From: Gemmatimonadaceae bacterium
GTDB lineage: Bacteria; Gemmatimonadota; Gemmatimonadetes; Gemmatimonadales; Gemmatimonadaceae
Assembly (NCBI GenBank): GCA_025934775.1
Contig: JAICWO010000001.1
Span: 1-64,000, forward strand
Reading direction: 5' to 3'
Length of the DNA stretch: 64,000 bases
Below, piece by piece: positions 1 to 64,000 of the stretch. How positions within the stretch are numbered: the first letter of the stretch is position 1; the number at the start of each line of letters is the position of its first letter. Made by a program: the position numbers and the translations under genes. A model generated the notes under the pieces. The model did not search any database. It was not told the DNA's origin and saw nothing but the letters and a program-made list of their open reading frames with translations.

Positions 1-65
1 GACCACCTCCGCACCGAGACCCACGCTTGGACGACACGTGCTAATCATGCTCGCACCAGAATTCA

Positions 66-470
66 GTGGCGGTTCACGCGAAAGGACGCACGACGCAAGT
101 TCGGCTATCAAACGAAACTCTCTACTCGGTCAAAGACCTAGTAGGGTTTGTTGCAGTGCGCAAGGCCGCGTACGAAAGCGGTGCTTCGCTTAGCGAGAAG
201 CCTGTCTCGTTTATTATCTTGTTCGGGGCGACTGGCGGCGCATGCGCGGCTCTAATCCTCTGGCATCTTCGTACCTTAATGGCGCGTGGCTTTTGGGGGC
301 ATTACTCCGCGTGGATCATCACGATGATCGTCGTTGTCGTCGCTCCGCTGGTTCCGGAAGCATGGCGCGAGCGTAGCTGGGTGGACATCGGTATCGGAGT
401 ATTCCTCGGCGCGTGCGCCGGGATCGGCTTGGCAGCGTTCGCCCGCGCCGTTGAAGTACATTCGTCGTGA
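66..470 (+). CDS. Small membrane protein of unknown function
   Basis: A 134-residue protein starting with GTG. After a polar N-terminus of about 45 residues there are three hydrophobic stretches (roughly residues 47-68, 81-97 and 106-126), so it is probably an inner-membrane protein with three spans. I do not recognise a family. It lies at the window edge with no visible partner, and the DNA just downstream looks non-coding. The start is uncertain, because the N-terminal 40 residues have no obvious ribosome-binding site and could be untranslated. The regular alternation of hydrophobic spans and loops supports a real gene. Confidence 0.5.
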   Translation: MAVHAKGRTTQVRLSNETLYSVKDLVGFVAVRKAAYESGASLSEKPVSFIILFGATGGACAALILWHLRTLMARGFWGHYSAWIITMIVVVVAPLVPEAWRERSWVDIGIGVFLGACAGIGLAAFARAVEVHSS

Positions 471-1431
471 GAGCGCGGTGCGCCGGATCACGAGGAGGCC
501 TCGGAGGCGCGATTCACGATGCGATAAAGACGCTCCGGTCCATGTGCCGCGAGTTGGGCAGTGTCAGTGTCGATCCGCACGGCGGCATGCTCACCATCAC
601 GGGTGGACTCGAGATTCGCGGCGCTTTCGCAGCCGCGGATGCGTCCGAAGTCTCTCTCTCGAGAGAGAGACGTTGTATGTCGAGAAGAATGGCGGAAAAT
701 ACCTCGCTTCGTCAGCTGACTCGGGCGCTTGAGAATTTCGCCTCAAGAAATGATGCCGCGTCTTTATCAATGGGACCTTCGGCACGAGCCTTTGGGGCGA
801 CATGATTGATGAGGTCTCACGCGGCGGAGGCCCGCTCGCAGCGGTCTTCCCATCGGTCCACCTACCTTCAAAAAACACTCATCACGGGTTGGCCGTCGTG
901 CGCCGAGATTTGTGTAGAACCAGAAGCGGTGTTCGGTTGAGCTGAGCGCCGCGAGGGTGGAAGCGACAACGGGCCAGCATCCATCTTCCGGGTGTGAAAC
1001 ACACCAGCGGTTGCAATCCCACCGCCTGCCTGAGTGCCTCCGCCTGTTAGCACCGACTGAAAATTGAACACTCCAGACGGTGTTCCATTTTCAACCGGCG
1101 TTGACATCCGCCAGCTTCGCGGCGTCTGCCCTTGGGGACTACCTTCTGTATGACGAATCATCAGGAGCCCGCGCACTCGCTGCTGCGGCAGACGAGATCA
1201 TGACGGGGCGCGGCTGGCTAGGTTCGGCGGCTTCACGTTCGGCCCCGCGGCTGATGAGGCGCAGGCCGTTGCCAGGAGCATGCGAGCGTCGAGCCGCGGG
1301 CAACTTGTTCGTGCGTACGGTGCGCGAATCGAAACCAACAGCCTCGGGGCTGCATTGCCTGGCGGGCCTTCAGCTCTCGACTTTGTTCCGTGGGTCGCGA
1401 CTTTAACATCAATCGGAGCGATGTCAAACGC
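471..1431. other. Gene-poor stretch, possibly decayed
   Basis: About 960 bases with no convincing gene. Open frames exist on both strands, but their translations are rich in Arg, Ser and Pro and lack recognisable domains. A short plus-strand stretch near 500-650 reads like a real protein fragment (it includes GGLEIRGAFAAADASE), which would fit a decayed gene. A perfect 22-bp palindrome of alternating TC/GA lies at 650-671. I see no RNA gene here. Confidence 0.4.
650..671. repeat. Perfect 22-bp TC/GA palindrome
   Basis: G followed by five TC units, then five GA units and C, forms a perfect self-complementary sequence (arms GTCTCTCTCTC and GAGAGAGAGAC). It could extrude as a hairpin or bind a dimeric regulator. 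No neighbouring gene explains it. Confidence 0.7.
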
Positions 1432-1854
1432 ATGTCAGCCGTAATCTCGGATTCAGCGGGACGTCTTGCGAATGACCTTCGGTGGGGCGTCAGGGGCGGA
1501 GTAGCGTTCGCCGTCGTTTATTCGATCATCGCGGCGGTGATATTCCTAATGAGGGGCGACGCGGCTTTCCAAAGCTACCGCATCAGTCTCGGAGGGATCG
1601 TCATGGCCTACATCGCCGGCGGATGCATTGGTGGCGCCACAGTCGGAGCGCTGCGGCCATTACTCCGTTGGCAAGTTGGGGCGATGCTCGTCGCCGTGAT
1701 GGGAGTGATGCCGCTGTTCTTCGCTATCAACATCCTGCGCTTCGGCTGGTTCTCAGTTTGGACGGCAGGCGAAACCGGTCAGACGATTGGCGCTTCAATC
1801 GTGATGGGTGTGCTGCTTGGAAATCGCCACTGGCATCGAAATCCTGAAGCCTAG
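1432..1854 (+). CDS. Four-span membrane protein of unknown function
   Basis: A protein of 140 residues if started at the ATG at 1432, which has a GGAG about 13 bases upstream. An in-frame start 42 bases earlier (1390) is less likely. Four hydrophobic segments are visible (about residues 23-41, 52-72, 80-99 and 115-130), with Gly-rich helices such as YIAGGCIGGATVGA. This suggests a small integral membrane protein. No family is recognised. It stands alone, ending about 150 bases before the convergent TPR gene. Confidence 0.6.
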   Translation: MSAVISDSAGRLANDLRWGVRGGVAFAVVYSIIAAVIFLMRGDAAFQSYRISLGGIVMAYIAGGCIGGATVGALRPLLRWQVGAMLVAVMGVMPLFFAINILRFGWFSVWTAGETGQTIGASIVMGVLLGNRHWHRNPEA

Positions 1855-2007
1855 CGGAGGACGGCTTCCGACGTCTAGCCACCTGCGCCAGTCCGGCGAC
1901 AGTCAGCCCGCAGCCCCGCACGAAGTCCCCACGCAGCATCTCGCCCGGATGCAGGGCGCCGCCGAACGACTCGTGCATCTGGAATCGATATCGATCCTCC
2001 TCAGCGC

Positions 2008-3843
2008 CTACTTCGCCCCCGCCACCCCGCCCGGCACCCCCGCACACGCCGTCAGCCCCTGCTGCACATACGGCGCGAGCTGAGTCAGATAATCCAGCTC
2101 CTGCTTCGCCGCGTCGCCGTACGCATCCACGCCCGCCTGCAGCCCGTCGTGCGCCACGCTCGCCATGTCCGCGCTCAACTGCACGAGACGGCAGCTCGCG
2201 CTCTTGTCCTTGAGCTTCGCCGCCTCGGTGAGCGCCGACTGTGTGATCCCGAGCGCTGTCGCGCCGATCAGGAACTTGGATTGGGTCGACGATCTGAGCG
2301 TATCAGCAAACGCTAAATAGCGCATCGCGAGCTGGAAGTCCGTCGAGGCCTTGGTGCCGCTCGCTGCGCGGTAGAGCGCGTTCCCCTTGGAGAGCGCGAA
2401 TTGCGCGACGAGCGTCGTGTCCTCGCCGCCGGCGATCGCTTGATGCAGCGTCGCGAGCGCACTGTCCGGCCGGCCGAGCTCGATCTGGAGCTGCGCCACC
2501 ATGAGCTGTCCCTGCTTCATTGTGGAGTCGAGCGCGACCGCTTGCTTCGTCGCCTCGAGCGACTCGGAGAGTTTGCCCTTGGAGCGCAAGTCCTTCGCGT
2601 TCATCGCGATGAGATCCGCGCTCTTGGGAAAGAGCGCAAGCCCGCGCGGGATCGTGGTGTCCGCTTCGGCGCGTACGTATAACGAGTAGAGCGCGTACAG
2701 CCGCGCGTCGCCCTTGAACGTCGACACGCCGCGCGCCAGCGTCTCGACGGCCTTGTACGGCATCTCTGCCGAGTGATAGGCGGTGCCGAGCCGAAGGAAA
2801 AACGTCGAATCGGTCGCGAGCGTCGTGTCGCGCGCGAGCATCGTCTCGCCGGCGCTGATCGCGGTCTTCCAACTTTTGTTCTCGTACGCGATGCGCCATT
2901 CCTGCTGCACCACGCGAATGTCGTCCGGGTAGCGCTGCGCGAGATGCACCACGAAGGGCTCGGCGCGCTTCGCGTTGCCGCCGTCGAACAGCGCGTACGA
3001 CACTCGCAGCGCGAGGTCCACGTCGTTCGTGTCCGTCGCCGCGAGTCGGAGCCACATGTCGGCCGCCGCGTCCCGCCTCCTCAGCGAATCGAGTGCGATC
3101 GCCGCCGACTCGAGGGCGTAGAAACCCGTGGGATCCACCGCGAGCGCGTCGTTCGCCACCGCGAGAATGTCGGCGTACGGGGCGCTCATCTGCCGCATCG
3201 CCCACATCAAACACGTGCGCGCGAGCGTGGAGCGCGGATAGGCCGCGACGCCCTCGCGCGCTTCGTCGATCGCGCGCTGGCCATGATTCTCGCGCAGATC
3301 GTTCTCGCATCGGCGTTGCTGCACGAGCTGCGCGCGCGCCGCGACGAGTGCGTGCGCGAACATCGACACGGCGGAGTCGAGCTTGGGGGCGGTAGTGGCG
3401 GGCAGCGGCTGACGAAGCTTCTCGTCGCGCATCAGCACGAGCTCGCCGCTCAACGTCGGACCCGTCGGGCCGTTCGTCACCCGGCCGACGAAATACTCGT
3501 CCGCGCGCAGGAACTTACCGAGCGCGCGCATGTCGGTGAGCGAGTAGATCGTGTCGGGATTGTAGCCCGCGCGCTCCATGCGGTACGAGATCTCGCCGCC
3601 GTCGATGACGTCGACCTCGCGGCGGTTCACGAGATGGCCCACGCGCGAGCGTACGTCGTTCGCCGCGTTGCGCCCGAGCTTCATGTTCGCGCCGGCGCCG
3701 GGCGTGAAGTTCACGATCAAGAGCCCCTGGCGCGTGAACTCCTGACTGTCCTTCTTGCCGCGTTGCGCGCGCGCGCTGAGCAATGGCAACCCGAGCGCGA
3801 GCATGGCGATCGTCGTCGATCGGCCGAGCGTGCGAATTCTCAT
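2008..3843 (-). CDS. Secreted TPR-repeat protein
   Basis: About 611 residues. It begins with a basic region and a hydrophobic core ending at an Ala-rich cleavage-like site (LLSARAQ), so it is probably exported. Residues 35-165 form a conserved N-terminal domain with a small alpha/beta look (LLIVNFTPG, DVIDGGEISYRMERAGY). From about residue 185 to 560 there are repeated helix pairs typical of tetratricopeptide repeats, for example around the runs starting YAALDS-like DALAVDPTGFYALESA and QAVALDSTMKQGQLMVAQL. I chose the ATG at 3843. A GTG five codons upstream (3858) is also possible. TPR proteins act as scaffolds; the partner cannot be read from the sequence. It is a single gene with no operon partner, and the neighbouring HMA gene is 115 bases upstream on the same strand. 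Confidence 0.8.
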   Translation of the reverse strand: MRIRTLGRSTTIAMLALGLPLLSARAQRGKKDSQEFTRQGLLIVNFTPGAGANMKLGRNAANDVRSRVGHLVNRREVDVIDGGEISYRMERAGYNPDTIYSLTDMRALGKFLRADEYFVGRVTNGPTGPTLSGELVLMRDEKLRQPLPATTAPKLDSAVSMFAHALVAARAQLVQQRRCENDLRENHGQRAIDEAREGVAAYPRSTLARTCLMWAMRQMSAPYADILAVANDALAVDPTGFYALESAAIALDSLRRRDAAADMWLRLAATDTNDVDLALRVSYALFDGGNAKRAEPFVVHLAQRYPDDIRVVQQEWRIAYENKSWKTAISAGETMLARDTTLATDSTFFLRLGTAYHSAEMPYKAVETLARGVSTFKGDARLYALYSLYVRAEADTTIPRGLALFPKSADLIAMNAKDLRSKGKLSESLEATKQAVALDSTMKQGQLMVAQLQIELGRPDSALATLHQAIAGGEDTTLVAQFALSKGNALYRAASGTKASTDFQLAMRYLAFADTLRSSTQSKFLIGATALGITQSALTEAAKLKDKSASCRLVQLSADMASVAHDGLQAGVDAYGDAAKQELDYLTQLAPYVQQGLTACAGVPGGVAGAK

Positions 3844-3958
3844 TCTGAACGTCGCCACGACGAAGGGTGGGTGGTCCGTCGAGTGGCCACCAATCTGTCG
3901 TCAGCGCACGGCACGCGCCAGCGGCGCCGTACCCCGCGCGCGGTGGCGGCGGATCAGC

Positions 3959-4168
3959 TCAGTCCGCGACGAACGCGGTGTAACCTTCGTCCGCGATTGC
4001 TTCCTCGATGTCGTCGACGTTCGTACGGGACGGATCGTAATCGATGGTCGCCGATCCGATCTGCACGTCTTCGACGCGCACGCCGTTCGTGCGCTCGAGC
4101 CGCCCGCGCACGGCGCGGATGCAGTGCTCGCACGACATGCCTTCGATGGTGAGGTGGAGGTGCTCCAT
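3959..4168 (-). CDS. Heavy-metal-associated (HMA) domain protein, CopZ-like
   Basis: A 69-residue protein made of a single HMA fold with the metal-binding motif GMSCEHC (Cys13 and Cys16) in the first loop. The size and the C-terminal GYTA-type segment fit the stand-alone copper chaperone family (CopZ). Such proteins bind Cu(I) in the cytosol and pass it to P-type ATPases or repressors. No copper ATPase is visible here, so the partner must lie elsewhere. A second HMA protein of the same type is encoded at 15,083-15,313. Confidence 0.85.
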   Translation of the reverse strand: MEHLHLTIEGMSCEHCIRAVRGRLERTNGVRVEDVQIGSATIDYDPSRTNVDDIEEAIADEGYTAFVAD

Positions 4169-4262
4169 AGTCGTTTGGTGTCGGAGAGCGAAAGCTAACG
4201 GCGGGGGGAGGCTTCGGGTGGGCGCGTGGGTGGCGAGTGGAGATCGCGACGGTGACGCCGAG

Positions 4263-4392
4263 ACCAGTCGCGAGACGTGAGACTCGGGACGCGAGACGCG
4301 AGTCAGACTGCTCTACTGTGCGCGACAACTGTCGAGGTCATCCCAACAGAGTCTCGAATCTCATATCTCGAAACTCGCATCTCGAGACTGGT
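4263..4392. repeat. Long imperfect inverted repeat between HMA and mgtE genes
   Basis: Most of the 280-base gap between the HMA and mgtE genes is an imperfect palindrome. The outer arms are ACCAGT (4263-4268) and ACTGGT (4387-4392). Inside them both halves consist of GAG/TCTCG-type short repeats that pair over about 40 bases with several mismatches. It could fold into a large hairpin between two minus-strand genes. No gene is seen in it. Confidence 0.5.
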
Positions 4393-4448
4393 CTCACCGT
4401 GCGACGTCGCGACTCGTCCTCGGCGCGCGACGCTCGCGCACACACGTC

Positions 4449-5927
4449 TCACCTCAACAAAATGTGCAGCGCCACATTGAAATAGATAATCAACCCCGTC
4501 ACATCCACGAACGTCGCGATGAACGGCGCCGATGCGCTCGCCGGATCGAAGCCCAATCCGCGGAACACGAACGGCAGCATCGATCCGACCAACGTTCCGA
4601 ACGCGACCACGCCGACGAGCGACACCGCGACCGTGAGCGCGAGGAGGAAATGCTGCCCCGCGTGTACCACGGGCAGGTTGTTCAGGTACGTCGTGTCGTA
4701 GTCGTGCCCGAGCTGGAAGGTGAGAAACGTCCAATGATGGTCGGCCATCGCCTGCCAGAGCTCGATGCGCACGAAGCCGATGATCGCGAGGATGATCCCG
4801 AGCGTGAGACCGGTCGCGATCTCCTTGCGCGCGACGCGCCACCAGTCGGGCACCGACACCTCGCGCAGCGCGAGCGCACGAATCAGCAGCGACGTGCCCT
4901 GCGACCCCGAGTTGCCGCCCGAGCTGATGATGAGCGGCAGAAAGAGCGCGAGCACGGTCTGCTTGTCGATCTCCTTCTGGTACGCGCCGAGCGCCGTCGC
5001 GGTGAGCATCTCGCCCAGGAACAGCGCGCTCAGCCAGCCCGCGCGCTTCTTGATCATCCGCCAGAAGGAGATCGTGGAGTACGGCTCGTCGAGCGCTTCC
5101 ATGCCGCCCAACTTCTGCACGTCTTCCGTCTGTTCTTCCTGCATGGCGTCGATCACGTCGTCGACGGTGATCACGCCCATGATGTGGCCGGACTCGCTGA
5201 CCACCGGCACCGCGACGAGGTCGTAATTCGCGATCACGCGCGCGACTTCCTCGCGATCGGCGCCCGGGCTCACGCTCACGACTTCGGTCCACGCGATCTC
5301 GCTGATCCTGGCGCCCGTCGGCGCGGCGAGCAGCTCGCGCAGCGACATGACGCCGACGACGCGCCCTTGCACGTCGGTCGTGTAGATCGCGTGCATCGCT
5401 TCTTTTTTCCCGCCGCGCGCGACGGCGCGCACGTTGTCGAGCGCCGCCTCCACCGTCATGTCCGCCGCGACCGAGACGAACTCGGTCGTCATCAGGCCGC
5501 CGGCGGAGTCCGGCTCGTACGAGAGGAGCTTCTCCGTCTCCTGCCGCGCTTCCGCCGGAATCTCGGAAAGAATCTCCTCGGCGTGCTCCTCGTCGATCTC
5601 CTCGAGCGTGTCGGCGCGATCGTCCGGCGTCATCTCCGAGACGAGCTCCGCCGCCTGCCGTGGCGTGATCGCCTCGAGGAACTCGGTCCTCAGCTCTTCG
5701 TCGAGGTACTCGAGCACGTCCGCGGCGCGCGCTGGGCCGAGTGCGGTGAGGAAAGCCTGGAGCTGGTCCTTCTCGAGGAGCTCGGCGACGTCGGCGAGAT
5801 CGGCGGGATGGATCTCCTCCGTCTCGGTGGCGATGTCGGCGGGTGACTCCTCGAGGAGCGCGACGATGTCGGGCGCGAGCAACGCGCCGACCGGCCGTTC
5901 CTCCGGATTTCGCTGAGGTGGCGCCAT
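4449..5927 (-). CDS. mgtE: Magnesium transporter MgtE
   Basis: A Mg2+-gated Mg2+ channel of the inner membrane. The protein has 492 residues with the usual MgtE order: an acidic helical MgtE_N domain (about residues 20-125, with many Glu/Asp and repeats like EEIHPADLADVAELL), two CBS domains (about 130-250, including GGLMTTEF and MGVITVDDVIDAM), a connecting helix, then five membrane helices with the conserved SSGGNSGSQ pore signature near residue 330. I chose the ATG at 5927, because the 33 residues encoded upstream in frame are Arg-rich and not part of the family. It diverges from blaI with about 210 bases between them. MgtE family members close when cytosolic Mg2+ is high through the N and CBS domains. 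Confidence 0.95.
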   Translation of the reverse strand: MAPPQRNPEERPVGALLAPDIVALLEESPADIATETEEIHPADLADVAELLEKDQLQAFLTALGPARAADVLEYLDEELRTEFLEAITPRQAAELVSEMTPDDRADTLEEIDEEHAEEILSEIPAEARQETEKLLSYEPDSAGGLMTTEFVSVAADMTVEAALDNVRAVARGGKKEAMHAIYTTDVQGRVVGVMSLRELLAAPTGARISEIAWTEVVSVSPGADREEVARVIANYDLVAVPVVSESGHIMGVITVDDVIDAMQEEQTEDVQKLGGMEALDEPYSTISFWRMIKKRAGWLSALFLGEMLTATALGAYQKEIDKQTVLALFLPLIISSGGNSGSQGTSLLIRALALREVSVPDWWRVARKEIATGLTLGIILAIIGFVRIELWQAMADHHWTFLTFQLGHDYDTTYLNNLPVVHAGQHFLLALTVAVSLVGVVAFGTLVGSMLPFVFRGLGFDPASASAPFIATFVDVTGLIIYFNVALHILLR

Positions 5928-6056
5928 GGCTGGCCCCCGCCGAATGAATGTGCTCGCCGTTGTCCTTGGGATGCGCGGCGTCAACATACCCAAGGGACGG
6001 GCGCGCGGACAACCCTGGAGGTACACCCATCGCGCGCCAGGAAGAAAAATTCGCGC

Positions 6057-6085
6057 TTGACAATTCCGCCGCGCGGTGCTGAATT
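6057..6085 (+). promoter_or_regulatory. Predicted sigma-70-type promoter of the blaI operon
   Basis: A consensus -35 TTGACA at 6057-6062 is followed after 17 bases by TGAATT at 6080-6085 as the -10. It lies 55 bases upstream of the blaI start, and its -10 falls inside the first operator-like repeat, as expected for an autoregulated repressor gene. Predicted from sequence only. Confidence 0.55.
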
Positions 6086-6111
6086 TCTAGCACGATGCTG
6101 GTTTTCTAGCA
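6077..6111 (+). promoter_or_regulatory. Double BlaI-type operator
   Basis: Two 16-bp units, TGCTGAATTTCTAGCA (6077-6092) and TGCTGGTTTTCTAGCA (6096-6111), repeat with 14 of 16 bases identical at a 19-bp period. Each has TGCT/AGCA inverted ends, as expected for sites bound by a BlaI/MecI-family dimer. They overlap the predicted -10 element, so bound repressor would block transcription of blaI and the M56 sensor gene. Confidence 0.6.
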
Positions 6112-6139
6112 GATACCCTTTCGCCACACCCGCGGATCA

Positions 6140-6523
6140 ATGGAAGTCATTCAGGAGCTCTCGAAGCGCGAACGCCAGGTCATGGATGCCGTCTACCAGC
6201 TCGGTCAGGCCACCGTCGCCGAGGTGCTGGAGCGGATTCCCGATCCGCCGAGCTACTCGGCGGTGCGCGCCACGATGCGCGTGCTCGTCGACAAGGGACA
6301 TCTCAAGCACAAGCAGGACGGCCCGCGCTACCTCTACGTGCCCACCGTTCCGCAGGACAAAGCGAAGACGGCCGCCGTCTCGCACCTCGTCGGCACGTTC
6401 TTCAACGGTTCCATGGAAGCGGCGGTGATGACGCTGCTTCAGATGAGCGACGCCAAGCTCTCCAAGAGCGACGTCGAACGGCTGCGCGCAAAGATCCGCG
6501 ACGCGGAGAAGGAGGGACGATGA
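6140..6523 (+). CDS. BlaI/MecI/CopY-family repressor
   Basis: A 127-residue transcriptional repressor. Residues 1-80 form the winged helix typical of BlaI (LSKRERQVMDAVYQLGQATVAEVLERI, then SYSAVRATMRVLVDKG as recognition helix, written here as separate stretches). The C-terminal part is the helical dimerisation and cleavage region. In this family the partner M56 metalloprotease senses a signal and cleaves or inactivates the repressor. The stop codon overlaps the next gene start (ATGA at 6520-6523), so the pair is translationally coupled. It is probably autoregulated through the double operator at 6077-6111. The signal is unknown; a beta-lactam link is not shown, because no beta-lactamase is nearby. 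Confidence 0.92.
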   Translation: MEVIQELSKRERQVMDAVYQLGQATVAEVLERIPDPPSYSAVRATMRVLVDKGHLKHKQDGPRYLYVPTVPQDKAKTAAVSHLVGTFFNGSMEAAVMTLLQMSDAKLSKSDVERLRAKIRDAEKEGR

Positions 6524-8925
6524 GCATCGACCTGGCGCACGTGATGACCTTCGTCGCCGCGACGGCGGTGAAGGGGACGGCGATTCTTGCGCTCGCGGCG
6601 CTCGGCGCGTACCTGCTGCGCCGCGCGTCGGCCGCATCGCGGCATCTCGTCTGGCAGTATTCGGTGATCGCCGTGCTCGCGCTCGCCGCCGCGTCGATGT
6701 TCGTGACGCCGCGGTGGCACGTGGGGCCGAGGGTGCTTGGGGCGTCGGAAGGTGCATCGACCGTGGCGCGTGGTCCGTCGGACGTGGTGACGAACCCGGC
6801 GTCGACGGTCGACGCGCCCCCGGCCGACATCCAGCCCCCACGGTCCGCCGTCGACGGTCCACGGTCCACGGTCCACGGTCCAAGTTCCACGGTCCACGGT
6901 CCATGGTTCACTGTCCACCAACCCCGGACGCTCGTCCAAACTCTCTTCACCCTCTGGCTCCTCGGCGCCGCGCTCATCCTGCTGCGCTTCGTGCTCGGCC
7001 TCGCGGTCGCGCGCTGGTACACCTGGCGCGCGACGGCGCTCGACGCCGCGAGTTGGGCGAGCTTGAACGAGACGATGTCGTTCGCGGTGGGACTTGGACA
7101 TCCGGTCACGCTGCTGCAGAGCGAGCGCGCTACTACGCCGATGACGTTCGGGATCTTCAGCCCGGTCGTGCTGCTGCCGATCGACGCGAACGACTGGGCG
7201 GAAGATCGCCGCCGCGCCGTGCTGCTCCACGAGCTGGCGCACGTGCAGCGGCTCGACGTGCTCACGAACACCTTCGCGACGCTCGCCACGGCGATCTACT
7301 GGTTCAATCCACTGATGTGGATCGCGGTGAAGCACATTCGCGCCGAGGGCGAGCGCGCGTGCGACGACTGGGTGCTGCGCGCCGGCATGCGCGCATCCAC
7401 GTACGCCGAGCATTTGCTCGACATGGTGAAGACGCTCGGCCGCGAGCCGATGCCCGCCGCGGCGCTGCCGATGGCGCAACGATCGACCTTCGAGGGTCGG
7501 CTACTCGCAATCCTGGAGCCTGGTATGAATCGCAGTGGACTGCGCCGCGGCTACGTGGCGTTGATGACGGCCGCGATCGCCGTCGTGGTGCTCCCGCTCT
7601 CGGCGATGACGACGCCCGCGGCGAACGCCGCGCCGCCCGCTTCGGCGAAGGACGTGCCACAGCAGGACGCGCCGAGCTCCAAAGAGCTCGGACGAGAGAT
7701 CGCGAACGCGACCTCGCACGTGATCGCGAATACGACGTCGAACATCGTCTCCACCCTCACGGACAAGGCGTTCTCGACGGCGTTGCAATCGATCGGCGCG
7801 TCGTCGACCTCGAGAGGGACGCAATCGGCGGCGACGATGAACGCGCTCATCTCCGCGCTCTCCGACAATGTCGCCGACGTCCGCCTGTCGGCGATTCGTT
7901 CGCTTGGCGAGTCGGGCGACCCGCGCGCGATCGATGCGTTGAGCAAAGCGCTGCGGAGCGACAAGGATCCCGAGGTGCGCCGAGCCGCGGCGTGGGGGCT
8001 CGGCAATCTCGACGACGCGCGCGGCATTCCCGCGCTCGCCGACGCGGTGAAAGGCGATGCGGATGCGGATGTGCGGCGCATGGCGGTGTGGGCGCTCGGC
8101 GAGATCGGCAGTCACGAAGGCGCGCCCGTGTTGATCGGCGCGCTCAAGGATCATGACGCCGGCGTGCGGCGCGACGCGGTCTGGGCACTGGGTGAGATTG
8201 GCGCGCACAGCGCGGCCGGTCCGATCACCGCGCTGTTGCACGACTCCGATGTGGACGTTCGCAAGGACGCGGTCTGGGCGCTCGGCGAGATCGGCGCACA
8301 CGAGAGCGCGGGCGCGCTCGCCGGTGCCTTGAGCGACGAGGACGCCGGCGTACGCGACGAGGCAGCATGGGCGCTCGGCGAGGTCGGTGCGCGCGCCTCG
8401 ACTGACGCGCTATCGAACTCGCTGCGCGCGGACAAGAGCCCGCAGGTGCGCGAGGACGCCGCGTGGGCGCTCGGGGAGATCGGCGATCCGTCGGCGATCC
8501 CGGGCTTGAACGCCGGGCTCAAGGACAGCGCGACCGGCGTTCGCTCGATGAGCGCGTGGGCGCTCGGCGAGATCGGCCGTCGTCCGGCGCCGCAGGGCCT
8601 CATCGACGCGATGCGCGACCCGAACGCGGGCGTGCGGCGCGACGCGGCCTGGGCGCTCGAGCAGATCGAGGACCCGAACAGCGTGGCCGCGCTGCGCGGC
8701 GCGCTGCACGACAGCGACGCCGACGTGAAGCGGGGCGCGCTGCGGGCGCTCTCGCGCATGGGCGACTCGTCGGCCGACGATGCCCTCTCGGAGATGTTAA
8801 AGTATCCTGATCCAAATATCAGAAAGGACGCGGCGGCGGCACTTGGCGGGCGCGGAGGCTTCCCCGATCCGCGTCCGAGGCCGCGCCCCCGCCCACGGCC
8901 GCGTCCCCGTCCGAACGGCTGGTAA
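6520..8925 (+). CDS. BlaR1/MecR1-like M56 metallopeptidase fused to HEAT repeats
   Basis: An 801-residue membrane sensor/antirepressor. Residues 14-62 hold two membrane helices. Residues 65-135 are a soluble linker with a perfect-looking heptapeptide repeat. A third helix follows (about 138-165), then the M56 zinc protease domain with HELAH at 237-241 and the downstream ExxxCD ligand region at 278-282. A further helix lies at 344-365. Instead of the penicillin-binding sensor domain of BlaR1, residues about 420-785 contain some twelve 31-residue HEAT/PBS-lyase repeats with the recurring AVWALGEIG core. The tail is an Arg-Pro repeat. By family analogy it degrades or inactivates the coupled BlaI on receiving a signal, here probably a protein contact through the HEAT array (inference). 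Confidence 0.9.
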   Translation: MSIDLAHVMTFVAATAVKGTAILALAALGAYLLRRASAASRHLVWQYSVIAVLALAAASMFVTPRWHVGPRVLGASEGASTVARGPSDVVTNPASTVDAPPADIQPPRSAVDGPRSTVHGPSSTVHGPWFTVHQPRTLVQTLFTLWLLGAALILLRFVLGLAVARWYTWRATALDAASWASLNETMSFAVGLGHPVTLLQSERATTPMTFGIFSPVVLLPIDANDWAEDRRRAVLLHELAHVQRLDVLTNTFATLATAIYWFNPLMWIAVKHIRAEGERACDDWVLRAGMRASTYAEHLLDMVKTLGREPMPAAALPMAQRSTFEGRLLAILEPGMNRSGLRRGYVALMTAAIAVVVLPLSAMTTPAANAAPPASAKDVPQQDAPSSKELGREIANATSHVIANTTSNIVSTLTDKAFSTALQSIGASSTSRGTQSAATMNALISALSDNVADVRLSAIRSLGESGDPRAIDALSKALRSDKDPEVRRAAAWGLGNLDDARGIPALADAVKGDADADVRRMAVWALGEIGSHEGAPVLIGALKDHDAGVRRDAVWALGEIGAHSAAGPITALLHDSDVDVRKDAVWALGEIGAHESAGALAGALSDEDAGVRDEAAWALGEVGARASTDALSNSLRADKSPQVREDAAWALGEIGDPSAIPGLNAGLKDSATGVRSMSAWALGEIGRRPAPQGLIDAMRDPNAGVRRDAAWALEQIEDPNSVAALRGALHDSDADVKRGALRALSRMGDSSADDALSEMLKYPDPNIRKDAAAALGGRGGFPDPRPRPRPRPRPRPRPNGW
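6856..6918 (+). repeat. Heptanucleotide tandem repeat inside the M56 sensor gene
   Basis: Nine consecutive 7-bp units of consensus GGTCCAC (six exact or one-base variants in the first seven, then GGTTCAC and TGTCCAC). Because 3 x 7 = 21, the coding frame reads heptapeptides GPRSTVH, GPSSTVH and GPWFTVH (residues 113-133). Gain or loss of one unit would shift the frame. Confidence 0.85.
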
Positions 8926-8943
8926 GCCGGGAGAACAAGACAC

Positions 8944-9762
8944 ATGACAATCGAGAGTGCAGCGGTGCGGTCCGGAACACGTCGGATCGCACCGAGGGCG
9001 GCGTTCGCCCTCGGAGTCACGGTGGTGACGTTCGCCGCGGCGGTGACGGCGTGCGCGATGGAAGCGCGCGGTGCGCGCGCGCCGCAGTCGGCCGCGGACG
9101 ACAGCGTGAGCGCGACCGCGGTGCTCGGCGCGGTGCGCGGTGAATCGCCGCTCGCGTGCAGCCTGACTGCGCGAACGGTCGAGAACCGCTGGGGAAGTCA
9201 ACATCACCTCGGCGGTCCCGACGCCGCGGCACTCGACGACGCGCAGGCCGCGGCGTTCGACTGGGTGATGACGAGTCGCGCGAATGAAATCGACGTGCTG
9301 CCGCTGCTCGAGCGCGCGATGGGCGATGCGGACGCGTGCGTTCGCAGGATCGCGGCGCAGCTCGTGGGGCGCGTAGGCGGCGCACAGCTCGCGGGCCAGT
9401 TGCACGCCGACCTCACCGCGGCCGATGCGACGCGTCGCGAAATGGCGGTGCTCGCGTTGGGGTACGCTGGAGAGAAATCCGCCGAGCCGGCGCTGGCGGG
9501 CATCGTGAAGGACGCGGAGCCGCGCGTACGACGGACGACAGCGTGGGCGCTCGGCCGAACTGACAACCAGGCTGCGGATTCCCCGTTGATGTCGATGCTG
9601 CGCGATGCCGACCCGATGGTGCGCGTGAACGCGGCGCTGTCGCTCGGGGAGCTCGAGGCATCGGCGGCGATCAACGCGTTGAGTGACTTGCTCGCGTCCG
9701 ATCATGATGCGCGCGTCCGTCGTGCGGCGGCGGCGGCATTGGGGGAGATGGACAAGAGCTGA
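8944..9762 (+). CDS. HEAT-repeat lipoprotein
   Basis: A 272-residue protein starting 18 bases after the M56-HEAT gene, with GGGAG before the ATG, so it is probably in the same operon. A basic N-terminus and a hydrophobic segment (about residues 18-36) end in VTAC (Cys37), a plausible lipobox. From about residue 95 on there are five to six HEAT/PBS-lyase repeats (LLERAMGDADACVRRIAAQL and TTAWALGRT-type units) like those of the upstream sensor. It may be an envelope-anchored partner of the HEAT domain of that sensor; this is inference from shared repeat type and adjacency. Confidence 0.8.
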   Translation: MTIESAAVRSGTRRIAPRAAFALGVTVVTFAAAVTACAMEARGARAPQSAADDSVSATAVLGAVRGESPLACSLTARTVENRWGSQHHLGGPDAAALDDAQAAAFDWVMTSRANEIDVLPLLERAMGDADACVRRIAAQLVGRVGGAQLAGQLHADLTAADATRREMAVLALGYAGEKSAEPALAGIVKDAEPRVRRTTAWALGRTDNQAADSPLMSMLRDADPMVRVNAALSLGELEASAAINALSDLLASDHDARVRRAAAAALGEMDKS

Positions 9763-10308
9763 CGGCTCAGTGTCATCCCGAGCGAGCCGACTCCCCCCAT
9801 CTGTCATCCCGAGCGAGCCGACTCCCCCCATCTGTCATCCCGAGCGAGCCGACTCCCCCATCTGTCATCCCGAGCGAGCCGAAGGCGAGTCGAGGGATCT
9901 GGGCTCGTGGCGCGCGATGCCTGCTTGGGGCTCGAGAGCGTCGCGCAGGGCTGCCTGGCCACGCGCGAATCGGCTTGGAATGGCGGGAACTACAATTGAA
10001 CGAAAACGGCACGAATTGAACGAACGATCCAGCGAGGGTCGCTTCAAAATGAATGTGGCCGCCATGCACGATGACTGCCGGTTCATTTCGTTCTAGTTCG
10101 TTGAATTGTTGTTCCTCTTGGTCCAAGCCGATTCGCGCGTACTCACCGGACCCGCGAGCAGGGCCGGAGCACCAAGCCGGCATCGCGCGCCACGAGCCCG
10201 GATCCCTCGACTCCCTCGCTTCCCTCGGTCGCGCGGGATGACGAGTGGGGAGCGCTTCGCTCGGTCGCTCGGGATGACAGCAGGCGGGCGCTGTGTTACC
10301 GTGCGTTC
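9763..10308. repeat. Repeat element A: 31-bp tandem copies plus long imperfect palindrome
   Basis: This 546-base gap contains no gene. At 9771-9862 a 31-bp unit (starting TGTCATCCCGAGCGAGCCGA) occurs three times in tandem, and a fourth partial copy leads into a long imperfect inverted repeat. The left arm (about 9863-10020) has GTCGAGGGATCTGGGCTCGTGG, written here only in part as GAGGGATCTGGGCTCGTGG. The right arm (about 10,090-10,282) has the complement ending GCTCGGGATGAC. The inner parts, with ACAATT and CGAATCGGCTTGGA and their complements, also pair. A related element is at 14,661-15,077. The last bases probably hold the bioF promoter. Confidence 0.75.
9771..9890 (+). repeat. 31-bp tandem repeat, 3.7 copies
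   Basis: Copies start at 9771, 9802, 9833 and 9863. The first two are identical, the third lacks one C of the C-tract, and the fourth diverges after the first 20 bases. Together they multiply the outer end of repeat element A. Confidence 0.85.
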
Positions 10309-11492
10309 GTGCCCGCACTCACGACTCCAACGTCGCTCGACGATGTGCTCCGCGCGGAGCTCGACGCGATTCGCGCACGCGGTCTCGAGCGGTCGCTGCG
10401 ACCGCTGCACCATCGCCGAGGTGCGGTCGTCGCAACGAGCGCTGGCGATGCGATCGACTTCTCGTCGAATGACTACCTCGGCCTCGCGTCTAACGAGCGC
10501 GTCATCGCCGCGGCGCGCGCCGCGCTGACGGATGCTGGCGTCGGAGCCACGGCGTCGCGGTTGATCGCCGGCGATCACCCCGAGCACGAGTCGCTCGAGC
10601 GCGAGCTCGCGGAGTTCTTGAACGCCGAGCGCGCGATTCTCTATGGCAGCGGATATCTCGCGAACGTGGGGACGATCCCGGCGCTCGTCGGCCGTGACGA
10701 TGTGATCTTCGCGGACCAGCTCAATCACGCGTCGCTGATCGACGGTTGTCGGTTGAGCCGAGCGACGGTGCACGTGTACGATCATGCCGATATCGACGCG
10801 CTTGCATCGCTGCTCGCGGCGCATCGTGCATCGCACCGCCGCGCGCTCATCGTCACCGATGGCGTGTTCTCGATGGACGGCGACCGCGCGCGGCTCGCCG
10901 GCATCGTAAAGCTCGCGCGTGCGCACGATGCATGGACGTACGTCGACGACGCGCACGCCGTGGGCGTGCTCGGTCCAGCGGGACGCGGGACCGCGGAATC
11001 GCTCGGCGTGAGCGGTGTCGACGTCACGGTCGGCACGCTCGGCAAAGCGTTCGGCGGCGCGGGCGCTTTCGTCACCGGCTCGGCGACCTTGTGCGCGTTT
11101 CTTCTGAATCGCGCACGGTCGTTCATCTTCTCGACCGCGATGCTCCCCGCGCAGGCCGCCGCCGCGCGCGAAGCGTTGCGCATCGTGCGGAGCGAACCGG
11201 AGCGGCGCGAGCGACTTGCGCGCAACGCACGCGCGCTCCGCGCCGCGCTCGACGCGCGCGGCGTGCGGGCGATCGGCGACGACGCGGCGCACATCGTCCC
11301 CGTCATCATCGGGGACGCCGCGCGCACGATGCACGTGGGAGAGGTGCTCGGCGCGCGCGGATTTCTCGTCGGCGCCGTGCGGCCACCGACCGTGCCCGAT
11401 GGGACGTCGCGACTTCGCATCACGATGAGCGCCGCGCACACACTCGATCAGATCGGCGGACTCGCCGACGCGTTGGCCGCGGCGGTTCGCGC

Positions 11493-11496
<4 letters not shown>
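10309..11496 (+). CDS. bioF: 8-amino-7-oxononanoate synthase
   Basis: The PLP enzyme that condenses pimeloyl-ACP (or CoA) with L-alanine in biotin synthesis. It has 395 residues with a GTG start. It contains the alpha-oxoamine synthase hallmarks: FSSNDYLGLASNERV near residue 45, the substrate-loop HASLIDG (about 142-148), the PLP-stacking DDAHAVGVLG (about 212-221), and the Schiff-base lysine in GTLGKAFGG (about 243-251). Full length for the family. It is the first gene of bioFADB; its last codon overlaps the bioA start (ATGA at 11,493-11,496). Confidence 0.96.
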
Positions 11497-13450
<1,954 letters not shown>

Positions 13451-13563
13451 TTCAATGCCGATTCACAGTACGAGTGTGTCGCGGGGGAGACGGAGCGTAC
13501 TGACTGATGCGGGAAGACCTTTATTGTTGTTCTTCTGTGCTGTTCCGTCACCCCGTGTGATCC

Positions 13564-14628
13564 GTGCCTGACCGAACTTTCACGAACGCGATGCCTACAA
13601 ACTGGAACGATTTCGCCGATCGCGCGCTCGCCGGCGACGTGCTCTCGCGCGACGAAGCCCGCCGCGTCCTGAACGCGCCCGACGACGAGCTGCTCGAGCA
13701 ACTCGCCGCGGCGTACCGCGTGCGCCGGCATTTTCACGGCAACCGCGTCCGTCTTCACTTTCTGCTCAACGCGCAGAGCGGGCTCTGTCCGGAAGACTGT
13801 CACTACTGCTCGCAATCGGCCGTGTCGACCGCGGAGATCGAGAAATACCCCTTCATGGCCCGTGAGAAGATTCTCGCGGCGGCGGAGCGCGCGGCGAGTC
13901 TCAACGTCGGCACGTTCTGCATGGTGATCTCCGGGCGCGCGCCGGGCGAGCGCGTGTTTCAGAAGGTGCTGGATGCGGTCCGCGAGGTGAAAGAGCGGCA
14001 CGACATGCACGTCTGTGCGTGCCTCGGACTGTTGACGGAAGATCACGTGACTCGGCTCGAGGAGGCGGGCGTCGACCAGGTGAATCACAATCTCAACAGC
14101 TCCGAGCGGTTCACGAACGAGATCGTGACGACGCACAGCTTCGGCGATCGCGTCGCGACCGTGGAGCACGTCGCCAAGTCGCGCATGAAGACCTGCTCCG
14201 GCGGCATCATCGGCATGGGCGAGACCGACGACGACGTGATCGACCTCGCGCTGTCGTTGCGGGAGCTCGGCGTGCGCAGCGTGCCCGTCAATTTTTTGAT
14301 TCCTATAGAAGGAACGCCGTTCGAGTCGCGCGACGCACTCGATCCGCGTCGCTGTCTGCGCGTGCTGTGCCTCTACCGCTTCCTGCTCCCGTCGCAGGAG
14401 ATTCGCATCGCCGGCGGCCGCGAGGTGCACCTCCGCTCCATGCAGCCGCTTGGCCTCTACGCCGCGAACTCGATCTTCATTGGCGACTACCTCACCACGC
14501 CAGGACAAGCCGCGCGCGCCGACTACGAGATGATTCGCGACGCCGGCTTCGTGCTCGAGGCGCCGGACGGTACGCCCCTCGACGCGGCGAAGTTGGACGA
14601 GTTGATCGCGGAGACCGCGGCGGGGTGA
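13564..14628 (+). CDS. bioB: Biotin synthase
   Basis: A radical SAM enzyme that inserts sulfur into dethiobiotin. It has 354 residues if started at the GTG at 13,564; the ATG at 13,591 is an alternative that removes nine residues. The [4Fe-4S]/SAM motif CPEDCHYC is at about residues 75-82, and [18 protein letters not shown] and GGIIGMGE follow in the usual order. It lies 113 bases after bioD, the only sizeable gap in the operon, so it might have extra regulation. No BirA-type operator is obvious. Confidence 0.96.
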
Positions 14629-15082
14629 TGCTAGGTGACCCCAAGCGGACTGCTGAAGCGCTCGGACCTCGTCATCCCGAGCGGAGCTTGCCGCAGGCAA
14701 GCGGAGTCGAGGGATCTGGGCTCGTGGTGCGAATTGGTTGATTGGTGCTTGGGCGTGTCTCGCGATTGGAGTCAATACTCGCGAATCGACCTGGGCGAGG
14801 TCGAGCTACAATTCAGCGAACTAGAACGAATGGAACGAAGCTCGCGCGAGGGTCGTCGCGCGCGACGTCCGCTTGATTCGTCGTGCTTCGCTCAATTGTC
14901 ATTCCTGCCGGCCCAACGCCTCTCGCCGGCATGGACTTTTTAGGCGAGACGCACTCGAGCACCCGTCGAGCATCGCGCGCAACGAGCCCGGATCCCTCGA
15001 CTCCGCTTGCCTGGCGGCAAGCTCCGCTCGGGATGACTGCATCTGAACGCTTCCGTAAGCTCCGCTCGGGATGACACGTCAC
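14629..15082. repeat. Repeat element B: long imperfect palindrome related to element A
   Basis: The gap after bioB contains no gene. It holds an element with the same plan as element A: the left end about 14,661-14,725 (GTCATCCCGAGCGGAGC ... GAGGGATCTGGGCTCGTGG), the right end about 14,985-15,077 (GAGCCCGGATCCCTCGA ... GCTCGGGATGAC, the last part twice). Inner arms with ACAATTCAGCGAACTAGAA face a complementary stretch ending CTCAATTGT. Elements A and B thus frame the biotin operon. Confidence 0.75.
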
Positions 15083-15313
15083 TCACGCCAACGGCAACAC
15101 CCGCCGATTGGTCTCGCCGCCCACGACCGCGTACCCCGCCACCGCGATCGCGTCCCGGAGCCGCTCCACCGTCACGCGGCCGTCGTGCTCCACCTCGACG
15201 CTCCCGATCTGCACGTCGGCGCGCGTGATCCCGTCGACCGCGGCGAGCGCCGTGAACACCGCGCGAACGCAGTGCGGGCACGTCATGCCCTGAACGCGAA
15301 CTCGAGTCACCAT
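15083..15313 (-). CDS. Heavy-metal-associated (HMA) domain protein
   Basis: A 76-residue single HMA domain with GMTCPHC (Cys12, Cys15) after a first strand VTRVRVQ. I chose the ATG at 15,313, since the frame upstream is only the complement of the next gene. It is similar in size and pattern to the protein at 3959-4168 and likely a cytosolic Cu(I)-binding chaperone. The C-terminus has a few extra residues (GGETNRRVLPLA). It diverges from the dehydrogenase operon with a 34-base gap, so the two promoters must overlap closely. Confidence 0.85.
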   Translation of the reverse strand: MVTRVRVQGMTCPHCVRAVFTALAAVDGITRADVQIGSVEVEHDGRVTVERLRDAIAVAGYAVVGGETNRRVLPLA

Positions 15314-15347
15314 GCGGGAAAAATAGCCGGGTGGTAATTTGAATCGC

Positions 15348-16235
15348 ATGAACACCGCTTTCCTCGGACTCGGCGCCATCGGGCGTCCCATGGCCGCGCG
15401 CATCGCGGCCGCCGGCGGCCCACTCGCCGTGTGGAATCGCACCACCCAGCGCGCCGCGGACTTCGCGCGCGAGACGGGAGCGCGCCACGCCACCACTCCC
15501 GCCGACGCGGCGCGCGATGCCGACGTCGTGATCACCTGCCTGCCTGTGTCGCGCGACGTGCTCGCGCTGCTCGACGGACCGGACGGACTGCTCGCCGGCA
15601 TGAAGAAAGGCAGCACGCTCGTCGACTGCACGTCGGGCGATCCGGCGACGTCGCGCGTGATCGCGGCGCGTCTCGCCGAGCGTGGCATCGACTTCATCGA
15701 CGCGCCGGTGAGCGGCGGTGTGACGGGCGCGGAGAAGGGAACGCTCACCGTGATGGTCGGCGGCGACGCGAGCGTTCTCGATCGCGTGCGTCCGGTGCTC
15801 GAGACCTTCGGCCAGAAGATCGTGCACTGCGGCGAGATCGGCGCCGGCGACGCGGTCAAAGCCGTCAACAACGCGTTCCTCGCGGTGCACGTGCTCGCGA
15901 CGGCGGAAGGGCTCGCGGCGCTCAAGAAGGCGGGGGTCGATCCCAAGCTCGCGCTCGACGTGATCAACGCGTCGAGCGGCCGCTCCAACACGTCGATGAA
16001 CCTCTTTCCGGAACGCGTGCTCAATCGAGCCTTCCCGCGAACGTTCCGGCTCGCGCTGCTCGAGAAGGACATCGGCATCGCCGCCGAGGTGGCGCGGGAG
16101 AATCGCGTGCCGGCGCCGATCCTTCAGCTCACCGCGGATCTGTTCCGCATCGCGCGCGGCGAGCTCGGCGAAGTCGCGGATCATGTGGAGGCGGTGAAGA
16201 TGGTGGAAGCGTGGGCGGGCGTGGAGATCGCATGA
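15348..16235 (+). CDS. NAD(P)-dependent 3-hydroxyacid dehydrogenase family protein
   Basis: A beta-hydroxyacid dehydrogenase of the 3-hydroxyisobutyrate dehydrogenase family, 295 residues from the ATG at 15,348 (a TTG three codons earlier is possible). The Rossmann motif FLGLGAIGRPMAARI is at the N-terminus, the substrate-binding DAPVSGGVTGAEKGTL at about residues 118-133, and the catalytic lysine region GAGDAVKAVNNAFL at about 164-177. The substrate cannot be assigned. The stop overlaps the start of the aminotransferase gene (ATGA), so the products may act in one pathway. Confidence 0.9.
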   Translation: MNTAFLGLGAIGRPMAARIAAAGGPLAVWNRTTQRAADFARETGARHATTPADAARDADVVITCLPVSRDVLALLDGPDGLLAGMKKGSTLVDCTSGDPATSRVIAARLAERGIDFIDAPVSGGVTGAEKGTLTVMVGGDASVLDRVRPVLETFGQKIVHCGEIGAGDAVKAVNNAFLAVHVLATAEGLAALKKAGVDPKLALDVINASSGRSNTSMNLFPERVLNRAFPRTFRLALLEKDIGIAAEVARENRVPAPILQLTADLFRIARGELGEVADHVEAVKMVEAWAGVEIA

Positions 16236-17497
16236 GCAGCTCGATCGATCCAGCCGTTTCGGACGTCGCGTCCGTCGAAGGAATTCGCGCGCACTTTCCC
16301 GCGCTCGAGCGCGTGCACGACGGGAATCCCGTCGCCTACTTCGACGGTCCGGGCGGCACGCAGGTTCCGCGCGCCGTCGTCGACGCGATGTGCGATTACC
16401 TGTTTCATCACAACGCGAACACGCACTGGAAGTACCCGACGAGCGAGGAGACCGATGCGCTGTTGATGCGCGCGCGGGAAACGCTCGCCGATTTCGTGAA
16501 CGGCAAGCCGGACGAGATTGCGTTCGGCCAGAACATGACGACGCTCACGTTCCACCTCGCGCGCGCGATCGGACGCGGCCTCGCGCCGGGCGACGAGATC
16601 GTGCTCACCGAGCTCGATCACCACGGGGACGTGGCGCCCTGGCGCGCGCTGGCGCAGGAGCGCGGCGTGACGGTGCGCATGGCCAAGATGCGCACCGACA
16701 ACGGACGGCTCGACTGTGCCGACTTCGAGGCGGCGATCACGCCCCGCACCAAGGTCGTCGCGGTCGGCGCGGCGTCCAACGCGCTGGGCACGATCACCGA
16801 CGTCAAACACGCGGCCGCGCTCGGCCACTCGGTTGGCGCGCTCGTCTTCGTGGACGCGGTGCACTACGCGCCGCACGAGCTGGTCGACGTCCGGGAGATT
16901 GGCTGCGACTTCCTCGCTTGCTCGGCGTACAAGTTTTACGGTCCTCATATTGGAGTTCTCTGGGGAAAGCGCGGCGCGATCGAGCGTCTCGATTTCCCGC
17001 GGCTCGACCCCGCGCCGCAGGAATCGCCCGAGCGCGCCGAGACGGGGACGCAGAACCACGAGGGGATGGTCGGCGCCGCGGCGGCGGTCGACTTTCTCGC
17101 CTCGCTCTCGGCGAAGCACCGGTACGAGTCGCGGCGCGAGGCGCTCCGGTCGACGTACCGCACCTTCCGCGCGCGCGGCGAAGCACTGCTGGGCAAGCTG
17201 TGGAACGCGCTCGCGCAGGTGGACGGACTCACGCTCTATGGGCCGAAGCCCGGCACGCTGCGCACGCCGACGCTCTCGTTCACGCTGCGCGGTTTCTCGA
17301 CGGACGATGTGGCGATCGCGCTCGCCAAGCGCGGGCTGTTCGTCTCGAATGGCGACTTTTATGCATCGACCATCGTCCAACGGCTCGGCCTCGTCCCGGA
17401 TGGTCTCGTGCGCGTGGGCTGCAGTTGCTATACCAGTGAAGAGGAAGTCGATCGCCTCATCGAGGCCGTCGGCGCGCTCGCGAGCGGCCGTGCGTAG
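16232..17497 (+). CDS. Class V aminotransferase, cysteine desulfurase-like
   Basis: A PLP enzyme of 421 residues. The N-terminus (IRAHFPALER, AYFDGPGGTQVP) and overall pattern match the cysteine desulfurase-like subfamily often labelled VC1184. FVDAVHYAPHELVDV holds the PLP-binding Asp and neighbouring His, and the Schiff-base lysine is in CSAYKFYGPH. A true cysteine desulfurase function is not certain, because the usual mobile-loop Cys environment is not clear; the C-terminal VRVGCSCY is in a different place. Coupled to genes on both sides: its ATG overlaps the dehydrogenase stop and its stop overlaps the next GTG. Confidence 0.88.
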   Translation: MSSSIDPAVSDVASVEGIRAHFPALERVHDGNPVAYFDGPGGTQVPRAVVDAMCDYLFHHNANTHWKYPTSEETDALLMRARETLADFVNGKPDEIAFGQNMTTLTFHLARAIGRGLAPGDEIVLTELDHHGDVAPWRALAQERGVTVRMAKMRTDNGRLDCADFEAAITPRTKVVAVGAASNALGTITDVKHAAALGHSVGALVFVDAVHYAPHELVDVREIGCDFLACSAYKFYGPHIGVLWGKRGAIERLDFPRLDPAPQESPERAETGTQNHEGMVGAAAAVDFLASLSAKHRYESRREALRSTYRTFRARGEALLGKLWNALAQVDGLTLYGPKPGTLRTPTLSFTLRGFSTDDVAIALAKRGLFVSNGDFYASTIVQRLGLVPDGLVRVGCSCYTSEEEVDRLIEAVGALASGRA

Positions 17498-19181
17498 CGC
17501 GATCGCGGTCGCCGCGGCGGCGCTCGTTCCGGCGATCGCCGGCGCGCAGAGCGTGCATGGCACGGTGCGCGACAGCGCCTCGCGCGATGCGATCGGCGGC
17601 GCGGTCGTCACGCTCAGCGATTCCGCCGGGCATTTTCTCTCGCGCTCGCTCGCCGACGCGCAGGGAAAGTTCGCCGTGCTTCGCGTGCTCGGCGCGCGAC
17701 ACATGCGCGTCGTGCGCATCGGCTTTCGACCGTGGGATGCGGCGGTGGGCTCCGCGGCGGCCGATACCATCATCGACGTGCGCATGCAGCCGTTGCCGAT
17801 CGTCCTCGGCTCCGTCACGTCGACCGGGACGCGCGTCTGCTCCGGCCACGCGCCAGAACCGCAGGCCCTCGCGCTGTGGCAACAGGCGCGCGCCGCGCTG
17901 CTCGCGATGCTGGTGAGCCGCGAGGTGCACGCGCCGCGCATTCGACTGCTCGCCTTCGAGCAGCTGCGCGATCCGGTGCTCAAGGAAGTCACACACGATT
18001 CGGTTGAAATCAAGGACATGGTCGTCGACCGCTCGTATGTCGCCGCACGCCCGGCGTGGGTGCTGGCGTCGCAAGGCTACATTCGCGAGCGGCCGGGCGG
18101 AGAGCGCGAGTACTTCGCCCCCGACGAGAGCGTGCTGCTCGACACCACGTTCGCCGAGACGCACTGTCTCAGCGTTGTGCGCGGCGAGGGGCTTCACGAA
18201 TCGGAGGTCGGCGTTCGGTTCGAGCCGCTCCGCAGCGCCGGACGTGATACGGTCGTCGACATCGACGGTGTGCTCTGGCTCGACGAGCTGCGCCCCGCGC
18301 TCCGTTCGCTGCAGTACCGCTATACGGCGCTCGAGCCGGCGGCGAAGAACGCGGGCGGCGAAGTGTACTTCACGTTGATGCCGAGCGGCGCGCCGATGAT
18401 CACGCGGTGGGTGATCCACTCGCCTGTGCTCGCGACCGAGCAGACGATGTCGCCGAACGGGATCACCACGGAGACCGTGCAGCGCAGCAAGCGAGAGAGC
18501 GCGCGGTTGGTACAGTATCAGGAGACCGGCGGAAACGTGATGGCCGCCGACTGGGAGAATGGGCTGCATTGGCATGGCCCCTATCCGCGCCTCGTTGGCG
18601 TGGCGGTCGACAGCTCGCGCACGCCGATACGCGACGTGCGCGTGTGGCTCGAGGGAACCGGGGACACGGCGACGACCGATTCCGCCGGTCGATTCACGCT
18701 TCCCTATGTGACGCCGGGACTCTATGTAATCGCCGCATCGGACAGTGCCCTCGCCGCGGCCGGGATCGCGCGCGTCGTACCGCAAACCATCGGTCTCACC
18801 GGCTCGGGCGACTACGCGATTCGGCTCGTGCTCCACGCGCGCGACGAGGTGCTCACGCTGGCCTGTCCGGCGAAATCGTATCGGCCGGGCACGGGCGCCA
18901 TCTTCGCGCGCGTGGTCGACAGCACCGGCGCGCCGGTTGCCAACGCGCAGCTCGACGTTGCGGCGCTTCAGCAGATCGTGGCGACGGACACGCTCGCGCG
19001 CTCCGTGCTGCGCAGCGGAACATCGGGTGCCGACGGACGGTTCGTGATCTGCGGCGCCGACCTGCATCAGCCGCTCGGCATTCAAGCGAGCAAGAACGGG
19101 CACACCGCGACGGCCGTCATTCGCAGTTGGGGCGACGGCGTGATCGTGCTTCGGCTGGTGATGGACCAGGATCAACGCTGA
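17490..19181 (+). CDS. Secreted protein with carboxypeptidase-regulatory-like domains
   Basis: A 563-residue protein starting at the GTG at 17,490, eight bases inside the end of the aminotransferase gene. The first 21 residues are a signal peptide (MRSAIAVAAAALVPAIAGAQS). Residues about 22-110 form a carboxypeptidase-regulatory-like beta-sandwich (VHGTVRDSASRDAIGGAVV). A middle domain of unknown fold follows, then a second such sandwich near 360-445 (LVGVAVDSSRTPIRDVRVWL) and probably a third near 465-560. Proteins of this design sit in the periplasm or at the outer membrane. The link to the two upstream metabolic genes is unexplained. Confidence 0.82.
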   Translation: MRSAIAVAAAALVPAIAGAQSVHGTVRDSASRDAIGGAVVTLSDSAGHFLSRSLADAQGKFAVLRVLGARHMRVVRIGFRPWDAAVGSAAADTIIDVRMQPLPIVLGSVTSTGTRVCSGHAPEPQALALWQQARAALLAMLVSREVHAPRIRLLAFEQLRDPVLKEVTHDSVEIKDMVVDRSYVAARPAWVLASQGYIRERPGGEREYFAPDESVLLDTTFAETHCLSVVRGEGLHESEVGVRFEPLRSAGRDTVVDIDGVLWLDELRPALRSLQYRYTALEPAAKNAGGEVYFTLMPSGAPMITRWVIHSPVLATEQTMSPNGITTETVQRSKRESARLVQYQETGGNVMAADWENGLHWHGPYPRLVGVAVDSSRTPIRDVRVWLEGTGDTATTDSAGRFTLPYVTPGLYVIAASDSALAAAGIARVVPQTIGLTGSGDYAIRLVLHARDEVLTLACPAKSYRPGTGAIFARVVDSTGAPVANAQLDVAALQQIVATDTLARSVLRSGTSGADGRFVICGADLHQPLGIQASKNGHTATAVIRSWGDGVIVLRLVMDQDQR

Positions 19182-19214
19182 GCACGCGCTGTCGCCGTCC
19201 GTATATTTGCCACG

Positions 19215-20591
19215 ATGCGCCACGCTCTGTTCGTGCCGTCGGCAGCGCTCGCACTCGCGGCCTGTTCCTCGACGCACGCCAAGTCGCCCTCCGGCTCCCC
19301 GCCCGCCGCCGAGTTTTTCGTCAGCACCCCGGATTCAACGTTCTGGGTTCGGACGACCGCGGGGAAGCTCGAGCTGCGCGGCGCGCCGCTCCTGCTCGCG
19401 CACTACGGCGGCCGGTTCTACGAGGTCTATACCGCTGACGACGACTACTCGTACGAAGACGCGCTGCTCGTCGGCGAGCGGCTCTATCGCCGCGACCTCG
19501 TGAGCGGCGACAGCGTGATGGTCTTCGCCGACACCACGGTGCCGCGCGTCGCGATGGCATACGCGCACGCGCATCCCGACGAGCGTCCGCTCGATCCCGA
19601 CGAGAATGGCGCCGATGATCCGTCCACGAGCGCGACCGCGGAGCTCGACGTGCTCAACGTGCACGGCCCGTATCTCTCGTATGAGTATCACGTCGATCTC
19701 ACGATGCCGGGACGCGCGCCGTGGCACGCGACGCGGCGCGGCGTGATCGACCTCCGCTCGGGACGGAGCGCGACGGTGCCGGAGCTCTTCGGCGACAGCG
19801 CCGCTTCGCGGATCGCGACGCAGGCACGCGACGCGTACGAATCGGCGCGCGACTCGGTGCTGCGCCGCGGCGCCGCGGCCGCGCCGACCTCGCAAGCCCT
19901 GCGCGCGCTCGCGTCGCTCGCCTTCGACCCGCGCAGTTTCACGATTACTGATGACGGCGATCGCGGCGCGATGGTGCGCTACGCGCTTCCCACGCGCGGC
20001 GCCGCGGCCGGCGGCAACGTACTCGAGCTCGAGCCGGTGAGCGCCGCGGCGGCGTCGTGGTGGTCCGACCTCCGCGCCGAGCTTCCAGCCCTCGACAGCG
20101 CCGGCAACGATCGCTGGTCGCATCGCGGTTACACCGTGGTCGCGCGCTACGACTCGAGCGGCGAGACGGCGCGCCTCGCGCTCGCGGACGCCGCGCGCCA
20201 TGAATGGCCGATCGCCGCCGTCGGCGCGCCGCCCCGCCGCGTCGATTGGCTCGACGATCCGCCGATCACCGATCGCGAACGCCGGGCGCTCACGCGCGCC
20301 TTCGACGCGGCCGCGACGTATGACGAGAACGCGCGGAGCGCGTCGTTTCACGAGCCCCACGCACCGCCGCAGGCATCCCGCACCCCGCACTTCCATGCGC
20401 CCGTTCAAGACCGTCAAGGAAAGCCAGCACGAAACGTCGGAGCTGATGATGCCGGAACACGCCAACAACATGGGACACGTGTTCGGCGGCGTGATTCTGT
20501 CGATGATGGACAAGTGCGCGGCCATCGCCGCGTTCCGGCACAGCCGCGCGAGCGTCGTCACCGCGTCCATCGACCGGGTCGACTTTCGTGA
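19215..20591 (+). CDS. Lipoprotein with DUF3298-like layout, end overlaps thioesterase gene
   Basis: An open frame of 458 residues with an N-terminal lipobox (LALAACSS, Cys17). The body (about residues 30-395) has a beta-rich look with GRFYEVYTADDDYSYEDAL and a DLRSGRSATVPELFGDSA segment, which resembles extracytoplasmic proteins of the DUF3298 type; I am not sure of the family. From about residue 395 the translation becomes Arg/His/Gln-rich because it reads the start of the thioesterase gene in another frame, so about 65 terminal residues are probably not a real domain. A lost stop codon, frameshift or sequencing error near 20,390 would explain the 197-base overlap. Confidence 0.7.
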   Translation: MRHALFVPSAALALAACSSTHAKSPSGSPPAAEFFVSTPDSTFWVRTTAGKLELRGAPLLLAHYGGRFYEVYTADDDYSYEDALLVGERLYRRDLVSGDSVMVFADTTVPRVAMAYAHAHPDERPLDPDENGADDPSTSATAELDVLNVHGPYLSYEYHVDLTMPGRAPWHATRRGVIDLRSGRSATVPELFGDSAASRIATQARDAYESARDSVLRRGAAAAPTSQALRALASLAFDPRSFTITDDGDRGAMVRYALPTRGAAAGGNVLELEPVSAAAASWWSDLRAELPALDSAGNDRWSHRGYTVVARYDSSGETARLALADAARHEWPIAAVGAPPRRVDWLDDPPITDRERRALTRAFDAAATYDENARSASFHEPHAPPQASRTPHFHAPVQDRQGKPARNVGADDAGTRQQHGTRVRRRDSVDDGQVRGHRRVPAQPRERRHRVHRPGRLS

Positions 20592-20883
20592 GCCGATCCA
20601 CCTCGGCGATCTGGTGGTGATGAAAGCGAGCGTGAATTATGCGGGCCGCACGTCCATGGAAGTGGGTGTTCGAGTGGAGGCGGAAGAGCTGCTCACCGGC
20701 CGTCGGCGGCACACGAACTCGTGCTATCTGACCTTCGTTGCCGTTGACCGGAACGGTCGTCCCATCGACGTCCCCGAGCTGAAGCCCGAGACCACGGACG
20801 AGGAGCGCCGGTTTCTCGCCGCGCAGGAGCGCCGGCGTCGCCGGCTGGAAGAACGAGAGGCGGAGCAGCGGGGTCGAACGTGA
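20395..20883 (+). CDS. Acyl-CoA thioesterase, hotdog fold
   Basis: A 162-residue single hotdog domain of the YciA/BFIT-like acyl-CoA thioesterase family. It contains MMPEHANNMGHVFGGVILSMMD (given here as two parts: MMPEHANNMGHVFGG then VILSMMD) with the catalytic Asp/Asn region, DRVDFREPIHLGDLV, and SCYLTFVAVDRNGRP. It hydrolyses acyl-CoA to fatty acid and CoA in the cytosol; the chain-length preference is unknown. The C-terminal 30 residues are a charged helix (RRRRRLEEREAEQ). I chose the ATG at 20,395 because the upstream residues of this frame lie inside the lipoprotein gene. Confidence 0.9.
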   Translation: MRPFKTVKESQHETSELMMPEHANNMGHVFGGVILSMMDKCAAIAAFRHSRASVVTASIDRVDFREPIHLGDLVVMKASVNYAGRTSMEVGVRVEAEELLTGRRRHTNSCYLTFVAVDRNGRPIDVPELKPETTDEERRFLAAQERRRRRLEEREAEQRGRT

Positions 20884-20923
20884 AGGAGCGACTCCGGGCC
20901 AACGCCGCGACTAACTTGTGACA

Positions 20924-21325
20924 ATGCAGCACTTTACGGTCGAGCAGGCAAATCGAACGCTGCCGCTGGTGCGGAAGATCGTTGACGACGTGGTGCGCCA
21001 GCACCGTCGCTGGCGCGAGACGATCCTCGAGCTCGATCTGCTGGCCTCGACCGCACGAGTCGATGATCCGCGCGACCGCGCCGAGGAGCTGGAGCGCAAC
21101 GCGCAGTCATTGGCGAAAGAGATAGACGGTTACCAGCGCGAGCTCGAAGCGCTCGGCATCCAATTGAAGGACAAGCGGCTCGGCCTGGTAGATTTCCCGA
21201 GCGAGATCGGCGGACGTCACGTGCTGCTCTGCTGGAGACTCGGCGAACCCGAGGTCCAGTTCTGGCACGAGGTCGATTCCGGCTATGCCGGTCGCCAACC
21301 GCTGTCGCCAGAGCTCGTGGGCTGA
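20924..21325 (+). CDS. DUF2203 family protein
   Basis: A protein of 133 residues from the ATG at 20,924 (the GTG at 20,918 is an alternative). It opens with HFTVEQANRTLPLVRKIVDD, characteristic of DUF2203, followed by long charged helices and the closing IGGRHVLLCWRLGEPEVQFW-type signature with a GY motif. The family has no known function. It is co-directional with the thioesterase and the small gene that follows. Confidence 0.85.
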   Translation: MQHFTVEQANRTLPLVRKIVDDVVRQHRRWRETILELDLLASTARVDDPRDRAEELERNAQSLAKEIDGYQRELEALGIQLKDKRLGLVDFPSEIGGRHVLLCWRLGEPEVQFWHEVDSGYAGRQPLSPELVG

Positions 21326-21372
21326 ACTCCTCCGATCTCTCCTGTCTACTCTTCTACTCGCGACTTTTTCCT

Positions 21373-21660
21373 TTGCGTACCTGGCGTTCTCCTGACGGCA
21401 TCGAGTGGGGGATCGACGTCGATCTCCCCGGCTCGAGCAATGCGATGGTGATTTTCCGGCATCCCAGCGCGAGCGCGCGGATGGACCGGTACAACTGGTT
21501 CATCAGCAATGGCCCGGAGGCGCGCAGCGTGACGTCGCGCCTGCAGAAGAGCAAAGTGCTCGAGGCGCTGAGCGACGACGAGCTGGCGCGCCTCTACCGG
21601 CGGTCGATGCGGATTTCGCGTCCGGATCCGCTGCTCCCGTTCGCGGCGTCGAACGGCTGA
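21373..21660 (+). CDS. Conserved-looking small protein, unknown function
   Basis: A 95-residue protein with a TTG start, 47 bases after the DUF2203 gene. It reads as a compact soluble domain (RSPDGIEWGIDVDLPGSSNAMVIF, given partly) followed by an amphipathic helix (KVLEALSDDELARLYRRSM). I do not recognise the family. The even codon use and co-direction with DUF2203 support a real gene, and possibly the same operon. Confidence 0.65.
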   Translation: MRTWRSPDGIEWGIDVDLPGSSNAMVIFRHPSASARMDRYNWFISNGPEARSVTSRLQKSKVLEALSDDELARLYRRSMRISRPDPLLPFAASNG

Positions 21661-21690
21661 GAGGGTTTCGTGCCCGGCCGGGCTGCGTTG

Positions 21691-21901
21691 GGCACGGGAT
21701 ACACGGGCATGACGGGGGAGTACGGGTCGCTCCGATGCGGAGCGATGGCTTCTTGAGCAAATAAGCTTTAGAATTTGGTATACCGCTCGGGATGTCCCAC
21801 GTAGTGTCTCGAGCGCCGTTCCCAAAAGGCTTCCGGCTCGTCGCCCACGCACCCCGCCCCGCCGAGGAGCACCCCGTGCCGTTCCCCGTGTATCCCGTGC
21901 C
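21691..21901. repeat. 17-bp perfect inverted repeat around a 177-base spacer
   Basis: GGCACGGGATACACGGG at 21,691-21,707 is exactly complementary to CCCGTGTATCCCGTGCC at 21,885-21,901. The pair fills the 267-base gap between the small gene and rnz, where no gene is seen. It may be a remnant of a small mobile element or a stable structure between convergent genes. Confidence 0.75.
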
Positions 21902-21927
21902 GCTAACGCCTATTTGCTAATTAGGCC

Positions 21928-22848
21928 TTACTCAGGGAACGGCACCTCGAGCTCCAGCCCGTCCTTTCCGATCACCGTATCCGGAAACACGGACCGGGCC
22001 TGCGCCGCGAGCTCGCCGGCGTCGCGCGAATAGCGCGCCGAGAAGTGCGTGAGCAGCAATCGCCGCACGCCGGCCACGCGCGCCACCGTCGCCGCCTCGC
22101 GCGCCGTCGAGTGCCCGGTCTCCACCGCCCGCTCCGCTTCTTCATCTCCGAATGTCGCTTCGTGAATGAGGAGATCGGCATCGCGCGCGGCGTCGATCGT
22201 GTCGGGCGACGGGCGGGTGTCGCCGGTGACGACGACCGTGCGTCCGGGGCGCTTCGGTCCGACCAGCACCGGTGGTTCGATCACGCGGCCGTCATCCAAC
22301 GTCACGCTCTCGCCGCGATGGATCTGTCCCCAGAGCGGCCCCTCCGGGATCCCCAGCTCGCGCGCCAGATCGGGATTGAAGCGGCCCTTGCGATCCTCCT
22401 CCACGAGCGCGAAACCGAGCGACGCCGAGCCGCGATGCTCGACGGGGAAGGGAATGATGGCGTAGCCGGAGCGCTCGATGCGCTGGCCCGCCTCGATCTC
22501 GATGATCTCGACCGAAAACGTCGCACGCTCGAACCCCAGGCTCTCGGCGCGCCTGAGGACCCGCGAGGAGCCGCGCGGTCCCCAGAGTCGCAGGCGCTCG
22601 GTCCGACCCTGCAGCGCCATGGTCCGAATCAGCCCGACCACGCCGAGCAGGTGATCGGCGTGCATGTGCGTAAAAAAAATGTCCTCGAGCCCGAAGGACA
22701 CGCCGTAGCGCATCATCTGCCGCTGCGTGCCTTCGCCGCAATCGAACATGAGCGTCTCCCCTTCGCGCTCGATCGCGATCGATGAGACGTTGCGCTCCAC
22801 GGTCGGCCGCGATGCCGAAGTTCCGAGCAGGCGAATGGTCAACGACAT
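21928..22848 (-). CDS. rnz: Ribonuclease Z
   Basis: An endoribonuclease that matures tRNA 3' ends. It has 306 residues from the ATG at 22,848; twenty extra in-frame residues upstream do not fit the family start. MSLTIRLLGTSASRPT is the usual beginning. The zinc-binding histidine motif THMHADHLLG (about residues 60-69), the later TGDTRPS, and LTHFSARY are all present in order. tRNase Z is needed here because both tRNA genes in the window lack an encoded CCA. Confidence 0.95.
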   Translation of the reverse strand: MSLTIRLLGTSASRPTVERNVSSIAIEREGETLMFDCGEGTQRQMMRYGVSFGLEDIFFTHMHADHLLGVVGLIRTMALQGRTERLRLWGPRGSSRVLRRAESLGFERATFSVEIIEIEAGQRIERSGYAIIPFPVEHRGSASLGFALVEEDRKGRFNPDLARELGIPEGPLWGQIHRGESVTLDDGRVIEPPVLVGPKRPGRTVVVTGDTRPSPDTIDAARDADLLIHEATFGDEEAERAVETGHSTAREAATVARVAGVRRLLLTHFSARYSRDAGELAAQARSVFPDTVIGKDGLELEVPFPE

Positions 22849-22925
22849 GGCCAAAAATATAGTGCGCCGAGTGGAACCGTTTTTGCGGCGAGGTACATCG
22901 TCGTTCACTCAGTGATTGCCGCGAG

Positions 22926-23816
22926 ATGCCAAAAGCCAAACGCGCCAGCACGCGCCCGAAACCGCGTCCGCCATTCAAGCCGCAGCATCAGCCGCGGCCA
23001 GGGCTCGAGTCCAAGGTCACGCCGCGGCCGCGCTTCCAGGCGCCCCAGTACAAGGGGTCGGGCAAGCTCGAAGGCCGCGTGGCGCTCGTCACCGGCGGCG
23101 ACTCGGGGATCGGACGTGCCGTCGCGGTGCTCTATGCGCGCGAGGGCGCCGACGTCGCGATCGTGTATCTGCCCGAGGAGCAGAGCGACGCGCAGGTGAC
23201 GGAGGCGGCGGTCGTCGCCGAGGGGCGGCGGTGTCTGCTCATTCCCGGCGACGTGCGCGATCCAGCGTTCTGTGAACTCGCCGTGCAGTCCACGGTCGAC
23301 GCGTTCGGATGGCTCGACATCCTCGTCAACAACGCGGCGTATCAGCACCATCAGCCGTCGATCGAAGACATCACCGACGAGCAGCTCGAGCGCACGTTCG
23401 CGACGAACATCTTCGGATATTTCTATATGGCGCGCGCCGCGGTGAAGCGCATGCAGCCGGGCAGCGCGATCGTCAACACCGGCTCGATCACCGGGTTGCA
23501 GGGGAGCGCGCACCTCCTGGACTATTCCGCGACCAAGGGCGCGATTCACGCGTTCACGAAGTCGCTCGCGCAGAGCCTCGTGGAAAAAAAGATTCGAGTG
23601 AACTGCGTTGCCCCGGGTCCGATCTGGACACCGCTCAACGTGGCGGACAAACCGGCGCCGAAAGCCGCCAAGCACGGGGCGGACGTGCCCATGCACCGGC
23701 CGGGCCAACCGGAGGAAGTGGCACCGAGTTACGTGTTCTTCGCGTCCAACGCGGATTCGAGCTATGTGACGGGCGAGGTACTGACTTTGCTGGGCGGAGA
23801 GACCACGGCCGGGTGA
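22926..23816 (+). CDS. Short-chain dehydrogenase/reductase, stress-protein type
   Basis: A 296-residue SDR with a Pro/Arg-rich N-terminal extension of about 45 residues, as in general stress protein 39-like oxidoreductases. The cofactor motif TGGDSGIGR is at about residues 57-65, NNAAYQHHQP holds the NNA motif, and the catalytic Ser and YSATK are in NTGSITG and DYSATKGA. It probably oxidises a sugar or polyol with NAD(P); the substrate is unknown. Followed by a KGG stress protein on the same strand, which fits a stress-response context. Confidence 0.92.
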   Translation: MPKAKRASTRPKPRPPFKPQHQPRPGLESKVTPRPRFQAPQYKGSGKLEGRVALVTGGDSGIGRAVAVLYAREGADVAIVYLPEEQSDAQVTEAAVVAEGRRCLLIPGDVRDPAFCELAVQSTVDAFGWLDILVNNAAYQHHQPSIEDITDEQLERTFATNIFGYFYMARAAVKRMQPGSAIVNTGSITGLQGSAHLLDYSATKGAIHAFTKSLAQSLVEKKIRVNCVAPGPIWTPLNVADKPAPKAAKHGADVPMHRPGQPEEVAPSYVFFASNADSSYVTGEVLTLLGGETTAG

Positions 23817-23957
23817 CCTCGGCACGGCGCGCCGTTTGCAATTGTTTTGCTTGCATTTGGCCCGGGGGGGCCTGGAGCACACGGCGTCGGCCCCAAACGC
23901 ACGTGCGGGACTGAACGTCCACGATCGGGGAAGAGCCAAATCTTTAGGAGGAGCAGG

Positions 23958-24545
23958 ATGCCGAATAGACCGGGCAACGACGATCGCATCACGGCGACGG
24001 GAATGAGTGGCGACCGGAGCGCACAGCGCGACGTCACGAATGATACCGCGCGGCAGAATGCGTCCCAGAGCGGGAACGGGCCGCGCGGCCGCAGCAATCG
24101 CGGCTTCGCGTCCATGGACCGCGACAAGCAGAAAGAGATCGCGAGCAAGGGTGGCCGAGCCGCGCACGCGAAAGGCACCGCGCACGAATTCGACTCGGGC
24201 GAAGCCCGCGAGGCGGGCCGCAAGGGCGGCATGGCCGTGAGCCGCAACCGCGAGCACATGGCCGCGATCGGCCGCCGCGGCGGCGAAGCGCGCGGACACG
24301 CGCGGGCGCGCGCCGGCACCGGCGCCCAGGTGAACTCGGGCAACTCGAACCGCGGTCTGGAAGGCAGCTTCCAGAACTCGCGCGCGAACCCGTCGGGCGC
24401 CGACCGCCAGGTGGCGATCGACAGCCAGAACGACGGCGTGAACTCGTCGACGCAAGGCAATCGCGGGGGGAACAACTCCCTCGGCGGCGAGCGGCGGCCG
24501 ACGAACGACAACGCCAGTCACGGCGAATCGTTCGGAAATCGGTAA
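23958..24545 (+). CDS. KGG-repeat stress-induced protein
   Basis: A 195-residue, strongly hydrophilic, Gly/Asn/Arg-rich protein. It contains the stress-induced KGG motif repeats: FASMDRDKQKEIASKGGRAAH (two parts: FASMDRDKQKEIASKGG and RAAH), then EAGRKGGMAVSRN, and AIGRRGGEARGHA. Such repeats occur in the con-10/YciG family, which is induced by stress and stationary phase. The ATG at 23,958 has a strong AGGAGGAG seven bases upstream. The C-terminal half is low-complexity and likely disordered. A strong terminator follows. Confidence 0.88.
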   Translation: MPNRPGNDDRITATGMSGDRSAQRDVTNDTARQNASQSGNGPRGRSNRGFASMDRDKQKEIASKGGRAAHAKGTAHEFDSGEAREAGRKGGMAVSRNREHMAAIGRRGGEARGHARARAGTGAQVNSGNSNRGLEGSFQNSRANPSGADRQVAIDSQNDGVNSSTQGNRGGNNSLGGERRPTNDNASHGESFGNR

Positions 24546-24566
24546 TCGCGCAAGGCACCACGACGA

Positions 24567-24608
24567 AACGGCCCCGAGCTCGGAGAGAGTTCGGGGCCGT
24601 TCGTGTTT
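24567..24608 (+). terminator. Rho-independent terminator after the KGG gene
   Basis: A 14-bp stem (AACGGCCCCGAGCT at 24,567-24,580 with AGTTCGGGGCCGTT at 24,588-24,601, one G-U pair) with a 7-base loop, followed by CGTGTTTTC. Confidence 0.85.
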
Positions 24609-24641
24609 TCAGGAGTAATGCGCGCCGGTCGCTCTGGTTTT

Positions 24642-24713
24642 CCGTTTTCCGTTCTCTGTAATCCGTTTGTGCGTTCGAGGCGATGAGGCGGATCGACGCA
24701 AAACGGAAAACGG
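24642..24713. repeat. 12-bp inverted repeat of CCGTTTT units
   Basis: CCGTTTTCCGTT at 24,642-24,653 is exactly complementary to AACGGAAAACGG at 24,702-24,713, in the gap between the KGG gene and the convergent threonine dehydratase-like gene. Confidence 0.7.
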
Positions 24714-24754
24714 ACCACGCAGAACGTCAGCGACCAGCGCATCGTCGCTCGCCG

Positions 24755-25717
24755 TTAGGCGCCCTTTAGTATTTTCTCAAACTTCGCGTCATCGATATTC
24801 CCGCCGCTCACCACGATCACCGCCGGCGTCGCGATCCGCTCCACTTTCCCCAGCCGCACCGCCCCCGCCGCGCACGCGCCGGCGCCTTCGACCTTCTGCT
24901 CGTGCGTCCGCCACAGCCACGCGATCGTCTGCGCGATCTCATCTTCCGACAGCGTCACGATCTCGTCGAGCCCGTGCTCGCCGATGTCGAATGCTTCGTC
25001 GTCGATCTGGCCGGCAAGCCCCTCGGCGAGCGTCGGCAGATTGTCGATCTCGACGACGCGCCCCGCCGCGAGCGACTTCGACATCGCCGCCGTGTTCACG
25101 CTCTGCGCGCCGACGATGCGCACGCCCGGCGCGACGGCGCGCAGCAGACTCGCGCATCCGCCGAGCAATCCGCCGCCGCCCACATTGAGCACGAGCGTCG
25201 CGAGATCCGGCAGCTCGCCGAGGATCTCGAGCGCCACCGTGCCTTGGCCCGCGAGCAGCATCTCGCCGAGACACGGATTGATGAACGTCGCGCCGTGTTC
25301 CGCCGCGAACTCCTTCGCCGCGTCCATCGCCGCGTCGTAGTGCGGCTGGCTGGTGTCGATCGTCGCGCCGAGCGCCGTGATGCCGTCGCGTTTGACGGCG
25401 GGCGCATTGCTCGGCACGAAGATGGTCGCGCGCACGCCGAAGTGCTTCGCGGCGTACGCGACACCGAGTCCGTGATTCCCCGCGCTCGACGCGACGACGC
25501 CGCGCTCGCGCGCATCGTTCGGCAGCGTCGCGAGAACGTTCATTGCGCCGCGGAGCTTGAACGATCCGGTGGTCTGCTGGTTCTCGAGCTTGAGATACAC
25601 GTCGCCGCCGGCGAGCCTGCTGAGTGCGTCGCTGCGGAGGAGCGGTGTGCGAGCGATGAACGGCCGGATGCGATCGCCGGCGGCAAGGACATCGGTGGGG
25701 CGGAGGGCGGAGAACAT
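24755..25717 (-). CDS. Threonine/serine dehydratase-like PLP enzyme
   Basis: A 320-residue fold-type II PLP enzyme, the length of catabolic threonine dehydratases and serine racemases (no C-terminal regulatory domain). RTPLLRSDALS starts the fold, the Schiff-base lysine is in TTGSFKLRGA (about residues 46-55), SSAGNHGLGVAYAAK follows, and the phosphate-binding loop is VGGGGLLGG. The expected reaction is deamination of Thr/Ser to 2-oxo acids. I chose the ATG at 25,717, because the 36 codons before it are Arg/Cys-rich and atypical. Threo-3-hydroxyaspartate ammonia-lyase is an alternative. Confidence 0.9.
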   Translation of the reverse strand: MFSALRPTDVLAAGDRIRPFIARTPLLRSDALSRLAGGDVYLKLENQQTTGSFKLRGAMNVLATLPNDARERGVVASSAGNHGLGVAYAAKHFGVRATIFVPSNAPAVKRDGITALGATIDTSQPHYDAAMDAAKEFAAEHGATFINPCLGEMLLAGQGTVALEILGELPDLATLVLNVGGGGLLGGCASLLRAVAPGVRIVGAQSVNTAAMSKSLAAGRVVEIDNLPTLAEGLAGQIDDEAFDIGEHGLDEIVTLSEDEIAQTIAWLWRTHEQKVEGAGACAAGAVRLGKVERIATPAVIVVSGGNIDDAKFEKILKGA

Positions 25718-25816
25718 GCGGGAAAATGTAGGAGCGGCGCGCGGGGCGCGCCTGCAGGGTCGGCGGCTGCGCCCCCTACAGCACGTTGTTACCACCACTC
25801 CTCCTCGCGCGTCAAC

Positions 25817-25845
25817 TTGACGCAACCCGCTCCGCTCTCTAGATT
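25817..25845 (+). promoter_or_regulatory. Predicted promoter of tRNA-Ala
   Basis: TTGACG at 25,817-25,822 and TAGATT at 25,840-25,845 are separated by 17 bases. The -35 lies in a palindrome GCGTCAA-C-TTGACGC, a possible operator. Transcription would start near 25,852 and run through a terminator-like hairpin before the tRNA. Confidence 0.55.
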
Positions 25846-25861
25846 TACCTCAGTCGGGAGC

Positions 25862-25888
25862 GGCCCCGCTTTCATCGCGGGGCCTTTT
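25862..25888 (+). terminator. Terminator-like hairpin just upstream of tRNA-Ala
   Basis: GGCCCCGC (25,862-25,869), a 7-base loop and GCGGGGCC (25,877-25,884) followed by TTTT. It lies between the predicted promoter and the tRNA, so it would attenuate tRNA-Ala transcription or mark the end of a short leader RNA. Confidence 0.6.
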
Positions 25889-25897
25889 CCATGGCAG

Positions 25898-25970
25898 GGG
25901 GCTGTAGCTCAGCTGGGAGAGCGCTGCAATCGCACTGCAGAGGTCACCGGTTCGATCCCGGTCAGCTCCA
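25898..25970 (+). tRNA. tRNA-Ala (anticodon CGC)
   Basis: A 73-nt cloverleaf: acceptor GGGGCTG/CAGCTCC, D-arm GCTC/GAGC, anticodon stem CTGCA/TGCAG with loop ATCGCAC (anticodon CGC, reads GCG), T-arm ACCGG/CCGGT with TTCGATC. The 3' CCA is not encoded, so it is added after RNase Z processing. Confidence 0.95.
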
Positions 25971-26106
25971 TACAGCAGTAACGCACCACGGCTCGGCATG
26001 TTTCTCGCTTTCGGAACCATGTGCCCGCCGCCAGTCGGTAGGACGTAGAGTTCCAATGATGGCGCGCGAGGCAGTTCCGCCGGCGAGTAACCCGCCTGGA
26101 CAATGA

Positions 26107-26141
26107 AACGCCGCGAGCATACGCTCGGCGGCGTTTTTCGC
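26107..26141 (+). terminator. Terminator downstream of tRNA-Ala
   Basis: AACGCCGCGAGC (26,107-26,118), loop ATAC and GCTCGGCGGCGTT (26,123-26,135) with one bulge, followed by TTTCGCTTTT. It is oriented for rightward transcripts, leaving a trailer of about 135 bases after the tRNA. Confidence 0.8.
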
Positions 26142-26172
26142 TTTTCCCACGTTCCACGTCCCACGGACAGCA

Positions 26173-27312
26173 TCAAATCGCGACCCGTTGCGTCCCCAGC
26201 AACGCCTGCCCGCGTGACCCCGCGGGATCCTCGATCCCGAGCAGCGGCACCCCCTTTCGCCGGAGCGCCGCGAGCAGCGCCGGCTTGTCGATCGCGTGCG
26301 AGTGCGCCTCGGCGGCGTCGATCACCCGCTGGTCGACCAGCGCCTCGAGTGCCGCGTTGAGCGTGATCATCCCGTGCGCGCGCGACGTCTGCATGATCGA
26401 AGCAATCTGAAACGCCTTGCCCTCGCGAATCAGGTTCGCGACCGCGGGCGTGTTGAACATCACCTCGCGCGCCGCGACCCGGCCGCCGTCGATGCGCCGG
26501 CAGAGCGTCTGCGCGATCACCGCGACGAGCGTATCGGCGAGCATCGTCCGGATCTGGTCCTGCTGGTCCGTCGGGTATTGATCGATGATGCGGTCGACCG
26601 CCGCCGTCGCCGTCGTCGTGTGCAGCGTCCCGAAGACGAGATGCCCCGTCTCGGCCGTCTCGAGCGCGATCGACATCGTTTCGAGATCTCTCATCTCGCC
26701 GATCAGCACGACGTCCGGGTCCTCGCGGAGCGCCGCCCGCAGCGCGCGCCTGAACGAGCGCGTGTGCGCGCCGACCTCGCGCTGCGTCACGACGCACCGA
26801 ATGTCCTGGTGCACGAACTCGATCGGATCCTCGATCGTCACGATGTGCTCGCGGCGGGTGCGATTGATCTGGTCGATCAACGCGCACAACGTCGTCGACT
26901 TGCCGGAGCCCGTCGGTCCGGTGACGAGCACCAGGCCGCGCCGCAGCTCGCAGACGCGCTGCACGTCGATCGACAGGCCGAGCGACTCGACCGTCGCGAT
27001 CTGCGCCGGAATGTGCCGGAACACCGCGGCCGGTCCGCGCCGGTCGTGCAGCACGTTCACGCGGAACCGTCCAACCGGAACGAGGTCGTAGGCGTAATCG
27101 GCGTCGAGGTGCTCGGCGAACTCGGCCCGCGTCGCCTCGTCCATCGACGCGGCAATCATCTCCGAGAGATCAGCGACCGCGATCGGCGGCTCGGGCAGAC
27201 GGTGCATCTCCCCGTTCACACGCACGATCGGCGGGACGCCGGCCCGCAGGTGCAGGTCCGACGCGCCCCGCTCGACCGCGGCGTTGAGCAGAGCGTCGAT
27301 GCGCGCTTTCAC
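26173..27312 (-). CDS. pilT: Type IV pilus retraction ATPase PilT
   Basis: A 379-residue cytosolic hexameric ATPase that retracts type IV pili. It has the N-terminal PAS-like region with ASDLHLRAGVPP, Walker A GPTGSGKST at residues 132-140, the Asp box VTIEDPIEF (158-166), Walker B DPDVVLIGEMRD (198-209), and the His box HLVFGTLHTTTA (224-235). PilU is an alternative, as the C-terminus is of average length and lacks a clear AIRNLIRE-type PilT signature except NLIREGKAFQI, which favours PilT. The start overlaps the stop of the upstream hybrid kinase (ATGA), so it belongs to the four-gene signalling operon. Confidence 0.92.
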   Translation of the reverse strand: MKARIDALLNAAVERGASDLHLRAGVPPIVRVNGEMHRLPEPPIAVADLSEMIAASMDEATRAEFAEHLDADYAYDLVPVGRFRVNVLHDRRGPAAVFRHIPAQIATVESLGLSIDVQRVCELRRGLVLVTGPTGSGKSTTLCALIDQINRTRREHIVTIEDPIEFVHQDIRCVVTQREVGAHTRSFRRALRAALREDPDVVLIGEMRDLETMSIALETAETGHLVFGTLHTTTATAAVDRIIDQYPTDQQDQIRTMLADTLVAVIAQTLCRRIDGGRVAAREVMFNTPAVANLIREGKAFQIASIMQTSRAHGMITLNAALEALVDQRVIDAAEAHSHAIDKPALLAALRRKGVPLLGIEDPAGSRGQALLGTQRVAI

Positions 27313-28715
27313 GCCGCTTCGTCCGACGCGACCTCGTAGCGCGGCAGCGCCACGCGGAAGCGCGTGCCCACCCCGGGCTCGCTGTGTACTTGCACGAAGC
27401 CGCCGGACTGCTCGACGATGCCATGGACGATCGAGAGACCGAGACCGGTGCCTTTGCCTTCGGGCTTGGTGGTGAAGAACGGCTCGAAGATCCGGTCGAT
27501 GAGTGGTGACGCCATGCCGGTGCCGGTGTCCGCCACGTCGATCGCGACGAACGAGCCGGTGCGGCCGGCGCCGGGGCGTGTCAATTCGGCGTTCGCGGTC
27601 GCGATCGTGAGCCGGCCCCCGTTCGGCATCGCGTCGCGCGCGTTCACGACGAGATTGAGCAGCACCTGCTCCACCTGCCCGGGATCGGCGTGCACCGGAT
27701 CGACGTGCTCCGCCAACGCGAGCTGGAGATCGAGATCGTCGCCGACGAGCCGGCGCAGAATGTTCTCCAGCCCCGTGATCGTGTCGTTGAGATCGAGCGT
27801 TTGTGGATTGAGCGTTTGCTTACGACTGAACGCGAGGAGCTGCCGCGTCAGCGCCGCGCCGCGTCCCGCCGCGCCGAGGATCTCCTCGAGCAGCGGGCGG
27901 TCGGGATCCTCGGCGGGGCGCTCGTTCCGGAGGATCGACGCGAAGCCGGTGATCGCCGTGAGCACGTTGTTGAAGTCGTGCGCGATGCCGCCGGCCAACC
28001 GCCCGACGGCCTCCATCTTCTGCGCGTGCCGCACCACGCCCTCGAGGCGGCGCTGCTCGGTGAGGTCGCGCACGGAGTGCACGTGCATGCCCGGCGCGAA
28101 CGCCGACCCGCGCACGTCGACGAACGGCAGCACCGGCGCGAGCAGCACGTCGAGCGGCTGGCCGCGGAGCGCGTCGACCGAGCGCGCGACGAGCGCCACG
28201 GCCGCCGGATTCGCGTCGATGATCCGCTTGTCATCATCGGTGATGAACACCGCGTCGTTCACGCACTCGAACATGCGGCGGAGCCGCAGCTCGCTCTCGG
28301 CGAGGAGCGACTCGGTGTGGCGGCGGTGCCAGCGATCGCCCGCGCGCGCGATGCTCGTGACGAGGTGCTCCGGCGCGACCGGCTTGACGAGATAGTCGTA
28401 GCTTTGCTCGCGGAGCGCCGCGACCGCGCTGTCAACGCTCGCGAAGCCGGTGAGGATCAGCACCTCGAGCAGCGGCGCGATCGATCGCAGCTCCGCGACG
28501 AGCTGCATGCCGTCCATGTCCGGCAGCTTGAGGTCGACGAGCGCGATCGCGGGCGGGTCCTGCCGCTGTCGCGTCATGTCGATCCCCTCACGCCCGGAGC
28601 CGGCGGCGATCGGGTCGTAGCCGCGGAAGCGCAGGATGTCTCCGATCGTTCGAACCATCGCGACGTCGTCGTCGACGACCAGAATCGGCAGGCGGTCAGG
28701 CACTGAACACCTCAT
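27309..28715 (-). CDS. Receiver-PAS-histidine kinase hybrid
   Basis: A 468-residue soluble signalling protein: receiver domain (residues 9-125, phospho-acceptor Asp61 in VDLKLPDMDG), a PAS-like domain (about 140-225), HisKA with GGIAHDFNNVLTAI (His near residue 246), and a HATPase domain with NLVVNARDAMPNGG, DTGTGM and GTGLGLSIVHG. It has no membrane segment, so it acts in the cytosol. Its input is probably phosphorylation of the receiver by the upstream kinase. A GTG four codons in (28,703) is an alternative start. It overlaps the double-receiver gene upstream and pilT downstream. Confidence 0.92.
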   Translation of the reverse strand: MRCSVPDRLPILVVDDDVAMVRTIGDILRFRGYDPIAAGSGREGIDMTRQRQDPPAIALVDLKLPDMDGMQLVAELRSIAPLLEVLILTGFASVDSAVAALREQSYDYLVKPVAPEHLVTSIARAGDRWHRRHTESLLAESELRLRRMFECVNDAVFITDDDKRIIDANPAAVALVARSVDALRGQPLDVLLAPVLPFVDVRGSAFAPGMHVHSVRDLTEQRRLEGVVRHAQKMEAVGRLAGGIAHDFNNVLTAITGFASILRNERPAEDPDRPLLEEILGAAGRGAALTRQLLAFSRKQTLNPQTLDLNDTITGLENILRRLVGDDLDLQLALAEHVDPVHADPGQVEQVLLNLVVNARDAMPNGGRLTIATANAELTRPGAGRTGSFVAIDVADTGTGMASPLIDRIFEPFFTTKPEGKGTGLGLSIVHGIVEQSGGFVQVHSEPGVGTRFRVALPRYEVASDEAA

Positions 28716-29421
28716 CGAGAAGGCGCAACATGTCGTCCGGCGGGAACGGCTTCTTGAGCACGGCGTATGCCGATTCCGTTGCCCGCGACGCCGTCGCGAG
28801 CAGGTTCTCGGATCCGCTATAGAGAATCAGAATGACGCCGGGGTTGGCGCGCCGGATCGCGAGCACCGAGGTCTCCGGGTCGACCGCGTCGAGCCGCATG
28901 TCGAGCAGCACCACCCCCGGCGACGCTTTGGACAGCTGCGTGAGCGCGCCGCCGAGCGAGTCGGCGCGCAGCACCGTGTAGCCGCGCTGCTGGAGGATCT
29001 CGGCCAGGCTCGCCAGAAAGGCGTGGTTGTCGTCGACCACGAGCACGCGCCGCTCGGGTTCCGTGATCGTCTCCAGCATCTCGAGCAGCCCCTTGATCGC
29101 GAGCGGCTTTGAGAGAATCCTCACGGCGCCCTGGCGCTCGGCCTCGGCCAGCAGCTCGGCCGTGGAGTACGCCGTCATGAGCATTACGGGCAGCCCGGGG
29201 TGCTCCTCGCGGATCACGCGCAGCGCGTCCACGCCCGTCATCCCGCCCATGCGCACGTCCATGAGCACGACGTCGAACTCGTGCGACCGGAGGCATTCCA
29301 GCGCCTCCTCGCCGGCGTGCACGCCGTGCGCCTGCCAGCCGTGCATCTGCAGGATGTCGCATAGCGTGCGCACCATGAGTACTTCATCATCGACGATCAG
29401 AATGCGGCGTTGCGTCGTCAT
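28696..29421 (-). CDS. Double-receiver response regulator
   Basis: A 241-residue protein made only of two receiver domains. The first (residues 6-118) has phospho-Asp55 in LMDVRMGGM and Lys105 in LSKPL; the second (124-240) has Asp174 in LLDMRLDA and a conserved KKPF. There is no DNA-binding or enzyme output, so it is a phosphorelay or protein-interaction switch. Its start overlaps the upstream membrane kinase stop (ATGA at 29,418-29,421) and its end overlaps the hybrid kinase. Confidence 0.93.
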   Translation of the reverse strand: MTTQRRILIVDDEVLMVRTLCDILQMHGWQAHGVHAGEEALECLRSHEFDVVLMDVRMGGMTGVDALRVIREEHPGLPVMLMTAYSTAELLAEAERQGAVRILSKPLAIKGLLEMLETITEPERRVLVVDDNHAFLASLAEILQQRGYTVLRADSLGGALTQLSKASPGVVLLDMRLDAVDPETSVLAIRRANPGVILILYSGSENLLATASRATESAYAVLKKPFPPDDMLRLLDEVFSA

Positions 29422-31223
29422 GCGGCGGTCGGCATGGTGAGATAGAACGTCGTGCCCTGGCCCACCGACGACTGGAACGTCAGCGACCCGCCGTTGTTCT
29501 CGGCGAGCATGCGCGAGACCGTGAGGCCAAGGCCCAAACCCTTCGTCTTCGTGGTGAACAGCGGCTCGAAGACCCGCGCCGCCACGTCGGGCGGCATGCC
29601 CGGCCCCGTGTCGGTCACCTCGAGCCGCACGGTGCCGTTGCCGTCGTGATGCGCGCGGCAGCGCAGCTTGCCGCCGCGCTCGCCCATCGCCTGCACGCCG
29701 TTCATCACGAGGTTGAACACCACCTGTCCGATCTGCACCGGATCCACGTGCACCGCCGGGAGCGTCGCCGGCACGTCGAGCTCCACGCTCACGTTCGTCG
29801 GCACGTCGAGGCGCAGGACCTGGCCGCGCACCAGCGCTTCCGGCGTGGTCGGCATGCGCGAAGCCGGCTTGGTGCGCGCGAAGTCGAGCAGGTCGGAGAT
29901 GATCTTCTCCGACAGCGCGATCTGCGTGCGCAGAATGCCGAGGTAGTCGCGCACCATCTGATGCGGATCGGGAATCACCGATTCGAGCACGAACACCGCG
30001 TTGGTCATCACGCCCAATGGATTGCGCAGCTCGTGGCCCACGCCGCCCGCGAGCTGGCCGAGCACCGCGAGCCGCTCGCGCTTCACGTTCTCTTCCTGCG
30101 CGAGCTGCAGATCGAACAACGCCTTCTCGAGCGCGACGGTCCGTTCACTGACCTGATCCTCGAGCTGCTGTTGGTTGCGTTCGATCTGCTCCGCCATCTC
30201 GTTGAATGAGACAGTCAGACGGCCGATTTCGTCGCTTCCCGCGTACGACATCCGCGGTCCATAATGGCCGCGCGCCAATTCCTCGGCGGCATGCGCGAGA
30301 TCGTCGATCGGTCGCGTGATGTGCCGGATCACGACCCACGCGACGATGCCGCCGGCGAGAATCACCGCGAGCGCGAGGAGCGCCAACTCCCACATCACCG
30401 ACGTCGCGGCCGCGAGCGCGGTCGCCGCGGGCTGTCCGACGAGAAACACCCAGCGGGTGTTCGGCAGCGGCGCACCCGCCGCGAGCGTGTTGCCGTCGTC
30501 CGTCTGGCGATTGCCCTGGAGGAGGTGCGCGAGCGTCGCGTTGTCCACGGGCGGCGGAATGCGCGTCGCCATGTCGGTCCACACGCTGCCGTCCGCATTG
30601 CCGACGTACAGCGTCGCCTCCTTCCCGATCAGCCCACCGATCAGTTTCACCTGTCCGCCGGTGTCGCTGAGCAGCTGTGTGAGCTCGACGCGGCCGAGCG
30701 TATCGTTGCCGCTGACGAGCGGAGCGCCGATCGCGTAGCCCACGCGTTGGCGATAGGGGAAGAAGGGACTGATCCCCGTGGTGTGCCACGCGCGCTCGGA
30801 CGTGTCGGCCAACGCACCGTCGCCGGTGAACAGCCGCGATCCATCACGACGCGTGATCTGGATTACACCCACCGGTGCCGCGCGCGCGGCGCGTACGCTG
30901 TCGAGCGCTGCCCGCGCCGCGGCTTCGCCCGTACCCGTGGCGAGCCAGTGCGCGATCGCCGGCCGCGCGCCAATACTTTGCGCGTCAACTACCGCGCGAC
31001 GAACCGATGGCTCGTACACCGCCGCGACACGGTCCGCCGCGCCGCGCAATCGATCGAGCGCGGCGGCCTTGGTCGACAGACGCACCGCGCGATAGGACAC
31101 GACAATGACGCCGCCCGTGCATAGCGCGAGCAGCGCCACGACAACCATCGGCATCCGGACGCGCAGAGGGACGAAGCGGCTTTGCAATCGATCGAGCATG
31201 TCTGTGATACCTTGTGCTTTCAC
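29418..31223 (-). CDS. Membrane sensor histidine kinase
   Basis: A 601-residue inner-membrane kinase. TM1 is about residues 24-44 and TM2 about 277-298, flanking a periplasmic dCache/double-PAS-like sensor (45-276). A HAMP domain covers 299-352, then a coiled region, HisKA with GGVGHELRNPLG (His397), and a HATPase domain with NLVMNGVQAMGERGG, DTGPGM and GLGLGLTVSRML. First gene of the signalling operon ending in pilT. The ATG at 31,223 was chosen; ATG at 31,199 is also possible. Diverges from a LysR regulator 78 bases away. Confidence 0.93.
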   Translation of the reverse strand: MKAQGITDMLDRLQSRFVPLRVRMPMVVVALLALCTGGVIVVSYRAVRLSTKAAALDRLRGAADRVAAVYEPSVRRAVVDAQSIGARPAIAHWLATGTGEAAARAALDSVRAARAAPVGVIQITRRDGSRLFTGDGALADTSERAWHTTGISPFFPYRQRVGYAIGAPLVSGNDTLGRVELTQLLSDTGGQVKLIGGLIGKEATLYVGNADGSVWTDMATRIPPPVDNATLAHLLQGNRQTDDGNTLAAGAPLPNTRWVFLVGQPAATALAAATSVMWELALLALAVILAGGIVAWVVIRHITRPIDDLAHAAEELARGHYGPRMSYAGSDEIGRLTVSFNEMAEQIERNQQQLEDQVSERTVALEKALFDLQLAQEENVKRERLAVLGQLAGGVGHELRNPLGVMTNAVFVLESVIPDPHQMVRDYLGILRTQIALSEKIISDLLDFARTKPASRMPTTPEALVRGQVLRLDVPTNVSVELDVPATLPAVHVDPVQIGQVVFNLVMNGVQAMGERGGKLRCRAHHDGNGTVRLEVTDTGPGMPPDVAARVFEPLFTTKTKGLGLGLTVSRMLAENNGGSLTFQSSVGQGTTFYLTMPTAA

Positions 31224-31300
31224 GGTAATGTTCTGGCGTGGAGCATAGAGCCGTCAAATGCACCTTGTAGATTGTTCCTATCTGATTTGGAGATTATTAA

Positions 31301-32185
31301 TTGGAGCTTCGTCAGTTGGCACATTTCGTAGCCGTCGCTGAGGAACAGAGTTTCACGCGCGCGGCACGTCGCATGCATATCGTCCAGTCCGGCATCTCGG
31401 CTTCGATCGCCACCCTCGAGCGAGAGCTGGACACCCCCCTCTTCCGCAGATCCAAGCACCACGTCGAGCTCACGGAAGCCGGCCGAGCCCTCCTCGCCGG
31501 CGCGCGTCGCGCGCTTGCGGCCGTCGCCGAGGCCCACGCAGCGGTGCGCTATACCTCCGGACCGCTCACCGGCACCCTCCGCATTGGAGTGATCCAGGCG
31601 ATTCCGCCGCGGCTTCGCCTCTCATCGTTGCTGCGCGATTTTCACCTGGCGTATCCCGGCGTCTACCTGGACGTGTACCGGCTCGCCACGCCGCTGTTCG
31701 ACGAATTGCGCAGCGGCCAAGTCGACATCGCGATCGGTCCGGGGCACGCACCGGAAGGCATCGTCTCCATTCCGCTCGGCCGCTACCCGTTCGCGCTCGC
31801 CGTGCGCGAGTCCGATCCGCTCGCGAAACGGTCGAGCGTGACGATCGAGCACACCGCGGATCTGCCGCAGATCGCGGCGCCGCGCAGCTGGGTCTCGCGG
31901 AACCTCGTCGATCGATGCTTCGCCGACGCCGGATTCACGCGCCGGATCGTCGCCGAGTCGAACGATTTCGTGTTGATGCTCGGGATGGTGGCGTCCGGCG
32001 TTGGCGTCGCGATCGTGCCGGACACCGTCGCTCGCTTTGGACCGTCCGTGCGCTTCGTGCCGTTCAAACCGTCGATCGGCGAATGGTCGGCCGCGCTGCT
32101 CTACATGGGTCCCGAGCCGACGAAGCCCGCGGCGCGCGCATTGCTCGACATGTTCACGTCGCGGCGCGAGCAGTACGCGCCGTAG
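31301..32185 (+). CDS. LysR-family transcriptional regulator
   Basis: A 294-residue regulator with a TTG start. The N-terminal winged HTH (residues 1-60, MELRQLAHFVAVAEEQSFTR then AARRMHIVQSGISASIATLE) is typical of LysR. The co-inducer binding domain spans about 90-290. The TTG start is the one that matches the family N-terminus. LysR genes often control the divergent neighbour; here that is the sensor kinase-pilT operon, with only 78 bases between. Confidence 0.92.
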   Translation: MELRQLAHFVAVAEEQSFTRAARRMHIVQSGISASIATLERELDTPLFRRSKHHVELTEAGRALLAGARRALAAVAEAHAAVRYTSGPLTGTLRIGVIQAIPPRLRLSSLLRDFHLAYPGVYLDVYRLATPLFDELRSGQVDIAIGPGHAPEGIVSIPLGRYPFALAVRESDPLAKRSSVTIEHTADLPQIAAPRSWVSRNLVDRCFADAGFTRRIVAESNDFVLMLGMVASGVGVAIVPDTVARFGPSVRFVPFKPSIGEWSAALLYMGPEPTKPAARALLDMFTSRREQYAP

Positions 32186-32197
32186 CGAGACGGCGCG

Positions 32198-33547
32198 CTA
32201 CTTCGGCTCCGTCCCCTCGGCCGACGCGCGCCAGCGGCCGCCGAGGGCGCGGACGTCGGATTGCAGCGCGACGAAGCCGTCGTGCAGGAACGCGTCTTCC
32301 TGCGCTTCGACCCGTTTGTCGAGGTCCCCGATCGCGTGCGAGGCGAGCGAGCCGAGGAAGCGCATGATCGGGCTCTCCTGCACGTCGAGCCGCGTGCGGC
32401 GGGCGAAGACACTTTGCCCGCCGCTCGTATCGCGCACCGAGAGTTGGAAGAGCGAGCCGTCGCCCTCGAACGGCCGGCGCAGCGGCGTGCGGATCAATCG
32501 CTCGGTGATGAGCGGAAGATCCCACTGCGGCTCGTGCCGCGCGACGATCGTCCAGGCCCGGTCGTGACCCGTATTAGAGATCACGAAATCGCTGACGAGG
32601 TGGTGAAAGCCGACCGTGAACAGACGGACCTTGAGCGAGACGTCGGAGGTGAGGACGAGGCTGTCCGCCCACGGCCGCGCGGGCCCGAAGAGCGTGACGA
32701 GATTTCCGTTCTGCACGCGATAGCGGAGCGTGAGCCGGCGGTTGGCGCCGACGGCCTCGAAGAGCTGCGCGCCGCCGCGATCGGCGAGGCTGAACGTGTA
32801 CTTGGCGGGGCCGAGGTACTTGTCGAGGTACGCGGCAAGCTGCGGGTACTCGGCGCGCATGAGCTCCGGATGGAACGCGAGCGTGAGCGCCACCGACGTG
32901 GTGCTCGCCGGTCCCGGCGCCACGCGGATCGAATCGATCGCGAAGCCGTGGCCGAACGCGGCGGCGCCGTGCGGGAACGCGGCGCGCTCGTTCTCCCGCA
33001 GCTCTGCCTCCGTCCGTCCCTCGGTTGCTTTCAATAATGCTAATATCAAATTGCTCACGTCTTGCGCACCGATCGCGCCGATGGCGAGATCGACGTTCGT
33101 GTCCCACCGATACACCGACGGGGCGAGCTGCTGGAGCGTGATCGTGTGGCGCGTATCGCCCGGGTGTTCGGCCGGGGAGAGACTCGCGCGCTCCTCGAGG
33201 TGGTAGCGTCCGTTCTCGACCGTGCCGCTCACGTACATGCGCCGCAGCGTTGGCGACGGTCGCGAGATCCAGACGCTGGTGTCGTCGAAGATGCGCGACG
33301 GCACGAGCGCGGAGCCCGCGAGTTTCAGGCGGGCGGCATCGTAACGCGGCGCGAGGAGCGGCGTGTCGAAGCGCGTCGCGAACGCGGCGAAGAGCTGATC
33401 GGCGCGCGATTCGGCGGCGGCGGGGTCGGGTCCAACGGCGCGGAGCGTGTCGCGACAGGCGGTCGTACTGGCGGTCAGAATGACGGCCGCGGCTGCTGCG
33501 GCCGCGTGGCGGAGCCAGGCTGACGCCGTACGACGCGAGATGTGCAA
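32198..33547 (-). CDS. Lipoprotein of unknown function
   Basis: A 449-residue protein with a signal segment rich in Ala and a lipobox-like STTAC (Cys31). The TTG at 33,547 is the only start giving a full signal peptide; no ribosome-binding site is clear. The body has no family I recognise. It contains a serine/Asp-rich beta domain with SRPSPTLRRMYVSGTVENGRY-like strands and a region near residues 200-330 that includes FHPELMRAEYPQLAAYLDKY. It ends 13 bases after the LysR gene stop, convergent. Exported and membrane-anchored; role unknown. Confidence 0.75.
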   Translation of the reverse strand: MHISRRTASAWLRHAAAAAAAVILTASTTACRDTLRAVGPDPAAAESRADQLFAAFATRFDTPLLAPRYDAARLKLAGSALVPSRIFDDTSVWISRPSPTLRRMYVSGTVENGRYHLEERASLSPAEHPGDTRHTITLQQLAPSVYRWDTNVDLAIGAIGAQDVSNLILALLKATEGRTEAELRENERAAFPHGAAAFGHGFAIDSIRVAPGPASTTSVALTLAFHPELMRAEYPQLAAYLDKYLGPAKYTFSLADRGGAQLFEAVGANRRLTLRYRVQNGNLVTLFGPARPWADSLVLTSDVSLKVRLFTVGFHHLVSDFVISNTGHDRAWTIVARHEPQWDLPLITERLIRTPLRRPFEGDGSLFQLSVRDTSGGQSVFARRTRLDVQESPIMRFLGSLASHAIGDLDKRVEAQEDAFLHDGFVALQSDVRALGGRWRASAEGTEPK

Positions 33548-33618
33548 GCGGTGGATTGGATTGGGGTTACGGCGGTGGCGCGGACGGGCGGGGCAGTGCG
33601 AGTGAGCGTTGAGCGGGG

Positions 33619-33647
33619 TTGATCGAGGGTGATGCGGAGACTATACT
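33619..33647 (+). promoter_or_regulatory. Predicted promoter of tRNA-Gln
   Basis: TTGATC at 33,619-33,624 and TATACT at 33,642-33,647 with a 17-base spacer, about 80 bases before the tRNA. The run between them and the tRNA is GT-rich and has no gene. Confidence 0.6.
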
Positions 33648-33726
33648 TTAAGGTTCCCGGGCGACGTGCACTGGTGCGTTGTGGTGTGTGTGGTGTATGG
33701 TAGGTAAATGTAGTGGGAGTTGTTGC

Positions 33727-33799
33727 TGCCCCTTGGTGTAACTGGCAACACGCCTGACTCTGGATCAGGAGAGTCCTGGTTCGATCCCAGGAGGGGCAA
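33727..33799 (+). tRNA. tRNA-Gln (anticodon CTG), integration target
   Basis: A 73-nt cloverleaf: acceptor TGCCCCT/AGGGGCA, D-arm GTGT/ACAC, anticodon stem CCTGA/TCAGG with loop CTCTGGA (anticodon CTG, reads CAG), T-arm CCTGG/CCAGG. No CCA is encoded. Its 3' part from the anticodon loop on (33,758 onward) belongs to a 53-bp sequence repeated at 47,071-47,123, so an integrated element has replaced the original 3' end with an identical copy and left the gene intact. Confidence 0.95.
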
Positions 33800-33810
33800 C
33801 TGAGAGCCCG
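33758..33810 (+). repeat. attL: left 53-bp direct repeat
   Basis: Runs from the tRNA-Gln anticodon loop through the end of the tRNA and the first 11 bases beyond it, ending in GAGAGCCCG. Identical at all 53 positions to 47,071-47,123. Confidence 0.95.
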
Positions 33811-33840
33811 ACATTGCTTTAGGCGATGTCGGGCTCTTTG
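33803..33840 (+). terminator. tRNA-Gln terminator supplied by the element
   Basis: AGAGCCCGACAT (33,803-33,814), an 11-base loop and ATGTCGGGCTCT (33,826-33,837) followed by TTG. It begins inside attL and continues into element DNA, so its right half was brought by the element. The presumed original version is at 47,116-47,153. Confidence 0.8.
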
Positions 33841-33856
33841 TCGTTTGGCGGAGTTG

Positions 33857-33879
33857 GGCAGTTTCTATGTCAGTTTCTC
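33857..33879 (+). repeat. Left copy of a 23-bp subterminal direct repeat
   Basis: GGCAGTTTCTATGTCAGTTT followed by CTC, identical to 46,947-46,969. It contains CAGTTTCT twice with a 12-bp period. Position near both ends fits integrase arm-type binding sites (inference). Confidence 0.85.
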
Positions 33880-33910
33880 TGGCGAGCGTTTGGCGGCTCG
33901 CCGGTGCGGC

Positions 33911-35233
33911 TCATCCGGCCTTCGTTGAGCTGCTCGCGGCTGCCTTCGCGAGCGATGGATCATGCCGCTTTCGCGGCTCGCTGGTCACGGCCAGCAAATC
34001 GGCATCGTCCGGCTGATCGTAGCACTTGAGCATCGTGTCGAAGTCCGACCAACCGCCCGCGACCGCGACCGCCTTGATCGGATGATGCGACCGTTCCGTC
34101 CGCCATTTCCTGCGGTACGGATGACACGTGCCGCCGACGAGCTTGGGCAACTCGGCCGCATCCTCCGCCTGACGGATGCGCTGCGACAACAACTCCGGCG
34201 GCGACGGCTCGTCCGGCTTCTCTTCCCGAGGGAAGACCCGTCCGCCAACCGCGCCGAGCTTCTTCTGGAACTCGCGAACCATTGCGAAGAAGTCGTCAGG
34301 GTAGGCGACCACCCACGTCCGCCCCTTCTTGTCGTGCTCCGCGCGCCAGGTGACGCGCTTCGCCTCGAAGTCGAAGTCGGACCAACGAAGCCCCATGATC
34401 GCACCGCGGCGCCGGCCGGTTGCTTCCAACAACGTCAGACCGAACTCCGCGCGCACCCACGACACATAGCGACGATGAGCACGCGCTCGATCTTTCGGTT
34501 TCGCCAACGTGCGTGACTCCTCGGCGTAACGCTGCTGGAACTGCTGCATTGCTTGGCGCGTCGCGTCGAATCGCTCGACGCTCGCCACCGGCCGTTGCAC
34601 GTCAACTTCACCCTTCACGCGAACGTGTGCGATCGGATTCCGCTCGAGCCACACCACACCGCCAGGCATCGGGCGCGTGCATGCCCAATACAACATCTGC
34701 TTGAGCAGTTTGATGTCCGCCTGCACCGTGCGTTGACGCACTTTCGGCGTGACCAACTTCTTCGGTCCGTATCGAATGCCGCCGGCGCGCCGTCGTGCTT
34801 CGTACTGCCGCACGTGGTGCTCCGTCAGCGTGCGAACGTCCGTGTCCTCTCCCAGGGCAGAGCAGAGAATCGATGCGCGGGTACGCGTCTCTTCCTTGGT
34901 GCGATCGGTGTTGTCGAGAAACATCGGCGACTCGGCGAGAAATGCTTTGATCAATTCACCAAGTCGAACTGCTGATGCCGCTGGCTTTGGTGCGATGCCA
35001 GTGAGCAGAGAAGCGAGCAACGTGCGTCCCAACTTCTCCGCTTCGGCGCGCTCGCGCGTCTTCAGCGAGATGCGATCCCGCCCCTTTCCGGGAATGTGCA
35101 CCTCGCGGTAAAAGCTCCCGTCTTTCGTGATTTGAAACAGCCGGACCCGGCATCCTCGATGACCGAGGGAGCAGGCCCACGTTCCGTTCTTGGACTTGCG
35201 CCACTGATCGCGGCGCGTTTGGCGAAGAGTCAT
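33911..35233 (-). CDS. Tyrosine-type site-specific integrase
   Basis: A 440-residue phage-type integrase next to attL and reading toward the tRNA, the classical layout. The N-terminal part has Cys/basic strands and a SAM-like core-binding helix bundle (about residues 90-230). The catalytic domain has Arg I in ATGRRRGAIMGLRW, the HxxxR box in CHPYRRKWRTE, and the nucleophile region GGWSDFDTMLKCYDQ with Tyr in KCYD. It carries out integration and, with the Xis-like protein, excision between the 53-bp sites. Starts 2 bases after the Xis-like gene ends, so the pair is co-transcribed. Confidence 0.94.
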   Translation of the reverse strand: MTLRQTRRDQWRKSKNGTWACSLGHRGCRVRLFQITKDGSFYREVHIPGKGRDRISLKTRERAEAEKLGRTLLASLLTGIAPKPAASAVRLGELIKAFLAESPMFLDNTDRTKEETRTRASILCSALGEDTDVRTLTEHHVRQYEARRRAGGIRYGPKKLVTPKVRQRTVQADIKLLKQMLYWACTRPMPGGVVWLERNPIAHVRVKGEVDVQRPVASVERFDATRQAMQQFQQRYAEESRTLAKPKDRARAHRRYVSWVRAEFGLTLLEATGRRRGAIMGLRWSDFDFEAKRVTWRAEHDKKGRTWVVAYPDDFFAMVREFQKKLGAVGGRVFPREEKPDEPSPPELLSQRIRQAEDAAELPKLVGGTCHPYRRKWRTERSHHPIKAVAVAGGWSDFDTMLKCYDQPDDADLLAVTSEPRKRHDPSLAKAAASSSTKAG

Positions 35234-35235
35234 TG

Positions 35236-35640
35236 CTAGTCTCCACGCCGAGCCAAGAGGGACCGAGCATCGGTAACCGGATCATAGGAATCGGTCATGG
35301 CCGAGGCAAGCCGATGCGTGCTTTTTCGCGGGAGATCGCCGCGACGGATCTTCGGCGCGTGCGTGCGGCCGACGTTCGCGAGCTTGCCTTCGCGAATGAG
35401 GCGACCGAGGTGATCGGCGGAGTAACCGGATTCGGCGGCGGCTTCTTGGAGCGAGAGCGGTTCATCGGACGATGCGACGAACGATGCTTCGAGATCCGCG
35501 AGCAGTGCGTCGCACAACTCGGCGCCGTCCACCATTGCGTGCATGCGGCGGAATTCGTCACGCCGTACACGCCAGCGTTCGCGGAACGCGGCGAGATGTG
35601 CGAATGGACTTACCTCTCCATTTCGTAGCGCTGATGCCAT
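35236..35640 (-). CDS. Xis-like helix-turn-helix protein
   Basis: A 134-residue protein. Residues about 63-105 (SLQEAAAESGYSADHLGRLI followed by REGKLANVGR and IRRGDLP) form a MerR-like/excisionase HTH_17 domain, which in integrases operons binds and bends attachment-site DNA. The N-terminal 60 residues are a helical region of unknown role. Directly upstream of integrase. A function as recombination directionality factor is likely but a plain regulator cannot be excluded. Confidence 0.7.
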   Translation of the reverse strand: MASALRNGEVSPFAHLAAFRERWRVRRDEFRRMHAMVDGAELCDALLADLEASFVASSDEPLSLQEAAAESGYSADHLGRLIREGKLANVGRTHAPKIRRGDLPRKSTHRLASAMTDSYDPVTDARSLLARRGD

Positions 35641-35670
35641 ACCTACTCACCTGCTGCCGTTTGTCGCTTG

Positions 35671-37461
35671 CTATCTCTCTAGTTCGTCGTCGCGACCGAG
35701 GACGACGTCCCGAATCCGTTCGCCGAGCTTGAACGCAATCGCGCGTTGTGGATCGGTGAGGACGCGCCGTAGCTGCGTGAGCTCGTTGGGTTCGAGCTGA
35801 CTCAAGCCGCGGGCGATCGTGTGTTCCAGCATGTTCCGACCTGGCGTCGAATGAACCGCGTTCTGGATCTGGCGTTCGCGATCGTTCGCGCCGTGTAGCT
35901 GTTGCCGCATTTGACTGATCGCCATCGCGGCGGTTGTTGCCGCTCGCGCGTCGATCAATTCGCCCGCGCGCTCGCTGAGATGCCATGCGGCGATTCGCGC
36001 CGTTGGGCTTTCGCGGCCAACGAGTGTTTCTTCCGTCTTGGCAAGCGAACCGAGGCGATCCGGACGTTCCTTCAACACCTCGAGCACCGCCTCTCGGCCA
36101 GAGGCCTTTAACGCCTGCTCGAACGCCGCGCGTGCATGTTCGGGTTGCTGATAGACGAGATTGAGTGCGCGATCGAAGCGTTTCTCAGCATCGGTTACGT
36201 GCGATTTCGCCATTTCCTCGAGGCGCGCTTTGGCGTTCACGTAGCCGTTTGCGATGTTGCTTACGCCAATGGCCGCGTGTCTCGCCGGGTCGTTGTACGT
36301 CTCGATCAACAGGCCGAACGCTCGTTTTCTTTCGGATGTGAGCAGTTCGCCGAATACTTCCGGGGAACTGCGAAACGTGGCGACTGCACGCTGACCGTTG
36401 AACTCGGCCGCCTCCAAGAACTGCGAATGTGCCGCACCCGGCTCGCGGTAAACACGACGAAACTCCGCTGCTACATCTTGAGAAGCGCGCTTGATCCGTT
36501 CGGCTTGGAGACTGAGTTCGTTGACCTGATACTGAATTGATGACTTCTCCGAAGATGCGTTGGACAGTTCCTTGTAAAGAGCGTCCAGCCGTTCGCGCTC
36601 ACGGATCGCCGAGGCGACTTCGGCGACAGCCGGTGAGACGGATTCGTGGCGACGTAGTACGCTGTCAGTGACGTCGCGTTCGGTCGATTCGAGTCCACGA
36701 GGCGCGCGTTCGTTCCGGTGTTCTTCGTACGAACCGCCGAATCGTCCTTCGAGCCGGCGCAACGATAAATCGCGCGCGACCAGGGACGCTTTCACCTCGT
36801 ATTCACCGTCCGTAATCACCAGGCCTTGGCTCTTTCGTTCGAGTCGAAGGCCATGGTCATTCAGGCGATTCTCGAGATCATCCCATGTCCGAGCCGTGCG
36901 GTAGTCGGGAAGATGTTCCTTCACGCGCGTCGTGAATTCCTCGCTCACAGCGCGGTCGCGACGCGCGAGTTCTTGACTGTCGCGCTCGTATAGCGTGCCT
37001 GGTACAGAACGCAGGCCGAGTTCGTGTTCCTCTTCGCGTAACACGCGCTCGATTGCTGGGCGATCCTGCCAGCGTTCCCACGCGCGCAGCGTGTCCGGAT
37101 GAACGCGATTCACCATGATGTGAACGTGCGCGTGCTCGCGGTCATTGTGCGCCACGAGGAGCGCCTGGTGCTCCGACAATCCGAGTTCATTGAGGGCACG
37201 ATCCGCAACGCGTTCCATCATTTCGCGATTGACGGGGTCGTCTGGATCGAATGCGATTGTCAGGTGATAGACCGGGTACTCAACGCGCGGATTCTGCGCG
37301 GCGGTTGCTCGCATTAAAGCCGCGGCGAGTTCCGGATCGTCGGTGCCGAGGTTCCGGCTGACGGTCCACTCGGCGCGGTTCTCCTGGTCCCGGTCGCGGC
37401 CGTGAATCAGGTACTCCTGGAGCCCGACGAAGCTTCGGCCGCTGGATGTCTTGGCGATCAC
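35671..37461 (-). CDS. MOBP-type relaxase
   Basis: A 596-residue mobilization relaxase that nicks oriT and stays bound to the transferred strand. It opens with MIAKTSSGRSFVGLQEYL, typical of the relaxase/mobilization nuclease domain, with the probable catalytic Tyr17. The metal-binding three-histidine motif is EHAHVHIMVNRVH (His110, His112, His114). The rest is long helical region with no helicase or primase motifs. GTG start overlapping the MobC-like stop by 4 bases. As there is no coupling protein or secretion system, a helper conjugative element is needed. Confidence 0.93.
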   Translation of the reverse strand: MIAKTSSGRSFVGLQEYLIHGRDRDQENRAEWTVSRNLGTDDPELAAALMRATAAQNPRVEYPVYHLTIAFDPDDPVNREMMERVADRALNELGLSEHQALLVAHNDREHAHVHIMVNRVHPDTLRAWERWQDRPAIERVLREEEHELGLRSVPGTLYERDSQELARRDRAVSEEFTTRVKEHLPDYRTARTWDDLENRLNDHGLRLERKSQGLVITDGEYEVKASLVARDLSLRRLEGRFGGSYEEHRNERAPRGLESTERDVTDSVLRRHESVSPAVAEVASAIRERERLDALYKELSNASSEKSSIQYQVNELSLQAERIKRASQDVAAEFRRVYREPGAAHSQFLEAAEFNGQRAVATFRSSPEVFGELLTSERKRAFGLLIETYNDPARHAAIGVSNIANGYVNAKARLEEMAKSHVTDAEKRFDRALNLVYQQPEHARAAFEQALKASGREAVLEVLKERPDRLGSLAKTEETLVGRESPTARIAAWHLSERAGELIDARAATTAAMAISQMRQQLHGANDRERQIQNAVHSTPGRNMLEHTIARGLSQLEPNELTQLRRVLTDPQRAIAFKLGERIRDVVLGRDDELER

Positions 37462-38006
37462 CAGAGGGCTCCCTGAGCGGGATCGTCGTTGTCCGAATGA
37501 ATCGGCCGACGTGGGGCGCGAGATGTACCCCGCTCGCGGATCACGTCGCTGGGTTCAACGGCCGTCTCGATAGGGACGGGTTCGTCGAGTTTTCGGGATT
37601 CACGGGTCTGCGGCACGCCGCGCGGCTTGCGAGTAATCAGCGATCGAATCGCGGTCTCGTGCGCGGCTAATGCTGCGTCCAGACGTTGGCACATTCGCTT
37701 GAGATCCGACGCGAAGTCGGCGGCGAGCGAACACGTTTCGGTGACAGCCGCGTCGTCGCTAAAGTCGGTTCTGAGTTCGTGCAGCTCGCGACCGACCTTC
37801 GCCATTTCGGCGAGAATTGGATCGATGTCTGCGCGGCGCCGGGTCCTCGGAACGCGCTCGAATACGATGTCTCGAATCAGCGCGGAGAACGATCGGCCGG
37901 AGAAGCGCGCGAGCCCCTCGAGGTTCTCGGCTTCCTGCGGAGAGAAGCGGACGAGCTTTACGACGGTGCGACGAGAGGCACTGTCACTGGAATGACGTTT
38001 GGACAT
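37458..38006 (-). CDS. MobC-like relaxosome accessory protein
   Basis: A 182-residue protein from the ATG at 38,006. Residues 10-60 (VVKLVRFSPQEAENLEGLAR then FSGRSFSALIRDIVFER) have the ribbon-helix-helix pattern of MobC-type relaxosome proteins, followed by a helical segment and a basic tail. It should bind near oriT and help the relaxase, with which it is coupled (GTGA overlap). In-frame codons upstream of 38,006 are unlikely to be translated. Confidence 0.8.
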   Translation of the reverse strand: MSKRHSSDSASRRTVVKLVRFSPQEAENLEGLARFSGRSFSALIRDIVFERVPRTRRRADIDPILAEMAKVGRELHELRTDFSDDAAVTETCSLAADFASDLKRMCQRLDAALAAHETAIRSLITRKPRGVPQTRESRKLDEPVPIETAVEPSDVIRERGTSRAPRRPIHSDNDDPAQGALW

Positions 38007-38139
38007 CGGGATGCATCCATGATGCGCGATTGGTCGCGCTCCGCATGGATGTACTTCGGCGCCGCGCTCAGCGTTCTCATGGCACAACGATCATGCCGGG
38101 CCTTGAGCGCCGCAGGCGCGAATGGGAAAGCCAGGAGCT

Positions 38140-38176
38140 GATATCTGGTGCCGCGCACCGCGCGTGCACCGATATC
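38140..38176. repeat. Inverted repeat upstream of mobC, candidate oriT or operator
   Basis: GATATCTGGTGC (38,140-38,151) and GCACCGATATC (38,166-38,176) pair with one bulged base around a 14-base GC-rich loop. It lies about 135 bases upstream of the mobC gene, where oriT is usually found in MOBP elements. Confidence 0.5.
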
Positions 38177-38225
38177 GCTCCTCTTGCTTGTACAATCTTT
38201 AAGGTGCCGCGGCAGAGATACCCGT

Positions 38226-38531
38226 CTACCGGTTGCGCGATGATCGCGGTCGGCGAGCTGCGGATTCGGTTCCGGAACGCGGACGATTTCGATCGAGGTA
38301 TTTGATGAGTGCGAGCGCTGCGGGGACTGGGTCGACGTTGCGATAGCCTGTGACGTCGTCGGTCATCGGGTTGATCACGACGACTACGACGTCCTGGCTA
38401 CGCGCCGCATCGCTCATTCGTACAATATCGATTAGGTCGCGCGCTTCCTTCAATCGTTGCTTACGTGCGCGAGCCGGCGCCGAGACATCGCCCTTCGGGG
38501 GCGTCCTATCTGCTCGTTTTCGTGCTGGCAT
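38226..38531 (-). CDS. Small element protein of unknown function
   Basis: A 101-residue, basic protein (MPARKRADRTPPKG start). The middle, ARDLIDIVRMSDAARSQDVV, and a hydrophobic strand VVVVVINPMTDDVTGYRN suggest a small alpha/beta fold. The C-terminus is Arg-rich. No family recognised. It overlaps the zinc-finger-like gene upstream by 26 bases and reads with the mobility genes, so it is probably part of that operon. Confidence 0.6.
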   Translation of the reverse strand: MPARKRADRTPPKGDVSAPARARKQRLKEARDLIDIVRMSDAARSQDVVVVVINPMTDDVTGYRNVDPVPAALALIKYLDRNRPRSGTESAARRPRSSRNR

Positions 38532-38766
38532 GCGCGGCCTCGTTAGCGGACGCGGTTGCTTCGCTATCGTCGATTTCCTCGAGACTCGCGCCGAGTGCTC
38601 GGAGCTGCCGGTGCCAGATCAAACGGCAGATGTGACAGTGACGCTGGATCGTTATTCGTTCGTCGGGCCAGACGCAGCGGAAGGCCTGCGTCTCGAGGTC
38701 AGTTCGCCCACAACCATTGCAGCGGGACGGCGGACGGGCTGTCGTCGTTCGACGGCACTCGAACAT
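38506..38766 (-). CDS. Small zinc-ribbon-like protein
   Basis: An 86-residue protein with cysteine pairs CNGC (residues 16-19) and CHIC plus a His (about residues 44-48), a layout that could bind one zinc ion. An acidic C-terminal tail follows. The ATG is preceded by GGAG, which lies in the operator-like repeat region between this gene and the divergent XRE gene. First gene of the leftward mobility operon. Function unknown. Confidence 0.6.
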   Translation of the reverse strand: MFECRRTTTARPPSRCNGCGRTDLETQAFRCVWPDERITIQRHCHICRLIWHRQLRALGASLEEIDDSEATASANEAAHASTKTSR

Positions 38767-38771
38767 TATGT

Positions 38772-38813
38772 CTCCAATAGACGGTGCTCCTATAGATTGT
38801 AGTTCTATTGGAG
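38772..38813. promoter_or_regulatory. Operator-like triple 9-mer between mobility and cargo halves
   Basis: CTCCAATAG at 38,772-38,780, CTCCTATAG at 38,787-38,795 and the inverted CTATTGGAG at 38,805-38,813. The outer pair forms a perfect inverted repeat. They lie between the divergent zinc-ribbon gene and the XRE gene, whose product is the likely binder. On the minus strand a TACAAT sequence within the region may be a -10. Confidence 0.55.
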
Positions 38814-38834
38814 TAGTTTCGCCAGGCTTCCGGC

Positions 38835-39068
38835 ATGCGAACTTTGCCCGAAGCGTTCGGCGATGCGGTCCGTCGCCTCCGAGCTGATCGCGGATTTTCT
38901 CAGGAAGATTTCGCCGCCCACGCGGGGATCAGCCGGACCTACATGAGCGAGATCGAGCGGGGCGTAACCAACGTGTCGCTTGATACCATTGACCGCGTCG
39001 CGCGTGGCCTCAGCATCGGCCTGAGCGAGCTGTTTAGAGAGGTTGATTCGGAGAGGCGAGCTCGGTGA
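38835..39068 (+). CDS. Small XRE-family regulator, controller-protein-like
   Basis: A 77-residue protein that is only an XRE/Cro helix-turn-helix domain: DAVRRLRADRGFSQEDFAAH then AGISRTYMSEIERGVTNVSL. Its length and the SRTYMSEIERG sequence resemble the C proteins that time expression of restriction-modification genes, which fits a DNA methyltransferase in the same element. It probably controls the island through the operator-like repeats just upstream (inference). No good ribosome-binding site is seen, so it may be leaderless. Confidence 0.88.
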   Translation: MRTLPEAFGDAVRRLRADRGFSQEDFAAHAGISRTYMSEIERGVTNVSLDTIDRVARGLSIGLSELFREVDSERRAR

Positions 39069-39266
39069 ACCGAAGCCTCCGGGGGCCCTGATCACCCCGC
39101 TGCCACAACGCCGAGGCCAGACTCCGCCACGCGCTCTCCTCGATGGCGGTTTGAGGTTTCTCTTGATACGATAAGGGTGCAACGGGTCCGGCTAGAATGC
39201 GCCGACGGCGCCCGATGCCTCGTCGCCCATCATCTGCGTAAATCGCTGTTATGAAAGGAGATTGGC

Positions 39267-41837
39267 ATGGCAGCTCCCCGACGCGTCCGCACCATGCTTC
39301 ATGGCGATCAGCGAATCGAGGCCACGGAACTCGAACTGCTCCACACGCCTGCGCTCCAGCGCCTTTATGACTTGCACCAGCTTGGGCTCACAGACCGCGT
39401 GTTTGTCGACGCGTCGCACTCGCGGTTTCAGCATGTAATTGGCGTGATGGAGCAGGTCGACAACATCCTCGACGCAGTATCCAGCAACCTCGACCGGCAA
39501 CCCAATCGATCTCTCGAGTATCGCACTGCCAAGGGAGAGATTGCCGAGGTAACTGCCGCAGAACTGGCGAATTACGTCCGCCTACGCCGCCGTGCCGCAC
39601 GGCTGATGGGACTTCTGCATGATCTGACTCACGCGCCGTTTGGGCACACGTTAGAAGACGAAATTGAGCTTCAACCAGAAAAACACGACGAGCCGCAGCG
39701 GCAGGCGGATGCGTTCTATCGGCTGGTTTGCCAATACATTGGCTGGCTGGCGATCGACAATCTAGGAGCACAATATTCAGCGCCGCCGCTTGCGGCGATT
39801 GGGATTGGGGGAGCGAATTCCGCGGACGAGCGGTTGGCGTTACTCCTTGACGCTCCTTCCCTCACGGCACCGCCGGTCGATGCGGAGTTCATCGACGGCG
39901 TTGCGCGCATGGTTGCCCCGGTGCTCGATAGGCGTCGTGAAGGCTCTAGCCCAACCCGCGCCGCAGGCGCCGACGAAGTCGTGCAGTTATTCCGCGATCT
40001 TCGCTTTGCGATGCGTGCGTTGCTGTGGCTCGACGCGCTTCACAAAGACAAGCTAGACGACCTTCATCCTGACGAGCCGAACCCAGCTATTCGACGAGAC
40101 GGAAACTATCCGTTCGAGCAGTTAATTGACGCCGTGCTTCGTCATTTAGCTGAGCCGCCGGTGACGGGTCTTGGCGCGTTTCATCTGCAACGCGATGCGT
40201 TCCTACTCGACGTTATCGGGAATACGATCTGCGCAGATCTCTTGGACTACGCCGAACGCGATTCCCACTTCGCCGGCCTCAAGCTCGACTACGACGTCAA
40301 TCGCATTGTCGAGAACTTCACACTTGTCTCCCACTGCCGGACACGGACCCCCTCCAAGAACACACGCGATCACGGGTCGCTCGAGCCGTTTCTCCGCACG
40401 GCCATCTCAATCTTCTCTCACAAACTTCGAATCGATGTTCCAGGCGAGCTAATGAATCTCCTGCAGGTGCGCTTCTATGTGTACCAGCGTGTCCTCTTTC
40501 ATCCGACCAAGTGCATTGCCGGAGCAATGCTTGGGTCGGCGATTCAGCTAGTCGGTTGGCGCGCACGTGATGAAAAATCGCAACGCGATCGGCCAACCCT
40601 GCCGCTCCAGTATCGCTTTATCGGCGATGCAGCGTTTCTCCACGAGGTGAGCGAAGTTGCGCGGCTACTGAGAAACATGCTTCTGAGCAGGGTCAGCGTT
40701 GATGCGAAGAATGGCTTACGGCCTCTGAGCGATTTCGAGTCTGAGATCCTGTTTCAGCTTGGAGCACTGCCCGAAACGAGCCTTTCGAGAGCAACTCGCG
40801 AGCTTGTCTCGTCGAGGCGCTCGGAGTCGCTAAACGATGTTCTCGCTGATCTCCACGCGGCGATCCGGCTGCTTGGTCGTCTCGCCGCACGGCGGTATCA
40901 CCGGCCCGTGTTCAGATTGCTTCCCAACGTATCGATTCCGGGCTTTGGGACGAATGTGACTGGGGTCGCGGCATTCTTCCTGAACGCCGACACTCGCGCG
41001 AAAGCTGAACGTGAGATTGAGCAGCGCTGCGGTCTCCCGCGAGGAACCGTTACCATTCACTGCCCGAATGCAGACGGCCCGAGAAAAATCGCTGAGATTC
41101 TAATTCTCGGTGAGCGCGATGGCGTGGAAGAGGCTGTTCCGCTCCGTGAAATCCAGCGCATTGATGACAAGATCTTCGCGAAACATCAGAAGGCAATCGA
41201 AGCTGTCGAAGAGATGTATGCATCAATGTGGCGCTTGGTTGTTAGCGTTGCGCCACCGTTCGACGAGAGGTTCGCGATGTTGGCGCCGCGAATTGGTCGA
41301 GTCTTGTATGCCGCGCTCCGCCGGCAGACGTATGCGAGTGCTTATGGCAGCCGGAGTGAGGTTGAACTGGATGGGGACGCAGCTGTACGCGCCGTCCCAA
41401 ACGATCCGACGATGCTACGCGAACTACAGGCCGCTTGGCAGCGCGACGAGGCGGGTCCGCCGCGCGTTAGACTGGTGTACGACGACGGTCGGCTTGAGCA
41501 TAGGACGGAGTCCTTTGTACGCGTTGCCGACGAGGCTATTCCGCGCCTTGAGACGGTGAGCGAAGAGATTCGCGGATTGGTGCGTACCGGCCGCTGGGCC
41601 GCCGGAGTGCCGATCGAGGCCGGTCTGTCGGAGATTCTTGGCCGCGTGATTGTGCCGGCTCCAGCTGCCACGGAGGCCGTAGGTAACGCTGCCCAAGTGC
41701 CGCTCGCTGAGAGTCCACCAAGTCGTCGGAAAGGTGCGAAGCCGAAACAACCGGACGCTACGCTTCCGGATTTGCTGCTCCAAGCGGAAAACAGCGATGA
41801 GCTGCCACCATCCAGCGAGCCTCCGTTGGCGCAATGA
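39267..41837 (+). CDS. HD-domain phosphohydrolase, SAMHD1/COG1078-like, large
   Basis: An 856-residue protein. Residues 20-140 match the HD fold of the SAMHD1/COG1078 family: LELLHTPALQRLYDLHQLG, then DASHSRFQHVIGVM (metal His56), then LLHDLTHAPFGHTLEDEI with His118-Asp119 and further His. The late metal-ligand motif ADLLDYAERD is at about residues 323-332, as in VDKWDYFARD of SAMHD1. Members cleave dNTPs or related nucleotides. The C-terminal half (400-856) has no domain I know and ends in a Lys/Pro-rich tail. ATG with AAAGGAG 6 bases upstream. Its stop overlaps the next gene (ATGA). Confidence 0.87.
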   Translation: MAAPRRVRTMLHGDQRIEATELELLHTPALQRLYDLHQLGLTDRVFVDASHSRFQHVIGVMEQVDNILDAVSSNLDRQPNRSLEYRTAKGEIAEVTAAELANYVRLRRRAARLMGLLHDLTHAPFGHTLEDEIELQPEKHDEPQRQADAFYRLVCQYIGWLAIDNLGAQYSAPPLAAIGIGGANSADERLALLLDAPSLTAPPVDAEFIDGVARMVAPVLDRRREGSSPTRAAGADEVVQLFRDLRFAMRALLWLDALHKDKLDDLHPDEPNPAIRRDGNYPFEQLIDAVLRHLAEPPVTGLGAFHLQRDAFLLDVIGNTICADLLDYAERDSHFAGLKLDYDVNRIVENFTLVSHCRTRTPSKNTRDHGSLEPFLRTAISIFSHKLRIDVPGELMNLLQVRFYVYQRVLFHPTKCIAGAMLGSAIQLVGWRARDEKSQRDRPTLPLQYRFIGDAAFLHEVSEVARLLRNMLLSRVSVDAKNGLRPLSDFESEILFQLGALPETSLSRATRELVSSRRSESLNDVLADLHAAIRLLGRLAARRYHRPVFRLLPNVSIPGFGTNVTGVAAFFLNADTRAKAEREIEQRCGLPRGTVTIHCPNADGPRKIAEILILGERDGVEEAVPLREIQRIDDKIFAKHQKAIEAVEEMYASMWRLVVSVAPPFDERFAMLAPRIGRVLYAALRRQTYASAYGSRSEVELDGDAAVRAVPNDPTMLRELQAAWQRDEAGPPRVRLVYDDGRLEHRTESFVRVADEAIPRLETVSEEIRGLVRTGRWAAGVPIEAGLSEILGRVIVPAPAATEAVGNAAQVPLAESPPSRRKGAKPKQPDATLPDLLLQAENSDELPPSSEPPLAQ

Positions 41838-43138
41838 CCGTTTGGGCGAGTTCTCATTCTGGCGAGTCGCGATCCGGTAAGGCCGGCGAACGAGCCGCCT
41901 GGCGCACTAGCCTGTGCAGAGAAGATCTGCAGCGGCTACTGCACGAGACGAGCGGCGCAGACTCGGTACTCCGTTGGGCGCGGCCATTCATGCGCCGCAG
42001 CGGTAATTTGCCGTTGCTTTCCGCGGCGGATAGCTCCATCTCCGACGTCCTTGCGCAATCGGGCGCTGCAGATGACGCGGGATCGCCTCCGGTTCGCTTG
42101 ACTCGGATCGCTCGACATCTCGGCGTACGTCTCTACTTCCCGCCGCCCGCCGACTCGCATGTGGCCCGCGAACAATCGACGCCCGATCCGCGAGGTTACT
42201 TCGGAACAATTGTCCCTGACGGTGATCGAGGATGGGTCCTACATGTGCGAACGCGAATAGAGCGGTTTGCCCGTGAGACCGTCGCGCACGAAATGAGCCA
42301 CGCGATTTTGTTTCGTCGTGCCGAGCGAAACGATCTTTTGGCCTGGCGGAGCGCCGACTGGAGTGAAACGGAAGAATCGCTCGTCAATTACATGGCACGT
42401 TCGCTCCTCGCGCCGGCAAACCTCGTCGATCTGACAACGGGAGACAGCCGTAGTCTTTCGTCTTTTGTCGTAAAGCGGATTGCACACCGTTTCCGCGTTC
42501 CGTACCGAGTTGCAGCGGCACGCTGGCTGGACATTGGTGACCGCTTCGAGCGCCCCGTTCGGGCGTTCATCTTGTGGCGCCAATACCATCCGTTCGATGA
42601 ACGGCGCGTCGTGGCGTGCTTCTCACATTACGCCGACGCGACAAGGCAACTCCGGCGCGTTTCGAGAATACTAAACGGCGCTTTGGGACATTACAGCTTC
42701 GTCGATGCCCTCGGATTGTGGCGTCGGATTCTGCACCCGGACTGGCCCCACCCTGCCGCCTGGGCAACGACATCACCGCGCGAGGAGGAACTCGTTCGTG
42801 AGATGTCGCCATTCTGTGTGCAGCTGGTTCGCGATGTCGACCCGACGCGGGTCGAAGCGTTTGTTGACTCCTCCTCCCGGTTCTTCTTCCGACCGGAGTG
42901 GGTGCTCTGGCGGGGGCGACCGCTCGATTCGTTTGTGCCTGAACGGCGTGGCGCTGCGCGTGCTGGTTCACTCGTTGAGGCCAGCGCCGCCGCGGGCGAG
43001 TCCGCGCACTCCTCCGCCGTGGAGAACGTGAACATAGGCGACCTAAGGGGCGAGTACTTCGTCGATGCGTTCGGCCACGGGAGCGCCGAAAAAGGGCTTC
43101 GCTTTGTGCTTTGTGCCTACTGTGATCTGCCCGAGTAG
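41834..43138 (+). CDS. ImmA/IrrE-type zinc metallopeptidase
   Basis: A 434-residue protein coupled to the HD gene (ATGA overlap). Residues 85-200 carry the ImmA/IrrE pattern: RLTRIARHLGVRLYFPP, then the zinc site TVAHEMSHAILF (His152, Glu153, His156), then SETEESLVNYMARSLLAP with the third ligand Glu. ImmA-like peptidases cleave XRE-type repressors, which makes the island's XRE protein at 38,835-39,068 a possible target. The C-terminal 220 residues are unfamiliar and could be a sensor. Family length is usually shorter, so this is an extended version. Confidence 0.85.
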   Translation: MTVWASSHSGESRSGKAGERAAWRTSLCREDLQRLLHETSGADSVLRWARPFMRRSGNLPLLSAADSSISDVLAQSGAADDAGSPPVRLTRIARHLGVRLYFPPPADSHVAREQSTPDPRGYFGTIVPDGDRGWVLHVRTRIERFARETVAHEMSHAILFRRAERNDLLAWRSADWSETEESLVNYMARSLLAPANLVDLTTGDSRSLSSFVVKRIAHRFRVPYRVAAARWLDIGDRFERPVRAFILWRQYHPFDERRVVACFSHYADATRQLRRVSRILNGALGHYSFVDALGLWRRILHPDWPHPAAWATTSPREEELVREMSPFCVQLVRDVDPTRVEAFVDSSSRFFFRPEWVLWRGRPLDSFVPERRGAARAGSLVEASAAAGESAHSSAVENVNIGDLRGEYFVDAFGHGSAEKGLRFVLCAYCDLPE

Positions 43139-43553
43139 AGTTCGCGGCCGTCGCGGATGGATAGCGCTTCCCCAGCTAACGCACCTTGATCGACCCCCGT
43201 GATGGGTCTGCATTTTCCAATAGCACCGCTATGGGGCGCCGGTCACCATCAACTAGCATACGAGAAGGTTCTAAGGAACTAGAATTGACGACGACCTGCT
43301 GGTGATGGTCGAGCGCTTAGGCCTTGCATGGCGAATTCGCGGTCATGAAGTCTACAGCTGTACAGTGCACAGCAACTAAGAGGGCGACGATTGTGCGTAG
43401 CCGAGACCCGAGCCAGCTCTCGCTTCATCCATCATTCGGCGAGAGCTAGCTAAGCTCCAGGGTTCATACCCGAGGTTCGTGTCCGGATTTTGTACGGATA
43501 TTAACCGTCAAATAACTGGTTGTGTTGCGGTGTAAATACGGCGATATATCCGA
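43139..43553. other. 415-base intergenic region in the cargo with hairpin and operator-like site
   Basis: No gene is supported. An imperfect inverted site CCAATAG-5-CTATGGG at 43,217-43,235 resembles the 9-mers near the XRE gene. A perfect 9-bp hairpin AGCTCTCGC/GCGAGAGCT lies at 43,415-43,447 and is followed by an AGCT-rich run. The region separates the HD-peptidase pair from the methyltransferase operon and probably contains that operon's promoter or a small RNA. Confidence 0.5.
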
Positions 43554-43787
43554 GTGCCTCGGCCAAAGAAGGTTTCTGAAGAATTACTCGGCGAGCGTCT
43601 GGAAGTCCGGCTAACGGCGGACGACAAGGCGGCTTTTCTTGTCGCAGCGCGAGCCGACGGCCTGTCATCGCTCTCGGAGTGGTTTCGATGGATAGCAAGA
43701 CGTCGCGTCGCGAGCCTCGGGATCGCCGAAAGAGAACGAACCCCAGCGTCGTCGTCAGGCCGAACGGGAGGATCGCGTGACCTTTGA
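43554..43787 (+). CDS. Small ribbon-helix-helix-like protein
   Basis: A 77-residue protein with a GTG start. LGERLEVRLTADDKAAFLVA then ARADGLSSLSEWFRWIARRR has the strand-helix-helix pattern of CopG/Arc-type DNA-binding proteins, also seen in antitoxins and MobC-like proteins. The tail is Ser/Gly/Arg-rich. Its end overlaps the methyltransferase start by 11 bases, so it is the first gene of a coupled operon ending in a PIN protein, where it could act as antitoxin-like regulator (inference). Confidence 0.68.
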   Translation: MPRPKKVSEELLGERLEVRLTADDKAAFLVAARADGLSSLSEWFRWIARRRVASLGIAERERTPASSSGRTGGSRDL

Positions 43788-46380
43788 CGAAACTTGGTCG
43801 GCGTCGATGGAGCGCGCACTTCTCGCAATTGAATATCGGCGAGAATTGATTCGTCGCGACTATAGGTACACCGACTTACAAGACGACGTAACCAATACGA
43901 TTCGGTCGGCCCGGCTCGTCGCGTTCGCGCAGGAGCCGACATCGTATCGAACGGCATGCATCGCGATCGTTGAGCGGGAGCCCGATGCGAATGCGATTGC
44001 CGGATATCGTGGTCTCGGAGCTCCCGTCATCTGCTCGGTCTCGGAGGGAGACCCGCGCGCGCACGTGTGGCGAATGACCGCCGCCGGCGCCGCCCAGCAC
44101 ATGGATTCGGTTGGGGACCTATCGGCGTGGTTTGTAGATCATCGAGATCGGCTGAATCCGATGAGCGTCCTGCGAGCCAAAATGATTGGCGAGCCGGAGG
44201 CGCCCCGACAGTTCGACTTCTTTGATATCGGTTTGGTTCCCGTCCTCGAAGCGGATGTGAGAACCAAACTCGATCAGCTTTTGCGCGATGTTCTCAACGC
44301 TGGAATGGCGTCGATGCGCCGGCGCGCAAGCCAGCGTCTCTCATATGATCAGCTACACGGCCTTTATCGACTCACATTTCGCCTCCTGATCGCAAAGATT
44401 CTCGGTGATCGGGACTACCCTGGCTATCAAGTCTTCACGGACGCTGAACACGCACTGGATGAGGTCCGGCGCGTCTTCCTATCAGGAGCGAAGGGGGCCG
44501 CGATTCTTGACGATAAGGCGGTTCAGAACGCCGTCTGGAAGCAGCTCCGACAAGGAATCAACCTCAGTCACGTTTCCGGGGAAGCCCTTGCATACGTCTA
44601 TGAAAACACGCTCGTCAGCCGTGACACGCGCCGCGCGCTCGACATTCATGCAACCCCTCCCGAAGTAGCCGATTACATCCTTAGTCAGCTGCCGCTCTCG
44701 GAGCTTGGTTTGAACGAGAGGAGGGTGTTCGAACCGTTCGCCGGACACGCGCCATTCCTGACGGCAGCGATGGGACAGCTCAAGGCGCTTCTCCCGCAAG
44801 GGATGGACGGACGCGCGAGGCACGAGTATCTCCTACAGAATCTCTGGGGTATGGAACTCGATGCGTTTGCGGCAGAAGTTGCGCAGCAGGCTCTCGTTCT
44901 AGCTGACTATCCGTACGGGAACGGCTGGAACATCCTCCAGGGGGACGTCTTCGATTCCGCAGCGTTCGACGTTCAGCTCAAGCGGGCGAACGTTGTTCTA
45001 TGCAATCCGCCGTATTCGGAGACGCTTCCCGCAGGGCGCACTGCCGCGACACCGAAGGCATTGGAAGCGGTTCGCCGGATTCTGACGAATCCTCCGAGCC
45101 TACTCGGCCTCGTATTGCCCGCCGCCTTCATGCATACGGACCGATATCGCGACGCTCGCCGTTTGCTTGACGAAACATACGCGGACATCAGAGTTCTCGA
45201 ACTCCCGGACTCGACGTTTCAACATGCCGACGTCGAGATCGTCGTCGTAACTGCCGTCGGCTTGCCCGGCACGCCAAACTATCGCTCCGCTGCACAAGTC
45301 AGACGTGGAGACGAAGCACAGTTCCTCAAGCGCGGGAACACTTCATGGCGCGAGGTCTTCCAACGTTCGAAGTCTCCTTCAGGCAGAACCGACGAATTAT
45401 GGCGAACGCCGATGCGCCGTGTGTGGGATGCCCTATCTCATCTTCCAAAGTTCGGCGAGCTGACCGAGCATCTCGAGCGCGGCTTAGAGTACACGCGTCC
45501 GTGGGGGGCGGCTGATAGCCGAGTCAGATCCGCCACGCCAAAACCAAACTTCGCTGCTGGACTCGGGAATATCGACCAAACGTTCGAGCCGTATGTTGCC
45601 CGGCCCAATGACTTTTTGTCCGTCGATGCTCGACTGCTTCGTCGGGCAGCAGGTACCATCCGCGGCGGCGCAAAGGTCATCCTGAACTTCAACCGGCTTT
45701 CCCGAGACGCGTGGGTGATTGCCGCTGTCGTCGATCGGCGCAACCTGGTCTTCTATCAGAACTTCATTGGCGCGTGGCCGCGAGAGAGCGTTGCTCCCGA
45801 GTTGCTCGCAGCGATCCTTAATGGGCCGGTCGCGAACGCGTTCATCGCGGAGCGCGAGCTCAAGCGTCACGTCCGGATCGGTACGATCCGCGAGATTCCG
45901 ATCCCACGGTTAACGACAGGCGACGCGTCTATCATCGTCGGCTTGGTTCGGGAATACGAGTCAATCCGCGTCGAATGGATCAAGGAAGCATCGAAGGCCA
46001 AGAGGAGCGCGAATCTCTTTGCCTCCGAGGGTGAAGAAACGTCAATTCTCGCTCAGAAATGCAACGAGCTTCAACAGTCGATCGATGCGACACTTCTCCG
46101 CGCGTATGACCTTCATCCGCGTCTCGAGCGCGCTCTGCTCGATCGGTTTTCGGGCGTGCATCGCCCCGGACCGGTGGACTTCAACGGTTTCTATGTGGAC
46201 GGATACCGGCCCTCGTTGCCATATAATGTCCTCACATCGCAGGCCTACCGCGACGCGCAGGTGAGCGTCGCGCTCGCGGACGGGCCGTACATCGATGACG
46301 AACTTGATACCGCGCAGGCGATGAATGTCTTTCGTGCAGCGATCAGCGTCGGCTCGGACGTCGGTGACGAGGAAGCGTGA
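43777..46380 (+). CDS. Adenine-specific DNA methyltransferase (N6, Eco57I-like)
   Basis: An 867-residue class I SAM-dependent methyltransferase. The SAM-binding motif I is VFEPFAGHAPFL (about residues 317-328) and the catalytic motif is VVLCNPPYSE (Asn410-Pro-Pro-Tyr413), typical of N6-adenine enzymes. Residues 1-290 form an N-terminal domain without an obvious PD-(D/E)XK nuclease motif. The C-terminal 350 residues look like target recognition and helical regions. GTG start overlapping the RHH-like gene. It could be a lone modification enzyme or the self-marking part of a defence system with its neighbours. Confidence 0.9.
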   Translation: MTFDETWSASMERALLAIEYRRELIRRDYRYTDLQDDVTNTIRSARLVAFAQEPTSYRTACIAIVEREPDANAIAGYRGLGAPVICSVSEGDPRAHVWRMTAAGAAQHMDSVGDLSAWFVDHRDRLNPMSVLRAKMIGEPEAPRQFDFFDIGLVPVLEADVRTKLDQLLRDVLNAGMASMRRRASQRLSYDQLHGLYRLTFRLLIAKILGDRDYPGYQVFTDAEHALDEVRRVFLSGAKGAAILDDKAVQNAVWKQLRQGINLSHVSGEALAYVYENTLVSRDTRRALDIHATPPEVADYILSQLPLSELGLNERRVFEPFAGHAPFLTAAMGQLKALLPQGMDGRARHEYLLQNLWGMELDAFAAEVAQQALVLADYPYGNGWNILQGDVFDSAAFDVQLKRANVVLCNPPYSETLPAGRTAATPKALEAVRRILTNPPSLLGLVLPAAFMHTDRYRDARRLLDETYADIRVLELPDSTFQHADVEIVVVTAVGLPGTPNYRSAAQVRRGDEAQFLKRGNTSWREVFQRSKSPSGRTDELWRTPMRRVWDALSHLPKFGELTEHLERGLEYTRPWGAADSRVRSATPKPNFAAGLGNIDQTFEPYVARPNDFLSVDARLLRRAAGTIRGGAKVILNFNRLSRDAWVIAAVVDRRNLVFYQNFIGAWPRESVAPELLAAILNGPVANAFIAERELKRHVRIGTIREIPIPRLTTGDASIIVGLVREYESIRVEWIKEASKAKRSANLFASEGEETSILAQKCNELQQSIDATLLRAYDLHPRLERALLDRFSGVHRPGPVDFNGFYVDGYRPSLPYNVLTSQAYRDAQVSVALADGPYIDDELDTAQAMNVFRAAISVGSDVGDEEA

Positions 46381-46383
46381 CTG

Positions 46384-46920
46384 ATGCAATCGAGTCAGGG
46401 TGGCACCGACGCGTATCTCCTCGACACGAACATTACGTCGGCGATATGGGACCGAGGACATCCGTACCACGACACGACCGCCGCCCGGGTTAAGTCCGAG
46501 CTTGGGCAGGCGGACCGACTGGTAATCAGCGTGATCAGTCTTGGCGAGACGGAAAACGGAATGGCCTTGGCCAGGTTTGACTCACGTCGAGAAGCGCAGA
46601 TTCGCGCTGCCGCAAGATCGCACCGGGTCATTCTCCCAGTGACGCATCACATCGCTGAGACATACGGAAAGATTCGCGCAGCAGTGTTCGAGCGGTATGC
46701 GAGCGGCAAGAAACAACGAAAGGGCCGACCGGAGAGTCTTCCCGATCTAGTCCCGTCTCAGCAGCTGGGCGTCCAGGAAAACGATCTTTGGCTCTATAGC
46801 ACCGCCGTTACCCACAATCTGATATTCGTGACGGCCGACGCTAAGATTGCGCGAATCACCGACGTCACCCCTGCGTCGCTCAATTATTCCTTCCGGCCGC
46901 TGATATGGCCATGGAGTTAG
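46384..46920 (+). CDS. PIN-domain nuclease, VapC-like
   Basis: A 178-residue PIN domain with the acidic active site in order: Asp14 in AYLLDTNITS, Glu55 in ISLGETENG, Asp134 in VQENDLWLY and Asp152 in FVTADAKI. VapC-type PIN proteins are metal-dependent RNases, most often toxins. It begins 3 bases after the methyltransferase stop. A basic loop (SGKKQRKGRPES, about 108-119) is an insertion relative to short VapC proteins. No gene with a normal antitoxin lies directly upstream; the RHH-like protein before the methyltransferase is the best candidate. Confidence 0.9.
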   Translation: MQSSQGGTDAYLLDTNITSAIWDRGHPYHDTTAARVKSELGQADRLVISVISLGETENGMALARFDSRREAQIRAAARSHRVILPVTHHIAETYGKIRAAVFERYASGKKQRKGRPESLPDLVPSQQLGVQENDLWLYSTAVTHNLIFVTADAKIARITDVTPASLNYSFRPLIWPWS

Positions 46921-46946
46921 TGCCGGATTCGCGTCCAAAAAAGTTA

Positions 46947-46969
46947 GGCAGTTTCTATGTCAGTTTCTC
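46947..46969 (+). repeat. Right copy of the 23-bp subterminal direct repeat
   Basis: Identical to 33,857-33,879 and in the same orientation, about 100 bases inside attR. Contains the CAGTTTCT pair. Confidence 0.85.
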
Positions 46970-47070
46970 CCGTCCAGACGCCGTTTTTCGACCTGGGATT
47001 CCGGCACCGACGCTCGGTTTCCCCTATGAAACCCGGCATTGTAACACTATGTGAATTATGAGTTTAAGGC

Positions 47071-47123
47071 CTCTGGATCAGGAGAGTCCTGGTTCGATCC
47101 CAGGAGGGGCAACTGAGAGCCCG
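47071..47123 (+). repeat. attR: right 53-bp direct repeat
   Basis: A fragment of tRNA-Gln from the anticodon loop to beyond the 3' end, without the 5' half of the tRNA. Identical to attL. It marks the right end of the element. Confidence 0.95.
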
Positions 47124-47153
47124 GCAATCACTTGCGTGATGCCGGGCTTTTGA
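47116..47153 (+). terminator. Original chromosomal tRNA-Gln terminator
   Basis: AGCCCGGCAATCAC, loop TTGC and GTGATGCCGGGCT with one bulge, followed by TTTTG. It starts in attR and continues into chromosomal DNA, so before integration it would have ended the tRNA-Gln transcript. Confidence 0.75.
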
Positions 47154-47427
47154 TTCTTGATCAAGTTCGTTGGTGCAGGAAGCCGACAGGAAGCGATGGG
47201 ATGGTTAGGCTTGCAATATCGTCAGACGAGAAAGCGTGCCAGGCAGCGCATGCGACGCGCCGAACAGGCGACGTTTCCCACAACGCCCGCGAGTGCCCAG
47301 CCGATGACTGTAGCAATCGCGCTAGCTGCCGTTGATAGCGCCGGGATCGTATCGCGCACGAGCCGACTGATTGCAGACGAGGGACCGCTCGGTGATGTTG
47401 CGGTGAGAAATCTGGAGTGAGAAGACC
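47124..47427. other. Chromosomal gap after the element
   Basis: Apart from the terminator, there is only a weak plus-strand frame (47,157-47,420, TTG start, 87 residues) whose last 38 residues (from an ATG at 47,304) read plausibly. I do not call it a gene. Confidence 0.4.
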
Positions 47428-47676
47428 GTGGGCATCAGTCTCGGTAGAGCATTACTTGGGGTGCTCGGAGGTGCGCTCATTCTGGCGATTCTGATTGGCG
47501 CGTTCGTACTCTTCGAGATAATCGATCGATGGACCGATACGCCAGGGATGCGGTCGCACGTGAACGACGCCAGCGATAGATACTTCGCGGATTGTGGAAC
47601 GATCTGGCGGGGCGCCGCACGAAAGGCGGCCGCCATCGCGCGAAGATTCATCTGGCGGCGCAACGTGCTGCCGTAA
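47428..47676 (+). CDS. Possible small membrane protein
   Basis: An 82-residue frame with a GTG start and a GGAG about 10 bases upstream. One clear hydrophobic helix (LGVLGGALILAILIGAFVLF, about residues 9-28) precedes a basic tail rich in Arg. It has no family match that I know and could be chance. After it, 47,677-47,804 holds nothing clear. Confidence 0.35.
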   Translation: MGISLGRALLGVLGGALILAILIGAFVLFEIIDRWTDTPGMRSHVNDASDRYFADCGTIWRGAARKAAAIARRFIWRRNVLP

Positions 47677-47804
47677 TCGATGGCGACTCATGAGGCGAAC
47701 CGACGGTTCGCCCAGCGGCGCCGTGCACTTCACGCGTCGATCCACGCTGAGACCGAACGAATTCGGCACTTGTCGACGTACGTTGAGCCCTCACGCCGGC
47801 CTCT

Positions 47805-48539
47805 TCACCGCCTGTGCCGCGGCGACTCTCTCGCATCGATCTCGACGAGCTCGGACCGCAATCCACTACCTCGCTGGATGTAAAAGTGCCGGAGGATTCG
47901 GCGCGACCGGTCGTCGACCCACAAGGTCTCGATGGTGCCAGGCTCGCGTAGTTCGATCATCCATTGTGCGCCATGGCCTGACGAGCCGTTCCGTCGGGAA
48001 ACGACCCGTGCGGTGTCAATCTCAACATGATCGCCGCTCCAGAAATAGAGGACCGTGTCGGCGCCGCGGATCAAGGGGAGCCTGCTCGTGACGATGTCAT
48101 CCATCGTCGTGCTGAATACGGGGCCGTCGATCCGTTGATCGATCGCGCGCTTCTCTCCGGGGTCGGGTCCGATCGAACCGTACATTCTCCCCGGTTTGAA
48201 GGAAACGGACATGACGAGTCCACCCGCGAGCCTTTCCCAAACTGGCAGCAGCGTCGCGGAATCGAACATGACCGAGTCGATCGAAACTTGGCCGCGCACA
48301 GTGGCGACCATCACCTGCAACATCCGGCCGGCGCGATCTCCGCGTTGGACGTCGATTGTCCACGACGTGGTCTCCGCCGTTTGTCGCGCGAGCGGATTGA
48401 TGCGATACGCCTCGTGACGGAGCACGACCGGTGCTGGTGTGAGCGCGGCATGCGCCTGGGCCCCGGCGGACGTGCCAGCCAACGAAGAGAGAAGGGCGCA
48501 GCCAGCCACTGTCAGACGTGTCGCTCCGATGGCGCTCAT
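47805..48539 (-). CDS. Secreted protein of unknown function
   Basis: A 244-residue protein from the ATG at 48,539 with a signal peptide (VAGCALLSSLAGTSAGAQA). The rest is beta-rich, with SWTIDVQRGDRAGRMLQVMV and a closing ETLWVDDRSRRILRHFYIQR. The end resembles the pattern of the two lipoproteins at 53,698 and 62,263 (a strand, then Asp-Ser-Arg-Arg-Ile-Leu), a layout seen in DUF3108-like proteins. The family is not certain. It is a single gene between small unknown frames and tfoX. Confidence 0.72.
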   Translation of the reverse strand: MSAIGATRLTVAGCALLSSLAGTSAGAQAHAALTPAPVVLRHEAYRINPLARQTAETTSWTIDVQRGDRAGRMLQVMVATVRGQVSIDSVMFDSATLLPVWERLAGGLVMSVSFKPGRMYGSIGPDPGEKRAIDQRIDGPVFSTTMDDIVTSRLPLIRGADTVLYFWSGDHVEIDTARVVSRRNGSSGHGAQWMIELREPGTIETLWVDDRSRRILRHFYIQRGSGLRSELVEIDARESPRHRR

Positions 48540-48584
48540 TCTTGTGACGGATTGGATAGATGACAAACACACACGACGGCGAGT

Positions 48585-48914
48585 TTATCCGACGAACGTG
48601 AGCGCTTCTTTGACGAGCGCCTTCCAGCGTCGAGTTGCTGAGGGAGGCACCAAGGCCCACTCCTTCATGATGCGCGCACCCTTGCCAGACCTGAACGGCA
48701 CTGCGACGCCATCGCCGATCAGCTCCTGAACGCGTTCACGAGGCAGCTTCACCAGCAGCTGACCGTGAGCGAGTGCGGCGAAGAAATGACCGTCCACTCG
48801 CAGACCCTCGGAAACGAGCATCGTTCCGCGCGAGACGCGCGGGTCGCGCTCATACTCGCGCGCGATTCGTTCGAACGCGGCCGCCGCGCGGTCCGTCGGC
48901 GGAGTCACGCCCAT
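48585..48914 (-). CDS. TfoX N-terminal domain protein
   Basis: A 109-residue single TfoX_N domain from the ATG at 48,914. Family features are SRGTMLVSEGLRVDGHFFAA, the LLVKLPRERVQELI strand-helix and MKEWALVPP near the end. It is not a full TfoX competence regulator. The start overlaps the DinB stop by 10 bases; last gene of the ArsR-SRPBCC-DinB-TfoX operon. Confidence 0.85.
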   Translation of the reverse strand: MGVTPPTDRAAAAFERIAREYERDPRVSRGTMLVSEGLRVDGHFFAALAHGQLLVKLPRERVQELIGDGVAVPFRSGKGARIMKEWALVPPSATRRWKALVKEALTFVG

Positions 48915-49444
48915 GGCTCGTCCGCCGACGGCCCGTAGATGGCCGGCACGCGTGCCCCCGCCATACGGACGTAGACCGAGAGTTGCCCGCGGTGATGAAC
49001 GGAATCGAGTAGCCAGAACCACAGGAGCGCACGGACAACCATGGGCCCAACTTGCCGCGGTCCGACGAAGAAGGGCACGGATTCACGAAGTCGTTCCGCG
49101 GGTGTTCGTTCCAGCGCGGCAATCACATTCGATCCGCCGCGCTCGACGGCGCCGAGTGCATCGGCCCAGGTGGTTGGAGGAGGAGGGAAGGACGGAGGCA
49201 TCGTCCACGAACCGTCGAGCACGGACACGATACCTGACTGTTCGCGCGCGATGGTTGAAGCGACCTCCAATGCGCTCGCCGAGCGTTCATGCGGCCGAAA
49301 GTCAGCGCAAGACGCCGGCATTGCACGCAGCAATCGCATCGTGGTTCGATGCTCCGCGGCGTATCGCTCGAGCAGGTCGTCCTTGAACCACTCGAGTTGC
49401 GTTCCGCTGAGCGCCGCGGAGGCGGAGTTCACGTCGTCGACCAT
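48905..49444 (-). CDS. DinB-family protein
   Basis: A 179-residue four-helix DinB/YfiT-like protein: WFKDDLLERYAAEHRTTMRL, FRPHERSASALEVASTIARE with a His, and the end motif DSVHHRGQLSVYVRM with the metal-binding histidines. Members of this superfamily bind metal and include thiol-dependent transferases; the substrate here is unknown. Overlaps the SRPBCC gene upstream by 16 bases. Confidence 0.88.
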   Translation of the reverse strand: MVDDVNSASAALSGTQLEWFKDDLLERYAAEHRTTMRLLRAMPASCADFRPHERSASALEVASTIAREQSGIVSVLDGSWTMPPSFPPPPTTWADALGAVERGGSNVIAALERTPAERLRESVPFFVGPRQVGPMVVRALLWFWLLDSVHHRGQLSVYVRMAGARVPAIYGPSADEPWA

Positions 49445-49887
49445 TCATTCTCCATGAGCAGTTGTTCGAGTTGCAGCAGACATGCGTGCCAGCCGTTCGC
49501 ATGTCGGCCTTGCGTGGCCGGCGTCGATAGTCGTTCGTGCCGCACACTCACTTCGGTGCCGCCGTTGCAATCGCGAAACTCCACCGTGACGAGCGATTCA
49601 TGGCCCGCCGAGTCCGTGTCCGAGCACCAGGTGTAGCTGAGCCGCGCCGGCGATTCGACGACACGATACACCCCTTCCACGCGGTGGACGCGGCCATCGG
49701 GTCCACACAGGTCGAGCCGGTACCGTCCTCCGACTCGCAGGTCGACCTCTACGATGGTCGCCGCGACACCGGCTCTGGTATTCCATTGTTTGATCAACTC
49801 CGGCGGAGTCCATGCGTCGAAGACGCGCTCGCGAGCCGCCCTGAAAAAGCGATGGACCTCGACGTCTGTCGCTTCAGGAGGTTGCAC
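49429..49887 (-). CDS. SRPBCC (AHSA1-like) protein
   Basis: A 152-residue SRPBCC/START-like protein. It starts at the GTG at 49,887, 14 bases inside the ArsR gene, and reads DVEVHRFFRAARERVFDAWT, ELIKQWNTRAG, VGGRYRLDLCGPDGRVHRV and a C-terminal long helix (GWHACLLQLEQLL). AHSA1-type proteins encoded next to ArsR repressors bind small hydrophobic ligands. The frame continues upstream, but there it is the shadow of ArsR. Confidence 0.88.
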   Translation of the reverse strand: MQPPEATDVEVHRFFRAARERVFDAWTPPELIKQWNTRAGVAATIVEVDLRVGGRYRLDLCGPDGRVHRVEGVYRVVESPARLSYTWCSDTDSAGHESLVTVEFRDCNGGTEVSVRHERLSTPATQGRHANGWHACLLQLEQLLMENEWSTT

Positions 49888-50254
49888 GGCGGCGGGCCCT
49901 CCGCTTCGGCGCGCGCTTCGATGTGCTGCCTTGGCGCGCCTGGTCCGCGAGAAACGTTTCCAATTGATCGAATTGAAATTCCCAGAAGGCGCGGTAGCGC
50001 TCCATCCAGGAAATGGCGTGTCGCATCGGGGCGGGACTGAGTCGCGCGCGGCGGACGCGACCTTCCTGGCGGACGTGGACCAGCCCCGCACGCTCCAGCG
50101 TTCGGACGTGTTTGCGCACGGCCGGCAGCGTCATTGGAAAATTGGCCGCGAGCTCGCTCACCGAGAGCTCTCCGGGAATCAGATGCGACAGGATCGCGCG
50201 CCGTGTCGGATCGGCGAGCGCGGCGAATGTGGCGTCGAGGTTATGGTATACCAT
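49874..50254 (-). CDS. ArsR-family regulator of the SRPBCC operon
   Basis: A 126-residue winged-helix regulator from the ATG at 50,254. DATFAALADPTRRAILSHLI, then ELSVSELAANFPMTLPAVRK and HVRTLERAGLVHVRQ form the HTH; no metal-binding cysteines are visible, and the tail is Arg/Lys-rich. It is of the type linked to SRPBCC and DinB genes. It is followed by the SRPBCC gene with a 14-base overlap, so it probably autoregulates the four-gene operon. Confidence 0.9.
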   Translation of the reverse strand: MVYHNLDATFAALADPTRRAILSHLIPGELSVSELAANFPMTLPAVRKHVRTLERAGLVHVRQEGRVRRARLSPAPMRHAISWMERYRAFWEFQFDQLETFLADQARQGSTSKRAPKRRARRRATS

Positions 50255-50391
50255 TCGGTATTGTATTACGAACACCGGCCCGCGGTCAAGTTCAGAAGGT
50301 GTCAACGCGCGACGGCGAGGCGAATACAGCACCAATTGGTTTCGTTAGGCATCGGGTGGACGGGATGAGCAAACACTCACGCAGTGGCGGA

Positions 50392-52848
50392 TCAACTGGC
50401 GCGGATGGATTCCAGCGCGTCGATGCGGCCCGCGCGGTACGCCGGCAGTGCGGCCGCGCCCGCGGCGGTTGCGACCATCGCGAGCGCCACCATCGCGTAC
50501 GTCGGGACGTCGAGCGGCTGCACATCGATGAGCATACCGCGCATGAATCCGCTGATTGCCACCGCGGCGGCGATTCCCACGCCGATACCTGTGACGGCGA
50601 ACGTCACGGCCTGACGCAGCACGAGACGCACGACGTCGACGCGATTGGCGCCGAGAGCCATGCGGATGCCGAGCTCACCCCGTCGGTCGATCACGCCTTG
50701 GTTCACCACCCCGTAGATCCCCACCAGGGCGAGGAACAATGCCGCAATGCCGAATGCGCCTGCGAGACTGAGCACGAACCTCCGCGGCTCGACCGAAACC
50801 GCCGCCAGCTCATCGAGCGTCTGTACGTTCGCCAGCGGCAGCGCCGGATTGACGTCGCGCACCACGCGCCGGAGATCGTGGAGAAGCAACCGAGGCTCCT
50901 TGTCCGTGCGATACACCAACGTCATCGCTCCGGTTGGAGCTTGCGCATGCGGCACGTACACGGTGGCCTCGGGCGCGGCGTCGAGGGCGCGTTGCTTCGT
51001 GTCCGCGACTATGCCGACGATGGTCCGCTCCACGGCACCGCTGTAGAACGCGAATCGCAGGCGCTTCCCGATCGGATCCTCGCCGGGCCAATACCGCTTT
51101 GCCATCATTTCGTTGATGATCGCGACGGGAGCGCTGCCCGAATCGTCGCCCGCCGCGAACTCTCGTCCACGGCGAAGCGGTATCCCCAGCGCGGACAATG
51201 CGCCCGGCGTAACCGCGGTCATGTGGGCCGACGGTTCTTCACCGGCGCGAACCGAGCGGCCGTCGATGGTGAACGTGCCTTGATCCGCGCCAATCGCGAG
51301 ATCGAGAGGCAGTGACGACGTGGCACCGGCCGCGACGACGCCCGGCAGCGCCTCCGTGCGCCGGAGCAGTGTGGCGACGTAATCGACGCGCGCTCGCGCG
51401 TTCGGAGCCCACGCGTAGACGAAGACGGTGGCGGCCAACACATGATCCGATCGATAGCCGCGATCGGCGTGCAGCACCGAAACAAAACTGCGCAGCAGCA
51501 ACGCCGAGCTCACGAGGAGCACGAAGGCAAGCGCGATCTCGGCGATGGCGAGAGAGCGTCGAAGCCGGCCACGCGCGCCGTCGCCCGACGCGCGCACTCC
51601 CGCTCGCAGCTCGACCGCCGGGTTCAACGCCGTGGAGCGGAGCGCCGGCAGCAGTCCAAACACGAGCGCCGAGATCCCCGTGACCGCAACGGTGCAGGCG
51701 AGCGCCCTCTCGTCGATGCGCACATCGGGGAGGCGTGGAACCGCCCCGGGATCGAGACGCACGACTCCCTGCACGGCCGCCCATGCAACGAGTACGCCTC
51801 CGAGTCCTCCACCGATCGCGAGCAACAGGTTTTCCGCCATGAGCTGGCGCACGATGCGCCATCGCGAGGCCCCCAACGCCACGCGCACGGCGATTTCGCG
51901 GCGTCGTCGCGCACCGCGCGCCAGGACGAGACTCGCGACGTTGACGCACGCGATCAGCAACACGACGGCAACCGCTCCGACGAGGAGCGCGAGCGGCCGC
52001 CCTGCGTCTCCCGCCACGGCCCGCGCGAGCGGCTCGACTGTGCCGATCGTGTTCGTGTTCGTTGCCGGATACTCGCGCGCGAGCTGCGCTGATACGCGGC
52101 CCAGGTCAGCGCGAGCCGCCGCGACTGAGACACTCGGCTTCAACCGGCCCACGACTTTGTAGTACGCCGTGTTCCGGATGCGCAGCTCAGCGCTATCCAG
52201 CACCTTGGGAAAATAGAGCTCCATTTTGGAGCTCGAGAGATAGTCGAAATTCCGCGCGAGCACGCCGACGACCGTTGCGCGACCGCGGCCAATTTGGAGC
52301 TCTCGGCCGACAATCGCGGGGTCGGCGCCGAACCGCGTTTGCCACGACGCGTAGGTGAGAATGACGACGCGTGCCGGTCCCCGCACGAAGTCGGATGGTT
52401 CGAACAGCCGGCCAAGCGCCGGTCGTGCGTCCAGCACCTGAAAGAAATCTTTGGTGACGTTCCAGTTGAAGATCTGCTCGACGCCATCACGCGTCGCATA
52501 GTTCACCGCAAACGGCTCGGCCGCGGCAAGTGCCGCGAACGCGCCGCTCCGCGCACGCCAGTCGGCGAAGTTCGCCGGCGCCACGTCGCCGCGCTCGGTC
52601 TCTTTCGTTCGATCGTTCTGGTACAGGGCGATGACGCGATCGGGCGCTGAGAACGCGAGCGGCTTGATCAGCACACCATCGGCAATGCTGAAGATGGTCG
52701 TCGTCGCGCCAATACCGATCGTGAGGGTGAGCATGGCGGCCGCGGTATACGCGACGGATGAACGAAGCGCGCGCGCGGCGTACGACACGTCGGAGACGAA
52801 CGAGCTCGTGCGAAAGGCTCGCGGGCCGCGGCCGAGAATGCGATGCAT
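50392..52848 (-). CDS. Duplicated orphan ABC permease (MacB/FtsX type, ADOP)
   Basis: An 818-residue inner-membrane protein of the family called acidobacterial duplicated orphan permeases. The order is: N-terminal helix with AYTAAAMLTLTIGIGATTTIFS, MacB-like periplasmic domain (about 85-265), FtsX core with three helices, second helix (ALAFVLLVSSALLL), second MacB-like periplasmic domain, and second FtsX domain at the end. No ATPase is encoded in the operon, so it would use one in trans or have another role. It is 4 bases from the DUF3667 gene upstream. Confidence 0.93.
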   Translation of the reverse strand: MHRILGRGPRAFRTSSFVSDVSYAARALRSSVAYTAAAMLTLTIGIGATTTIFSIADGVLIKPLAFSAPDRVIALYQNDRTKETERGDVAPANFADWRARSGAFAALAAAEPFAVNYATRDGVEQIFNWNVTKDFFQVLDARPALGRLFEPSDFVRGPARVVILTYASWQTRFGADPAIVGRELQIGRGRATVVGVLARNFDYLSSSKMELYFPKVLDSAELRIRNTAYYKVVGRLKPSVSVAAARADLGRVSAQLAREYPATNTNTIGTVEPLARAVAGDAGRPLALLVGAVAVVLLIACVNVASLVLARGARRRREIAVRVALGASRWRIVRQLMAENLLLAIGGGLGGVLVAWAAVQGVVRLDPGAVPRLPDVRIDERALACTVAVTGISALVFGLLPALRSTALNPAVELRAGVRASGDGARGRLRRSLAIAEIALAFVLLVSSALLLRSFVSVLHADRGYRSDHVLAATVFVYAWAPNARARVDYVATLLRRTEALPGVVAAGATSSLPLDLAIGADQGTFTIDGRSVRAGEEPSAHMTAVTPGALSALGIPLRRGREFAAGDDSGSAPVAIINEMMAKRYWPGEDPIGKRLRFAFYSGAVERTIVGIVADTKQRALDAAPEATVYVPHAQAPTGAMTLVYRTDKEPRLLLHDLRRVVRDVNPALPLANVQTLDELAAVSVEPRRFVLSLAGAFGIAALFLALVGIYGVVNQGVIDRRGELGIRMALGANRVDVVRLVLRQAVTFAVTGIGVGIAAAVAISGFMRGMLIDVQPLDVPTYAMVALAMVATAAGAAALPAYRAGRIDALESIRAS

Positions 52849-52852
52849 GCAG

Positions 52853-53695
52853 TTACCGAATCACCGGCGTGGTCCACAGCGTGACAGCAAAGAGCATCGC
52901 GCGGTAGGCGACCAGTATTACGGGAAGAACGCCTACGAGGAGTAGCGTTGTGATCCACGCGCGAGAGCGGGAGAAGCCATACGCTCGTCGCACGGCGAGG
53001 AACAGATAGGTTGCTGCCGCAGCGGCGATGACGGCGGTCAGTACGGTGTCACCGTCGAGCGGGCGTCGGCCGGCGACTCGCGACACGAGCTCGATCGCGC
53101 CCGCCACGTACGCCGCCGGAACGAGGCCAATGAGAAGCGCCGCAAAACTGTGGATCGCGAACACCACGTGCTGCACCGGCGGCCTGCGCGATCCGACGCA
53201 CACGAGACCAACCGCCGCGGCGAATGCTGGAATCATGAAGATCACGAGCGATCGCGCTTCGGCCTGGCTCCGCGCATCGAAGCGTCGCTCGAACGTCGCC
53301 ATGCTTTCGCCGGAGCCGGCCAATCTCTTCGCGACGGCGGCCGAGGCAGCGGCGCGGTACGGCGTTTGGCTCATGTGCACGGCGAGCGGCGTTGCGAGGG
53401 TGTTGGACCCGGTCGCAGTCGCCCAAATGAAGTACACGATGTTGGCGATGACAAAACAATTGAAAGGTCCGAGATACACGCGTCGTACCCCTCGGACGTA
53501 CGCCACCGTCAATGTCCCCGGGCGACGGATGAGCGCCTGGAAGGTCCGAACGGCCCGGCCGTCCACGTTGAAGAAGGATTCGACGCTCTCTCTCGCTAAC
53601 GAAGCGAATCCATTGCCGTGATCACTGAGGCGTCGCTCGCCGCAGAACCCGCAATACGCGTGGATGATCTCCGCGCCGCAGTTCGGACACGGCAC
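52853..53695 (-). CDS. DUF3667 membrane protein with zinc ribbon
   Basis: A 280-residue protein from the GTG at 53,695, two bases after the upstream stop. A zinc ribbon with CPNC (Cys3, Cys6) and CGFC (Cys15, Cys18) opens the protein. Residues 45-85 have the DUF3667 pattern VESFFNVDGRAVRTFQALIR followed by PGTLTVAYVRGVRRVYLGPF. Four to five membrane helices follow. The family function is unknown. It is between a lipoprotein and an ADOP permease in a tight operon. Confidence 0.88.
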   Translation of the reverse strand: MPCPNCGAEIIHAYCGFCGERRLSDHGNGFASLARESVESFFNVDGRAVRTFQALIRRPGTLTVAYVRGVRRVYLGPFNCFVIANIVYFIWATATGSNTLATPLAVHMSQTPYRAAASAAVAKRLAGSGESMATFERRFDARSQAEARSLVIFMIPAFAAAVGLVCVGSRRPPVQHVVFAIHSFAALLIGLVPAAYVAGAIELVSRVAGRRPLDGDTVLTAVIAAAAATYLFLAVRRAYGFSRSRAWITTLLLVGVLPVILVAYRAMLFAVTLWTTPVIR

Positions 53696-53697
53696 CG

Positions 53698-54519
53698 CTA
53701 CCTCTGCCGCATTCGGAATCCGATGCCGGACTTCCGCTGTACCGTCGTGGCGTCGAGGATTCGGCGGGACGCTTCGTCCACGCGGTACCGTGTGGTGATG
53801 ACCGGGTCGGCGAAGTCGATCGTCCACACTCGCGAACGCGCGGTTGAAACACTGCCCACGACGCGCAGAGTGTCGTGTTCGACGTTCCGATCGGCCTCGG
53901 AAAACAGCGGAACTACGAAGCGATCGCCGGCATGGTAGCGCAGCGATCGGACCAACAACTCGAGCTCATTGAACGCAAAGACGCGTTCGTCGAATGTCCG
54001 ATCGACGGCGACCGAGCCGCTCTCCAGTTGTGCCGTACCAACGACGCGCGCGTTGTCATACCGATAGTGATAACGGGCTCGGCGCGAGGTGACAGTCTCC
54101 TCGATGGGGCGGAGCGTCGGCCGGTCGATCGTCAACGAGTCATAGGACTCGTATGGCGGCGACCACGCCGTTGTGACGAGAATGCGGTCCGTCGCCGCAC
54201 CGACTCGCGATTCGTGGTCGGAGCGTTCGGCCAACGGCGTAGCCGACGTCGTTACTGCGGCGGCGGTGTCTCGGAACAGCACGAACACGCTCGCTGCAGT
54301 CGTGTCATCACGTTCCGCCATCGGCAACGTCGCGTCGAGGTGGGGACTGCCCGGTAGCAGGGCATCGACGTGAGGTGACGATGCGGCCGCCGCAGCATGT
54401 CGAACGCAGCCGGCCGCGCACAAAAGTAGCGCGGCGCATTCGACGCGTCGTCCGAGGCGGCGGATTCGAAGCGTGCGATGGCCTCGCGCGGCGACATGTC
54501 CGGGCAACGGACGTCTCAC
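53698..54519 (-). CDS. Lipoprotein, member of a paralogous family
   Basis: A 273-residue protein. I chose the GTG at 54,519 (AGGTGG about 9 bases upstream) because it places a signal ending in LLLCAAGC (lipobox Cys). The C-terminal half, with VFAFNELELLVRSLRYHAGD and PLFSEADRNVEHDTL, is closely similar to the protein at 62,263-63,006 (FAFSEVELLVRSLPFTPGES and PLFSESDEAVEHDTI). Both precede or accompany an ADOP permease gene. Unknown function; a role with the permease is inferred from this repeated linkage. Confidence 0.8.
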   Translation of the reverse strand: MRRPLPGHVAARGHRTLRIRRLGRRVECAALLLCAAGCVRHAAAAASSPHVDALLPGSPHLDATLPMAERDDTTAASVFVLFRDTAAAVTTSATPLAERSDHESRVGAATDRILVTTAWSPPYESYDSLTIDRPTLRPIEETVTSRRARYHYRYDNARVVGTAQLESGSVAVDRTFDERVFAFNELELLVRSLRYHAGDRFVVPLFSEADRNVEHDTLRVVGSVSTARSRVWTIDFADPVITTRYRVDEASRRILDATTVQRKSGIGFRMRQR

Positions 54520-54796
54520 GAGAACGCCACCTGCGACGATCTTGGACCCGCGAGCCGTGAGTGTTGTGAAACGGCAATCGTGGCCGGCAATGTCGACTCC
54601 GAGTCGAGTGATGGCGCATTCTACCGGATCGATACCGGCCCGACACCACTTCCTCGGTGAACGCGCGAGAAAACTCTGTAAATGAATGACAGCGTGCGCG
54701 GGCTCCGTCGTGACGGACCTCGGGGACGACCGGACGTTCAGCCGCCGCGCGAAGATTCTCGTTCCTGACGCCCGGTGCGTAGAGGCATCCGACCGA

Positions 54797-55609
54797 TCAG
54801 GAGCCCCGCATGCGCTCGCGCAACGCGCGCGTTCCCGTCCTGCTCGCGGCGACTCGCGAGGCATCGCGCATCCTGAGCTCGACTCGGTTCGCGTCCAACG
54901 TTTCGATCGACTCGACCGCCGCCAAGTTCACGAGGTGCGATCGGTGCACGCGCACGAAGTTCGCGCCCGCGAGTTGTTTGGCGAGGTCGCCCAGATTGAG
55001 ATACACGAGGTACCGCTTGCCGCGCGCATGCACCGCGACGAAGTCGCCATCCGCCTCGCACCGAACGATCTCGGTCACCGAAATTGGCACGACGAGTCCG
55101 CGTTCCCTGACGAAGATCGTGGTCAGTGGTTTGTCGCGCAGCACATCGAACCGTGCACGGATCGAAAGTCCTCGTGGCACATCCGGCTCGCGCGGCGACG
55201 AAGCGTTCACCCCGCCTCCGCGCCTGGTCTCGCGCAACGCACGGACTTGAACCATTGCGCGAGCGAGCGCTCGATGGACGCGCGGCGCGCCGAACGGCTT
55301 GGTGACGTAGTCGACCGCCCCGAGCTCGAACGCCGCCAGTGCGTACCCATCGAATGCCGTCGCAAAGATCACCGCGGCATCGCTCCGCGTTCGCTCGAGC
55401 ACCTCAATGCCATTCCCGGCCGGGAGCTGCACATCCAGGAAGATCAACTCGGGGTCGAGCATGGTGATGAGCAACGATGCTTGCTCCGCGTCGACGGCCT
55501 CGCCCACGCAGTCGATCCATTCGAGCTCGGCGAGAATGCCGCGCATCGCGCGCCGCGCCAGCGGTTCGTCCTCGACGATCAACGTGCGCACCGGCGCTCC
55601 GTCGATCAT
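54797..55609 (-). CDS. LytTR-family response regulator
   Basis: A 270-residue regulator: receiver domain (residues 8-125, phospho-Asp59 in LIFLDVQLP, Lys in VTKPFG) and a LytTR DNA-binding domain (about 165-265, with EIVRCEADGDFVAVHA and NFVRVHRSHLVNL). It starts inside the stop of the sensor kinase gene (ATGA at 55,606-55,609), forming a LytS/LytT-type pair. Confidence 0.94.
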   Translation of the reverse strand: MIDGAPVRTLIVEDEPLARRAMRGILAELEWIDCVGEAVDAEQASLLITMLDPELIFLDVQLPAGNGIEVLERTRSDAAVIFATAFDGYALAAFELGAVDYVTKPFGAPRVHRALARAMVQVRALRETRRGGGVNASSPREPDVPRGLSIRARFDVLRDKPLTTIFVRERGLVVPISVTEIVRCEADGDFVAVHARGKRYLVYLNLGDLAKQLAGANFVRVHRSHLVNLAAVESIETLDANRVELRMRDASRVAASRTGTRALRERMRGS

Positions 55610-56727
55610 ACCGCGGCCCGCTCCGGGATTGCGGACGGCGAATGCGCCACGGCGGGCAGACGAATCGTGACGCGCGTGCCGGCGCCCACGCCGGCCTCGA
55701 CGCGGACGCTGGCGCTGTTGCCATACCGCGCCGCAAGGCGCTCGCGAACCGAACGCAGTCCGAGACCATTCGACGTCAGCGCGGCGCCGGCGTCGCAGCC
55801 GACGCCATCATCGGCCACGACGATGACCAACTGGTCGTCGTGATCAGAGACGGATGCTGACACGACCACCGATCCCCCCGCCGGGCTCGGACTCACGCCG
55901 TGCCGGACGGCGTTCTCGACGACGGGCTGAAGGATGAACGGTGGGATCTCGCAGACAAGCGCATCGTCGTCGAGGTTCGCCGAGACGCGCATACGCGGTC
56001 CGAGACGCAGACGCTCGAGCGAGAGATAACTCTCGATCACCCGCCACTCCTCCTCCAGTGAGACGACCTCGTCGCCGCTGCGATCGAGCCGCAGCGCGTA
56101 TCGGAACACATCAGAGAGGTTCTCCAGCGCCGAACGAGCTCCTTCGACATCGTCATCGAGCAGCGCCGATACGGTGTGCAAGGTGTTGAATAGGAAGTGC
56201 GGATCGATGTGCGCGCGAAGCGACGCGAGGTGCGCCTGCAACCGCAGCCGTTCCGCGTGCTCGGCGGCAAGCTCCATGTTCCTGGCATGCACGAGTGCGC
56301 GTACCGAATACGAACAAGCCAGGACCACGCCATAGACGAGCAACCCCGTGACCGCCTGCCAGGGCAGCGCCGCGTGCACCAAGGCGCTCGTTCCCATCTT
56401 GGGTCCTCGGCCCATGCGCGCGATGCCGAAACTCCATCCTGCCCACAAACCGGCGAAGAGAAGGCCGGCCGCAGCGTGCGCGGCGACGGACGTGAGCCGT
56501 GACGTTCGCCGCCGGGTATACCCGCCGCTCAGCCGCCAGACACCAATGCTCATCACGGCCGGCAGCGACGACGAGAGTAGTGCGACGCGCAGCGAAAGCG
56601 CGAAGCTCATGGCGCCAAGCGACTGTGCGTACGTCAGCATTGCGTACACCAAGGCGAATGCCACCCATGCCGCGGCCCAGATCACGCCCCACGGCGTGCG
56701 TGTGCTTCTTCGCATTCCGTCCGTCAT
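55606..56727 (-). CDS. LytS-type sensor histidine kinase
   Basis: A 373-residue membrane kinase of the His_kinase/PF06580 family. Residues 15-145 hold four hydrophobic helices. The phospho-acceptor is His177 in HIDPHFLFNTLH, followed by the HATPase part with QPVVENAVRHG, VADDGVG and GLGLRSVRERL. It phosphorylates the coupled LytTR regulator. The signal is unknown. Confidence 0.93.
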   Translation of the reverse strand: MTDGMRRSTRTPWGVIWAAAWVAFALVYAMLTYAQSLGAMSFALSLRVALLSSSLPAVMSIGVWRLSGGYTRRRTSRLTSVAAHAAAGLLFAGLWAGWSFGIARMGRGPKMGTSALVHAALPWQAVTGLLVYGVVLACSYSVRALVHARNMELAAEHAERLRLQAHLASLRAHIDPHFLFNTLHTVSALLDDDVEGARSALENLSDVFRYALRLDRSGDEVVSLEEEWRVIESYLSLERLRLGPRMRVSANLDDDALVCEIPPFILQPVVENAVRHGVSPSPAGGSVVVSASVSDHDDQLVIVVADDGVGCDAGAALTSNGLGLRSVRERLAARYGNSASVRVEAGVGAGTRVTIRLPAVAHSPSAIPERAAV

Positions 56728-56763
56728 CCGGAGTCACGCATGGACACCTCGAGCGGCGATCGA

Positions 56764-57459
56764 TCAGGGATTGCCGGCGGCGCTGCGCTTATCGAGCCGC
56801 GCCTGGAAGGCTCGAGCTTCGTCCTTTCCCCACGCCGGCGCCAGGGCGGTCGGATGATCATTCTCGAAGAGCGCGAGCGCTCGCGCGACGAGGGTGCGGG
56901 TTCGTTCGGTGCCGCCGCCCATCGACGCCGGCGTTTCGTCGGCGACATACGCCTGCAGCAACGCAACGCGCGGATTGTCCGGCCCAAGCTTGCTCGCCTC
57001 GGCCGTCAGTCGGCCGGTCAGGGGTCCCAACGTCATCCCCGAACCTGGTTCGAGCGGAATGCGCATGGCATTGAGCGACGCCTCCAATTCAATCGTCTCA
57101 GGCCAGTGCAAGGTTGCGGCGGATTTCGCCAGGTCGGCGAGCCCACCCGCGATGACATCGCCGAGACTTGCCTTGTCGCCCATCATCAACAGCGCGGACG
57201 CGCGGCGGTACGCGAGATACCCGCGATAATGCAACAAGTACGCATCGTCAGGAAAGGCCACGAGGGCGCGGTCGAGCAGCAGGCCTGCGCTGTCCAACCG
57301 CGCCATGTCCATGTCGTGCACGGCGCGGTCGATCTCGACTCGCGCCGAGTCGACGAACGTAGCGGCGGGAGTTTGCGCGCCTGCGGCGGTGCCCGCGATG
57401 GCCAAGGCGACGAGGCAGGAGAGATGCGCGAGCGAACGACGGATGTGAATCGTGATCAT
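56764..57459 (-). CDS. Secreted helical-repeat protein coupled to TonB receptor
   Basis: A 231-residue protein with a signal peptide (LSCLVALAIAGTAAGAQ). Repeated helices such as LDSAGLLLDRALVAFPDDAY and RVALLQAYVADETPAS suggest TPR-like folding. The ATG at 57,459 overlaps the TonB receptor stop (ATGA), so it is translated with it and may act in the periplasm in the same uptake system. No family recognised beyond that. Confidence 0.78.
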   Translation of the reverse strand: MITIHIRRSLAHLSCLVALAIAGTAAGAQTPAATFVDSARVEIDRAVHDMDMARLDSAGLLLDRALVAFPDDAYLLHYRGYLAYRRASALLMMGDKASLGDVIAGGLADLAKSAATLHWPETIELEASLNAMRIPLEPGSGMTLGPLTGRLTAEASKLGPDNPRVALLQAYVADETPASMGGGTERTRTLVARALALFENDHPTALAPAWGKDEARAFQARLDKRSAAGNP

Positions 57460-59720
57460 TGCGGTTTCCCTTGAACGAGATTGGCACCGATGAAGAACGT
57501 GCGGTTGATGGGACTGCGAACCGGCAGCCGCGTGCCGTAATCGGACGTCCACGTGTAACTGTAGACGTTGACGTTGTTGAGAGGATTCTGAACGGCGCCG
57601 AAGATGACGAGGAACCGGCCGCCGCTGAGCGCGCTCGCGTGGCTGACCGCGATATCGGCTCGATGGTAGGCGGGAAGTCGCTCGGCGTTGGGGACGCCGT
57701 AGCGTGGAACGAAAACCTGCATGGTACTGTCGAACGTCGCGCCGGCGACGTCGGTGAACGGCCGTCCCGTCGCCAAGCGTTGTGCAACGCCGACGTGCCA
57801 CCCGTTCGCCCAATCGCGCTCGATGACAGCGGTGATGCTGTGCGTTACGTCGAACGGTGCCGGGGCATCAACGAGTGTGTTCGGATCGGTGCGTCGCGCC
57901 CACGCCGCGCTCCAGGTCAGGCGGAGCCGCGTACGCAGCGGCCCCGGCGATCGCGCGAACAGGTCGAACCCACTCGCGCGCCCGGCGAGTCCACGGACCG
58001 CCTCGAAGTTGCGCGTGAGCGCGACCAGATCGTCGTAACGCTTGCGCCACAGTTCCAGCCGCGCGAACTGATCGCCGTCGCCGAGCTGCGCCCCGCCGAT
58101 CGCCATGACCGCGCCGATTGCCGGCAACGCGCTCGTTCTCGCTTCGTCGAGAAACGCCGGATCGGCTACCTGGTGATAACGCCCAACGCTTCCCGTGATC
58201 GTCAACGGACCCGAGACGTGCCAAGCTGTCGAGATCCGAGGATCGACGGTTCGATCGGTCGCGAAGCCCGATCGGTCGCTGCGCGCGCCGATCACCACGT
58301 TGACCGGTGCGAGCGGCCAAACATCGAGTTGCGCGTATTCACCGTTTCGGCCGGCACCACGATTGAACGAACGAGTCGTCGTCGCCGCGCCCGGGAGAGG
58401 ATCGTAGCCGGCCGACGGCGTGATCGCGTCGTACGCCGCACCGAGGCGTTCGAGATCGACGCCCGCGGTCATCGTCGCGCGCGGAGACCACGCGAATTCC
58501 GTCTCGGCTCGTGCTTGCCACATGCGGAGCACACTCGTCGTGCGATAGATGACGTCCGAGTCGCCGCGCGTGAGACCGGACGTCGACAGCGAGAGAACCG
58601 GGCGCCACCGTCCGAGCGTATCGTGCAGGGACGCGACGACGATGTCGCTGCGGCGCGTACTGCGATACGTCGACGCAAACGCAGGGTCTTGAACGGCGAT
58701 GCCCATGGCGGTCTGCTGGCGCAAGCCGAACACCGTGACCCGTCCCGATTGAGAGAATTCCCATACCGCCTGCGCGCTCTCGGTGTTTCCATGTGGCGCG
58801 GGTTCATAGTCGCGCGGGTTGCCGTTCACGGCGAACAGCGTCGAGAGATCGTTGAACCCAATCGTGGCGCTGGCGCCGAACCCGTGATCGAGGCGCGCGC
58901 TGGCACCGGCGCCGACGCTCAAGAGGGTGGCATTGACACTCACCGATGTGGACTGTGGCCGACCTTGCGGCTGCAGGTCGACGATCCCGGAAAGTGCATC
59001 GCCCCATCGAGCGCCGAATCCGCCGGCGGAAAAGACGATGCCGTCCGTGAGGAACGGGTTGATCGTTCCCGCGACACTCCCCGTCGGGGCCGCGAACTGA
59101 TACGCGGTGAACATCGGCGCGCCATCGATGAACGTTTTCGTCTCGGTGTAGTCGCCGCCGCGTACGTACAAGCCGGTTCCCTCGTCTGCGTTCTGCACCG
59201 CCGGCAGTGTCTTGACGGCGGAGTTCACGTCGCCGCCGCCTGGCGTCGTCATCACCTCGATCGGCGACAGCGCGGCCGTTCGCTCCACACCGGCGGTGAA
59301 CCGTCCGGCCTGAATGTGCTGCGGCGCGAGAACGCGCACCTGCTCGAGCGTGAGCACGATCGAGTCGGGCAGGGTGGTCAGCGAGGTCAATGTGGTGTCG
59401 AGCGGCTTGTACCCGACCTTCCTGGCGGCAACACGAACGCGCCCAGTCTCCCGCGCATCCAGCACGATGACGAAAGATCCCGTCTCCGAGCTCAGTGCGC
59501 CGTTGAGCGTCGCGACGTCGAACACGTTGACGCCGGCGAGCGGCTTGCCGCTGGCGATCGTGACACCACGGAGGCGTCTCGCCGCGACGGCGCCCGATGG
59601 GCTTCCCTGGGCGCGCGCGACGCCGAGCGCGCAGGTGAGGAGGATGGCCGCCGAGGTCCAGAGTCCGGCGCACGCGACGTGTCGGGTACCGGCGCGGCGC
59701 TGCACTGCGCTTTCAATCAT
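57456..59720 (-). CDS. TonB-dependent outer-membrane receptor
   Basis: A 754-residue receptor: signal peptide (1-38, ending GVARAQ), a carboxypeptidase-regulatory-like domain (about 45-125, RRLRGVTIASGKPLAGVNVF), a plug domain (about 135-265, including EVMTTPGGGDVNSAVKTLPA and GLYVRGGDYTETKTFIDG), and a beta barrel to the end (last strand INRTFFIGANLVQGK). It imports a large or scarce ligand using TonB energy; the ligand cannot be read from sequence. Coupled downstream to a small secreted protein. Confidence 0.92.
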   Translation of the reverse strand: MIESAVQRRAGTRHVACAGLWTSAAILLTCALGVARAQGSPSGAVAARRLRGVTIASGKPLAGVNVFDVATLNGALSSETGSFVIVLDARETGRVRVAARKVGYKPLDTTLTSLTTLPDSIVLTLEQVRVLAPQHIQAGRFTAGVERTAALSPIEVMTTPGGGDVNSAVKTLPAVQNADEGTGLYVRGGDYTETKTFIDGAPMFTAYQFAAPTGSVAGTINPFLTDGIVFSAGGFGARWGDALSGIVDLQPQGRPQSTSVSVNATLLSVGAGASARLDHGFGASATIGFNDLSTLFAVNGNPRDYEPAPHGNTESAQAVWEFSQSGRVTVFGLRQQTAMGIAVQDPAFASTYRSTRRSDIVVASLHDTLGRWRPVLSLSTSGLTRGDSDVIYRTTSVLRMWQARAETEFAWSPRATMTAGVDLERLGAAYDAITPSAGYDPLPGAATTTRSFNRGAGRNGEYAQLDVWPLAPVNVVIGARSDRSGFATDRTVDPRISTAWHVSGPLTITGSVGRYHQVADPAFLDEARTSALPAIGAVMAIGGAQLGDGDQFARLELWRKRYDDLVALTRNFEAVRGLAGRASGFDLFARSPGPLRTRLRLTWSAAWARRTDPNTLVDAPAPFDVTHSITAVIERDWANGWHVGVAQRLATGRPFTDVAGATFDSTMQVFVPRYGVPNAERLPAYHRADIAVSHASALSGGRFLVIFGAVQNPLNNVNVYSYTWTSDYGTRLPVRSPINRTFFIGANLVQGKPQ

Positions 59721-59842
59721 CTGTCGATCCGCGATTCAAGTCCGTACATGCTACGCCGGCTCTGAACGCGGAACAGTCGACACTCTGTGAGCGGGCTACT
59801 CCACTCGGCGAACGGTCTACGCGGTGTCGATGTGCGGCGGCA

Positions 59843-60445
59843 TTACGGCGCGCGCGCGCGAAAAGTCCGACCAAGCTCGCTGCCCAGCCCGAAGTAGTGG
59901 CGGAAGTTGTAAATGAGTGGATGCCACTGTTCGGGAAGCACGTGTCGACGATCGGGCGTCACCAGGTCCTCTTCCGCGTGGACGTGGATGACTCGCACCT
60001 CGACTGCCGCGGAGGTCGCTCCGTCGCCGAGATCGTGAACGGCAGAGACGCGCGCCTCGATTTGAAGCGGGCACTCGAGCACTCGTGGAGGCGCCACGTG
60101 CAATGACTCCAGAGTGTGCAGGTCCGCGGTCTCGAACTTACGCGGCTCGAAGCGAGCGCCGTACGCTTCCTTGTGGGCCGGCACCGGGTTTCGCCCCGTC
60201 AGCGGAGCGAGGCGCTCGACTTCGCGCCAGAGCTTCTCGGACGGAAGGTTGAGAACGCATTCGCGCGTGCGCTCGATGTTTTCGAACGTCTGCCCGGACT
60301 TTCCAAGTCCAAGCATGACGTTCCAGCCCACCGCCCACGCCGACGACATCGGTGCGAGGTTTACCGTGCCGTCGGGATTCATGCTGCTGATCAGCACGAC
60401 GGGGTTTCCAAAATAGAGAATCGTGGGTTCGACGGTGACATGCAT
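59843..60445 (-). CDS. Flavin reductase-like protein
   Basis: A 200-residue FMN-binding split-barrel protein. YFGNPVVLISSMNPDGTVNLAPMSS (in parts: YFGNPVVLISSMNPDG and TVNLAPMSSAW), GKSGQTFENIERT and ECVLNLPSEKLW follow the flavin reductase family. It would bind FMN and use NAD(P)H or serve as an oxygenase partner. It diverges from an ArsR regulator 91 bases away, which may control it. Confidence 0.9.
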   Translation of the reverse strand: MHVTVEPTILYFGNPVVLISSMNPDGTVNLAPMSSAWAVGWNVMLGLGKSGQTFENIERTRECVLNLPSEKLWREVERLAPLTGRNPVPAHKEAYGARFEPRKFETADLHTLESLHVAPPRVLECPLQIEARVSAVHDLGDGATSAAVEVRVIHVHAEEDLVTPDRRHVLPEQWHPLIYNFRHYFGLGSELGRTFRARAP

Positions 60446-60536
60446 CGGGTGTTGGTCCGGATTGCGGATCGACTCGAATCATGCGTCGTAAATGATTCGG
60501 TCGCGGCCGAAACGATCGAGTGGCACATTTCAGTCG

Positions 60537-61253
60537 ATGCAACGTCGAACCGAGGAATCGAGAACCGCCGTCATCGCGAGTTTGCTCGCCGATCCCACGC
60601 GGTCGGTGGTGCTCTGGACGTTGAGCGACGGACGCGCCCTGCCGGCCGGCGAGTTAGCGCGATTGGCGAGGGTCTCGCCGGCGACGATGAGCGAGCACTT
60701 GAGCAAGTTGGTCCGAGCGAGTCTCATCCGCGTCGAGCGATCCGGACGGCACCGCTACTACCGCATCGGCGCTCCAGCGGTCGTCCGCGTGCTCGAAGCG
60801 CTTGCGACCGTCGCCCCGATTGCGCCGCGATCGGATCGCGGAATCACGGAGGATGCATCGCGCTCAGCGATCCGGCTCGCGAGAACGTGTTACGATCATC
60901 TCGCCGGATACGCGGGCGTGAAGATTACCGACGCGCTCCTGGAAGCCGGCTACATGGTCGAGACGGGATCAGGCTACGACGTCACGGCTGCTGGCGAACA
61001 ATGGTTTGCCGCGCTCGGTATCGGCGTATCCGACGCGCGCCGGCGGGCGAACGAGAAGCGGCGGCAGTTCGCCCGCGCGTGCCTCGACTGGAGCGAGCGA
61101 CGCCACCACATCGCGGGCGAATTGGGAGAGCGACTCTGCGAGCGACTCTTGGAGCTCGCGTGGTTCGAGCGCCGGCACGGGACCCGAGCGCTTCGAGTCA
61201 CCGCGCTCGGCCGGCGAAGTCTCAAGCGCCACCTGGGCGTCACACTGCTTTAA
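60537..61253 (+). CDS. ArsR-type regulator with long C-terminal domain
   Basis: A 238-residue protein from the ATG at 60,537 (in-frame starts at 60,492 are possible). The first 85 residues form a winged helix: SLLADPTRSVVLWTLSDGRA, ELARLARVSPATMSEHLSKL and RYYRIG. The C-terminal 140 residues are a helical domain with YDHLAGYAGVKITDALLEAG and a second basic winged-like part (RALRVTALGRRSLKRHLG). It resembles large ArsR regulators that control metabolic genes. It probably regulates the divergent flavin reductase gene. Confidence 0.88.
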   Translation: MQRRTEESRTAVIASLLADPTRSVVLWTLSDGRALPAGELARLARVSPATMSEHLSKLVRASLIRVERSGRHRYYRIGAPAVVRVLEALATVAPIAPRSDRGITEDASRSAIRLARTCYDHLAGYAGVKITDALLEAGYMVETGSGYDVTAAGEQWFAALGIGVSDARRRANEKRRQFARACLDWSERRHHIAGELGERLCERLLELAWFERRHGTRALRVTALGRRSLKRHLGVTLL

Positions 61254-61346
61254 GCTGACCGCTGCCTCTGGCGCGGTCTCCGGTTGACGAGGCTTATATG
61301 AGTATTGCGATATGCTGAAACACTAATATCGCCAGCGATAGGTGGC

Positions 61347-61832
61347 TCACGACGGCCGCGTCGTCACCCGCTGCTCGACCACGCCAATCCGCCCGCGAGC
61401 CCGCCGCCAAAAGCTCCGCCGCGCCGACCGCCGCGCTCGACGGTCCAGCGCGTCGACCGAGCTCGCGAGACGTGCCACTTCCTCCGCCTGCGCGCGCGCC
61501 GTTTCCGTGCGCTCGGCTTCCGTCCGGCGATACTCGATGTTCACCCATTCGACGAACTGCTGCGCTTCGGCGTGCGCACGTTGCGCCTGGAGATCCGACG
61601 GACCACACGTCACCGATACCGTGACGGGATGATGGCGCTCCGTCACCTCGCGCAAGAATCGCCGCGCGCGCTTGATCCAGCCCGGTCGGACGAAGTCCCG
61701 GTACGAGCGGTGCGGACCTGCGTCGAGCAAGTAGCTGAACGACGAGCGGCCGTCGCGTTCGGCCTGCCAGGCGATCGCCTCGAACAGCTGCTGCCAATCC
61801 AGCGAAGGACGCGGCTTCAGGATGAATGTCAT
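61347..61832 (-). CDS. Unknown soluble protein
   Basis: A 161-residue protein from the ATG at 61,832. It has a compact N-terminal region (LDWQQLFEAIAWQAERDGRS, SYRDFVRPGWIKRARRFLRE, TVSVTCGPSDLQA) followed by a long charged helix and an Arg-rich tail. I do not recognise the family. It is single and flanked by gaps. Confidence 0.6.
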   Translation of the reverse strand: MTFILKPRPSLDWQQLFEAIAWQAERDGRSSFSYLLDAGPHRSYRDFVRPGWIKRARRFLREVTERHHPVTVSVTCGPSDLQAQRAHAEAQQFVEWVNIEYRRTEAERTETARAQAEEVARLASSVDALDRRARRSARRSFWRRARGRIGVVEQRVTTRPS

Positions 61833-62262
61833 CACCCAAGCCGGACTGCCATCCTTGGCCGAGACGAGTGAACTGCGCGCGCGACTGATGCCGCAGATGC
61901 GCGTGCTGCCGGAATTGCGCGACATGGGAGGGGCGGCCGCAAAGGGAGGGCGAGGCCACTACCGCCGTCGGCGTAGTCTCCGCGGTCCAATGTCGGCTCC
62001 GCTTCGAGAACTGTCAAGAACTTTTACGGTAAACGCGGGCCGACTCGGTCGGCGCCCAGCAAGCCTCGTCACAGGGCCGGCAGTGCGCCGGCGAAACCCC
62101 CAACACCTTCCGCACGAACCGTGGCCGCGAATCCATAGTGCATCGATCGAGTCCACCGCCGAACCATCGCTCGCGTCGATCTTACAATTTCCGATAACCT
62201 CGCGCGCGCCGTCGGGCGGCGGCTCAGCATATACTGTGGCGCAGATTCCCGCCAAGGTCACG
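61833..62262. other. 430-base gap with no gene seen
   Basis: Open frames on both strands lack domains and read as the upstream extension of the lipoprotein gene. The last 60 bases probably hold the promoter of that gene; I could not identify convincing elements. Confidence 0.5.
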
Positions 62263-63006
62263 ATGCTTCGATACGTCGTCATTGCTCTTCTCGCCGGCGT
62301 CGCGGGCTGCGTTGCGCCGCGCTCCGGACAGGCGCCCGCGCCCTCGACGGCGGTGCTGCTTCCGGGTTCGAGGCTTCTGTCGCCGCCTCCGCTCACCGGC
62401 GAGACGCATCACTTGCTCGTGCAGATCCGCGCGCCCCGCGACACCGCCGAGCGCATGATGGGCGCGACGACGCGCACGATTGGCGTCGTGTCGTCAACCG
62501 CGGATCGCCTGCGCGTCACGTCGACGTGGGATCCGCCCTACGTCTCGATCGACACCGTCATCCTGGGCGCGCGCACGCTCGCACCCGAGGAGGAATCGCT
62601 TCGATACAACGGCTATACGCGCGTGTACCGCTACGCCGGCCATCGCGTGTGGGGCACGGTACAGCACGCCGACTCCGCGCCGCGCGCGTTCGACCGCACG
62701 TTTTCAGAACCTGTATTCGCGTTTAGTGAAGTGGAGCTGCTCGTGCGGTCGCTGCCGTTCACGCCGGGCGAGAGCCGGGTCGTTCCGCTTTTCTCCGAAT
62801 CGGATGAAGCGGTGGAGCACGATACCATCACCATCGTGATGCGCGATACCGTCCGTCGCGGCGGGCCAGCGTGGATCGTGCGCTTCGCCGACCCGGCGAT
62901 CGTGTCGGCCTACACGATCGGCGCGGCGTCCCGCGCGATTCTCGCCACCGAAACGAGGCAGCGCCGCACCGGAGCCGTGTTGCGGTACGTCGAGTCGGCG
63001 CGGTAG
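62263..63006 (+). CDS. Lipoprotein, paralogue of the one at 53,698
   Basis: A 247-residue protein from the ATG at 62,263 with an AAGG about 10 bases upstream. Signal and lipobox are VVIALLAGVAGC (Cys15). Residues 60-245 match the other lipoprotein: VTSTWDPPYVSIDTVILGAR, VFAFSEVELLVRSLPF, VVPLFSESDEAVEHDT, and a final AGAASRAILATETRQRRTG-type segment (written only in part). It is followed 46 bases later by an ADOP-type permease, as its paralogue is linked to one. Confidence 0.85.
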   Translation: MLRYVVIALLAGVAGCVAPRSGQAPAPSTAVLLPGSRLLSPPPLTGETHHLLVQIRAPRDTAERMMGATTRTIGVVSSTADRLRVTSTWDPPYVSIDTVILGARTLAPEEESLRYNGYTRVYRYAGHRVWGTVQHADSAPRAFDRTFSEPVFAFSEVELLVRSLPFTPGESRVVPLFSESDEAVEHDTITIVMRDTVRRGGPAWIVRFADPAIVSAYTIGAASRAILATETRQRRTGAVLRYVESAR

Positions 63007-63052
63007 ACTGAGCCGTCACACTCGAAGCCGCGGCTCGCGCGGTGGAGGATGC

Positions 63053-64000
63053 ATGTCCGGACTGCGGCAGGTTATGCGCTCGCTCGCCCGATCGCCGCTC
63101 TTCGCGGGCGCCGCCATTGTCACGCTCGGCCTCGGCATCGGAGCGACGTCGGCCGCGTTCAGCGTCATCAACGCCGTGCTGCTCCGGCCGCTCCCGTATC
63201 CGCAGTCGGACCGTCTCGTCGTGCTGCGACACTCGCTGCTCGGCATCGGCATTCCCGACGCGGGCTTGTCGCTCGGCACGTTCTATCACTACCGGCACAC
63301 GAGCCGCACGCTCGCGTCGGTCGCGGCGTACTCGCCGCTCTCGCTCAACCTCTCGGACATCAACGGGACCGCCGAGGCGGAGCGCGTGGATGCGGCCGAT
63401 ATCTCGGCGAATTATCTGACGACGCTCGGCGTCGCGCCGGTGCGCGGGCGCGGCTTCGTCGGCACCGACGAGCGGCCGGATACGCGCGTGGCGCTGATCA
63501 GCGACGATCTCTGGCGCACGCGATACGGCGCCGATGACAAAATTCTCAATCACGACGTGCGGATCAACGGCGAGGTGTATGGCATCATCGGCGTGATGCC
63601 GCCCGATTTTCACTCGCCGTCGCCGGGCACCTCGCTCTGGCGCCCGCTGCACCTCGATTCGCTCACGCCGCACGCCGGGAGCTTCAACCTCGGCGGCATC
63701 GCGCGCCTCGCGCCTGGCGCCACCCCCGACCAGGCGCAGGCGGAGCTCAATCGACTGCTGCCGCGTCTCCCCGAGTCGTTCCCCGATCTCTTTCCGACGC
63801 TGCCGACGACGCAGCTCCTCGCGCAGTCCAAAGCGCACGTGATCGTTCGGCCAATGCTCGACGCGTCCGTCGGCGAGTTCAAGGGCGCGCTCTGGGTCGT
63901 GGCGGCGACGGTCGCGCTGCTGCTCCTCGTCACGTTCGCCAACGTGTCGAACCTGCTGCTCGTGCGGGCGCAGGGCCGCGCGCACGAGCTCGCGGTGCGC
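63053..64000 (+). CDS. Duplicated orphan ABC permease (ADOP type), truncated by window end
   Basis: At least 316 residues, no stop before the window ends. The ATG at 63,053 has GGTGGAGG 6 bases upstream. LRQVMRSLARSPLFAGAAIV, then TLGLGIGATSAAFSVINAVL and LRPLPYPQSDRLV is the usual beginning, followed by the MacB-like periplasmic domain (VYGIIGVMPPDFHSPSPGTS) and the start of the FtsX core (VVAATVALLLLVTFANVSNL then LLVRAQGRAHELAVR). The remainder lies beyond the window. Confidence 0.92.
   Translation, partial: MSGLRQVMRSLARSPLFAGAAIVTLGLGIGATSAAFSVINAVLLRPLPYPQSDRLVVLRHSLLGIGIPDAGLSLGTFYHYRHTSRTLASVAAYSPLSLNLSDINGTAEAERVDAADISANYLTTLGVAPVRGRGFVGTDERPDTRVALISDDLWRTRYGADDKILNHDVRINGEVYGIIGVMPPDFHSPSPGTSLWRPLHLDSLTPHAGSFNLGGIARLAPGATPDQAQAELNRLLPRLPESFPDLFPTLPTTQLLAQSKAHVIVRPMLDASVGEFKGALWVVAATVALLLLVTFANVSNLLLVRAQGRAHELAVR

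Follow-up and report, generated by a model that had tools for sequence, protein, structure and literature searches.

The closest described systems are BlaI-BlaR1 and MecI-MecR1 of Staphylococcus and Bacillus licheniformis, in which a BlaI-family repressor, with dyad operators at the promoter, is paired with an M56 zinc metalloprotease that carries four membrane helices, a HEXXH plus ExxxD zinc site and a penicillin-binding sensor domain at its outer, C-terminal end. The same type of pairing is found in the 64-kb window. On the forward strand, blaI overlaps an M56-HEAT gene by four bases and, unlike in the BlaI-BlaR1 systems, an additional gene for a secreted HEAT partner follows (Table 1). The host probably belongs to the Gemmatimonadota. 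Operons of this type recur across the phylum sample, so the arrangement is not a chance one; HEAT-array M56 operons are common in the phylum and also occur in a few Acidobacteriota records. Two paralogues in the same genome (L006 and L007) share the BlaI-M56 pairing but end in other domains (TonB_C or plug), and no HEAT partner was seen in either region.

Table 1. Features of the M56-HEAT operon and of its second, unlinked operator site. Positions refer to the window unless preceded by a locus name.
Feature	Position	Strand	Basis or remark
-35-like hexamer TTGACA	6057-6062	+	Sequence
Predicted BlaI-type operator 1, GTGCTGAATTTCTAGCAC, overlapping the presumed -10 region	6076-6093	+	PWM 24.1
Predicted BlaI-type operator 2, ATGCTGGTTTTCTAGCAG	6095-6112	+	PWM 20.9
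BlaI/MecI-family repressor, 127 aa	6140-6523	+	Pfam Penicillinase_R 2e-28
Antirepressor/sensor of 801 aa: M56 metalloprotease carrying a HEAT array at its C-terminal side	6520-8925	+	ORF, Pfam, alignment, AlphaFold model
Membrane and protease part	6520-7605	+	AlphaFold helices, hydrophobic segments, invariant columns
7-bp tandem repeat (CCACGGT), 11.6 imperfect copies, in the helix 2-3 loop	6838-6918	+	Repeat analysis
HEAT array, 11 repeats, predicted extracytoplasmic	7828-8844	+	Motif, profile, AlphaFold model, alphaRep matches
C-terminal Pro/Arg tail, FPDPRPRPRPRPRPRPRPNGW	8860-8922	+	Alignment
HEAT partner (secreted), 272 aa with ~5 repeats and a hydrophobic N-terminal segment	8944-9762	+	HEAT_2 3.1e-23
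Second double operator, before the CBM9/DUF5916 gene	L125:9430-9464		TTGACA hexamer one base closer than at the window operon

Both regulatory proteins are assigned with ample scores. The BlaI/MecI domain (Penicillinase_R) reaches 99.5 bits against a cut-off of 22.6, and Peptidase_M56 covers residues 21-330 of the protease (7.7e-35, 120.9 bits; cut-off 31). The zinc and catalytic positions of the latter comprise HELAH (residues 237-241), D246, E278xxxD282, Y295 and R327; H237, E238, H241, D246, E278, D282, Y295 and R327 are invariant in all 20 aligned sequences. Besides the HEXXH and ExxxD zinc site, they include further catalytic residues of BlaR1, corresponding to those named in a passage of PMC9834060. 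The solved BlaR1 structure 8exs matches the protein as well (5.9e-07), whereas the NCBIfam model blaR1_generic covers only residues 135-297 and scores 94.7 bits, far below its cut-off of 400. Repeats of the CCACGGT type, as in the loop between helices 2 and 3, are interspersed in the genome.

Beyond the protease part, BlaR1 and MecR1 no longer serve as a guide: the Pfam and NCBIfam scans detected no penicillin-binding or beta-lactamase domain in the M56-HEAT protein, which has a HEAT array instead (HEAT_2 8.6e-71, 234.7 bits). A reading of the locus made earlier, from sequence only, had proposed an M56 antirepressor fused to HEAT repeats that replace the BlaR1 sensor domain. The fusion is confirmed, both Pfam families lying on one ORF, and the replacement is upheld in that the array falls on the predicted extracytoplasmic side. 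The estimate of about twelve repeats is corrected to 11: a motif caught nine repeats of 31-32 residues and their spacing supplied two more, the profile gave 11, and the AlphaFold model contains 22 helices at residues 437-775. The arm and most of the partner share their repeat family and fold with HEAT proteins of the PBS-lyase type and with the designed alphaRep proteins, but here the repeats belong to a membrane protease and a secreted protein. The tail FPDPRPRPRPRPRPRPRPNGW stands where relatives have tails of the PWPWPxPRPRPFP type, and 18 of 20 sensors lack any cysteine beyond residue 370.

Two predicted operators, spaced by 19 bp, overlap the promoter of the blaI operon and rank first and second by PWM score in the window, the next match scoring 13.2. 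As predicted sites, they place dyad operators at the operon's own promoter, as in the BlaI/MecI systems, and make it likely that BlaI is the output, as had been suggested. The motif is present in 68 of 85 BlaI upstream regions, compared with 5 of 85 shuffled ones. In the 4.88-Mb genome the double operator was found in two places, before the window operon and before a CBM9/DUF5916 gene; in the BlaI-BlaR1 systems the corresponding gene is a beta-lactamase. No site above 7 bits was found upstream of the genome's four other BlaI genes. In the own genome (G000), the exact double pattern alone had no reversed-control match; in two other searches there, the reversed control outnumbered the pattern, both in strand-forward matches (22 vs 4) and when two mismatches were allowed (8 vs 2). 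Across 200 genomes, 32 double sites were found against 7 for the reversed control pattern. BlaI genes follow 23 of these, the other nine preceding four DUF5916 genes, two HEAT genes and three other things. Most of the 23 lie in M56 operons without HEAT (the five with HEAT are in G000, G048, G051 C65, G140 and G183); the operator is thus no peculiarity of HEAT-fused circuits.

Among relatives, double sites precede unlinked DUF5916 genes in three genomes and, with a variant motif, in a fourth (G021); the variant also precedes an unidentified ORF in G019. In G052, the M56-HEAT gene has no adjacent partner, and a double site stands before an unlinked HEAT partner. In G177 the double site lies at the BlaI gene of a HEAT-less operon (L099), while its HEAT operon (L043) carries a single site, the exact 16 bases of which are included in the DUF5916 site of that genome. 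G143 has operator and DUF5916, and no M56 match. In G071, an S41 peptidase gene is under the operator; it shows no notable similarity to the HEAT-less M56 protein of that genome (L045; best E 1.9). Of 85 M56 neighbourhoods, 22 contain DUF5916, and in 20 of these it lies downstream in the orientation of M56; the background, from 204 match rows over ~106.6 Mb in 24 genomes, is ~0.02 per 10 kb. A structure-database comparison gave no useful PDB match for DUF5916. The CBM9/DUF5916 protein is probably an outer-membrane barrel.

The circuit and its regulon have computational support in the fold, the catalytic residues, the predicted topology, the operators, the regulon members and the co-occurrence. 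The model we favour, with moderate confidence, is an autoregulated BlaI/M56 circuit with a HEAT receptor arm in the periplasm, feedback through the partner, and DUF5916 in the regulon. In the off state, BlaI bound to the two promoter-overlapping operators would repress its own operon (blaI, M56-HEAT and HEAT partner) as well as the distant CBM9/DUF5916 gene. The M56 protein would sit in the inner membrane, its zinc site facing the cytoplasm and its HEAT arm the periplasm. Altered binding at the arm would change the membrane part and unlock the protease, and cleavage of BlaI would then allow the regulon to be expressed. The arm would be governed by protein contact, as the earlier reading had suggested, probably contact with the partner: having the same repeats and the same operators, the secreted partner would most likely dock on the sensor arm and reset or tune the sensor. 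BlaI cleavage, the contact between partner and sensor, its sign and the stimulus are what we infer.

The partner is central to this model. Its HEAT repeats bear out the earlier reading, which had described an adjacent lipoprotein with the same repeats, but the lipid anchor does not hold for the family. The window partner has a lipobox-like VTAC and may itself still be a lipoprotein, whereas it alone among 20 aligned partners has the strict lipobox (three more have a cysteine nearby). Lipoprotein character as a conserved trait was rejected on this count, and "secreted HEAT protein" is the safer name. C72 and C132 of the N-terminal module, by contrast, are invariant in all 20; these two cysteines, like the operators, the CBM9/DUF5916 gene and the shared tail, had been missed. 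By profile, the repeat numbers of sensor and partner are 11 and 5 in the window but predominantly 5-6 and 9-11 among many relatives, which suggests that the two may have exchanged repeats. Recent duplication of the sensor arm was rejected as a general origin of the partner, since only L087 fits among 20 pairs.

The phylum sample comprises 79 M56 genes. Of the 27 that are HEAT-fused, 21 have a HEAT partner next to them, compared with none of the other 52 (partners listed by hand from profile results; Fisher 4e-14, a value inflated by shared ancestry among the genes), although downstream sequence is short for some of the latter (L080, 391 bases; L097, 656; L050, 1130; L041, 1245). Two to four of five independent pairs are informative, and all favour the association (p 0.125-0.5). 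The sequence-only reading had named a neighbour that never co-occurs as evidence against itself; the counts show otherwise. They also bear on a rather unlikely variant of the circuit, in which the partner is an output, a periplasmic chaperone or scaffold acting with DUF5916, and not the ligand, the arm binding something else, for instance DUF5916 itself, peptidoglycan or an outer-membrane protein that is unfolded. Partner and DUF5916 genes under the same kind of operator, the frequent proximity of DUF5916 and M56 genes, and the six HEAT-fused M56 genes of the sample for which no adjacent partner was found are in line with this variant, as is the separateness of the partner family (19 of 20 paired partners are closer to partners of other species than to their own sensors). 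However, the partner's presence follows that of the HEAT arm rather than that of M56 as such, whereas DUF5916 occurs with both (11 of 58 HEAT-less M56 genes adjoin it), and a C-terminal tail is common to sensor and partner in many relatives.

A location of the arm in the cytoplasm, or another role than receptor, such as a scaffold recruiting BlaI or other cytoplasmic proteins, is very unlikely. Many HEAT proteins are cytoplasmic, and the topology of the array is a prediction. Yet AlphaFold helices and hydrophobic segments agree on four membrane helices (residues 5-32, 38-61, 135-170 and 343-362) whose flanks are rich in Arg where they are predicted to lie inside. The hydrophobic N-terminal segment and the invariant cysteines of the partner also speak against a cytoplasmic arm, as does the match of the M56-HEAT protein to BlaR1, of which both termini are outside according to a passage of PMC9834060; the M56-HEAT C terminus is likewise predicted to be outside. 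A switch for beta-lactam or other antibiotic resistance on the model of blaI-blaR1-blaZ, in which the HEAT part would stand in for the penicillin-binding domain and retain its function, has the M56/BlaI relationship in its favour but is extremely improbable, and beta-lactam sensing as a default was rejected, because the sensor domain was not detected and the other gene with a double operator, CBM9/DUF5916, is not a beta-lactamase.

Comparable accessory proteins of other envelope-stress pathways are CpxP and RseB, and in Cpx the accessory protein itself belongs to the regulon. Like the proposed circuit, CpxA-CpxP and DegS/RseP-RseA-RseB sense the envelope with the help of an accessory protein in the periplasm; sensor and transducer families differ, and we claim no sequence relationship to M56-HEAT. 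DegS is treated in a passage of PMC7593790. From co-occurrence and shared operators we infer that the partner may restrain the sensor much as CpxP or RseB would. A full-text literature search, with most subscription journals outside its scope, found neither a paper on M56-HEAT proteins nor the word DUF5916.

A HEAT arm in place of an antibiotic sensor, a HEAT partner and a probable outer-membrane target together make it likely that the M56-HEAT circuit monitors the envelope of the cell itself and not antibiotics. More tentatively, it may represent an undescribed class of envelope-surveillance circuits with exchangeable repeat sensors, in which a HEAT solenoid reads partner occupancy and BlaI controls the partner and CBM9/DUF5916. 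If so, repeat-to-repeat contact in the periplasm would replace small-molecule binding. BlaI/BlaR1 is known mainly as an antibiotic-resistance switch; here the same kind of repressor and membrane protease appear to pass signals from outside to inside more generally, through a sensor arm that can be exchanged. With its predicted operators, secreted partner and target gene, the HEAT version makes the stimulus of an M56 protein without a penicillin-binding domain testable, and with it the function of DUF5916 proteins.

The M56-HEAT protein of the window, referred to here as the sensor, consists of a Peptidase_M56 domain at residues 21-330 (Pfam, 7.7e-35) and a second half made up of HEAT repeats (HEAT_2, 8.6e-71). 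The NCBIfam model blaR1_generic covers residues 135-297 only, with a score far under its cut-off, and no penicillin-binding domain was found when the sensor was searched for one; it therefore belongs to an M56/BlaI system without being a BlaR1 receptor. The sequence-only reading had counted about twelve repeats; this comes down to 11 by profile, and the AlphaFold model places 22 helices over residues 437-775, with pLDDT > 90 for most of the stretch. Nine repeats are caught by motif at a spacing of 31-32, which has room for two more. A linker of low confidence, which includes a predicted helix at 387-425, joins membrane helix 4 to the array.

The M56 part of the sensor matches the solved BlaR1 structure 8exs (E 5.9e-07). 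In an alignment of 20 of the 28 HEAT-fused M56 proteins found in the analysis, the window's included, H237, E238, H241, D246, E278, D282, Y295 and R327 are invariant (20/20). They match residues named for BlaR1 (H201ExxH, E242xxxD, D210, Y261 and R294; PMC9834060), Y295 and R327 being paired by eye from the 8exs alignment. Hydrophobic segments and predicted helices give four membrane spans, at 5-32, 38-61, 135-170 and 343-362. Because arginines occur in the short helix 1-helix 2 loop and also ahead of helix 4, the protease site is predicted to be cytoplasmic and the HEAT array extracytoplasmic, the same orientation as in BlaR1, where the protease site is inside and the C-terminal part outside.

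Features of the operon and its surroundings (window positions)
Feature	Position	Strand	Remarks
MgtE-type magnesium transporter gene	4449-6026	-	divergent from the operon
Operator sites	6076, 6095		24.1 and 20.9 bits
BlaI-family gene	6140-6523		4-base overlap with sensor gene
M56-HEAT sensor ORF	6520-8925	+	801 residues
7-bp tandem repeat CCACGGT	6838-6918		11.6 imperfect copies, within M56 coding sequence
HEAT partner gene	8944-9762		272 residues; starts 18 bases past sensor stop
31-bp tandem repeat	9771-9882		core GTCATCCCGAGCG
Same core again	10266, 14671, 15025, 15063
Biotin synthesis genes	10309-14628		bioF at 10309-11496

Two repeats were recorded alongside. The CCACGGT repeat, whose unit length is not divisible by three, sits in the sensor loop that connects helices 2 and 3. 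One 21-base stretch of the repeat matches the genome 57 times at up to one mismatch, overlapping matches counted, and the repeat is therefore interspersed. The 31-bp repeat comes after the operon. The ORFs after bioF resemble bioA, bioD and bioB by eye only.

The sensor gene is followed by that of a secreted HEAT protein, the partner. Of the 22 partners found (21 adjacent, one unlinked), 20 were aligned. The two omitted are L068, which nearly duplicates L066, and L087, a different type that has no cysteine module; C72 and C132 (window numbering) are invariant across all 20. With start codons picked by script and by eye, a crude scan puts the strongest early hydrophobic stretch at the N-terminus in 19 of the 20 and further in for L053. 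A strict lipobox occurs in one, the window's own, and three others have a cysteine near that place. The partner model (mean pLDDT 83) matches HEAT/alphaRep structures. In many relatives a Pro/Trp/Arg C-terminal tail (PWPWPxPRPRPFP) is common to sensor and partner; the window sensor has a Pro/Arg version and the window partner has no tail. A DNA pattern for the tail turned up 13 times, in 9 of 24 genomes, with one control hit; by position, 10 of these fall at such sensor or partner genes, an eleventh (in genome G080) at a HEAT protein that is unlinked but ends in this tail too, and the remaining two elsewhere. At L087 the partner is a near copy of its sensor array (236 residues at 70% identity), while the partners of the 19 other pairs most resemble those of other species.

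The window M56 domain is matched in 124 of 200 phylum genomes. Eighty regions were chosen around the better-scoring matches, some similar-scoring listed ones being left out, and in this sample, which is biased toward relatives of the window M56, a BlaI gene is present in 79, the exception (L088) being an M56 gene that starts at a contig end. Leaving the window aside, M56 ORFs number 85, including two from its own genome; by a score threshold, a HEAT array is present in 27 and absent in 58. Co-occurrence was assessed on 84 tree rows minus five cut downstream at a contig end, with partners listed by hand. An adjacent partner accompanies 21 of 27 HEAT-fused M56 proteins (window included) versus none of 52 others, among which downstream room is short for L080 (391 bases), L097 (656), L050 (1130) and L041 (1245). 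Fisher's test gives 4e-14, a value that ignores kinship; in a tree-based test, two to four of five independent pairs are informative and all agree (p 0.125-0.5). On the M56 tree, 22 of the 28 HEAT rows fall within one supported set of 24 (95/84), one of whose two non-HEAT rows, L044, is truncated by the end of its contig. The tree needs seven HEAT changes, six of them forced by supported branches, so gain or loss of the HEAT arm has occurred repeatedly.

Three further BlaI-M56 pairs (L005-L007, on contigs C35, C20 and C7) are present in the window's own genome; their C-terminal parts show a weak, sub-cut-off HEAT match, a TonB-receptor plug match and TonB_C domains. A fifth BlaI gene (L008) lies on C17, a contig with no M56 match. 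The HEAT-less M56 proteins L055, L064, L045 and L039 have long C-terminal parts that by eye resemble a ~38-residue helical repeat; Pfam found M56 as the only domain in L055, L064 and L039, and a DUF5916 gene lies near L064, L045 and L039, but not L055.

A scan of 84,980 species genomes with the M56 alignment was evaluated on its best 80 loci, 74 of which have BlaI. Five of the 80 have a HEAT arm. L211 is from bacterium SM23_31; L215, from Gemmatimonadaceae, comes with a partner and the double operator; L249 (Vicinamibacteria) has a HEAT protein on its upstream side and a single operator site; L265 (Acidobacteriota) has neither partner nor operator site; and L274 (Acidobacteria) has an upstream DUF5916 gene and two sites that resemble the operator. 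The M56-HEAT architecture is thus not confined to the phylum.

An 18-bp dyad with a core of about TGYTRAWWWWTYARCA is enriched upstream of BlaI genes: sites of at least 7 bits occur in 68 of 85 upstream regions versus 5 of 85 base-shuffled ones, the matrix having been trained on the same regions that were scored. The best two sites of the 64-kb window adjoin (the next scores 13.2 bits) and, being 14-50 bases past a TTGACA, overlie the presumed -10 region. As they lie in a shared intergenic region, the MgtE gene may be co-regulated. Genome-wide, a single-site pattern matches four times strand-forward, each match being part of one of two double sites, at the window operon and at G000:C7:49429-49463; a search for the double site that tolerated up to two mismatches gives this pair again, both exact. 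Controls with the pattern read backwards, which is CG-rich, gave 22 hits in the single-site search and 8 in the mismatched double-site search, more than the pattern itself, and single or mismatched sites therefore deserve little weight; the exact double pattern had no control hits in this genome. Upstream of its other four BlaI genes, no site exceeds 7 bits. At C7, TTGACA is one base closer to the operators than at the window operon, and the gene that follows encodes 862 residues with CBM9 (3.6e-12) and DUF5916 (2e-65). DUF5916 proteins are presumably located in the outer membrane.

Across the 200 genomes, the exact double pattern gives 32 sites in 23 genomes (reversed control, 7). By position and extracted regions, 23 sites precede BlaI genes, five at HEAT-fused operons (G000, which is the window's own genome, G048, G051 C65, G140 and G183) and most others at M56 operons without HEAT, which makes the operator a trait of BlaI-M56 operons in general. 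Behind the nine non-blaI sites lie DUF5916 genes in G000, G140, G177 and G143, HEAT proteins twice in G052, an S41 peptidase in G071 and an M16 peptidase in G176; the ninth, in G183, stands before an ORF that contains masked bases and by eye resembles a permease fragment. G000 and G140 have a HEAT operon with a double site. In G177 the blaI double site is at a HEAT-less BlaI gene (L099) and the HEAT operon (L043) has a single site, the exact 16 bases of which are included in the DUF5916 site; in G143 the phylum search found no M56 match. G052 is especially informative: its M56-HEAT gene has no HEAT neighbour, but of the two HEAT genes under operators there, one is the canonical partner and has both the cysteine module and the tail.

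A variant motif that characterises other HEAT operons matches, at up to one mismatch, in 13 of 200 genomes with no control hits. Beyond HEAT operons it picks out a DUF5916 gene in G021 (frame open, without stops), a BlaI gene in G062, a place before an ORF in G019 and one further place in G170; most genomes having variant-motif HEAT operons yielded no site at an unlinked DUF5916 gene. It also precedes a DUF5916 remnant in G023 (L172), of which apparently just the two ends are left; the DUF5916 gene of G021, a member of the same genus, is full-length. Irrespective of operators, DUF5916 genes occur in 22 of 85 M56 neighbourhoods, namely 11 of 27 with HEAT and 11 of 58 without; in 20 of the 22 the gene is downstream and on the M56 strand. 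The expected background is ~0.02 per 10 kb (204 match rows over ~106.6 Mb of 24 chosen genomes, some genes being counted in more than one row).

Computation supports the architecture, predicted topology, operators, regulon members and co-occurrence. An autoregulated BlaI/M56 circuit with the HEAT arm as receptor is, as a whole, a fairly probable explanation, tempered slightly by the fact that most double operators stand at M56 operons without HEAT. Its components were known already; their combination was not found in the open literature searched. BlaI would repress the operon and the DUF5916 gene, and the M56 protein would be kept off by the state of the periplasmic HEAT arm. Altered binding by the arm would release the M56 protein, which, by analogy with BlaR1, would cut BlaI. 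The co-regulated secreted partner is the obvious candidate to bind the arm, since it tracks the HEAT arm and not M56 as such, since the unlinked partner of G052 stands under such operators, and since its fold and tail are like those of the sensor in many relatives, with a near copy at L087. Contact between partner and arm we infer, as we do the sign of the feedback and the stimulus; made under BlaI control, the partner would close the feedback loop.
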